From: a virus | Strand: one strand, 5' to 3' | Length of the DNA: 32,222 bases | IMG/VR virus record: IMGVR_UViG_3300046167_000434 | Coordinates: 1 to 32,222 of that record | Part shown: piece after piece, positions 1 through 32,222 of the stretch | How positions within the stretch are numbered: position 1 is the stretch's first letter | Layout of the letters: each line of letters begins with the position of its first letter | Notes under the pieces: model-generated | Database searches by the model: none | The model's input: only the letters and a program-made list of their open reading frames with translations | What the model was told of the DNA's origin: nothing | Made by a program: the position numbers and the translations under genes

Positions 1-1
1 C

Positions 2-196
2 TTTCTGCCCTCGCCATAATATCATTTCAACTATAACGCGCCATTGCCTTTCTAAGCGCTTTCCCTATATACTCACCTAATCGTATTACTTGCCCGATAT
101 TTGTCCCATACGCGCGCGCACACGAAGCCTAGCGGGTATCGGTGAGAGTAAGAGAGGGGGGGTGCACCGAATGGCAATCCTGGAAGGGGAGCGATA
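2..196. repeat. Direct terminal repeat, left copy
   Basis: This stretch recurs at 32027-32222. The copies match throughout except in the G run before TGCACCG, which has 7 G here and 8 G in the right copy. The repeat is either a true terminal redundancy or the overlap of a circular assembly. It carries no gene and ends about 34 bases before the small terminase gene, the usual place for a packaging signal. Confidence 0.95.
121..196. other. Candidate packaging site (cos/pac) upstream of terS
   Basis: The segment lies in the terminal repeat just ahead of the terminase genes. It contains purine-rich direct motifs (GAGAG, AGAGAG), a run of 7 G, and the 8-bp perfect palindrome GGTGCACC at 161-168. 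Terminase recognition or cutting sites commonly lie beside terS. The palindrome could be the nick region of a cos site, but nothing in the sequence proves it. Confidence 0.3.
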
Positions 197-229
197 ATAC
201 ACCACATAAATTTTTAATGGATAATTGAG

Positions 230-580
230 ATGACAAATCGTAAACGCGGCAGACCTATGATTGAATTTGACTTAGTAGAGGTAGAGGAGTTATCTCGTTC
301 ATACTGTAGCTTCATAGAGTTGGGTAAGTTCTTTAACTGCTCCGAAGATGTTATAGAGGATAGGTATAGAAATAACCCCGATTTCAAGGCTGCCATTGAT
401 AGAGGTCGCTTTGAGGCCATTAAAGGGCTTAGACGCAAACAACTAGAGATGGCTATGGACGGTAACACTCAATTAGCGATATTCTTAGGTAAAAACCTAT
501 TAGGTCAGACCGATAAGATGGATATTGACCAACAATCGCGTATTGAACCCATAAATATCGAAATCGTAGCTCCAGAATAA
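230..580 (+). CDS. terS: Terminase small subunit
   Basis: A 116-residue protein that should recognise phage DNA and load it onto the large terminase. The N-terminal half (about 15-60) reads as a helix-turn-helix, with an ELGKFFNCSEDVIEDRY stretch. The second half has the LRRKQLEMAMDGNTQLAIF and KNLLGQTDK pattern seen in many small terminases, where it forms oligomerisation helices. It is the first gene of the late region, directly before terL, and only about 34 bases from the terminal repeat that probably carries the packaging site. Its ATG has only a weak upstream purine stretch. Confidence 0.85.
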   Translation: MTNRKRGRPMIEFDLVEVEELSRSYCSFIELGKFFNCSEDVIEDRYRNNPDFKAAIDRGRFEAIKGLRRKQLEMAMDGNTQLAIFLGKNLLGQTDKMDIDQQSRIEPINIEIVAPE

Positions 581-594
581 CCTAAAAAAAATTT

Positions 595-620
595 CTCCCC
601 TGCGGGGATTTGGGAGCTTT
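595..620 (+). promoter_or_regulatory. Alternative hairpins around the terL ribosome binding site
   Basis: The terL Shine-Dalgarno GGGAG (612-616) lies 4 bases from the ATG at 621. CTCCC at 595-599 can pair with it and hide it. The overlapping TCCCC (596-600) can instead pair with GGGGA (604-608) around a TGC loop, leaving GGGAG free. The two pairings exclude each other. A translational switch for terL is an inference. Confidence 0.35.
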
Positions 621-1859
621 ATGGCTAAGTTAGTACCAACCAAACCACAGTTTGATTATATCAATACCAAGGCGAAGTTCCCAGCGTTAGTTGCTGGCTT
701 CGGGGCGGGGAAGACAGAGGCTGCGGTGCAGCGTTGCATCATCGGTAAACTCCGAAACCCTAGTACCAATAGGGGTTTCTACGAGCCTACCTACGATTTG
801 ATTCGTATGATTGCGTGGCCTCGCTTCGAGGAACTCCTCACCGAACTCAAAATACCCTATAAACTCCATAAATCACCCCTCAACTACATTGATCTAGGTA
901 ATTACGGGAAAATCATCTTCCGATCTATGGAAAACGTCAACAGAATCATCGGTTACGCTCACGCCGATGCCGATATTGACGAATTAGACACCCTCAAAGA
1001 ATCTGAGGCTGCGGCTGCATTCCGCGCAATAATGGCTCGTAATCGTGAGATTAAACCCAGTGGCGAACCCAATACAATCGGAGTGACTACTACCCCTGAA
1101 GGCTTCAAGTTTGTCTATAAATACTGGAAAAAAGACCCCAGAGAAGGCTTTGAGCTAATCCAAGCGCCAACAACATCAAATCCTCACCTACCTGCCGATT
1201 ATGTGGATAACTTGAAGGCTATTTACCCTAGCAACCTCTTATCTGCCTATCTTAACGGTGAATTCGTCAACTTAACCCAAGGAACGGTATATAACGGTTA
1301 CAACCGTGATAAAAATGAGAGCCAAGAGGTTATTACGCGCTTTGATTTCCTAATGGTCGGAATGGATTTCAACGTAACCAATATGTCTGCTGTCGTATTC
1401 GTTTATCGTGACGGTGTTTATCACGCAGTTAAAGAATTAACGGGAATCTACGATACCCCAACTATGATTCACACTTTGAAAACTAAATTCCCCGACCACA
1501 ACATTGCTATCTACCCAGATGCCTCTGGCGCAAGTAGAAAAACAGTGAACGCAAGTATCTCCGACATAACTCTTTTAGAAGCGGCTGGTTTTGAGTGTAG
1601 AGCACCCAAAAAGAACCCTTTTATCAAAGATCGAGTAATGGCTGCAAACGCGGCTTTTGATTCACTCCAAGTTATGGTAAATTCGGAGCAATGTCCTGAA
1701 TTGTCAAGTAGTTTAGAGCAGTTGACGTATGATAATAACGGTGTCCCCGATAAAACGAGTGGTTTAGATCACTTAATAGACGCTGCTACTTATCCTATTG
1801 CCCACGAACTACCTATTATTAAACCTATAGCGGCTGTGCCGTTCAGATTTGTGATCTAA
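621..1859 (+). CDS. terL: Terminase large subunit (packaging ATPase-nuclease)
   Basis: A 412-residue motor that pumps DNA into the prohead and cuts it. A Walker A loop GFGAGKT sits at residues 26-32 and a Walker B segment ending DIDE at 118-121. The RNase H-like nuclease domain follows, with acidic residues at D249 (GMDFN), D300 (YPDASG) and D383/D387 (GLDHLIDAATYP). The length is at the compact end for large terminases, and all expected motifs are present. It lies between terS and portal, and the portal starts two bases after its stop. Confidence 0.95.
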   Translation: MAKLVPTKPQFDYINTKAKFPALVAGFGAGKTEAAVQRCIIGKLRNPSTNRGFYEPTYDLIRMIAWPRFEELLTELKIPYKLHKSPLNYIDLGNYGKIIFRSMENVNRIIGYAHADADIDELDTLKESEAAAAFRAIMARNREIKPSGEPNTIGVTTTPEGFKFVYKYWKKDPREGFELIQAPTTSNPHLPADYVDNLKAIYPSNLLSAYLNGEFVNLTQGTVYNGYNRDKNESQEVITRFDFLMVGMDFNVTNMSAVVFVYRDGVYHAVKELTGIYDTPTMIHTLKTKFPDHNIAIYPDASGASRKTVNASISDITLLEAAGFECRAPKKNPFIKDRVMAANAAFDSLQVMVNSEQCPELSSSLEQLTYDNNGVPDKTSGLDHLIDAATYPIAHELPIIKPIAAVPFRFVI

Positions 1860-1861
1860 TT

Positions 1862-3316
1862 ATGAGTGTTGACCTACAAAACCCAGAATATCGTACCTAC
1901 CTTAAAGAATGGCAAATGATCGAGGACTGTTGTGAAGGTCAACGTGCCATAAAACAAGCTAACACCAAATACTTACCACCGATGGAAGGCGTAAGCCAAG
2001 TTGACACTCGCTACATCAATTATTTAGAGCGAGCCGTCTTTGTAAACTTCACTGGTAAAACTAAAGAAGGTTTAGCAGGTGCAATCTTCAGAAATGAGCC
2101 TGAATGTATACTCCCTTCTGAAGTTGAATACCTAAAATATAACTCTGACGGTGCTGGCGAGTCTTTAACAAGTTTAGCCAAAGATGTAGCTGGTGAGGTC
2201 ATCGGTAAAGGTCGTCACTGTCTATTAGTTGACTACCCCGAAGTAGAATCGGGTTTATCACTAGAAGAATTTGATAGATTATCTCCAAAAGCCACAATCA
2301 ACCGCTATACCGCTGAAAACTTCATTAATTGGCGCGTAGAGGTCATAAATGGACAGAAAATCCTAACTCTAGCCGTACTTTGCGAAGAATATGACGCAGA
2401 TGAAGATGAGTTTGGCTATGAACCCCAGAAACAGTACCGAGTTCTACGTTTGAGAAAGGGTGTATATACCCAACAGGTATATCGAGATGACGAGAATATA
2501 ACTAAAGAGTATACCCCGACAAAAGCCGATGGAACTACGTTTGATTTTATCCCTTTATTTATTATTGGCTCAGAAAATAACGACACCACTGTTGACGTGC
2601 CGCCACTCGGTGATATTGCTTACATTAACATTGCACATTTCCGAAACTCAGCCGATTTAGAAGAAAACTGCTTTGTTCACGGTCAATTAACGCTTGGCGT
2701 ATCTTCAACTATGTCTTTAAGCCAGTTCCAAGAGGCTAACCCTAACGGAATTACCGTTGGCTCTATGGCTGGACACTTCTTAGGTGACTCTGGTGGCTTT
2801 TCTGTTGTACAGGCTTCTGAAAACCAGTTAGCTGACAAACTTATGGCTCGCAAAGAAGAACAAATGCGAAAACTTGGCGCGAGAATGATTGAAATCGGCG
2901 CAGCTAAGACAGCAACCCAAAGTTTAATCGAGCAAGCTGGCGAAACTTCTATCCTAACAACCATTGCGGATAATGTGTCCGAAGGTATCAAGACCTGCAT
3001 CGAATGGTGCGGTATGTTTATGGGTGCAAGTGAAGAATCTACCTTTATCCTAAATACTAAGTTCTTCGATGATGTTGCAGACCCACAAATGCTTATGGCG
3101 GCTATGCAATTGAACGAAGGCAACCTTATTGCGAAGTCTGATATGCAAGAACTTGCTCGACAGCAAGGCATTGTTAAAGACGGTCGCAGTAATGAAGATA
3201 TTGACGCTGAACTAGCGGCAGAAATGGCGAAAATTCCAGAAGAACCTGAAATCGAGCCTGAATTAGATGAAGAAGATCAAGAGTCTTTGACATCTGAAGA
3301 TGAGAGTGATATATAG
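1862..3316 (+). CDS. Portal protein (DUF4055 type)
   Basis: A 484-residue portal, expected to form the dodecameric ring at the capsid vertex through which DNA passes. The N-terminal part (EYRTYLKEWQMIEDCCEG, then a KYLPP motif, then ERAVFVNFTGKTKEGLAGAIF) is typical of DUF4055 proteins found between terL and scaffold genes. A wing or stem-like middle follows, with an alpha-helical region at about 320-380. The C-terminus is strongly acidic (about 455-484), as in many portals. It starts two bases after terL, so the two are probably translationally coupled. Confidence 0.88.
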   Translation: MSVDLQNPEYRTYLKEWQMIEDCCEGQRAIKQANTKYLPPMEGVSQVDTRYINYLERAVFVNFTGKTKEGLAGAIFRNEPECILPSEVEYLKYNSDGAGESLTSLAKDVAGEVIGKGRHCLLVDYPEVESGLSLEEFDRLSPKATINRYTAENFINWRVEVINGQKILTLAVLCEEYDADEDEFGYEPQKQYRVLRLRKGVYTQQVYRDDENITKEYTPTKADGTTFDFIPLFIIGSENNDTTVDVPPLGDIAYINIAHFRNSADLEENCFVHGQLTLGVSSTMSLSQFQEANPNGITVGSMAGHFLGDSGGFSVVQASENQLADKLMARKEEQMRKLGARMIEIGAAKTATQSLIEQAGETSILTTIADNVSEGIKTCIEWCGMFMGASEESTFILNTKFFDDVADPQMLMAAMQLNEGNLIAKSDMQELARQQGIVKDGRSNEDIDAELAAEMAKIPEEPEIEPELDEEDQESLTSEDESDI

Positions 3317-3324
3317 AACCAATT

Positions 3325-3346
3325 GTCACAGGGTGACGACATTTTT
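3325..3346 (+). terminator. Weak terminator-like hairpin after portal
   Basis: GTCAC (3325-3329) and GTGAC (3333-3337) form a 5-bp stem around AGG. GACA and then TTTTT follow. The stem is short and the U tract is offset, so it may only attenuate transcription. Confidence 0.3.
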
Positions 3347-3363
3347 ATAACTAGGGGTTATAG

Positions 3364-4044
3364 ATGACTATTCAATACAAAGTGAGTGAAGAAAGTTTCG
3401 ATACGTTAGACGATTCAGTTAAGGGGTTATATTCGCAGGGCGAAGATGGCTACACATTGAATGTAGACGGTGTACCGAGAGAAGATGTAAGTGGTTTGAA
3501 GCGTAAGATTGACGAATTGCTAACCGAAAAGAAAACGGTACAGCAAAAAGCAATGGAAGCGGAAGAACTAGCAAGGCTAGAAACGGCTGAAAAGCTGCGG
3601 AAGGCAAACGACTTTGAACAGTTATACAACAGTTCTGAGTCAGAGCGACAGAAGGCGGCTGATGAGTTAGCAACTTTAAAGGCTAACTTACAGCAGCAGC
3701 AGGTAGCAACACAAGCAAGCAAGGTCGCAGGTCAACTGACTAAAGACACTGCTAGAGCCAACTTGTTGTCGCAGCAAATATCCTCGCGTCTATCTTTAGT
3801 AGATGGTGAGGTACGAGTTTTAGATACTAATGGTAACTTAACCGTTAGTAGCGTAGAAGAATTGACACAATCAATTAAAGCGGAATACCCGTTTCTAGTT
3901 GACGGGTCACAAGCTGCTGGGGGCGGCGCAATAGGTGGAAGCAGCGGGGCTGGAGATGCCAAACAAGTAAGTCGATCAGATTTTGATGCAATGGACAATC
4001 GCAAAAGAATGTCTTTCGTTAAATCTGGCGGCAAAATAATTTAA
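3364..4044 (+). CDS. Putative capsid scaffolding protein
   Basis: A 226-residue protein placed between portal and major capsid, the normal scaffold position. Residues about 40-130 are highly charged and Glu/Lys/Gln-rich with heptad character, including a QQQQ run, and are predicted to form a long coiled coil. A Gly/Ser-rich linker (GGGAIGGSSGAG) precedes a short basic C-terminal helix (about 205-226), where scaffolds usually contact the coat protein. The ATG is preceded by AGGGG at good spacing. The assignment rests on position and architecture rather than on sequence motifs. Confidence 0.7.
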   Translation: MTIQYKVSEESFDTLDDSVKGLYSQGEDGYTLNVDGVPREDVSGLKRKIDELLTEKKTVQQKAMEAEELARLETAEKLRKANDFEQLYNSSESERQKAADELATLKANLQQQQVATQASKVAGQLTKDTARANLLSQQISSRLSLVDGEVRVLDTNGNLTVSSVEELTQSIKAEYPFLVDGSQAAGGGAIGGSSGAGDAKQVSRSDFDAMDNRKRMSFVKSGGKII

Positions 4045-4068
4045 TTACTCTTTTGGAGAACCATTCTA

Positions 4069-5260
4069 ATGGCTAATGATTTAACTTTAGACAACTTGGC
4101 AACTGATATTTATACTGCCGCAGACACCGTAGGTCGCGAAGCTGTAGGCTTCATTCCTTCTGTAACTATGAACGCTGATAGCACTCGTGCTGCTGTTGGT
4201 GACACCTATTAAAGCTGCTGTAACTGCTGAAGCACCTGCTTTTGTAGACATCTCTAACGGCAATATGGTTATACCTGAAGGCACATCTCAGACTGTAACT
4301 AATTCTAGCTTCCAACTAACTAACGCTAAAGCTATCCAAATCCCAATGGGTGCTGAGAAAGAGCTTCAATTGCGTAACGCTGGTACTTACGAAACTGTTT
4401 ACGGTGACTTAGTTCAACAAGCAATGCGTAAGTTAGCTAACCAAATGGAAAGCGATCTTTTCGTTGAAGCTAAAAACAATGCTTCACGCGCTTTAGGTAC
4501 TGTTGGTACTGACCCATTTGCGTTCTCATCAACTACTACTGGTCTTGAGCAAGCTGCTAAAATGCGCCGCTTACTTGTAGACAATGGTATGCCTACTGAT
4601 GACGTTTCTGTTGTATTGAACACTCAAGCTGGTGGTTCTTTCCGCGCAAGCCGTACTAACGCTTTCGCTGACCACGCTGGTACTGCTGACTTCCGTAACA
4701 ACGGCACTTTAGCTAACTTGTTCGGTGCAAGTGTTCGTGAGTCTAGCCAGTCTGCACTTCACGCTGCTGGTACTGAAGCTGCTTTGGCAATCAACAATGA
4801 CCCAAGCGAAGCTGTTGGTCAGACTGAATTAACTGTTGACGCAGGTAGTGGCACTATCTTGAATGGTGACATTATCACTAACGCTGGTGACACTACTTCA
4901 GGTTATGTTATTTCTTCTGAGACTCAAACTGCTTCTGGCGCTGCTGGTGGCCTCATTAAAATCAACGGTTCTAAAGGTATTTTGGTTGCGGCTGCTGACG
5001 ATGCTGTAGTAACTAATGTTGGTAACTACCAGTCTAACCTTATGTTCCATCGCCGCGCTCTTGAGCTTGGTATGCGAGCACCTGCTTTACCGTCTGTTGG
5101 TGATGCTGCTGATGATGCAATTCTTGTACAAGACCCAATTTCAGGTCTAGTATTTGAAGTACGCATCTACAAAGGCTACCGTAAGTCTATGATCGAAGTT
5201 GCCGCTTGTTGGGGTGTTAAGGCTTGGAAATCTGACTTCATCGGTAACATTTACCAGTAA
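4069..5260 (+). CDS. Major capsid protein, P22 coat-like, frameshifted in the raw sequence
   Basis: Read with one base skipped near 4207, this gives a 396-residue coat protein. The N-terminal part starts at ATG 4069 (MANDLTLDNLATDIYTAADT) and runs 47 codons to the TAA at 4210-4212. The continuation (KAAVTAEAPAFVDISNG) is one frame over and runs to 5260. Joined across ACC/ATT they read VGDTIKAAV, matching the conserved core of P22-type coat proteins (REAVGFIPSVTMNADSTRAAVG, ESDLFVEAKNNASRA, DDVSVVLNT). The body has GCT-rich codons, typical of a highly expressed gene. A ribosome binding site GGAG lies before 4069, and a strong terminator follows. The break may be an indel error, a mutation or a +1 recoding site. 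Starting the gene at the internal GTG 4187 would remove the conserved N-arm. Confidence 0.88.
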
Positions 5261-5273
5261 GTTCGTAGTGCTT

Positions 5274-5327
5274 TGGTCGGCTTGCTTGGGTTTCCCTCCC
5301 TTTCCCTTGCAGGTCGGCCATTTTTTT
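5274..5327 (+). terminator. Intrinsic terminator after the major capsid gene
   Basis: TGGTCGGCTTGC (5274-5285) pairs over all 12 positions, three of them G-U, with GCAGGTCGGCCA (5309-5320). Seven T follow. The loop of 23 bases is large. The position right after the coat gene fits partial termination that separates capsid from tail expression. Confidence 0.7.
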
Positions 5328-5338
5328 AAGGTGATGAA

Positions 5339-5818
5339 ATGGCTTTAACGGTAGAAACAGGTTCGCAATCAACAACTGCTAACAGCTATGTTACTGTTGC
5401 CAATTACGACACCTATCTAAATGCAAGATACACAAGCAGAGTAGATATAAGTGACGCTCAAGCAGAAGCATATATTCTGCGAGCTACAGATTATTTTGAG
5501 TCCTTACCATTTATAGGGCTTAAAGCAACCGAAGCACAATCAATGCAATGGCCTCGTAGTGGGATTGTTATTGACGGCTTTGGGAAAGATAACAATGAAA
5601 TACCTAATGAAGTGCTAATTGCGATTTATGAATTAGCTTATGGCTTTGAGCAGGGTTTTGGTATTAACGACCCCATCTCCAGAGAGACTGTAAAAGAGAA
5701 GATAGGCGAGATTGAAGTAGAGTATAAGAACTCTAGCGCAGATCGTACTTTGCTACCAGCAGCCTCTCAGGCGCTTAGAAAGCTAATTAAAAACCCTATG
5801 AGGGTTGTGAGGGCATAA
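5339..5818 (+). CDS. Head-tail connector (DnaT_2-like family)
   Basis: A 159-residue, mostly helical protein directly after the coat gene. The pattern SYVTVANYDTYL, ILRATDYFESLPFIG, MQWPRSG and IYELAYG is that of the phage family often labelled 'DnaT-like ssDNA binding'. The position in head modules shows that such proteins are portal adaptors. It should form the first ring below the portal. Its stop overlaps the next start by one base (TAATG), so translation is coupled to the following connector gene. Confidence 0.75.
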   Translation: MALTVETGSQSTTANSYVTVANYDTYLNARYTSRVDISDAQAEAYILRATDYFESLPFIGLKATEAQSMQWPRSGIVIDGFGKDNNEIPNEVLIAIYELAYGFEQGFGINDPISRETVKEKIGEIEVEYKNSSADRTLLPAASQALRKLIKNPMRVVRA

Positions 5819-6171
5819 TGGCCTTTGACTATGCACCACTAGCAAGTACAGCAGATAGAATACTCACTGATTTCGGTCAGTCTGTAACCTTCTCGCGTTT
5901 CAGTCGTGGAAGCTACAACCCATCTTCGGGTATGAGTAGCACAAACCAAACGACATACACTGCTAAAGTAGTTTTATTCAATGAGAGTAAGGCTGAAGAA
6001 AGCGATAACACTACACAGATTATCGAGATTCCAGCCGTTGCGTATACTTCAACACCACCTAAGATTGGTGATACAGCAACAATTAACTCTGAAAAATTAA
6101 GAGTTGTAGAGATTAACCCAGTGCAGCCAGCGACTACGGTAATATATTATGAGCTTCGACTCAGAAGTTAA
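5818..6171 (+). CDS. Head closure / head-tail joining protein
   Basis: A 117-residue, beta-rich protein with a polar N-terminal part followed by strands such as TYTAKVVLFNES, EIPAVAYTSTPPKIGDTATI and KLRVVEINPV. This is the usual pattern of small beta-barrel stopper proteins that close the portal channel after packaging. It is coupled to the genes on both sides: its start overlaps the preceding stop, and its 3' end overlaps the next gene by 23 bases. The assignment comes from gene order and fold type. Confidence 0.6.
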   Translation: MAFDYAPLASTADRILTDFGQSVTFSRFSRGSYNPSSGMSSTNQTTYTAKVVLFNESKAEESDNTTQIIEIPAVAYTSTPPKIGDTATINSEKLRVVEINPVQPATTVIYYELRLRS

Positions 6172-6541
6172 AGCCGCAGCAGATCAAATGATGGTTGACG
6201 CAGCTAAGTTTGTGGAAAAAAACTATTCAAAAGTTTGTAACGGTATAGTAGCCGATACCCCAGTTATTACTGGTAAACTTATTAATAATTGGAACGCGAC
6301 TATTGGCTCTCCGTTAGCTTCGTATAGGTCTGAAGGTAAGAGTGGTCAAGATAGTGTAAGTAGCTATAAGGCTGTTGCCAAAGAAATAACACCAAAAACT
6401 ATTGGGCAGAAGTTTTTTCTTACCAATGGTGTTGAGTATGCAAATTCAGTTGAGTTTGGCGGTGAAAGAGAACCTAATCGTCAGTGGCAAAACCCTAAAG
6501 GTATGCTTAGAACTAACATTTTAAATGCAGGCACTAAATGA
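6149..6541 (+). CDS. Tail completion / HK97 gp10-like protein
   Basis: A 130-residue protein with an N-terminal helix and the characteristic TPVITGKLINNWNATIG and NGVEYANSVEFGG motifs. This is the signature of gp10-like neck proteins, which join head and tail. Its start lies inside the preceding gene and its last codons overlap the next ATG (ATGA), so four connector genes are translated as one coupled block. Confidence 0.72.
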   Translation: MSFDSEVKAAADQMMVDAAKFVEKNYSKVCNGIVADTPVITGKLINNWNATIGSPLASYRSEGKSGQDSVSSYKAVAKEITPKTIGQKFFLTNGVEYANSVEFGGEREPNRQWQNPKGMLRTNILNAGTK

Positions 6542-6984
6542 GCGATACTGCTAGAGACTATAGAAACATTAGGGTAGCCCTAGAGACTGAGTTTGATGGC
6601 TTATCCTCTTTAGGATTCACCAACAGAGTCTTTGAGAATCAAGAAGTTGATTTATCTACTTTTGATAAAGGAACTGCTGGTATAAAATGGATTAGAGGAA
6701 CTTTGTTACCTGCTGATACAACTACCTTATCGCTTGGTGCGAATGGTACAGATTATCATCAGGGCATATTCCAGATAGATTATTTTAATGAAGTTGGCAT
6801 TGGTGCGTTTGAAGACGATATGGATTCAATAGCCAATACATTTAAACGAGGTACGGTTTTGACCCACAGTGGTACTACCGTTAGAATTTTGAACGTATCA
6901 TTAGGCGTTGGGCGCAGAGATGGTGCATTTTTTGTTAGAAATATAGATGTATCTTATTATGCGGTTACGCCCGCGAGGAGTTAA
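6538..6984 (+). CDS. Tail terminator-like protein
   Basis: A 148-residue protein starting in an ATGA overlap with the gp10-like gene. It has an N-terminal helix (RDYRNIRVALETEF), a strand-rich centre (WIRGTLLPADTTTLSLG, HQGIFQIDYFNE) and a C-terminal strand (GRRDGAFFVRNIDVSYYA). This matches the tail-terminator family (DUF4128-like, from memory) that caps the tail tube and meets the neck. Gene order directly before the tail tube supports the call. Confidence 0.68.
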   Translation: MSDTARDYRNIRVALETEFDGLSSLGFTNRVFENQEVDLSTFDKGTAGIKWIRGTLLPADTTTLSLGANGTDYHQGIFQIDYFNEVGIGAFEDDMDSIANTFKRGTVLTHSGTTVRILNVSLGVGRRDGAFFVRNIDVSYYAVTPARS

Positions 6985-6988
6985 TTAA

Positions 6989-7921
6989 ATGACTATCCAA
7001 AGTGGTCAAAATGTAAAGCTAAGTATTCAAGAGGAGACAACCTACGGCACTGCTGGTACTGGTAACTACTCTATTGTTCCATTTAAGTCTGTATCTTTAT
7101 CGTTAGCTAAGACTAACCACGAATCTGCGGTTATTACTGGTGATCGTGAAGTGCAAGACGTAATTATGGGCGCTCACTCTGTTACTGGTGATATTTCTTT
7201 TGATTTATCGCATCAGCCAGCCTATATCGAAGGATTGCGAGCTATTGTAGGTGATGACGCTTTAGCAGGTGGTGTAATGGAGATTGGCTTAGTTCGTCAG
7301 TCTTATACAATTCAACAGGCTTTCGTTGATCTAGCATCTGTTAATGACAATGTGCATCAATATCTAGGTATGGAGTTCAACACGTTCTCAATGACCGTTC
7401 CTGCTGACGGCTTAGTAGAATCTTCGTTTGGTCTTATCGGCTCAACTATGAGCACTGTAAATGCTGAGTTTGATGGCACAGAGGCTGATTACACTGATGC
7501 TAACAACCCATACCACTCAAGCGATGTTGCTATTACTTTAGGCGGCTCATCTGCTGCTATTATCACTGACTTCTCTATGAGTATTGAGAACGGTTTATCA
7601 ACTACTAACAAAGTAGGCTCTAACTTAGCGCAGCAAGGTGGTATCGGTAAATGCCGAGTAACTGGCTCATTGACTGCTCACTTCGATACTGCTTCTGGTG
7701 CAGCGCAGCTTGAAAAGTTTGTTGCTAACACTAAAGAAGCTATCGTTGTTACTTGCGGCTCAGGCTCTACTGGTATTAGCTTCACTATGGCTGAAGTAGT
7801 CTATACTACTGGTGCTGTTGAAGTTGGTGGCGAAGGTCTTGTAAGTGTCTCTATGGAGTTCACAGCAATCTACAAAGACAGCAACAATACATCTGCATTA
7901 GTAATTGATACAGATTTATAG
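6989..7921 (+). CDS. Major tail tube protein
   Basis: A 310-residue protein with the EETTYGTAGTGNYSIVPFKS opening common to Phage_tube_2-type tail proteins. Alternating strands follow, with HSVTGDISFDLSHQPAYIEG and a C-terminal IYKDSN segment. It should polymerise into stacked hexamers forming the non-contractile tail tube. Codons become GCT/ACT-rich, as in the coat gene, suggesting high expression. A terminator-like hairpin follows immediately. No sheath gene is present anywhere, which supports siphovirus morphology. Confidence 0.82.
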   Translation: MTIQSGQNVKLSIQEETTYGTAGTGNYSIVPFKSVSLSLAKTNHESAVITGDREVQDVIMGAHSVTGDISFDLSHQPAYIEGLRAIVGDDALAGGVMEIGLVRQSYTIQQAFVDLASVNDNVHQYLGMEFNTFSMTVPADGLVESSFGLIGSTMSTVNAEFDGTEADYTDANNPYHSSDVAITLGGSSAAIITDFSMSIENGLSTTNKVGSNLAQQGGIGKCRVTGSLTAHFDTASGAAQLEKFVANTKEAIVVTCGSGSTGISFTMAEVVYTTGAVEVGGEGLVSVSMEFTAIYKDSNNTSALVIDTDL

Positions 7922-7932
7922 TAATACTGAAT

Positions 7933-7957
7933 AGCCTCGCTGGGCGGGGCTTTACTT
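7933..7957 (+). terminator. Terminator-like hairpin after the tail tube gene
   Basis: AGCCTCGC (7933-7940) and GCGGGGCT (7944-7951) form an 8-bp stem with one T-G pair around a TGG loop, followed by TTACTT. The U tract is short, so read-through into the tail-chaperone gene is likely. Confidence 0.6.
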
Positions 7958-7976
7958 AACTAAAAAAGGGTGATTT

Positions 7977-8348
7977 ATGAAAGTTAGTGAACTTTACACA
8001 ACTGATTTACACGATGCTGGCTCTGAAGTAAAGATACTTGATGATTTAGGCAGAGAAACAGGTCTTTTCATTAAAGTAATGGGTATGGATTCTTCTACAT
8101 TCCGAGCGGAAGCAAAGAAGCAGCAGAAAGCATATGTTGAGTCTATAAGATCAAACAAAGACTTTGATGAAGAATCAATGACTATAGATAGTTTGGTTGC
8201 ATCTACAATCGGTTGGCGTGGTACAGACGAAAAGTTCACTAAAAAGTTATGCAAGGAGTTATACACAAAAGCCCCTTACATCAGAGATCAGATTGACACT
8301 TTTATGGCTGACAGGGCAAATTTTACAAAAGCCAAGCCGACAAAATAG
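7977..8348 (+). CDS. Tail assembly chaperone, short (G-like) form
   Basis: A 123-residue protein between tail tube and tape measure, where long-tailed phages place the G chaperone. It has a beta-rich N-terminus (AGSEVKILDDLGRETGLFIKV) and a helical rest, including FTKKLCKELYTKAPYIRDQI and FMADRANF. It is expected to coat the tape-measure protein during assembly. The gene contains a canonical slippery heptamer near its 3' end, so part of its product should be made as a longer G-T fusion. Six codons after that point the frame ends in TAG. Confidence 0.85.
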   Translation: MKVSELYTTDLHDAGSEVKILDDLGRETGLFIKVMGMDSSTFRAEAKKQQKAYVESIRSNKDFDEESMTIDSLVASTIGWRGTDEKFTKKLCKELYTKAPYIRDQIDTFMADRANFTKAKPTK

Positions 8349-8671
8349 TTGAGTTTGGTAAATGGGTTTTTTTTGCAAATAGTAAACAAAAAAACTCAAA
8401 ATCTACAAGAATAGAGCAGTGGAAAGCTATAGAAAGAATTAGTGGTAAAAAACCTGCTGACTTAAAAAACCAGCCATACCTTGATTTTTATCTTATGCCA
8501 ACTTGGGACGCTTACTGCATAATTGCAAAGGGGTGTGAATCAATATCGTTGCTGGATATAAAGGCTTACTGTGAGCTTTATGACGACACTTTAGACGTAT
8601 GGCAAATTAATGCCATCTTAGAGCTTGATGCGGAAAGGCGTAAACAATGGCAGACACAATTGCAAGACTGA
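7977..8671 (+). CDS. Tail assembly chaperone, long G-T fusion by -1 frameshift
   Basis: After codon 116 (TTT at 8322-8324) a -1 slip on A AAT TTT lets ribosomes continue in the -1 frame from 8324 to a TGA at 8669-8671. The fusion is 231 residues. The T part reads YKSQADKIVEFGKWVFFANS, then EQWKAIERISGKKPADLKNQPYL and a Trp/Tyr-rich helical end. It has no start codon or ribosome binding site of its own, and it overlaps the tape-measure start by 25 bases. Position, heptamer and an open -1 frame of 115 codons together match the conserved tail-chaperone frameshift of lambda-like phages. Confidence 0.85.
8318..8324 (+). promoter_or_regulatory. -1 ribosomal frameshift site AAATTTT
   Basis: The heptamer fits X XXY YYZ in the zero frame (A AAT TTT), and the -1 frame downstream is open for 115 codons. 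It controls the ratio of the short and long tail chaperones. No strong downstream hairpin was obvious by eye. Confidence 0.82.
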
Positions 8672-10641
8672 TATTTGAAGCAAACACTGAGCAATTAAAA
8701 AAAGCACAGAATGAGCTAAATCGTTTAACTAGAGCTGCTGGCAAAACCTCTAAAGAAATCCCCAAGGTTAGTAATAGCTCTAAAAAAACAACCAGAGATG
8801 CCAATAAGCTTGCTGACTCATTTAGGAACGCTTCTACTGCAACTGCAGCACTGCAAGGGCCATTAAACGGTCTATCTGGTCGATTATCTTTTATAGCTAC
8901 TGGCTTGCGTAGAATAGGCGTAAGCGGTCTGTTTATGGGTACTGGTATTGCAGCATCTGTATTTGCCGCTAAAAATGCACTTGATGTATTTTCAGATTTT
9001 GAAAAACAAATGTTTAAACTTGAAGCTCTTGTTAAGTCAACAGGCGGCTCGGCTGGCTTTACTGGCGATCAATTAAATGAGATGGCTGAAAGTGTGGCAA
9101 GAGGGACGCTTGCATCTGCATCACAAATGAGAGAAGCGCAAGGTGTCTTGCTTACATTTAGAACTGTATCTGGAGATATTTTTAGAGATGCTATTGGATT
9201 AACGCAAGATATTGCAGCAGTAATGGGTACAAGTGCTGTTTCTGGTGCAAAACAATTGGGTAAGGCTTTAGAAGACCCTACAAGAAATTTAACAGCTTTA
9301 ACTAGGGCTGGTATAAGTTTTACAAAAGCAGAGTCTAACAAGATAAAACAACTACAGTTTAGCGGAAACCTGCTTGAAGCTCAGTCAATAGTAATAGAAA
9401 AGCTAAAAGGACAGGTTGGTGGAGCTGGTACTGGTGGGGGTCTTTCTGCTGCAACAGATTTACTCTCAGATAATTTTACTGAGTTTAATAGGGTTTTGGC
9501 AGAAGAAACTGGTCTTGCCAGTCTTGCTGCTGCTGCAACACAAGGGTTAGCAAATGGTGTTGCAAGCTTAACAGACGCTCTTGTTACTACTGATCTCGAA
9601 AAAATAGCTTCCCTGAATGCAGAGTTAGAAAGAACAAAAAATCTTGGCGGTCAAGCTCCATCTGTAGGTTTGACACTTGCTATGGGCGATCCAAGGTCTA
9701 TGGCTAGTATGGGTGGTGGCGCAGGTATTGCCACTAGAAGTGAAGATCAAATTAAAGATGATATAAGAAAATTGAAAGAAGATGCTCTGGTTAGAGCTGC
9801 GATAGAGGAAGATGCTGCTGAAAAGGCTAGAGATATACAAGAGGCAAAAGATTTAACAGAACTACAACTGCAAGAACAAAAAAATGCAATAAAACTGCAA
9901 ATGGCTCAAGAGGCTAGATTAAGAGCAGAAAGTGATGAAAACGAAGCTGACTCAATGAAGCTAGAAAGGCAGCACGCTCAAAATGAACTTGAGTACGAAA
10001 TAGCTGTAGAGAAATACGGTGCATTGGATAGCTTAGAGCAAATCAGACGAGAAAAAAATAGAGCCGCAGATGCTGAGTTTAATAACAAAAAGGTACAAGA
10101 TGCAAAAAAAGCAGAGAAGTTTGAGTTTGACGCAAGAAAGCGAGGCGTAGAAGCTGGTATACAGCTTTTAAGTGCATTTTCTGGTAAGAGTAAAACAATC
10201 AGAAAAGCAATAGTAATTGCTGAAACAGGTATAGCTCTTGCAGATAACGCGAGAACAACTGCTGTAAATATGGGTCTAGCAGCACAATCGCAACTTAGCC
10301 TTCCAACTCCAGACGCTCCTGCGAGAGCAGCGGCAGCGGCAGGACAAGAAAAAATGTTTGGCGTAGTAAGGCAGGCAGCTATTATAGCATCTGCGGCAGG
10401 AAGACTTAGCGGCGGTGGCGGCGGTGGCGGTGGTGCGGTAGCGGCTGGTGGTGGCGCAGCAGCAGCAGCGCAAGAAGCACCAGTACAACCAGCGGCTAAC
10501 GATGAGATAACACAAGCACCACAAGCTATAAACGTAACTGTAGATGGCTCTATTGACCCAGAGGGCGCAAGACGTATCATAGAGGCTATTAACGAAGCCA
10601 CAGACGATGGCTTAGAAATTAACGCAATGGTGGGTTCATAA
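8647..10641 (+). CDS. Tail length tape-measure protein
   Basis: A 664-residue protein that sets tail length and is ejected ahead of the DNA. It has an N-terminal helical segment (FEANTEQLKKAQNELNRLTR), a hydrophobic Gly/Ala segment at about 93-113, and a conserved tape-measure core (FEKQMFKLEALVKSTGGSAG, LLTFRTVSGDIFRDAI, KALEDPTRNLTALTRAGI). A long charged coiled coil follows at about 375-500. The C-terminus has a Gly- and Ala-rich low-complexity stretch. At about 0.15 nm per residue the tail would be near 100 nm (inference). Its start lies inside the chaperone fusion frame. Confidence 0.9.
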   Translation: MADTIARLIFEANTEQLKKAQNELNRLTRAAGKTSKEIPKVSNSSKKTTRDANKLADSFRNASTATAALQGPLNGLSGRLSFIATGLRRIGVSGLFMGTGIAASVFAAKNALDVFSDFEKQMFKLEALVKSTGGSAGFTGDQLNEMAESVARGTLASASQMREAQGVLLTFRTVSGDIFRDAIGLTQDIAAVMGTSAVSGAKQLGKALEDPTRNLTALTRAGISFTKAESNKIKQLQFSGNLLEAQSIVIEKLKGQVGGAGTGGGLSAATDLLSDNFTEFNRVLAEETGLASLAAAATQGLANGVASLTDALVTTDLEKIASLNAELERTKNLGGQAPSVGLTLAMGDPRSMASMGGGAGIATRSEDQIKDDIRKLKEDALVRAAIEEDAAEKARDIQEAKDLTELQLQEQKNAIKLQMAQEARLRAESDENEADSMKLERQHAQNELEYEIAVEKYGALDSLEQIRREKNRAADAEFNNKKVQDAKKAEKFEFDARKRGVEAGIQLLSAFSGKSKTIRKAIVIAETGIALADNARTTAVNMGLAAQSQLSLPTPDAPARAAAAAGQEKMFGVVRQAAIIASAAGRLSGGGGGGGGAVAAGGGAAAAAQEAPVQPAANDEITQAPQAINVTVDGSIDPEGARRIIEAINEATDDGLEINAMVGS

Positions 10642-11555
10642 TGTCTGGAGCACTTTTAGTAGAAAATGAATTGCACCACGAATACTGGCGCAAGAAAAGC
10701 GGAACAACCACGATAAGTTATCAGGCTGGAACGCCTGCGACTGGTCACGGCTTTGAGAATTGCATAGACGAAAACGCTGGCACTACATTTAAGATAGCTA
10801 ACTCCACACAGGTGCGAGTTAAAATTCTTTTTCCTCTCACTTTAGCAATGAATGGTTTTGCTATTTATGGTCACAACCTAACTAAAAATCAAGGTGTCGC
10901 TATTAAATGGAGTTCTGACTTAAGCGCATCGACTGCTGAATTTGAAGATGCTGGAGCAATTTACGATCACGAATACAAACCTGCTGATAATCTATACAAG
11001 CCATTCGGGGCTATGTGGACTGACGACACCGCAATACGCTCACAGGGCGTTAGATATTTAACAATTGAAACTATAGGTTGGACTACTGAGAGTTACATAT
11101 CAATTATGTCGGCTGGTATGTGGGTAACTTCTGGTATTAACGTTTCTGCGCCATTTACCCCGCCTAGCTTTACGCCTTATGAGGCAACAATAAAGCGTAA
11201 CAATAAGGGCAATCCGTTACTATCTGATACGAGGAAAATTCCGCAAAAGTTAAACATAAAACTTAACAACTTTGAAGAATCTGAGCTTGAAGATACGACT
11301 GATGAAGCTTTCATCACTACTATAAACGGTGAGCTAAAGGCTTTTTCAATGATTGAATATCTTGGCTACTATATGCCTAGATTCCCTTTCTTTGTTATGT
11401 ATACGCAAGGTGTTAGCGGTGAAAGTGATAGCTTAATTGCTGAGGACAGGAATAGACTTTATTACTGCACAATAGACAGGTCTTTGCGACAACCTTCTTA
11501 TAGCTCGCCTACTTTACTAAACTGGAACATTAACGCCATTGGATATATTGAATGA
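10641..11555 (+). CDS. Distal tail / minor tail protein
   Basis: A 304-residue, beta-rich protein directly after the tape measure, starting in a TAATG overlap. The first 170 residues have a discoidin/jelly-roll flavour (GFAIYGHNLTKNQGVAIKWS, VRYLTIETIGWT). The rest (KRNNKGNPLLSDTRKIPQKL, YMPRFPFFVMYTQG) resembles the tail-tip joining part of minor tail proteins. It probably forms the ring where tube meets tip. No catalytic motif is visible. Confidence 0.6.
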   Translation: MSGALLVENELHHEYWRKKSGTTTISYQAGTPATGHGFENCIDENAGTTFKIANSTQVRVKILFPLTLAMNGFAIYGHNLTKNQGVAIKWSSDLSASTAEFEDAGAIYDHEYKPADNLYKPFGAMWTDDTAIRSQGVRYLTIETIGWTTESYISIMSAGMWVTSGINVSAPFTPPSFTPYEATIKRNNKGNPLLSDTRKIPQKLNIKLNNFEESELEDTTDEAFITTINGELKAFSMIEYLGYYMPRFPFFVMYTQGVSGESDSLIAEDRNRLYYCTIDRSLRQPSYSSPTLLNWNINAIGYIE

Positions 11556-14500
11556 GCCAGCTTTTTACGCCTTATCACTTATACGATAACTTACTGTTAT
11601 GGCTTGACGGTGCAGACCCAAACGCTAATGACGGTGATGGCGTACCTGTACAAGATCGGCCTGTATATCAGTGGGTTGATAAAAGTCAAAACAAATACGT
11701 CTTTGAGCAGAATACGTCTGCTGATGCGCCTACCTATGATTTAGCGAATAAGCGTATAGCCTTTGACGGCACAGAGCATTTAAGCTGCGCGAATATAGAT
11801 AACTTCCCTACTGCTTTTCATATGTTTGTAGTCGGCTCTATAACCTACACAGCCTCAACTGCTACTAATGTTATTGTATCTTGCGACTCTGCCGACACTG
11901 AATCAGACTTTACTTTTGTACAAGAAAAAGACTCCGATGAGATAGAGCCTAAATTCACATTTCAAGATACAAGCGATACAACTAGAACGGCTACCAGTTC
12001 TGTTACGGTTACAAATAGTGCTCCTGCAATTTTTGAGGTCTTGGCTTCGGCTGAAAATGCGAGACAGTTTGTTGATGTTAATAACGTCAATAACTACGAC
12101 AACGCAGCAGATTATGTGATAAAGCTAGATAATGACGTTGTAATTAACCTGATGAAGAATATCGCAGGTGAAGAAACGTCTGGCACGATTTATGAAGTGT
12201 TAATCTTTGATGCACTGTTAAGCCGTCATAACCGATGGGCTATACAAGGTTATTTAAAAGAGAAGTACGGTTTATCTATTGAAGAAACTGGTTCGGCTGG
12301 TTTAACTGATGTTTTACAAGGTGGTCGAGATAGCGTTGCAGATGGAACTAATGCTGGGACTGTAATAGTTACTCACCCATATAGAAATAATCCGCCATTA
12401 ACAGGTATGACTAAGCAAGTTGATTTTACTGCTGGTAGTGTTAATGAGGGGGCAGAAGAAACTCTCAATAATATATTCCAAAACGCACATAAATTATCGC
12501 CCAGAACGCCTATGCAGTACGTTAGGCTCTCTTTGGATTTTTGTGATAATGTCTTTGGTAGCAATTCTTTTCCTTCATCGTGTACTGCTGACTCTACTAC
12601 AAGTGCTTGCTTTAACACTAGAGAAACCTGCCAAGCCCTAGATGCTTACAGGTTAAATAGCTCAGGTAAGAGGCAGTATATCTTTACTCAAGAGATGGGC
12701 GAAAGATTATCAGGTATCGAGCAATACGCTCACCCTGCTCTTATATCTGTATCTAGTGCGCCTACTGAGATAGTCCCCACCAAAGGCATATCTTTGCGCT
12801 CTAATGTAATGATTAAGTTAAGAGATTTTGCTTCTACGGACACAGGCGCAGATGACTACGCAGCCAGCCGAGACTACATAACGACAGACCAGGGCACTTA
12901 CTTTGAGAAGTTACTAGCAAGAAATCCGCACTACGTTGGTCGAACGGTTGAAGTATTTGACGGTTATGTTGCTTACGATGGCTCAGTTCAAGCGCAAGAC
13001 GGCAAAAAGAAATACATTATAGATTCTATGTTTTTAGATAACGATGTATTAACTATTAAATGTAAAGACCCGATGACTCTAGCTGATGAATTGAAAGCTA
13101 AAGTACCAGTGCCTTCTAACTTCTCACTAGCAGAATCAATTACTGGTGGGCAGACCCCAAATCACGTTAATTTAAAATATGATGGGGTGGCTATAGATCA
13201 AAATGACGCAAATGATATAGCTAAGGTTACAAGCTATTTTGGTGTTAATGATGCAGTCGGCTTTGTCCGTATTAATGATGAAATATGCAAGTATCAAGTT
13301 CATATAGATTCAGGACACGCAGGAATAGATATAACTAACCGAGATCAATGGGGTACTAATCACACTAACACTGACCACGATGTTGATGACACTGTACAAA
13401 AATGCGTAGCCTTTGGTGAATACGATGGAAGCGGTACAGCAGTTACCATTAACGATGTTGCTTACGAGTTGCTAGTTACTCAAGCTGGCGTACCTGCCGA
13501 AGCCTGTAACAATACAACAGGTGGTGTTTATTCTTGGGTTGATGAGAAAAATAACTGGTTATCTACATTTAGAATCGACACTATTCTAAGCGAACCTAAA
13601 GAGGTTAATAAACAGCTATCACAGTTAGGCGGTATGGTTGGGGTTAATTTCTTTTATGACGACCTTAGCTCTCAAATCGTTATGAGGGCAGAAACTCCAG
13701 AGATAGACCCTACTGGGATAGTTAGAGTTACTGACGACCACATTATTGAAGATAGCTATAAACTTATACAAGCAGACAAAGATAGAATCTCAAGGGTTTA
13801 CTATTATTACAATGAGAGAAACTCAGTAGAAGATAGAGATAAACCCAAATCGTTTAAAAATTTATACATTAATATCGACTCTGACTCAGAAACTGACTTT
13901 GAATACAGAAAAGAATCTAACAAAGTTATATACGGCTGGGGCGTTAAAAACACTGCAACCGCTACAAGTGTGAGCCAGAGGCTTCTTAACCGATTTAAAA
14001 AAACGCCTATTACTTGCACTTTTAAGCTAGATGCGTCTTATGACCAGTTATCCACAGGCGACCATTTCTACCTGTCTACTCGGCATATAACTGATATATA
14101 TGGTGCGCCAAAAATACAAACAGAGATGCAGGTTCTATCGACTAAGTTTGATAGCAAAAATCAGCAGTTCTTAATTAAGGCTAAACAGTTCCGATTCGGT
14201 ACAGTTAATACAGGTATATCTACTGCAAACGATGTCGCTGCTTACTCAACTGGTGGCGGCACTGGTACAGAAGCAGACCCATACACAGGTGTCAGAGCTA
14301 CAGAGTCTTATATTTGTGCGGATTCGGTAGTAGATGCAAATAGCAGACCTTTCATATCAGCTACAATTCTAGCGGCTGGCACAGGTTTTGCAGATGGAGA
14401 TACTACAATATCTGGTTCTGAGGTAACTGCTAGTCAAGGTACAGGCTTATCACTAACTGCTACGGCTAGTGGTGGCAGCGTATCATCTGTTACAATTACC

Positions 14501-14665
14501 AGCAATCCAGCTTCGGGCAGCGATTACGCAGATGCTAGCCACAAGAATTACTTTGACGGTCAAATAGTAACCTGCGCTGATAGCTCTGCTGGCTCAGGCT
14601 TGCAGTTAAAGCTAAATGTCAGTGCAAAAATGTCAGGCGGTCAAGAACCGTACTTAATAGTTTAG
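11552..14665 (+). CDS. Large tail-tip (hub) protein with N-terminal lectin-like domain and Cys cluster
   Basis: A 1037-residue protein that begins in an ATGA overlap. Residues 1-235 look like a concanavalin/laminin-G type domain (LLLWLDGADPNANDGDGVPV, VVGSITYTASTATNVIVS). A domain with four closely spaced cysteines follows (C331, C344, C353, C360; ACFNTRETCQ). Then come beta-rich hub-like segments (YFEKLLARNPHYVGRTVEVF, YKLIQADKDRISRVYYYYNE). The last 100 residues are Gly/Ser/Thr-rich and probably exposed. The Cys cluster recalls the iron-sulfur site known in lambda gpL-type tip proteins. The call as central tip protein is from position, size and this cluster. Confidence 0.65.
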   Translation: MSQLFTPYHLYDNLLLWLDGADPNANDGDGVPVQDRPVYQWVDKSQNKYVFEQNTSADAPTYDLANKRIAFDGTEHLSCANIDNFPTAFHMFVVGSITYTASTATNVIVSCDSADTESDFTFVQEKDSDEIEPKFTFQDTSDTTRTATSSVTVTNSAPAIFEVLASAENARQFVDVNNVNNYDNAADYVIKLDNDVVINLMKNIAGEETSGTIYEVLIFDALLSRHNRWAIQGYLKEKYGLSIEETGSAGLTDVLQGGRDSVADGTNAGTVIVTHPYRNNPPLTGMTKQVDFTAGSVNEGAEETLNNIFQNAHKLSPRTPMQYVRLSLDFCDNVFGSNSFPSSCTADSTTSACFNTRETCQALDAYRLNSSGKRQYIFTQEMGERLSGIEQYAHPALISVSSAPTEIVPTKGISLRSNVMIKLRDFASTDTGADDYAASRDYITTDQGTYFEKLLARNPHYVGRTVEVFDGYVAYDGSVQAQDGKKKYIIDSMFLDNDVLTIKCKDPMTLADELKAKVPVPSNFSLAESITGGQTPNHVNLKYDGVAIDQNDANDIAKVTSYFGVNDAVGFVRINDEICKYQVHIDSGHAGIDITNRDQWGTNHTNTDHDVDDTVQKCVAFGEYDGSGTAVTINDVAYELLVTQAGVPAEACNNTTGGVYSWVDEKNNWLSTFRIDTILSEPKEVNKQLSQLGGMVGVNFFYDDLSSQIVMRAETPEIDPTGIVRVTDDHIIEDSYKLIQADKDRISRVYYYYNERNSVEDRDKPKSFKNLYINIDSDSETDFEYRKESNKVIYGWGVKNTATATSVSQRLLNRFKKTPITCTFKLDASYDQLSTGDHFYLSTRHITDIYGAPKIQTEMQVLSTKFDSKNQQFLIKAKQFRFGTVNTGISTANDVAAYSTGGGTGTEADPYTGVRATESYICADSVVDANSRPFISATILAAGTGFADGDTTISGSEVTASQGTGLSLTATASGGSVSSVTITSNPASGSDYADASHKNYFDGQIVTCADSSAGSGLQLKLNVSAKMSGGQEPYLIV

Positions 14666-14672
14666 GTAGATT

Positions 14673-15230
14673 ATGGCTTATAGAGAGATAAACCCTACTG
14701 AGTTAGCCGTTGATAAGCCTTTGACGCAGCAGCTTTTTCAGGCTTTGCGAGATAATTCAGATGGTATACCTGCTGCGGCTGCTAATGCTCCAAAAATAGA
14801 AGAAGAAGCTATACTTAACTCTGGAGTTACTGCTGGTACTAATATGATTGGTTATGTAGCTACCAATAAAGTGTCTAATACTGCTATATCTAATAAGCTG
14901 TATATAACAGTAGCAGGTACTTACAGGCTACAGGGCATAAACTGGCTAGTTAATTCAGCTGGCGCAGTTGATGTTAAAGTATTTATTAATGGTGTGGAAG
15001 ATACCGACTTCTTGGCAGGAAACACAAGTGGCGGTGAGAATCGAGGAGCGACAAAAGATATTACATTAGCGGTTGGTGACTATGTACAGGCTCAAGCGTT
15101 TGAGCATACTAGCAGCGTTACTGGAATGGCTGCTGCGGTTACTCTTGGGGTTTCAGATAAAAGTGCTTTAGGAAGGGGGCTGCTGTTTTCTTTTGACTCA
15201 ACAGTTTTTTCACCTTTTTATCAGTGGTAA
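14673..15230 (+). CDS. Tail-fibre-like protein, paralogue 1 of 3
   Basis: A 185-residue protein sharing an N-terminal module with the next two genes: D(K/A)P(L/I)TQ, about eight residues, then R/A-DN and a Gly/Ala-rich stretch ending APK(I/F). Here it reads VDKPLTQQLFQALRDNSDGI and ANAPKIEEEA. The C-terminal about 130 residues are beta-rich (GTYRLQGINWLVNSAGAVDV) and look like a small jelly-roll. The shared anchor plus differing tips suggest short fibres or receptor-binding heads on the tip. It starts 7 bases after the hub gene. Confidence 0.6.
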   Translation: MAYREINPTELAVDKPLTQQLFQALRDNSDGIPAAAANAPKIEEEAILNSGVTAGTNMIGYVATNKVSNTAISNKLYITVAGTYRLQGINWLVNSAGAVDVKVFINGVEDTDFLAGNTSGGENRGATKDITLAVGDYVQAQAFEHTSSVTGMAAAVTLGVSDKSALGRGLLFSFDSTVFSPFYQW

Positions 15231-15233
15231 AAT

Positions 15234-15872
15234 ATGACTGCATATAACAATTTAGCTGACTCAAAAATATCTGTTGATGCGCCAATAACGCAAGAAGTCT
15301 TAACAGCTATAAGAGACAACCCTATAGCTATAACGGAAGGCTCTAGTGGTGCGCCTAAAATACAACACGGAGCTATATCTGTGTCTGGTGTTACTGCTGG
15401 CAATTTTTCAGCTTTTGAGCCTTATGAGTATATTGGCACTGGTGACGCAAAAGTAGCAAGTTTACGCTTTAGAAACGATATAAATTTAACATCTGGAAAT
15501 TCGCAAACTAGCAGTGTTCTGATGGTCATAGGTCTTACTGGTGTTTATAGGTTTAGGCTTGCTATGCACAAAAGGGTAGGATTTGGTGGTGATAGAGCTT
15601 TATTATTAATTGATGACGCTGTTGTCCTACAGAGAGAGTCGGGCGGTAATTCGGGTATTTTTGATATAACTGCTGATATTGCTGTTTCTCAAGGGCAAGA
15701 GATTAAATTAAGAGTTCAAGAAATTAGCGGTGGCATAACTGGAAGCTCAGTCTTCTGTACAGAAGCTCAGTGCTTTATAGGTGTCTCTGAGAAAAGCGCA
15801 GCCGCAAGAGGTCGCACTTGCACAGAAGATATAACCGAATTAAATTTTAGTACACAACAGTTTGAGAACTAA
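15234..15872 (+). CDS. Tail-fibre-like protein, paralogue 2 of 3
   Basis: A 212-residue protein with the same anchor (VDAPITQEVLTAIRDNPIAI, then SSGAPKIQHGA). Its C-terminal domain differs most: FRFRL-type strands (TGVYRFRLAMHKRVGFGGDR), a DRALLLIDDAVVL strand pair, and an end KSAAARGRTCTEDI. The KSA-xx-RG tail motif is shared with paralogue 1 (KSALGRG). It ends in a TAATG overlap with paralogue 3, so the set is co-translated. Confidence 0.6.
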   Translation: MTAYNNLADSKISVDAPITQEVLTAIRDNPIAITEGSSGAPKIQHGAISVSGVTAGNFSAFEPYEYIGTGDAKVASLRFRNDINLTSGNSQTSSVLMVIGLTGVYRFRLAMHKRVGFGGDRALLLIDDAVVLQRESGGNSGIFDITADIAVSQGQEIKLRVQEISGGITGSSVFCTEAQCFIGVSEKSAAARGRTCTEDITELNFSTQQFEN

Positions 15873-16414
15873 TGGCTACTTACCTATTACCTTCTGATTC
15901 CTCTATTGCTGACGGTGCTCCTGTTACACAGCAGTTAGTACAGTCTTTAGCGGATAACCCAACCGCGATAGCCCAAGGTGCAGTTGGCGCTCCAAAGTTT
16001 CAAGAGGAGTGTAGAGATAATTCTGGGGTTGGCGCAGGTAACTACGGAGTTATCGAGCTATATGTAAATTCTGTAACTAATGACGCTAACTCTTTTTTAG
16101 TTAAGGTTATTGCTGCTGGAATAATTACTTTTAAAATTAATGTCAATCAGTATGCAAGCAGTGGACAGGCTAGGGTTCTACTTTACAATGGGGCTTCTTT
16201 GGTTTCCTCAAGCGCAAACACAACTGGCTCTGGTCAGTCACAGTCAGTAACAGGCGATACAAGCGTATCTGCTGGTGATGTATTATATATAAAGATGGAC
16301 GAGGTTTCTTCTTTAGGTTCTGGGGGAGCAAGCGCGCAAGGTATGCTTTCAATTAGTAGTCAATCGACTCAATTTATGGGGTATCTTACAGCAAAACCAC
16401 CATCAACTCTTTGA
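15872..16414 (+). CDS. Tail-fibre-like protein, paralogue 3 of 3
   Basis: A 180-residue protein with the shared anchor (ADGAPVTQQLVQSLADNPTA, then VGAPKFQEEC). The Ser/Gly-rich strand domain (QARVLLYNGASLVSSSANTT) aligns loosely with paralogue 1. The terminal KSA-RG motif of the other two is missing; the protein ends SQSTQFMGYLTAKPPSTL. Its start overlaps the preceding stop by one base. Confidence 0.6.
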   Translation: MATYLLPSDSSIADGAPVTQQLVQSLADNPTAIAQGAVGAPKFQEECRDNSGVGAGNYGVIELYVNSVTNDANSFLVKVIAAGIITFKINVNQYASSGQARVLLYNGASLVSSSANTTGSGQSQSVTGDTSVSAGDVLYIKMDEVSSLGSGGASAQGMLSISSQSTQFMGYLTAKPPSTL

Positions 16415-16445
16415 ATTTAACAAATTAACGAACAGGTGAAACAAA

Positions 16446-16706
16446 ATGACTAAATTAGTAGCAGGAACAAATTTTAAACCACTTAGCAGTGATACAGGCG
16501 TACTTCAGGTTGACAAGGGCGATACTAACGTATCTCTTTGGGGCAGTATCGAAGGTAGCCACTGGACTTTAATTGAAACATTTTCAGCAGACTCTATTAA
16601 GGAAATAGTTTTAACTCCTTACTTTGTTGTAAGCGGCTCAACTTCAAATCAAACAGCAAGTATCGGCACAAGCCAAGTCTGGATTAGCGAAACTAGAGCA
16701 TCTTAG
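16446..16706 (+). CDS. Small probable virion protein
   Basis: An 86-residue, beta-rich protein without Cys or charged clusters (GVLQVDKGDTNVSLWGSIEG, IVLTPYFVVSGSTSNQTASI). It looks like a single beta-sandwich, such as a decoration or tip-accessory protein. It is not recognised as a named family. It lies in the tail-fibre block, with a GGTG purine stretch about 10 bases before the ATG. Confidence 0.55.
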   Translation: MTKLVAGTNFKPLSSDTGVLQVDKGDTNVSLWGSIEGSHWTLIETFSADSIKEIVLTPYFVVSGSTSNQTASIGTSQVWISETRAS

Positions 16707-16708
16707 CT

Positions 16709-17266
16709 ATGAGTAATAACACTTTTACAATACGAGTAAAGTGTGGTGAGTTCAACTGGCAGGGTGCTAGTTTGCTCCACGGATTCTCTATGCTTGTTGA
16801 TGACTTCAACCCTAGCACAGCAACACAAGTGCCAGAGTTAGGTATGTTGGTATCAGGAAACCCACCCAAATGGTTTAGGGGTTTTAGCTCTTACACTGAT
16901 ACTGCGGGCTACATTGTGCTCACAGATAGAAGCGAGGGTAGCTTGGCAACTGCTGACTATTTCCAAGTCTCAATAGACGGTGCTACACCATATAACGTAG
17001 GTGCAGACGGTGTTGTCAATATAGAAGGCGACCCATTTGCAGCTACCTATTACGCAGAAGCTATTAGCCCATACGCACCTTCGCACATTGGAGCAGAGTT
17101 AAAAACACACTACACAAACGGAACAACGGCTGAGATTAAGATAACTGTTATAGATGATTCTGCATTTGATACAGCCACTGAAGTGGAAGGCTCTATAGTG
17201 AGAGAGGCAACACAACCACTAGGATTTGATCGCGGCTTACAAGTGTATAGCGATATAATCAAATAA
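16709..17266 (+). CDS. Probable tail-associated protein, unknown
   Basis: A 185-residue protein of mixed strands with many aromatic residues (FTIRVKCGEFNWQGASLLHG, PKWFRGFSSYTDTAGYIVLT). There is no signal peptide, transmembrane segment or catalytic motif. Its start is 3 bases after the preceding stop, and its stop overlaps the next ATG (TAATG), placing it between the fibre block and the lysis-type genes. A virion role is inferred from position only. Confidence 0.5.
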   Translation: MSNNTFTIRVKCGEFNWQGASLLHGFSMLVDDFNPSTATQVPELGMLVSGNPPKWFRGFSSYTDTAGYIVLTDRSEGSLATADYFQVSIDGATPYNVGADGVVNIEGDPFAATYYAEAISPYAPSHIGAELKTHYTNGTTAEIKITVIDDSAFDTATEVEGSIVREATQPLGFDRGLQVYSDIIK

Positions 17267-17508
17267 TGGACTTATCAATGGAACAGAAAATCGACAAGGC
17301 TCTCAGTAAGATCGAGAGCCACGAATCTGTATGTGCTGTACGATATGAGAATATCGAGAAAACTCTTGAGGAACGAAAAGGAAGGCTGGAGAAGTTAGAT
17401 GATAGATTGGAAAAACTCGATGACAAGATCGGTGGCTTATATAAAACGGTCATTACTTGCGCGTTTGCACCTAGTCTTTTTGTTATCGCTATTATCAAAC
17501 TTATCTAA
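17266..17508 (+). CDS. Small coiled-coil membrane protein, XhlA-like (holin-type)
   Basis: An 80-residue protein. Residues about 1-57 form a charged coiled coil (KALSKIESHES, then RLEKLDDRLEKLDDKIGG). One hydrophobic membrane segment follows at about 60-80 (VITCAFAPSLFVIAIIKLI), ending at the C-terminus. This layout matches haemolysin XhlA-type phage proteins, which sit in the inner membrane and assist lysis. The next gene begins inside it in another frame. Confidence 0.6.
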   Translation: MDLSMEQKIDKALSKIESHESVCAVRYENIEKTLEERKGRLEKLDDRLEKLDDKIGGLYKTVITCAFAPSLFVIAIIKLI

Positions 17509-18013
17509 CGCTCAAGAAGAACAGGCAGCTACAGTTGGCGACTTCGGTTCTAACAACCAGCAAAGTGCCGAGAGCATTGATAACAGGACTACTACGACAG
17601 TTACTCAAGAAGGCGCTGTAGTCAATACGGCTGTAGCCCCTAGCTCACCTGCGTATAATCAGGACGTTTGCGTATTCTCTGGTGGGGCTGGCGTACAGAC
17701 TCAGATGTTTGGGCTTGCGATTGGAAGCCCCATTCGCGATAATAACTGTGAGCTATTGAAGCTCAGTAAGCAGCTACAGGCATTAGGCTTGAAAGTGGGG
17801 GCTGTATCTATAATGTGCCAAGATCACCGAGTATGGTGGGCATTATTTGAATCGGGTACACCCTGCCCCACTAATCAAGGACTAATTGGACAAGATGCTT
17901 ACACCTTCTACAAGAATCGCCCTGACGCTGTCCCTGATCGCCCTGTCGTTTACCGCGAAAAGCCAGACAGAGCTGCAAGATCACACAGCCGTAATAAACT
18001 CCCTCATCGGTGA
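17399..18013 (+). CDS. Secreted phage protein overlapping two neighbours (lysis-type region)
   Basis: A 204-residue protein starting at ATG 17399 behind a strong GGAG seven bases upstream. Its first 110 bases overlap the XhlA-like gene in another frame. A signal peptide is visible (KRSLLARLHLVFLLSLLSNL, cleavage probably after SNA). The mature part has four Cys in VCVFSGG, NNCELLKLSKQL, SIMCQDHRVWWALF and TPCPTN. The last about 40 residues are Arg/Pro-rich and overlap the next gene. A periplasmic protein of phage lysis regions is likely, but the function is not known. Confidence 0.6.
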   Translation: MIDWKNSMTRSVAYIKRSLLARLHLVFLLSLLSNLSNAQEEQAATVGDFGSNNQQSAESIDNRTTTTVTQEGAVVNTAVAPSSPAYNQDVCVFSGGAGVQTQMFGLAIGSPIRDNNCELLKLSKQLQALGLKVGAVSIMCQDHRVWWALFESGTPCPTNQGLIGQDAYTFYKNRPDAVPDRPVVYREKPDRAARSHSRNKLPHR

Positions 18014-18680
18014 AGGAGCTAACAATTTCATCTCGCAAATGGCTGAAAATATGGTCACTGGTGCTAGTGTCATCGTTGACCCCGACACTGGTGTCGAATA
18101 CCACGTTACTCAACAGCAGCTTGATGCCTTTAATGCTGCCTATGATCTTGCCCTACAACAATCCACTCAAGAGCACCTTACTGGTCTGTTAATACAAGAC
18201 CAGATAATCGGTCAGCAAGTCGAGTTCGAGAATCAAAAAGATGCAATGATAGAGGAAGCAGAGCAAATGGCTGCTGTTACCGCTATCGCTGCCGAGATAG
18301 AAGTTGCCGATGAGTCAACTAAGATCGGTATGGAAAAGTATGCTACAGATAACGACCTGAGATCAATAAAACAAGAAACGCGCGACAAGTACGCAGCCAG
18401 TATAGAAGGAATGGTTGTGGCTAGTCGTACAAAAAATATGCTTGAACAGTATGCAGGGGCGATAATTGAATCAACGACCTTTGTCACACAGGCTTCCGAT
18501 ACTGTTCAGGCATTCTACGATTCCGCATCTGTGCAAATAGACCAGATGTATTTAGACCAGCTTAACGTAGCTTGGGCTGGTGAAGTCGTAGGTGTAGAGA
18601 ATGAGTTTTGGCTCGTAAATACAAATATGCAGGGTGAGTTCTACCCTATCCCAGATCACAATATAGAGATGTTACCGTAA
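17895..18680 (+). CDS. Secreted helical protein, unknown
   Basis: A 261-residue protein from ATG 17895; an in-frame TTG at 17886 would add three residues. It begins with a clear signal peptide (TRIALTLSLIALSFTAKS). The mature protein is almost wholly helical and Ala/Glu/Gln-rich, and ends acidic with aromatic residues (ENEFWLVNTNMQGEFYPIPD). Its first about 119 bases overlap the preceding gene in another frame. It is not recognised; a virion internal or periplasmic protein is possible. Its stop overlaps the next start (TAATG). Confidence 0.6.
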   Translation: MLTPSTRIALTLSLIALSFTAKSQTELQDHTAVINSLIGEGANNFISQMAENMVTGASVIVDPDTGVEYHVTQQQLDAFNAAYDLALQQSTQEHLTGLLIQDQIIGQQVEFENQKDAMIEEAEQMAAVTAIAAEIEVADESTKIGMEKYATDNDLRSIKQETRDKYAASIEGMVVASRTKNMLEQYAGAIIESTTFVTQASDTVQAFYDSASVQIDQMYLDQLNVAWAGEVVGVENEFWLVNTNMQGEFYPIPDHNIEMLP

Positions 18681-19075
18681 TGAAAGCAGAACAAATAAGC
18701 ACTTGGATTGGAATAGCTACTGCCTTCGCTGGTGTTATAGCCTCGTTTGTTACAATGGAAACTAAGCTAGAAGCCCTAGAAGGCAAGATGGCTGAGATTT
18801 ATAATGTCGAAGAAATACGCAGTTTAGAGAAGCGTTTGACAACCTTAGAGGTAACGCAGTCTAATAGCGATATAGGGCATATCCAAGCAACCATAGCGAC
18901 AATTGAGGGGAACATTAAAAATGTTGAAACAAAGATTAGTGGAATCAAAGAAACAGATACAAGTGAAATTCAAAGCGGCGTTCGCGTCAATAAAAGCCGA
19001 ATACGCGATATGGAAAGCAAAATTGAAAGGATTATTGATAAGATTGAAAGAAGCAGTAAAAATCCGCTAGGTTAA
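18680..19075 (+). CDS. Membrane-anchored coiled-coil protein (spanin-like layout)
   Basis: A 131-residue protein with an N-terminal membrane segment at about 7-25 (STWIGIATAFAGVIASFVTM). A long coiled coil follows (TKLEALEGKMAEI, IRSLEKRLTTLEV, RIRDMESKIERIIDKIERSS). This is the layout of inner-membrane spanin subunits (Rz-like) and some holins. No outer-membrane lipoprotein partner with a lipobox was found overlapping it, so the spanin role is tentative. Confidence 0.55.
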   Translation: MKAEQISTWIGIATAFAGVIASFVTMETKLEALEGKMAEIYNVEEIRSLEKRLTTLEVTQSNSDIGHIQATIATIEGNIKNVETKISGIKETDTSEIQSGVRVNKSRIRDMESKIERIIDKIERSSKNPLG

Positions 19076-19079
19076 TACT

Positions 19080-19367
19080 ATGGCTACTAAAGACCCAAGA
19101 TTGACTAAGAATCGCTTAGAAGGTTTCAACAAACCAAAGCGTACTCCTAATCACCCAACTAAATCTCACGTTGTACTTGCTAAAACAGGAAGTGAGACTA
19201 AACTTATTAGATTCGGTGAGCAAGGCGCTAAAACTGCTGGCGCACCTAAGAAGGGTGAGTCAGATAAGATGAAAGCTAAACGAGCTTCATTCAAAGCCCG
19301 ACACGCTAAGAATATAGCCAAGGGTAAGATGAGTGCAGCTTACTGGGCAGATAAGGTTAAATGGTAA
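19080..19367 (+). CDS. Very basic small phage protein (DUF6321-like)
   Basis: A 95-residue protein, rich in Lys and Arg, with the end motif RASFKARHAKNIAKGKMSAA followed by YWADKVKW. This pattern recurs in phages from aquatic samples and is remembered as a DUF family without known function. It is first in a run of four Lys-rich genes. DNA binding or packaging with the genome is plausible but not shown. The ATG follows TAGGTTAATACT. Confidence 0.65.
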   Translation: MATKDPRLTKNRLEGFNKPKRTPNHPTKSHVVLAKTGSETKLIRFGEQGAKTAGAPKKGESDKMKAKRASFKARHAKNIAKGKMSAAYWADKVKW

Positions 19368-19591
19368 TGGCTAAATTCAGAAAAGTAGCAAAAGATAAAA
19401 AAACAGGCGTTGCTAAGAAGTACCTGTCAGGAGCTAAGAATAAAGCCAAGAAAGCCGCAGAGATTAAACGCACTGCTAAAAAATATGCTGCTGGTGAATA
19501 CATTGACCTAAAAGCAGTTGAGAAATCGAGGACTGGAAAAGATGGCAGCAAAAAAAGCACCGCCAAGAAAACCACTAAGCGCAAGCGTTAA
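19367..19591 (+). CDS. Very basic small phage protein (Lys/Ala-rich)
   Basis: A 74-residue protein. The start at 19367 overlaps the preceding stop (TAATG); an ATG at 19361 in the same frame would add two residues. About a third of residues are Lys or Arg (KVAKDKKTGVAKKYLSGAKN, then IKRTAKKYAAGEY). The KKYLSGAKN motif recurs in small phage proteins of unknown role (DUF5872-like, from memory). The C-terminus is a pure Lys/Thr/Arg tail, like histone H1 or bacterial nucleoid tails. Confidence 0.62.
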   Translation: MAKFRKVAKDKKTGVAKKYLSGAKNKAKKAAEIKRTAKKYAAGEYIDLKAVEKSRTGKDGSKKSTAKKTTKRKR

Positions 19592-19805
19592 AGCAACTCT
19601 AAAGAAAAAGGCAGAGGGTTCAAAGTTTACCCCCAGCCAGCTAGAGAAGGTTTATCGTAGAGGTCAAGGCGCATATCTTTCTGGTGGCTCTCGCAATGTA
19701 CCTATGTCAGCTTGGGCTATGGGCAGAGTTAATAGTTTTGTATCAGGTAAGGGTGGCGCTAGAAAGGCTGATGCAGATATAGCTAAGAAGTCTAAAAAGA
19801 AATAA
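19542..19805 (+). CDS. Small basic phage protein (DUF5824-like)
   Basis: An 87-residue protein from ATG 19542, overlapping the preceding gene by 50 bases in another frame. An upstream in-frame TTG (19518) is less likely. Conserved elements are LSASVKATLKKKAEGS, KVYRRGQGAYLSGGSRNVPM and AWAMGRVNSFVSG, a family of unknown function common in aquatic phages. It ends KKSKKK. The basic character and dense overlap tie it to the two preceding genes. Confidence 0.65.
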   Translation: MAAKKAPPRKPLSASVKATLKKKAEGSKFTPSQLEKVYRRGQGAYLSGGSRNVPMSAWAMGRVNSFVSGKGGARKADADIAKKSKKK

Positions 19806-19832
19806 TCTTTAAGCAATCCCAAGGGGGGAGTT

Positions 19833-20987
19833 ATGGAAAAGAAGCTATTAGATTACTGTACTACGGACAAGCAGCGAGAAGTAATAAAGTTATATTTAGA
19901 GGGCGTATCAGAGCATAAAAGCGCAGCAAAGCTAGGCGTATCAAGGTCTTGCGTTCAATCACACAAGCGCATAGTAATACGGCGAGCAGCAGGTCAAGGC
20001 TACTCACCCAACCACGATATGATTCACACTGCTCCATCTACCCACCTAGTCAAAGGCACTTCAACACTCTATTCAGAAGATGGTCAGGTCAAAGCCCAGT
20101 GGGTAAAGACCAACTTAAAGCAAGAAGATCAAATACAAAGCATTAAAAACGCCCTCGATGAGTTCCTCGAAGACCACAAAAACAAATCACCCAAGATACC
20201 TAAACCAAAGAAAAAGCTGAAAGATCAAGAGCTTGCTGTAGTCAATATCGGTGATGCTCACTTTGGTATGCTGGCTCACGATGACATCTCTGGTGATAAT
20301 TACGACTGTAAGATTGCTGCAAGCCGCCACAAAGAAGTATTTATGCGTCTAATGAACAATGCGCCCGAATGCGACACAATCGTAATTAATCAGCTAGGCG
20401 ATTACTACCACGCCGATACTTACACAGGAACAACCACTAAAGGCACTCCACTGGACACTGATGGCCGCCTGGAGCACGTTTTCCTAATAGGGCTTGAAGT
20501 TATGTCCTTTATCGTAGAGGAGGCTCTAAAGCGTTTTAACAAGGTTATAGTGCGTCACTGTCGCGGAAATCACGATGCGATTACCTCTATGGCTCTCAAG
20601 GCTCAACAACAAGCCTATTGGCGCAACAATAAAAGAGTTACAATAGAAATGTCACCTGCTGTATGCTGGGTGTACCAACACGGCAAAACAGCCTTTATGG
20701 TTACTCACGGTGACACTATTAAACACGCTAAAATGGCTGAGTATTTTGCAGCCAGATACCCAGAGGAGTGGGGGGCAAGCACGCATAGAATGTGTTGGCA
20801 CGGCCACATACACAGTAAGCAAATTAGCCGCGAAACCTATGGGCAAACAGTAACCGAGAGCTTTGCAGGTCTACCGCCATCTGATGCTTGGCACGATTCT
20901 AGCGGCTATGTAAGTGGACAATCAATGTGCTTACTTGTCCTAGATAAAGAGAAGGGTGAGGTAAGGCGGTCAACTGAGAGGTTATAA
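19833..20987 (+). CDS. Helix-turn-helix plus calcineurin-like metallophosphoesterase
   Basis: A 384-residue two-domain protein behind a very strong ribosome binding site (AGGGGGGAG). Residues about 10-50 form a LuxR-type helix-turn-helix (DKQREVIKLYLEGVSEHKSA, GVSRSCVQSHKR). A Lys/Pro-rich linker (118-130) leads to a metallophosphoesterase domain with all metal motifs: GDAHFG (140-145), GDYYH (189-193), RGNHD (244-248), THGD (291-294) and GHIHS (324-328). The family hydrolyses phosphodiesters with two metal ions. The fused DNA-binding domain suggests a DNA substrate or DNA-targeted nuclease. Its place among late genes is unusual. Confidence 0.8.
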   Translation: MEKKLLDYCTTDKQREVIKLYLEGVSEHKSAAKLGVSRSCVQSHKRIVIRRAAGQGYSPNHDMIHTAPSTHLVKGTSTLYSEDGQVKAQWVKTNLKQEDQIQSIKNALDEFLEDHKNKSPKIPKPKKKLKDQELAVVNIGDAHFGMLAHDDISGDNYDCKIAASRHKEVFMRLMNNAPECDTIVINQLGDYYHADTYTGTTTKGTPLDTDGRLEHVFLIGLEVMSFIVEEALKRFNKVIVRHCRGNHDAITSMALKAQQQAYWRNNKRVTIEMSPAVCWVYQHGKTAFMVTHGDTIKHAKMAEYFAARYPEEWGASTHRMCWHGHIHSKQISRETYGQTVTESFAGLPPSDAWHDSSGYVSGQSMCLLVLDKEKGEVRRSTERL

Positions 20988-21190
20988 TGTCCGATGTCAA
21001 AGATTTAACACAGCATAATAACTATAGCTACCGAAATGCAGCTACAGATGACTTCTATAACGATATAATTGCGTTGATTGACGAATACGCAGAGCAGGGA
21101 CTATTAACCTACGGTGAGATTGTAGGCGCTATGGAATGGGCTAAAACAACATTAATTATTAGTAATACTGAGATTGAGGAGATAGAGTAA
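20987..21190 (+). CDS. Small acidic protein, unknown
   Basis: A 67-residue, acidic, helical protein (NDIIALIDEYAEQGLLTYGE, IVGAMEWAKTTLI). It starts in a TAATG overlap with the metallophosphoesterase gene and ends in a TAATG overlap with the next tiny basic gene, so it is embedded in a coupled series. Not recognised. Confidence 0.6.
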   Translation: MSDVKDLTQHNNYSYRNAATDDFYNDIIALIDEYAEQGLLTYGEIVGAMEWAKTTLIISNTEIEEIE

Positions 21191-21288
21191 TGCCACAAGG
21201 TAAAGGTACATACGGTTCTAAGGTTGGCCGCCCACCAGCGCCAAAGAAAAAGAAAGCTAAACCAATGAAGAAGGCTAAAAAGAAATGA
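21190..21288 (+). CDS. Tiny Lys-rich protein (MPQGKGTYG type)
   Basis: A 32-residue protein: MPQGKGTYGSKVGRPPAPKK, then a Lys-rich tail. The start overlaps the preceding stop (TAATG) and the stop overlaps the holin start (ATGA), strong evidence that it is translated. The GKGTYGSKVGRPP core with an AT-hook-like GRP recurs as a tiny gene in many aquatic phages. It is the fourth very basic product in this part of the genome. Confidence 0.7.
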   Translation: MPQGKGTYGSKVGRPPAPKKKKAKPMKKAKKK

Positions 21289-21761
21289 ATTTTGGAGCAA
21301 TTAAGGGAATTATTGGTGCTGTTGCGCCTGTTCTTGGCACTGCGCTAGGTAGCCCTTTAGGTGGTGCTGCTGCATCTGCTATTGCTAAGGCTTTAGGTTG
21401 TAGTAATGACCCTAAAAGTATTGAAAAGGCGTTACAAACTGCGTCACCAGAGCAACTTGTCGAAGTTAAAAAAGCGGAGCTTGATTTTGAAAGTAAAATG
21501 GCAGAGCTGGAAGTTGACATCTTTGCATTGGAAGCGAAAGATGTACAAGACGCAAGAAAAGCCCATAAAGGAGATTGGACACCTAGAATTGTTGCCCTTG
21601 TCTCGCTTATCGGTTTTGTGGGCTATATCTTTCTTGTTACTATTCAGCCACCTGACGCTAATAGCGATACTATTGTTAGCCTTGTTTTAGGCTATATGGG
21701 CGGTGTTGTCTCGGCAATTACTTCATTTTACTTTGGCGCAAGTCACAAAAAAGATTCCTAA
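21285..21761 (+). CDS. Holin, 3-TM type (GTA_holin_3TM-like)
   Basis: A 158-residue membrane protein with a Gly/Ala-rich hydrophobic N-terminal segment (about 4-38, IGAVAPVLGTALGSPLGG) and a helical cytoplasmic linker (about 45-98). Two more membrane spans follow (about 103-122, IVALVSLIGFVGYIFLVT; about 130-151, IVSLVLGYMGGVVSAITSFY), then a basic end. This is the layout of three-helix holins of gene-transfer-agent type, which open the inner membrane at lysis. It lies immediately before the lysozyme, which lacks a signal peptide and so needs a holin. Confidence 0.78.
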   Translation: MNFGAIKGIIGAVAPVLGTALGSPLGGAAASAIAKALGCSNDPKSIEKALQTASPEQLVEVKKAELDFESKMAELEVDIFALEAKDVQDARKAHKGDWTPRIVALVSLIGFVGYIFLVTIQPPDANSDTIVSLVLGYMGGVVSAITSFYFGASHKKDS

Positions 21762-21801
21762 TTTTTGGGAGCTTTTCTATTAGATTTTGGGAGCTTTTCC
21801 A
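21760..21801 (+). repeat. Two copies of a TTTTGGGAG leader motif before the lysozyme
   Basis: ATTTTTGGGAGCTTTTCTATTAG and the similar ATTTTGGGAGCTTTTCCATTG lie in tandem, with their GGGAG cores 22 bases apart (21767 and 21789). The second copy supplies the Shine-Dalgarno for the lysozyme TTG at 21802. Related motifs occur before terL (611) and in a four-copy array at 29421. Confidence 0.7.
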
Positions 21802-22224
21802 TTGATTAATAAAGAACGATTAACTAAACAATTAATAATTCACGAAGGTTTAAAGTTAGAGCCGTATCAATGCACTGCGGGCAAGCTCACAATCGGCGTA
21901 GGGCGTAACCTAGATGATGTCGGTATATCAAAAGAGGAAGCCACCTACCTGTTAGAGAATGATATTGCTCGCGTTGCTGGGCAGTGCTGGTCTAACTTTG
22001 AGTGGTTCGCTGAATTGTCGCCAGAGCGTAAAGAGGCGATCATCAACCTAGTATTTAATATGGGGTTGTCGAAGTTTAAGCAATTTAAAAAGACCATCGC
22101 TTACATTGAGGAAGGTGAATTCGATTTAGCGGGAAGTGAGTTACTTAATAGCCGATACGCCGACCAAGTAGGTCAGCGAGCTATTGATGTTGCTAATCAG
22201 TTGGCTGGCAGTTCAGAAAAGTAA
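21802..22224 (+). CDS. Endolysin, T4 lysozyme family (GH24)
   Basis: A 140-residue muramidase. TTG 21802 is chosen because GGGAG lies 8 bases upstream; an in-frame TTG at 21787 would add five residues. The catalytic region reads IIHEGLKLEPYQCTAGKLTI: E15, then C24 where T4 lysozyme has Asp20, then T30. The E-8-C-5-T spacing is preserved, and the Asp-to-Cys variant is a known active form in this family. The rest (INLVFNMGLSKFKQFKKTIA, and SRYADQVGQRA) fits GH24. No signal peptide is present, so release depends on the holin. Its 3' end overlaps the convergent nuclease-like gene by 32 bases. Confidence 0.85.
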   Translation: MINKERLTKQLIIHEGLKLEPYQCTAGKLTIGVGRNLDDVGISKEEATYLLENDIARVAGQCWSNFEWFAELSPERKEAIINLVFNMGLSKFKQFKKTIAYIEEGEFDLAGSELLNSRYADQVGQRAIDVANQLAGSSEK

Positions 22225-22621
22225 ACTGGTCTATACTGTAATGCGCCATAGGCTGTATGTCATCGGGTCTGCCTCGATCTGTACGGCCTTCCACGGTTAT
22301 CTTGTCGGGCTTACTGTCTAAGCTCACCCAGCCTATTCTATCGTTCCACTCAACCATAAAGAATGACGGATAGCCGAACCTGAGCATATCTTTAGCCTTT
22401 ATTATCTTATTGAATGGAATGATTGTTGTCGGGAATTTATCGTAGTGGAAGTGTCGCTTCTTAACCTCAACAAAGCCGACTATCTGACCTTTACGCAACA
22501 TAGCGAAGTCTAGAACGTAATGCGGCGGGATTTTCTTTGCTTGGCACTTCCAAGCCCTACAGGCGTGAGCGATTATTCTATCTTCGTTAGGGTCGTCTTT
22601 ATAGTGGCTGGCGTATCTCAT
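22193..22621 (-). CDS. Putative PD-(D/E)XK-type nuclease
   Basis: A 142-residue protein, last of the leftward operon. The segment YVLDFAMLRKGQIVGFVEVK carries the D...E-x-K pattern of restriction-endonuclease-like folds: an Asp, then a hairpin, then FVEVK. Further conserved-looking parts are FPTTIIPFNKIIKAKDMLRF and YPSFFMVEWNDRIGWV. It could act on recombination or packaging intermediates. The start ATG overlaps the stop of the upstream small gene (ATGA). The 3' end runs 32 bases into the lysozyme gene on the other strand. Confidence 0.6.
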   Translation of the reverse strand: MRYASHYKDDPNEDRIIAHACRAWKCQAKKIPPHYVLDFAMLRKGQIVGFVEVKKRHFHYDKFPTTIIPFNKIIKAKDMLRFGYPSFFMVEWNDRIGWVSLDSKPDKITVEGRTDRGRPDDIQPMAHYSIDQFTFLNCQPTD

Positions 22622-22797
22622 TTAGTACGATACTCCGCGAAATCTTCCCATATGTAAGAGTCAATCTTAATCATCGCGTCATCAATTAACTTCTTCTTTT
22701 CTGTCACACTATCGCACTGGTACGCCATATAAAGTAAGAACCTGACCTCGCAAATATCTTTATAACTTTCACATCTATCTCTATTGGTTGGTTTCAT
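22618..22797 (-). CDS. Small protein, unknown
   Basis: A 59-residue protein (MKPTNRDRCESYKDICEVRF..., ending YIWEDFAEYRTK). Its ATG has GGGAG about 9 bases upstream, its stop overlaps the nuclease start in ATGA, and its 5' end overlaps ninB by 17 bases. These junctions make translation likely. It is helical and charged, and not recognised. Confidence 0.62.
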   Translation of the reverse strand: MKPTNRDRCESYKDICEVRFLLYMAYQCDSVTEKKKLIDDAMIKIDSYIWEDFAEYRTK

Positions 22798-23242
22798 CTT
22801 TTAATCTCCCGAATTCACCCATTGATTCAAGTAATAAACCTTTTTGTGCTGCGAACGCTTGAAACCACTCCATAAACATAAACATCTCGCCCTTGTCATA
22901 TCTACTGGTAGACCTTAAAACAAAAGCTGAGACGCCAGTATCTATATTAGTCACACGCTGGCATAGCCAGTCGTACTTCATATCACCGTAACAGGCTTGT
23001 TTGACAAGTAACTTAATAGAATCGGTATCGTCTTGAGTAATCTTCTTGAGGGGCTTATTAAGGCGCATTGCTGCGTACTCTCTAAACCATATGTGGAGTA
23101 AAGCATTTTGTGACAGCGACCTGTCTTTAACTTGCTTGATGGTGACTTTGAATAAGCCACCACCTTGCAGAGTCTCATCTAAATAGCTAACAAAATCATC
23201 AACAGTATCTTGGTTAGCTGGGTTAATTATAAATTCACGCAC
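22781..23242 (-). CDS. ninB: NinB-like recombination protein
   Basis: A 153-residue protein from GTG 23242, preceded by AGAAGG at good spacing and overlapping the upstream stop by eight bases. A longer reading from 23284 is open but overlaps the upstream gene by 50 bases. The core KVTIKQVKDRSLSQNALLHI is the NinB signature. It continues WFREYAAMRLNKPLKKITQD and RSTSRYDKGEMFMFMEWFQA. NinB (lambda Orf) binds single-stranded DNA and SSB and helps load recombinase or annealing proteins. This fits the Erf and SSB-like genes in the same operon. Confidence 0.8.
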   Translation of the reverse strand: MREFIINPANQDTVDDFVSYLDETLQGGGLFKVTIKQVKDRSLSQNALLHIWFREYAAMRLNKPLKKITQDDTDSIKLLVKQACYGDMKYDWLCQRVTNIDTGVSAFVLRSTSRYDKGEMFMFMEWFQAFAAQKGLLLESMGEFGRLKDETNQ

Positions 23243-23603
23243 CTTTACGCACCTTCTTTGCTTTGCGTTTATAGTGGCGGTCATTCAACTTTCTAAAAAT
23301 GACATCACCGCAGTACAGGTCATAACAGATATTCTTTTTGTTATCTGCAACCCTGCACAATTGGTCTTCGGTAAATCCATTCCTTAGTGCAAACATAACA
23401 AGAGTCCCATAGGCGTTTAACCTATGGAAATCTCTAATGTTATCTCTGACTTCAGACAGCCTCATTTTTTCACCAAACATTGAGGTTTGTATTTTCCAAG
23501 GGTCAAACTTATCGCCTGTCCCCAAAGAGTCCACTCGCAAATCGCCATACATTCCAGCGGGTGCGCCTGTAATACCTGTTGTTGCCTGAGCTGTATATTT
23601 CAT
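23235..23603 (-). CDS. Early protein, unknown
   Basis: A 122-residue protein with a small-residue N-terminus (TTGITGAPAGMYGDLRVDSL) and a helical, positively charged C-terminal half ending in a KRKAKKVRKGA tail. It lies between the SSB-like gene and ninB, with an 8-base overlap onto the NinB start, so a role in replication or recombination is likely by context. No motif was recognised. Confidence 0.55.
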   Translation of the reverse strand: MKYTAQATTGITGAPAGMYGDLRVDSLGTGDKFDPWKIQTSMFGEKMRLSEVRDNIRDFHRLNAYGTLVMFALRNGFTEDQLCRVADNKKNICYDLYCGDVIFRKLNDRHYKRKAKKVRKGA

Positions 23604-23612
23604 AACTAATCC

Positions 23613-23891
23613 CTAAAATGGAATATCATCATCGAAGTCAATCGGTGCTGCCTGAGCTGGCTGCGTTTCCTGTGGCACTTGCTGCATAGTTTGCGCCTTC
23701 ACTTCATCTACCGCCTTAAAGCTAAACTTAACCGAGGGCGCTTTTGGATTGCCGTTAGGGTCGCGCTTCCAACCTGAAACATAATACTCAACCCCGCCCA
23801 CCATAGCTTTACCAGTGAAGTGTGGGTGTTTATCAGAAGCTCGGTCTTTGGCAGGCCATAGTGCGCCTTTGTTATTGTCATCGTATTGCAT
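23613..23891 (-). CDS. SSB-like protein with acidic DIPF C-terminus
   Basis: A 92-residue protein. Residues about 8-60 form a compact beta domain (GALWPAKDRASDKHPHFTGK, YYVSGWKRDPNGNPKAP, VKFSFK) resembling small OB-like or DUF736-like proteins. A Gln/Pro/Ala-rich linker then leads to the terminus DFDDDIPF. That tip is the hallmark by which single-stranded-DNA-binding proteins recruit replication and repair partners. The protein is half the size of typical SSBs. It lies among ninB and erf genes. Confidence 0.65.
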   Translation of the reverse strand: MQYDDNNKGALWPAKDRASDKHPHFTGKAMVGGVEYYVSGWKRDPNGNPKAPSVKFSFKAVDEVKAQTMQQVPQETQPAQAAPIDFDDDIPF

Positions 23892-23976
23892 AGTTATACT
23901 CTCTTTAGTTAATTAAAAGGTTTGCTGGTTGCTAGGTAACGCTGACCAGCAGCAGCGCAAGGAAGTGCTGCCTAGC
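23892..23976 (-). other. Structured intergenic region (interleaved inverted repeats)
   Basis: TGCTGGT (23923-23929) matches ACCAGCA (23945-23951). GCTAGG (23931-23936), inside that loop, matches CCTAGC (23971-23976) outside it. The interleaving allows a pseudoknot in the leftward transcript. Read leftward, the first hairpin is followed by AACCTTTTAATT, so weak attenuation is possible. Confidence 0.4.
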
Positions 23977-24223
23977 TGCGATTACGTCTAAATAAAGGGC
24001 TTTCCTGCTCAGGTATAAACCACTGAGCAACCTTAACCTTTGCGTCCCATCTGTTGTAGACACCGACCATTCTTGTCTCTACGGGTATTCCGTCTGCCCT
24101 TAGTTCTGATATTCGTGCGGTCGGATTCATAATACCTAAATCGCTCAGAGCCTCTAATCTTGTTAGAGTCTTACCTGATTCTAAGTGGTCTTTTATCAAG
24201 TCGTACTGGCTTGGATTATTCAT
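23972..24223 (-). CDS. Winged-helix DNA-binding protein
   Basis: An 83-residue protein with a typical phage winged-helix core: QYDLIKDHLESGKTLTRLEA, GIMNPTARISELRADGIPVE, then the wing (RMVGVYNRWDAKVKVAQWFI). Such small proteins act as regulators or replication accessories. Its start overlaps the upstream stop by one base. The gene's 3' end lies in the structured region before the SSB-like gene. Confidence 0.7.
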   Translation of the reverse strand: MNNPSQYDLIKDHLESGKTLTRLEALSDLGIMNPTARISELRADGIPVETRMVGVYNRWDAKVKVAQWFIPEQESPLFRRNRS

Positions 24224-24426
24224 TAATGTAACTCCCTTGTTAGATCAATAATTGAATTTCTTGTTTCAAGGAACAACTCACCGAGCGCCCTTAAATCAGT
24301 TTTGTCACCGACATCAAAAATACTTGTTGTTTGGTCGGTCGATATGAGTAGAAAAAATGACTCATTATCAGGTGACTTTTTTATCGCGATCATAAGATCG
24401 CCTTCCTCCAGATGTTCTTCGTTCAA
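24223..24426 (-). CDS. Small acidic protein, unknown
   Basis: A 67-residue protein initiated at TTG 24426 behind a strong GGAGG seven bases upstream. It is acidic and beta-alpha in look (EGDLMIAIKKSPDNESFFLL, then LRALGELFLETRNSIIDLTR). The first 59 bases overlap the 54-residue gene upstream in another frame. The stop overlaps the winged-helix start. Not recognised. Confidence 0.55.
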   Translation of the reverse strand: MNEEHLEEGDLMIAIKKSPDNESFFLLISTDQTTSIFDVGDKTDLRALGELFLETRNSIIDLTRELH

Positions 24427-24532
24427 CCTTCACCTCCTCTTTTTTTTCTTCTTTCTTACCAAAAATAGCATCGAAGTTATTATTAAATTTATCTCGATCA
24501 TAAGGGCGCTGATCAATCCCTTTAGTACCCAT
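24368..24532 (-). CDS. Small charged protein, unknown
   Basis: A 54-residue protein (QRPYDRDKFNNNFDAIFGKK, then a Glu/Lys run, ending RRSYDRDKKVT). Its ATG overlaps the upstream stop (TAATG). The PYDRDKF-NFD-IFGKK motif recurs in small phage proteins. The RYDRDK element appears twice, once near each end. The 3' part shares DNA with the following gene in another frame. Confidence 0.55.
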   Translation of the reverse strand: MGTKGIDQRPYDRDKFNNNFDAIFGKKEEKKEEVKVERRTSGGRRSYDRDKKVT

Positions 24533-24714
24533 TACCAGCTAACCCCAAACCAAATACCCACACCGTGGATAATCCCAACAGGGAACATAAACGCGCCAGC
24601 AATCAACAACAAATACTTAGCGTGGATAAGACAGTGGATAATATGAGTGAACCAAGCCCCTACCGAAACAAACATAAGAGCTAACGCTATATAAACCGAA
24701 TTTTCTTCTTTCAT
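24532..24714 (-). CDS. Small membrane protein, two spans
   Basis: A 60-residue protein almost wholly hydrophobic after a KEEN start. Spans lie at about 7-29 (VYIALALMFVSVGAWFTHII) and about 33-57 (YLLLIAGAFMFPVGIIHGVG). The ATG follows GGAGAGAAAG. Early-region membrane peptides of this kind may act in superinfection exclusion or host takeover, but the role here is unknown. Confidence 0.62.
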   Translation of the reverse strand: MKEENSVYIALALMFVSVGAWFTHIIHCLIHAKYLLLIAGAFMFPVGIIHGVGIWFGVSW

Positions 24715-24724
24715 CTTTCTCTCC

Positions 24725-24811
24725 TTAATGTGTAGTTTGTATTATAAAAATAAATCCTAAACCAATTATTACTAAAGCTGCGATAATTTCTACCCATTCT
24801 TCATCGTCCAT
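24725..24811 (-). CDS. Tiny membrane peptide
   Basis: A 28-residue product: an acidic start (MDDEEWVEIIAALVIIGLGF) followed by a single hydrophobic span. It overlaps the end of the upstream 58-residue gene by 11 bases and stops just before the next gene's ribosome binding site. AGAAGAG precedes the ATG. Plausible but not certain. Confidence 0.48.
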   Translation of the reverse strand: MDDEEWVEIIAALVIIGLGFIFIIQTTH

Positions 24812-24977
24812 CTCTTCTAGCCTCTTGCTTATTTACCAAAGACCGAGCCGTAGTATAAAAAAGATTATTTGCTATCTCTGCCTCTACGTCATCACTTTCA
24901 ATCCAAACATCTCGTAACTTAAACAGGCTTTCCCATTCCTTTATATCTAACTTATCAAGAGCTTTATTTTTAGTCAT
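24801..24977 (-). CDS. Small protein, unknown
   Basis: A 58-residue helical protein (KNKALDKLDIKEWESLFKLR, then DVEAEIANNLFYTTARSLVN). The ATG is preceded by AAGGAGAGATAAAA, one of the best Shine-Dalgarno sites in the operon. It overlaps the upstream helix-turn-helix gene by eight bases. Not recognised. Confidence 0.6.
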   Translation of the reverse strand: MTKNKALDKLDIKEWESLFKLRDVWIESDDVEAEIANNLFYTTARSLVNKQEARRDGR

Positions 24978-25191
24978 TTTTATCTCTCCTTAAATAATCC
25001 ATAAAGCCTTTTGTTGTATTACTGCAAGCCAGCTCATCATCAGTTAGTGGTTTATCGTCTTTTACTTCTTTGGCTACTTTGTAAACCACCTCCCTTCGGA
25101 CACCTAGCGAGCGTGATATTTCGGAGTAGTTTAACTGTGTGAAGTGCAACATCTTAACTATCCTCATCTTTAACCTATCAGATATTCTCAC
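24970..25191 (-). CDS. Helix-turn-helix regulator
   Basis: A 73-residue protein with a clear helix-turn-helix at about 8-42 (RIVKMLHFTQLNYSEISRSL, GVRREVVYKVAKEV), of the resolvase or sigma-like type. A short acidic and then basic tail follows. It starts in an ATGA overlap with the erf gene. It probably regulates early or late transcription. No partner domain is present. Confidence 0.65.
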   Translation of the reverse strand: MRISDRLKMRIVKMLHFTQLNYSEISRSLGVRREVVYKVAKEVKDDKPLTDDELACSNTTKGFMDYLRRDKND

Positions 25192-25790
25192 GCGCCTTTG
25201 AGCAGTCTACGCTCCTCGGTTGTTAGGAATGCAGTAGAGCATTTAGTTGGAGCAACCCACATAGCTCTCTGGTCTGTATCGGGTATCTCACCGAACGCTT
25301 CTTTAGCCAGTGCAACATTTTCAGGTGTAGCGTCACTTAACATTTTGCGAATGTACTGTAGAGAATCAATATGAGCCTCTACTGCTTTGGCGCATATCTC
25401 CTCGCGGCTTGGCTGGTCGGGCTTAGAAGCGTCTAACGCATCGTGCTCAACCATACCCATAGTGGTTTGCCATAAGTATCTGCGTAGGTAGGTCTGGCTC
25501 GCGCCAAGATTTTGAATATCGTGACAGCCTTTTAAGTTGGCTGATGCCATTGGTGAGCTGAATACTACGCTCTCGCTAGTCTCAGTATCGTATACAGTAA
25601 GTGTAGCTAACTCAGTGCCGAAGCTAATAACATCGCATAAGCCTAGCTCTGCGAATATATCGTTACAAGCTGGCAAGAAGTCACCTAGCTCGAAGTAGTT
25701 GTACCCTGCAAACTTATTATGCCCTGATTTCTTTAGCGGCATAGATTGTAGCTTAGTTCGTGCTGTTGCTATTTTCTTATAGATAGTCAT
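25188..25790 (-). CDS. erf: Erf-family single-strand annealing protein
   Basis: A 200-residue protein. The pattern KIATARTKLQSMPLKKSGHN, KFAGYNYFELGDFLPACNDI, SANLKGCHDIQNLGASQTYL and RRYLWQTTMGMVEHDAL is that of the Erf superfamily, to which P22 Erf belongs. These proteins form rings and anneal complementary single strands during phage recombination and genome circularisation, which suits a genome with redundant ends. The C-terminal helical part is more variable. SSB-like and NinB genes lie downstream. The start overlaps the preceding gene by 14 bases. Confidence 0.85.
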   Translation of the reverse strand: MTIYKKIATARTKLQSMPLKKSGHNKFAGYNYFELGDFLPACNDIFAELGLCDVISFGTELATLTVYDTETSESVVFSSPMASANLKGCHDIQNLGASQTYLRRYLWQTTMGMVEHDALDASKPDQPSREEICAKAVEAHIDSLQYIRKMLSDATPENVALAKEAFGEIPDTDQRAMWVAPTKCSTAFLTTEERRLLKGA

Positions 25791-26073
25791 CGTAATCTCC
25801 CATTTTGTTTTGGTGTTCTTCTATTGCTCTGCGCTTATCGCATTTAACCGTATCGGCTGTTTTATTCTTTGCTATCTGCGAGCAGCTAACACAAGATGAA
25901 GTCTTTTGGTCTTCTCTTTGTTTGCGCCACCTTCTTAGATACTCCCCGCATTTTGGGCAAGGCGTATCAGATACAAATCTTTTTGAGCCGCCCACCATTC
26001 TATCGTGATGCTTTTGGTAAGCAGTCCCGCGATGCTCAAAATCAACAGGACTAAACTCTTTCTCTCTACCCAT
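25777..26073 (-). CDS. Small zinc-ribbon protein
   Basis: A 98-residue protein from ATG 26073. An upstream start at 26154 is open but would cover the 43-residue gene in another frame. The last codons of that gene share ATGGGTAG with this start. A four-Cys metal site is visible: TPCPKCGEYLRRWRKQRED followed by SSCVSCSQIAK. The flanks are Lys/Arg-rich, suggesting nucleic-acid binding. It is directly before erf, with a short overlap. Confidence 0.68.
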   Translation of the reverse strand: MGREKEFSPVDFEHRGTAYQKHHDRMVGGSKRFVSDTPCPKCGEYLRRWRKQREDQKTSSCVSCSQIAKNKTADTVKCDKRRAIEEHQNKMGDYDDYL

Positions 26074-26197
26074 TTTCTTCTTCTTCAACTTCGGGCAAGC
26101 AATCCTCGCAGACCCAGTCCATCGTTTTAGTGTCAGAACAAGGCGACCAGTCATCGTCTTTTAACTCATTACAGTTATCACAAGTATACATAGCCAT
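26066..26197 (-). CDS. Tiny Cys-rich acidic protein (possible zinc finger)
   Basis: A 43-residue protein (MAMYTCDNCNELKDDDWSPC..., then WVCEDCLPEVEEEENG). Cys at 6, 9, 20, 30 and 33 give CxxC...C...CxxC, a small metal-binding knuckle. The ATG overlaps the upstream stop (TAATG) and the stop overlaps the next ATG, so it is embedded in a coupled string. It is acidic, unlike the next zinc-ribbon protein. Confidence 0.65.
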   Translation of the reverse strand: MAMYTCDNCNELKDDDWSPCSDTKTMDWVCEDCLPEVEEEENG

Positions 26198-26430
26198 TAG
26201 AACGGTACTCCTTCGTCTTGCTGCTTGTCATTCATTAGCTGCCAAATCTCTAGCGCCATTGCTTCCATAGCCTTACCGAACTCATAACCAGTTGGATAAC
26301 CAGCTTCGCGAGCATAGTCAGCCATCATCGACATTAGGTTTGCTTCTAGCCAGCCTTCCCACTCTTTATGTGAGTGAGCGTCACCAATAGACTCATCAAC
26401 TAATGCGCCTTCCAATTCTTTAGTTTTCAT
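26197..26430 (-). CDS. Small acidic protein, unknown
   Basis: A 77-residue helical protein (SHKEWEGWLEANLMSMMADY, AREAGYPTGYEFGKAMEAMA), Met- and Trp-rich, ending DKQQDEGVPF. It overlaps the genes on both sides by a few bases. The terminal aromatic-acidic end faintly recalls SSB tails but lacks the DIPF form. Not recognised. Confidence 0.58.
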   Translation of the reverse strand: MKTKELEGALVDESIGDAHSHKEWEGWLEANLMSMMADYAREAGYPTGYEFGKAMEAMALEIWQLMNDKQQDEGVPF

Positions 26431-26776
26431 TGCTGACCTCCAATAACTTTATAAGTTTGGTGCAAAGATATTCGTGTGATCTTCTTATACCAGCCGCCTT
26501 ACTTGATGAGCACTCGTCAGGGTCAGCGCCATCAGATAAATCAACAAACACTTCATCGCTAACAATATCCTCAACCATATGAAGCTCTATATCATCTAAG
26601 TCAGAGCCTTTAACCAATTTGTCTATTAAAGTTTTAGCTCTCGATATTATTTCGGACTCGCACTCATTCCAAGAGCTAAACAACGCTGAATACTCATCGT
26701 ACATAACGTCAGCCATTGCGTCAGTTACATCTAAACGATGCTGGATAATTTCTTTTTGAAGTTTAGTGAGGTTCAT
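26420..26776 (-). CDS. Acidic helical protein, unknown
   Basis: A 118-residue protein rich in Asp and Glu (MNLTKLQKEIIQHRLDVTDA, DDIELHMVEDIVSDEVFVDL), with a Lys/Arg patch toward the end. It starts in an ATGA overlap with the upstream gene. Strong acidity could mark a DNA mimic or an inhibitor of a host DNA-binding protein, but no family is recognised. Confidence 0.58.
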   Translation of the reverse strand: MNLTKLQKEIIQHRLDVTDAMADVMYDEYSALFSSWNECESEIISRAKTLIDKLVKGSDLDDIELHMVEDIVSDEVFVDLSDGADPDECSSSKAAGIRRSHEYLCTKLIKLLEVSNEN

Positions 26777-27000
26777 AGCTTCGCCTCGATATAGTCTGAT
26801 ACAAAATCACTAAGAACGTCCTGCATATCTAGCTCAACATCATCGCGCTGCTTGGTGTATAGCTTGCGTAGCCAAACGTGGATTAAGCCGTTCTCAAAGA
26901 TATGATCTTCTAATGCTTCGTGAAAGGCAGAGTCGGTTTTATCGCTGTCGAGATAAACGTCTAAAAAATCGTACTTCAACTTTTTAAGGTCTGGCCTCAA
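26773..27000 (-). CDS. Small acidic protein, unknown
   Basis: A 75-residue protein, Asp-rich (LKYDFLDVYLDSDKTDSAFH, DVELDMQDVLSDFVSDYIEA). The best start is TTG 27000, which has no good ribosome binding site of its own. It lies 17 bases inside the 20-codon leader gene, so translation probably depends on that gene. It is another acidic early protein in a run of four. Confidence 0.52.
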   Translation of the reverse strand: MRPDLKKLKYDFLDVYLDSDKTDSAFHEALEDHIFENGLIHVWLRKLYTKQRDDVELDMQDVLSDFVSDYIEAKL

Positions 27001-27046
27001 CTGGTGACTCTGGTGGTGCTACTCTTGCTGGATTATCGTTTATCAT
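26984..27046 (-). CDS. Leader-like peptide of 20 residues
   Basis: The first start behind the leftward promoter at 27108 is an ATG (27046) preceded by GGGAG at seven bases. It encodes MINDNPARVAPPESPVEARP and overlaps the next TTG start, which has no site of its own. The two are probably coupled. Confidence 0.45.
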   Translation of the reverse strand: MINDNPARVAPPESPVEARP

Positions 27047-27084
27047 TTTATGCTCCCTTTGCATTTGATGACTTGATGTTTATA

Positions 27085-27113
27085 AGATTACGCGCATATC
27101 TAGCATTTGTCAA
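27085..27113 (-). promoter_or_regulatory. Leftward sigma-70-like promoter
   Basis: On the minus strand a perfect TTGACA (27113-27108) is followed after 17 bases by TAATCT (27090-27085). The only start codon downstream with a good Shine-Dalgarno is at 27046. It would drive the operon 27046 to 22193 independently of the promoter at 29345. Confidence 0.55.
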
Positions 27114-27126
27114 ACTTTATTTTAAA

Positions 27127-27792
27127 TTATTTATCAATAAAGCCATTTGCCCACGAATCATCAGTTAATCTATTGAAAATCTTTTCTTTTTTCTCAGGTC
27201 GATTAGCGTTAAACCTAACGGCATTGACGTACCACGTTCGCCACGCTGCTGCGTAGTTGTGGACATTAGTCTTTTTAGCCTGATGATGAGAAGTAAATAG
27301 CAGCCATTGTTCTTCCATATCGAAGCTCGCGCCCTTCTTGAGCCAGTACGCCTGTTGCAGCCGCAGCTAACTCATCAGGAATCTCTTTATTTAATAATTG
27401 TTTATTTACTTGTTTATTGTATTGTTTATTCCCCTCTAATGGTTGCAGGGGTAGGGGTGCAACTGTTGCAGGGGTGGGGTCTAATGGTTGCAGGGGTGCA
27501 ATGGTTGCAGGGGTATCAGGTATGGTCGCTTTAGTAGCGATTTGTTGTACCACTATGCCCACCTTCACTTCTATCAACTGTAAGCCACCCAGCCGCCTCT
27601 AGCTTCTTAATATGCGCCCTTACTGTTTGCTCAGATAGCCCAGTTTCCTTGCTTATACGACCAACTGACGGCCAACAAAGGTCGCGCTTCATATTCATAT
27701 AAGGTTCTAAGATAACTTGCTACATACTTGGAGTTGCTAGGTAGATCAATTTTCCAGATCAATTCTAGCCAGTCTACTACGGATTTGCTCAT
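27127..27792 (-). CDS. O-like replication initiator / helicase-loader protein, three frameshifts in the raw sequence
   Basis: Read through three one-base skips (near 27702, 27533 and 27333) this gives about 220 residues. ATG 27792 follows AAGGG. The N-terminus reads MSKSVVDWLELIWKIDLPSN and SKYVASYLRT. After the first skip a winged helix continues (KRDLCWPSVGRISKETGLSE, QTVRAHIKKLEAAGWL). After the second comes a Pro/Thr/Gln linker (PATIAPLQPLDP), then an Asn/Lys-rich stretch. After the third comes EEQWLLFTSHHQAKKTNVHN and the WRTWYVNAVRF and WANGFIDK motifs typical of O or DnaT-type C-termini. These proteins bind origin repeats and recruit the helicase. The linker DNA holds iteron-like repeats. 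Indel errors or a decayed gene are both possible. Confidence 0.75.
27375..27514. other. Candidate replication origin inside the O-like gene
   Basis: Four direct copies of GTTGCAGGGGT lie at 27442-27452, 27465-27475, 27487-27497 and 27504-27514. Beside them, at about 27385-27430, is a very AT-rich stretch with repeated TTGTTTATT. Iterons next to an AT-rich unwinding element in the middle of the initiator gene is the layout of the lambda origin. Function is inferred. Confidence 0.55.
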
Positions 27793-27937
27793 CGGTTATC
27801 CCTTTGTCGTGTAATCTTAAAATGTGTTTAATGTGTGACTTGATGTCTTTGTGACATTCTTTTTTACAATATAGACCACGCACTTCGGCATTGCCTTTTT
27901 CTTTTTGCTTTTCTCTAAACTTATTAACTGCGCTCAC
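27746..27937 (-). CDS. Small early protein, unknown
   Basis: A 63-residue basic protein (MSAVNKFREKQKEKGNAEVR, then GLYCKKECHKDIKSHIKHIL). The KEKG-AEVRGLY motif recurs in small phage proteins of unknown role. It begins in an ATGA overlap with the ninG-like gene and overlaps the start of the initiator gene by 47 bases in another frame. Confidence 0.6.
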   Translation of the reverse strand: MSAVNKFREKQKEKGNAEVRGLYCKKECHKDIKSHIKHILRLHDKGITDEQIRSRLARIDLEN

Positions 27938-28365
27938 GAGTAATCCTCAAAGTCTAAGTACATAGTTTCACCATCTGCCCTTTTTTCTGACAATATGGCG
28001 TGTTGCTCTTTATAATGCTTCGCAATATGACCCGCTTTATTATCTTTGTGCATCTGCTTGCCCATATTGGTATCATTCTTGCGTTCAGTTAGTAGGTCAT
28101 ACCTGCCAGAACCTAATATATTCTCTGTCCAGAGCTGGAATTCGTGTGGATTTGCTCCCATTTTTTGGTGACAGCCGAAACAGTGGGCGAAGGCATTGTC
28201 ACCGTGCCATCTAACGGATTTATTTGCCCTACCGTGGTAATGAGAGCAATGCAGACCAGTCGAGCTGCGGTCATATTGCTTATGACAGACCTCACAGGTG
28301 TAATTAGTGCGTTCACGGACACATTTTGAAAACCAATTGTCTGCGGCATCTCTCTTAATCCCCAT
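27934..28365 (-). CDS. ninG: NinG/Rap-like recombination endonuclease
   Basis: A 143-residue protein from ATG 28365, preceded by AGGAAG; an upstream in-frame ATG (28386) lacks a better site. It has a Cys/His metal core: YTCEVCHKQYDRSSTGLHCS, HYHGRANKSVRWHGDNAFAH, CFGCHQKMGANPHEF. This matches NinG (Rap), which resolves branched DNA in lambdoid phages. A Lys-rich helical end and an acidic tip (YLDFEDYS) follow. It works logically with NinB and Erf in the same transcript. Confidence 0.75.
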   Translation of the reverse strand: MGIKRDAADNWFSKCVRERTNYTCEVCHKQYDRSSTGLHCSHYHGRANKSVRWHGDNAFAHCFGCHQKMGANPHEFQLWTENILGSGRYDLLTERKNDTNMGKQMHKDNKAGHIAKHYKEQHAILSEKRADGETMYLDFEDYS

Positions 28366-28555
28366 CTGCTTCCTGCTCCATCTCATTCATTCGTTTAGTG
28401 ACTACGCAGCCAACTATAACGACCTCGAACAATTCGCGCTTCTTTTTGTACCAATTAATTAGAGTCTCAGACGATTGATTAGTCATATCGGCTACTTCCT
28501 TCAATGACTTCATACCGTGAAATTTAGCGTACTGGCTGGCTGTAGTGTATTGCAT
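28355..28555 (-). CDS. Helix-turn-helix protein
   Basis: A 66-residue protein. Residues about 5-40 (ASQYAKFHGMKSLKEVADMT, NQSSETLINWYKKK) form a homeodomain-like or MerR-like helix-turn-helix. A short hydrophobic strand and an acidic tail follow. Its ATG overlaps the preceding stop (TAATG). It is a candidate early regulator. Confidence 0.6.
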   Translation of the reverse strand: MQYTTASQYAKFHGMKSLKEVADMTNQSSETLINWYKKKRELFEVVIVGCVVTKRMNEMEQEADGD

Positions 28556-28752
28556 TATTCTGCCTCTAATTGGATTAATGTTGTTCCTACTGATTTTGCG
28601 TAATCAGAGCACTCTTTAACCGCTTCGCTCCAAGTGTCAAAACTAGACTCAGAAATACCGTCAAAGTTTTCATCATCAAAAGCCATAATAATGACTGAAT
28701 CGCTATCTATAGCTCCGTAACAAGAAACTTCGTCAATTATTGTTGCATACAT
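28555..28752 (-). CDS. Small acidic protein, unknown
   Basis: A 65-residue acidic protein (YGAIDSDSVIIMAFDDENFD, SEAVKECSDYAKSVGTTL). AAGGG lies about 10 bases before the ATG. Strands then a helix suggest a compact alpha/beta fold. Not recognised. Confidence 0.55.
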   Translation of the reverse strand: MYATIIDEVSCYGAIDSDSVIIMAFDDENFDGISESSFDTWSEAVKECSDYAKSVGTTLIQLEAE

Positions 28753-28791
28753 ATTTGTTTACCCTTTAAGGCTTTTGCCCCTATTAATTGA

Positions 28792-29019
28792 TTATGAAAA
28801 GACGGGATATATTTCGCCCCTATCTTTAGCTGTTAATTGCCTTTTTTGTATCTCGCCGCACAAAACTGGTAAGGAATTTCTATACCACTTGTCCATTCCC
28901 GTGGTGCGCTGCAATCGTGGCGTGAGAGCTTCAGCTTTATCTTGCATTTTTTCAGTGAAGTCTATTAATTCTTTAAGAGTATACTTTGCCATATCTTTTT
29001 GAGTTGCCTTTATGAACAT
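28792..29019 (-). CDS. Small early protein, unknown
   Basis: A 75-residue basic protein (MFIKATQKDMAKYTLKELID, FTEKMQDKAEALTPRLQR). ATG 29019 is favoured because GAGGG lies about seven bases upstream; an internal ATG (28992) is also possible. A stable hairpin lies just upstream. Not recognised. Confidence 0.55.
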   Translation of the reverse strand: MFIKATQKDMAKYTLKELIDFTEKMQDKAEALTPRLQRTTGMDKWYRNSLPVLCGEIQKRQLTAKDRGEIYPVFS

Positions 29020-29040
29020 TTTTTAACCCTCTTTTGGTTG

Positions 29041-29056
29041 CGGGGCTTGCGCCCCG
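29041..29056 (-). terminator. GC-rich hairpin between early genes (attenuator-like)
   Basis: CGGGGC and GCCCCG form a perfect 6-bp stem. In the leftward transcript the loop is GCAA, a stable GNRA tetraloop. No U tract follows, so it is more likely an attenuator or an RNA-stability element than a full terminator. Confidence 0.4.
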
Positions 29057-29061
29057 TTGTA

Positions 29062-29307
29062 TTATAAAGTTTTGACTATTTTAGGTCGCATAACATTAAA
29101 AACGTGTAGCCATTCATCAAGAGTGTAACTGTTTAATCTGTAAGCACCTGTAGTTGTTTCTTCCCAAAGACCTAACCACTCAGCAGTTGCATCATCATCA
29201 CTGTAAAAAAAGCTATGACCTGTCGCGTAATCTACAAAGACATTGATATGTGGAATGCCAAACTCTCTTTCTATTCTTGCTGATATTTGCTTATTAGTAA
29301 TTCTCAT
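29062..29307 (-). CDS. First gene of the leftward operon, unknown
   Basis: An 81-residue protein (MRITNKQISARIEREFGIPH, INVFVDYATGHSFFYSDDDA, then an aromatic-rich end WLHVFNVMRP). Alternating strands and an acidic SDDDA turn suggest an alpha/beta fold. The ATG is preceded by AGGGATTAAAAA and the promoter with perfect TATAAT. As the first gene it should be made earliest after infection. Not recognised. Confidence 0.6.
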   Translation of the reverse strand: MRITNKQISARIEREFGIPHINVFVDYATGHSFFYSDDDATAEWLGLWEETTTGAYRLNSYTLDEWLHVFNVMRPKIVKTL

Positions 29308-29339
29308 TTTTTAATCCCTGCTCTTTAAATTATTTAAAC

Positions 29340-29367
29340 ATTATATAGTTTATACGCGCAATTGCAA
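29340..29367 (-). promoter_or_regulatory. Leftward early promoter
   Basis: On the minus strand TTGCAA (29367-29362) and a perfect TATAAT (29345-29340) are separated by 16 bases. The first gene starts about 33 bases downstream of the -10 element. Confidence 0.6.
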
Positions 29368-29379
29368 GTTAGTTGCAAT
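29361..29379. promoter_or_regulatory. Palindromic operator candidate over the leftward promoter
   Basis: ATTGCAA-GTTAG-TTGCAAT is a perfect inverted repeat with 7-bp arms and a 5-base spacer. It covers the -35 hexamer of the leftward promoter. A dimeric regulator binding here would block transcription. Candidates are the helix-turn-helix products at 28355 and 24970. Confidence 0.5.
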
Positions 29380-29420
29380 AAATAATTATTTTTGCCAACT
29401 AAATTTTTGTGACTGCCTGA

Positions 29421-29511
29421 AATTTTGGGAGGTCTTTGTATAGAATTTTGGGAGGCATTCTATTGGAATTTTGGGAGGCATTCTATTGGAATTTTGGAAG
29501 CTTCTTCCTTG
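29421..29511. repeat. Four tandem 23-bp repeats
   Basis: The core AATTTTGGGAGG, in the last unit AATTTTGGAAGC, starts at 29421, 29444, 29467 and 29490, exactly 23 bases apart. Units 2 and 3 are identical over 23 bases. Units 1 and 4 are diverged. The same core occurs before terL and twice before the lysozyme. Confidence 0.9.
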
Positions 29512-29561
29512 AATCCGCTGGGGGGGGTGTGGATTTTTTTGACCCATACTCTATATCTGCA

Positions 29562-29602
29562 CAGTACTGAGAATTTATACAGTACTGCATAAATATACAG
29601 TA
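29562..29602. promoter_or_regulatory. 18-bp-spaced operator repeats, LexA-like boxes
   Basis: CAGTA occurs at 29562, 29580 and 29598 with an exact 18-base period; the first two are the palindrome CAGTACTG. Read across units, 29583-29602 is TACTGCATAAATATACAGTA, matching the gammaproteobacterial LexA consensus (TACTG-TATATATAT-ACAGTA type) at 18 of 20 bases. 29565-29584 is a weaker copy. Confidence 0.55.
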
Positions 29603-29762
29603 TTTTTTTTAGCCAGCAAAAAGCCGCAAAAAATTAGGCGTATAAATGAAGCAAGAAAAAATACTCGTTTAATGTGGGCATATTGTCGCGCCGTGGCGGA
29701 ATTGTTAAATACTGGGATAATTTAAAAAAAAGGGGTGATTAATTGAAATTATTAGACTATTA

Positions 29763-29975
29763 TTGAAATTCAATCAATTTAAGGGCATTAGCCCGTGGGA
29801 GTTTATAAAATGTCAAATACAGCAATTTGAACAAGTTTGTCATTCGTTTTTAGTTGATCCGCAATTGTTAATGAGAGAGCCGCAAATTCAAAAAATGATA
29901 AGTGACGGAATAAGCCGCGAACAATTAACAGCCTATCTTTCTATGGCGGTTCAATTTATGGAGGCTAGCGAATAA
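29763..29975 (+). CDS. Small protein, unknown; start uncertain
   Basis: A 70-residue protein if begun at TTG 29763 (MKFNQFKGISPWEFIKCQIQ, QFEQVCHSFLVDPQLLM). TTG 29763 has no good ribosome binding site. A strong AAGGGG lies before TTG 29743, whose frame (MKLLDYY) stops at once. If one base is missing near 29760 the two join into a 77-residue protein. Its stop overlaps the next ATG (TAATG). Not recognised. Confidence 0.55.
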   Translation: MKFNQFKGISPWEFIKCQIQQFEQVCHSFLVDPQLLMREPQIQKMISDGISREQLTAYLSMAVQFMEASE

Positions 29976-30142
29976 TGATAACAAGCGATTTCAAAAACGG
30001 CGTTTATCAAAATAAAGCGATTAAATGTGCGACAAGTAAGCGCGCGCAATATAGCTTTAATTTGTTTTTAGTCGATACATTGGCTGGCATAGCGGGCGCG
30101 GTTTTATTGCTAGCGCCTGTTCTTGTCTTTATTTACTTATAA
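29975..30142 (+). CDS. Small single-span membrane protein
   Basis: A 55-residue protein with a basic N-terminal half (NKAIKCATSKRAQYSFNL) and a C-terminal membrane span (VDTLAGIAGAVLLLAPVLVF). The ATG overlaps the preceding stop, so it is coupled. It would insert in the host inner membrane; role unknown. Confidence 0.6.
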   Translation: MITSDFKNGVYQNKAIKCATSKRAQYSFNLFLVDTLAGIAGAVLLLAPVLVFIYL

Positions 30143-30155
30143 AAGGGGATTAAAA

Positions 30156-30997
30156 ATGAAATTATTACTTAATAAAAACACGGTATTAAATAGCGAATTA
30201 CTAACGGATGCGGCTAAACAATGGACGCGGGATAACTGGGAATATCTAACGGAAACGGATACGCCACTTATTAATGTAAGCTCTAGCGCGAAAACGAAAA
30301 AGGGCGAAGGTTATGCAATAGGGATTTTATACTTAAAGCCAGCCGATACTATAACCGTTAAAACACTATGCGCGGCGGCCAAGCTTTACGGATGCATAAA
30401 TGATTGCCTTGAATCTAGCGGTCAATTAGGGATGCAAGCGGGCGACAATGCAAAAATAAAAAGGACTATATTATTTGCATTAGAACGCGCACGGTTCGAA
30501 CAATGCCTAAAAATTGAAATAAACCGCCATTATCAAAAACACGGCGACAAATTGCGGATACGCTTAAACGGGACAAGCGATATCAATTGGCAATCGTTTA
30601 TCGCTTCAATGTCCTCATATAAGCTTTTATGACTACACCAAAATAATCAGCTATATCAAGAAAAATAATTTAAATAATTATCATTTAACTTTCAGCGGGT
30701 AGCGCTAACAATGCGCGCACGTTAAAGCATACAGCAGCGGCTATCAGTGGCGGTTTAAACACTGTTATAGCTATCAACACGGCGGAAACTAACGGCGAAT
30801 ATAATCGCCCTAAAAAGCTTAATAGAATCCCGCTTATTGATATGGATAAAACGGATTACCGTTTTGACGATATAGCGGGCGCGGTCGGTACTTTAAAGCG
30901 AAAAGGTAGCAATAAGAAAGCGCGCGCAATTGACGAAAAAAGACAGAATTTTTTCTTTAATGTAAATACTTTAAACAAATTGGCGGCACTACTATAA
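30156..30997 (+). CDS. Conserved phage protein with RLNGTSDI motif (DUF7227-like), two frameshifts in the raw sequence
   Basis: Read with two one-base skips (near 30624 and 30699) this gives about 279 residues. ATG 30156 follows AAGGGG at eight bases. The first part has C72, C80 and C84 (TLCAAAKLYGCINDCLESSG), a KRT helix start, and RLNGTSDINW (136-145). After the first skip it reads FYDYTKIISYIKKNNLNNYH. After the second it reads GSANNARTLKHTAAAISGGL, then IPLIDMDKTDYRFDDIAGAV, and ends at a TAA. The Cys-SSG-RLNGTSDI pattern belongs to a phage family of unknown function, DUF7227-like from memory. The conserved parts in three frames show that the gene was intact recently or that the sequence has indel errors. 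Confidence 0.7.
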
Positions 30998-31010
30998 AAG
31001 GGGTTTTATT

Positions 31011-31202
31011 ATGTTTAGCGGGCAATATTTGAGAATACAAAGACAAGCGGGCGGCGTTTATGCTAGTGATAGACAATTGATAAAAGCGGCGCGCACTAAA
31101 CTTAAAAAAAGCGGCTTAACTCGAGCAAAGCGGCAATCGCGTCACGCGTGGTTAAAGGCATTAATTCAGATTCACCATAATCAGCAAAAAAGGGGTTTTT
31201 AA
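31011..31202 (+). CDS. Small very basic protein, unknown
   Basis: A 63-residue Lys/Arg/Gln-rich protein (MFSGQYLRIQRQAGGVYASD, RQLIKAARTKLKKSGLTRAK). AAAAGGGG precedes the ATG. Positive charge through most of its length suggests nucleic-acid binding. Not recognised. Confidence 0.58.
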   Translation: MFSGQYLRIQRQAGGVYASDRQLIKAARTKLKKSGLTRAKRQSRHAWLKALIQIHHNQQKRGF

Positions 31203-31203
31203 A

Positions 31204-31497
31204 ATGTTTAATTATTGTATTTTCGAGGTATATCACAAGAACGGCGCGTTATTTGAGACAACAGGCGCGAATTTTAAATCACGCGGTATTAAGCACGCGC
31301 AATCAATTGTTGATACTTACGCGGAAAAATATAAAGAAAGCCGCCACCCGTTAGACTTAACGGTCAATTTTAGGGTGTTTTTTAATACCACTAACCCCGC
31401 GTTTAATGTTGATCAATTAAGAGTGTATCGCGGTAAAGTGAGCGGCTATGTGTCACGCAATATAGCGCCGTTAAATACATTAAAAACAATGGTTTAA
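31204..31497 (+). CDS. Small protein, unknown
   Basis: A 97-residue protein with a strand-rich start (MFNYCIFEVYHKNGALFETT), a central helix (HAQSIVDTYAEKYKES) and another strand (LTVNFRVFFNTT). AAAAAGGGG precedes the ATG. It starts one base after the preceding stop. Not recognised. Confidence 0.6.
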   Translation: MFNYCIFEVYHKNGALFETTGANFKSRGIKHAQSIVDTYAEKYKESRHPLDLTVNFRVFFNTTNPAFNVDQLRVYRGKVSGYVSRNIAPLNTLKTMV

Positions 31498-31521
31498 ATG
31501 ATATAATAAAGGGGCGAAATT

Positions 31522-31797
31522 ATGAAAAATAGAATTAAATTAGATGATATAGCGGCGCACGTTGAGCGGCTAAATATCGAACTAGGGCGCAAGGCTTACT
31601 GTTATAGTCAGTTTGGCCAGTCTTATAGTTTAGATAGTAATGGCAATCAAAGCGGGCGTTTTGAATCAATAGCGTTATTTGATAGTAAACGCGCGTTATA
31701 TGAAGCGTTAACGCTATCGCTGGCTATTATTGATCGCATACAACGAAAGCGGGATTTGCAGCAATTCTTATCCGATCCTAACGATTGGAGTCATTAA
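31522..31797 (+). CDS. Small protein, unknown
   Basis: A 91-residue protein (IKLDDIAAHVERLNIELGRK, then a strand pair AYCYSQFGQSYSLDSNGNQS, then RALYEALTLSLAIIDRIQRK). Helix-strand-helix layout, with AAAGGGGCG before the ATG. It is the last sizeable gene of the rightward module. Not recognised. Confidence 0.6.
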   Translation: MKNRIKLDDIAAHVERLNIELGRKAYCYSQFGQSYSLDSNGNQSGRFESIALFDSKRALYEALTLSLAIIDRIQRKRDLQQFLSDPNDWSH

Positions 31798-31798
31798 G

Positions 31799-31894
31799 AT
31801 GATAAGCGACATAGAACAGGCAATATTAATAATCGCGGGATTAATTTTTATATATCAGTCTATCGACCTATTGTTTAATGATAAGGATCAATAG
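31799..31894 (+). CDS. Tiny membrane peptide
   Basis: A 31-residue product (MISDIEQAILIIAGLIFIYQ, then SIDLLFNDKDQ) with one hydrophobic span. It starts a base after the preceding stop codon. It is the second single-span peptide in this module. Confidence 0.5.
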   Translation: MISDIEQAILIIAGLIFIYQSIDLLFNDKDQ

Positions 31895-32026
31895 CTGCAT
31901 TTTTGGAATCTATTACCTTTACCCATATACAAATACATATAACAAAACACTTAAGAGCCGGTTTAATTATCGGCTTTTTTTTGTCTGCTATTTACTCAAA
32001 TCAAACTAAAAACATTAAAATATATA
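31895..32026. other. Non-coding end of the rightward module
   Basis: Apart from the terminator at 31956, this AT-rich stretch holds no start with a usable frame. Together with the repeat that follows it gives about 330 bases without a gene. Confidence 0.6.
31956..31982 (+). terminator. Intrinsic terminator of the rightward module
   Basis: AGCCGG (31956-31961) pairs with TCGGCT (31970-31975), one pair G-U, around an 8-base AT loop. A run of eight T follows (31975-31982). It isolates the module from the packaging region in the circular genome. Confidence 0.8.
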
Positions 32027-32222
32027 TTTCTGCCCTCGCCATAATATCATTTCAACTATAACGCGCCATTGCCTTTCTAAGCGCTTTCCCTATATACTCA
32101 CCTAATCGTATTACTTGCCCGATATTTGTCCCATACGCGCGCGCACACGAAGCCTAGCGGGTATCGGTGAGAGTAAGAGAGGGGGGGGTGCACCGAATGG
32201 CAATCCTGGAAGGGGAGCGATA
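32027..32222. repeat. Direct terminal repeat, right copy
   Basis: This is the same sequence as 2-196, with eight G instead of seven before TGCACCG. It closes the genome into a unit of about 32,025 bp. Confidence 0.95.

Follow-up and report, generated by a model that had tools for sequence, protein, structure and literature searches.

Iterons inside an O-like initiator gene: a probable lambda-type replication origin in a virus of the IMG/VR collection

Introduction

Four copies of one short sequence lie beside an AT-rich tract within the O-like replication initiator gene of the virus record IMGVR_UViG_3300046167_000434, which raises the question whether this gene carries the origin at which its own product acts. 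The origins of lambda and Stx phages contain 18-bp sites that are bound by a dimeric initiator (PMC7466680). According to a study on Salmonella phage L, the O-like proteins of lambda, P22 and phage L differ in the iterons inside their own genes, and six imprecise repeats within the O-like gene 18 of phage L were proposed as the origin (PMC8022706). An earlier note on the present DNA had suggested an undescribed origin of the lambda class. Here, we analysed the whole stretch of 32,222 nucleotides (referred to as the window) and compared its initiator gene with those of relatives.

Results

Compared with an intact relative, the initiator gene of this record shows three single-base differences in length, near 27704, 27534 and 27353 (window 27353-27704), and is therefore not one open frame. 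Relatives carry an unbroken gene of about 217-221 aa, and the frame breaks reflect either sequencing error or decay. Among the PHROG replication-initiation profiles the fragment of the window matched phrog_1032 (1.5e-12), and an intact homologue matched phrog_270, 391 and 1032 (3.7e-17, 1e-13 and 1.7e-13). In the Pfam comparison this homologue was assigned to HTH_36 (E 5e-11) and gave no match to Phage_rep_O (PF04492), the family matched by lambda O at 6e-36 and by P22 gp18 at 7e-38. The structure model of the homologue was confident for the winged helix only and predicted disorder for the proline-rich linker. Fold comparison returned generic winged helices only, with E no better than 1.6e-3. 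NinG-like, Erf-like and NinB-like genes are also found in the early region (Table 1). No helicase or helicase loader family was recognised among the neighbouring ORFs scanned, where very small or frame-broken genes could escape, and an adjoining gene of this kind, which would make up a lambda-type module of O and the helicase loader P, was not found among these ORFs.

The iteron GTTGCAGGGGT occurs four times without mismatch on the plus strand, at 27442, 27465, 27487 and 27504, with a spacing of 23, 22 and 17 bp. These positions and distances agree with the earlier note, which had placed four repeats in the linker-coding part of the gene. On the minus strand, which is the coding strand, the sequence reads ACCCCTGCAAC and the gaps in gene order are 17, 22 and 23 bp. 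The direct repeats thus sit inside the initiator coding sequence, between the parts for the DNA-binding and the C-terminal domain. Allowing one mismatch revealed no fifth copy in the window, and a second array was not found either. In 100 dinucleotide shuffles the mean number of matches with at most one mismatch was 0.31, and no shuffle contained four. The AT-rich tract described in the same note adjoins the iterons on their 3' side in the gene; it holds three exact copies of TTGTTTATT on the plus strand, at 27398, 27410 and 27422, i.e. 12 bp apart, and its AT composition is that of a putative unwinding element. A nucleotide search of phage records with this region of the window gave no match.

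Table 1. Positions of the initiator gene, its candidate origin elements and further genes of the early region in the window
Feature	Position	Strand	Description
Early region	22193-29307	-	
NinB-like gene	22781-23284	-	
Gene for Erf-like annealing protein	25188-25790	-	
O-like replication initiator gene	27127-27792	-	N-terminal winged helix (HTH_36), linker, C-terminal helical part
AT-rich tract, presumed unwinding element	27386-27432	-	three AATAAACAA (TTGTTTATT on the plus strand)
Iteron 4, ACCCCTGCAACCATTAGA	27435-27452	-	23 bp after iteron 3
Iteron 3, ACCCCTGCAACAGTTGCA	27458-27475	-	22 bp after iteron 2
Iteron 2, ACCCCTGCAACCATTAGA	27480-27497	-	17 bp after iteron 1
Iteron 1 (first in gene order), ACCCCTGCAACCATTGCA	27497-27514	-	plan of CCCC and 13-bp palindrome
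Predicted recognition helix, coding part	27594-27632	-	residues 54-66 of intact homologue; first residue Glu (E54)
NinG-like gene	27934-28386	-	

Since the repeats lie in a coding sequence, constraint on the DNA has to be separated from constraint on the protein. Among eight intact relatives, codons for the same residue differed in 38 of 797 comparisons (5%) in the repeat-and-tract region vs 1497 of 3552 (42%) outside it. Repeats 1 and 3 are translated as TPAT and repeats 2 and 4 as PLQP, which means that successive repeats stand in different frames, and the same iteron sequence can be translated as TPAT, PLQP or PCN. Moreover, we randomised the region with the protein of an intact homologue held fixed and codons drawn from the usage of the window. 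In 20,000 trials 0, 1 or 2 exact 11-mers arose, but never 3 or 4. The frozen codons and the randomisation therefore show that selection acts on the DNA and, as far as sequence comparison goes, establish that iterons and tract are conserved as DNA independent of the reading frame.

When viral contigs were scanned for the pattern, the core turned up again, mostly within other winged-helix initiator genes and with gaps of 17/18, 22 and 23 bp. The initiators detected in this way often shared only 25-40% protein identity. The comparison of initiator genes that the earlier note had recommended thus revealed that core and spacing recur in a large family, and one protein search yielded at least 588 relatives among the 600 candidate stretches listed. 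To counter motif bias, we sampled the family by protein alone. An alignment of 11 rows that spanned every subfamily proved too diverse to search for loci, and therefore three winged-helix sub-alignments were used, which led to 177 loci and 103 non-redundant genes; the matches listed from the genome contig scan contributed a few loci only. As this sample rests on three protein queries and one viral collection, the following fractions apply to the subfamilies sampled and do not extend to O-like proteins in general. The most frequent repeat lags in the 103 genes were 17 bp, seen in 80 genes, and 22 bp, seen in 83. Arrays of at least three iterons were present in the linker part of 87 genes, with gaps of 16/17 and then 22/23 bp, compared with 13.6 genes after synonymous shuffling and none of 20 downstream regions; 16 of the 103 genes had no such array under the search settings used. 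The gaps run from short to long in nearly all arrays, only 20 of 318 are divisible by three, and the iterons occupy at least two frames in 84 of the 87 genes. Within the clade of the window the number of iterons varies between four, three and a single full iteron. The latter was found in L407 and L408, and L407 (1778), a close relative, still has the tract. Two other initiator relatives (L384 and L397) carry frame-keeping 15-bp arrays in place of the 17/22-bp arrangement, which may be a different type of iteron or a genuine coding repeat.

One plan describes 78 of the 87 arrays: a CCCC core precedes a 13-bp palindrome whose half-sites vary between genes, e.g. CGCAG, CGAAG, GGCAC, TGCCA or TGCAA. 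The dyad axis falls at the centre of the 13-mer (0.63 complementary vs about 0.25 for most other axes), and paired positions covary, as for position 7 with 15, where 0.76 are complementary and 0.48 are expected. Base 7 of the iteron also follows the residue with which the predicted recognition helix begins. Glu was combined with C in 94 of 97 genes and never with A, and every one of the 33 genes with Asp, Gly, Ser or Ala had A; the remaining non-Glu genes had C in two cases and G in one. The window, with its Glu and an iteron C, fits this rule. In the best tree, built without the recognition-residue column, eight of nine base changes share a branch with a residue change. The tree is weak, and its well supported branches hold three contrasts, of which two are concordant and none is opposed. 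Because few of the relevant branches are well supported, this covariation argues strongly, though not conclusively, that each initiator would read its own iterons.

A second repeat follows the iterons. Within at most 85 bp after the last iteron, at least two AACCRTCA-like words were present in 65 of 87 genes, compared with 12 after synonymous shuffling. The words are mostly 10-12 bp apart. In none of the 65 genes are they confined to one frame, and in 17 they occupy all three. AT content peaks after the iterons by 16 points across the 87 genes, with more A than T in 86 of them. The clade of the window bears AATAAACAA where most relatives bear AACCRTCA repeats. As this AATAAACAA tract is common to the clade and to Vibrio phages whose iterons differ, iterons and tract appear to be exchanged separately.

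Discussion

We infer that the repeats of the window form a lambda-type theta-replication origin embedded in the initiator gene, and we put the probability of this reading at about 0.92. The lambda design recognised in the earlier note is borne out by iterons within the linker-coding part of the gene, a short gap followed by two long ones and an A/T-rich tract on the 3' side. Similarly, the origin in lambda gene O, with which the Stx phage origins are grouped, has four iterons in the linker part of its initiator, gaps of 20, 24 and 23 bp with the short one first, and an A-rich tract 3' of the iterons. The O-like gene 18 of Salmonella phage P22 also contains repeats, spaced 20 and 24 bp, next to a lambda-like tract. 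However, the lambda iteron is ATCCCTCAAAACGAGGGA and the P22 repeat CGGTAAAAC, both initiators belong to Phage_rep_O, whereas that of the window is of the HTH_36 type, and lambda has the P loader, for which no counterpart was recognised among the ORFs scanned. Binding of the repeats by the initiator is suggested by the covariation of base 7 with the recognition helix.

By analogy to lambda (PMC7466680), initiator dimers would bind the four palindromes, and the array may then form an O-some-like complex that strains the tract. The adjacent A/C-rich tract, with a T/G-rich opposite strand, would open, and the host DnaB could be loaded there directly or via an unrecognised phage protein. Cumulative GC skew, a check proposed in the earlier note, has its minimum at 29.3 kb and tracks gene orientation, with which it is confounded. 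DnaA boxes were considered and rejected: the four TTWTNCACA matches in the window compare with 3.7 expected, and none is near the candidate origin.

The breaks in the initiator gene could be true mutations of a decayed prophage, in which case the origin would be real but dead, and the accumulation of three length differences in one gene speaks for this. We consider it unlikely, since iterons and tract are the same as in an intact relative (L401) over about 150 bp, the remaining main ORFs of the window are open, and metagenome assemblies often contain length errors of a single base.

Less probable still is an autoregulatory operator, by which the initiator would control its own expression or sense copy number while replication starts elsewhere. 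The palindromes and the covariation speak for binding and not by themselves for replication, so that they suit an operator as well. An operator is, however, hard to reconcile with the position in the middle of the gene, the fixed order from short to long gaps and the lack of a second array in the window. Moreover, the side of the iterons on which the AT-rich repeat tract lies is also that found in lambda, P22 and Stx phages, and there this arrangement is an origin (PMC7466680).

That the repeats are a coding tandem repeat for a flexible Pro/Gln-rich linker can practically be dismissed: the iterons do encode a proline-rich linker with predicted disorder, a few family members keep the frame and period-9 coding repeats were encountered in unrelated genes, but the frame-breaking gaps of the window and of the family arrays, the different translations of identical DNA and the frozen synonymous sites rule it out. 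The two outcomes that the earlier note had named as speaking against an origin, absence from close relatives and a freely varying coding repeat, were not observed, as the repeats persist in relatives and their codons do not vary freely.

Returning to the lambda-type origin, we asked how far it is new. The principle of different iterons in O-like genes is not, because it has been published for lambda, P22 and phage L; the repeat of phage L is TGTCCAACGGA, and the available part of that paper puts forward no common grammar or recognition residue (PMC8022706). Nor are the iterons isolated. HTH_36-type initiators are encoded by Pseudomonas phages Riah and PotUPM1, Sphingopyxis phage VSN-002, Stenotrophomonas phage CUB19 and Microcystis phage Mvi-Yong1342-1. 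Like the window, all five have linker iterons of CCCC and a palindrome with gaps of 17 and 21-23 bp, and AACCRTCA-type repeats come after the iterons; they differ in their half-sites (GCAG, GCAA or GAAG). The records of these relatives hold no origin annotation. What stands of the claim to an undescribed origin is the grammar: in the open literature searched, no description was found of the CCCC-plus-palindrome plan, the recognition residue, the AACCRTCA element or this HTH_36 initiator family, and searches with the letters of iteron or tract returned nothing relevant.

More tentatively, and with somewhat less than even confidence, we propose that the HTH_36 initiators of phages make up a large class, hitherto undescribed, in which the origin lies within the initiator gene and follows a readable code. 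This code would combine an invariant CCCC with a 13-bp palindrome in which the residue that begins the recognition helix determines base 7, and would add a fixed short-then-long order of gaps and a separate sequence-specific unwinding element. The latter, AACCRTCA or AATAAACAA every 10-12 bp and strand-asymmetric, may be recognised separately, in a manner similar to DnaA-trios, and be exchanged independently of the iterons. For a common family of initiators in temperate phages, the analysis uses nothing but sequence to locate a probable origin, and it yields a rule of protein-DNA specificity in origin recognition that can be tested. Besides, it brings to light a second, frame-independent repeat beside the iterons with a putative role in strand opening.

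Some matches to the motifs lay outside the usual arrangement. Period-9 arrays bearing the 11-mer in L007, L008, L010 and L011 were rejected as unrelated coding repeats. Many pairs of ACCCCTGCAA about 30 bp apart occur on several scaffolds of one bacterium, Neolewinella persica (L040, L072, L082 and L084), and are probably an unrelated dispersed repeat family. Arrays are usually all-direct; in two loci (L145, 4290-4390, and L158, 3403-3503) ACCCCTGCAA-type iterons stand close together in both orientations within one O-like gene.
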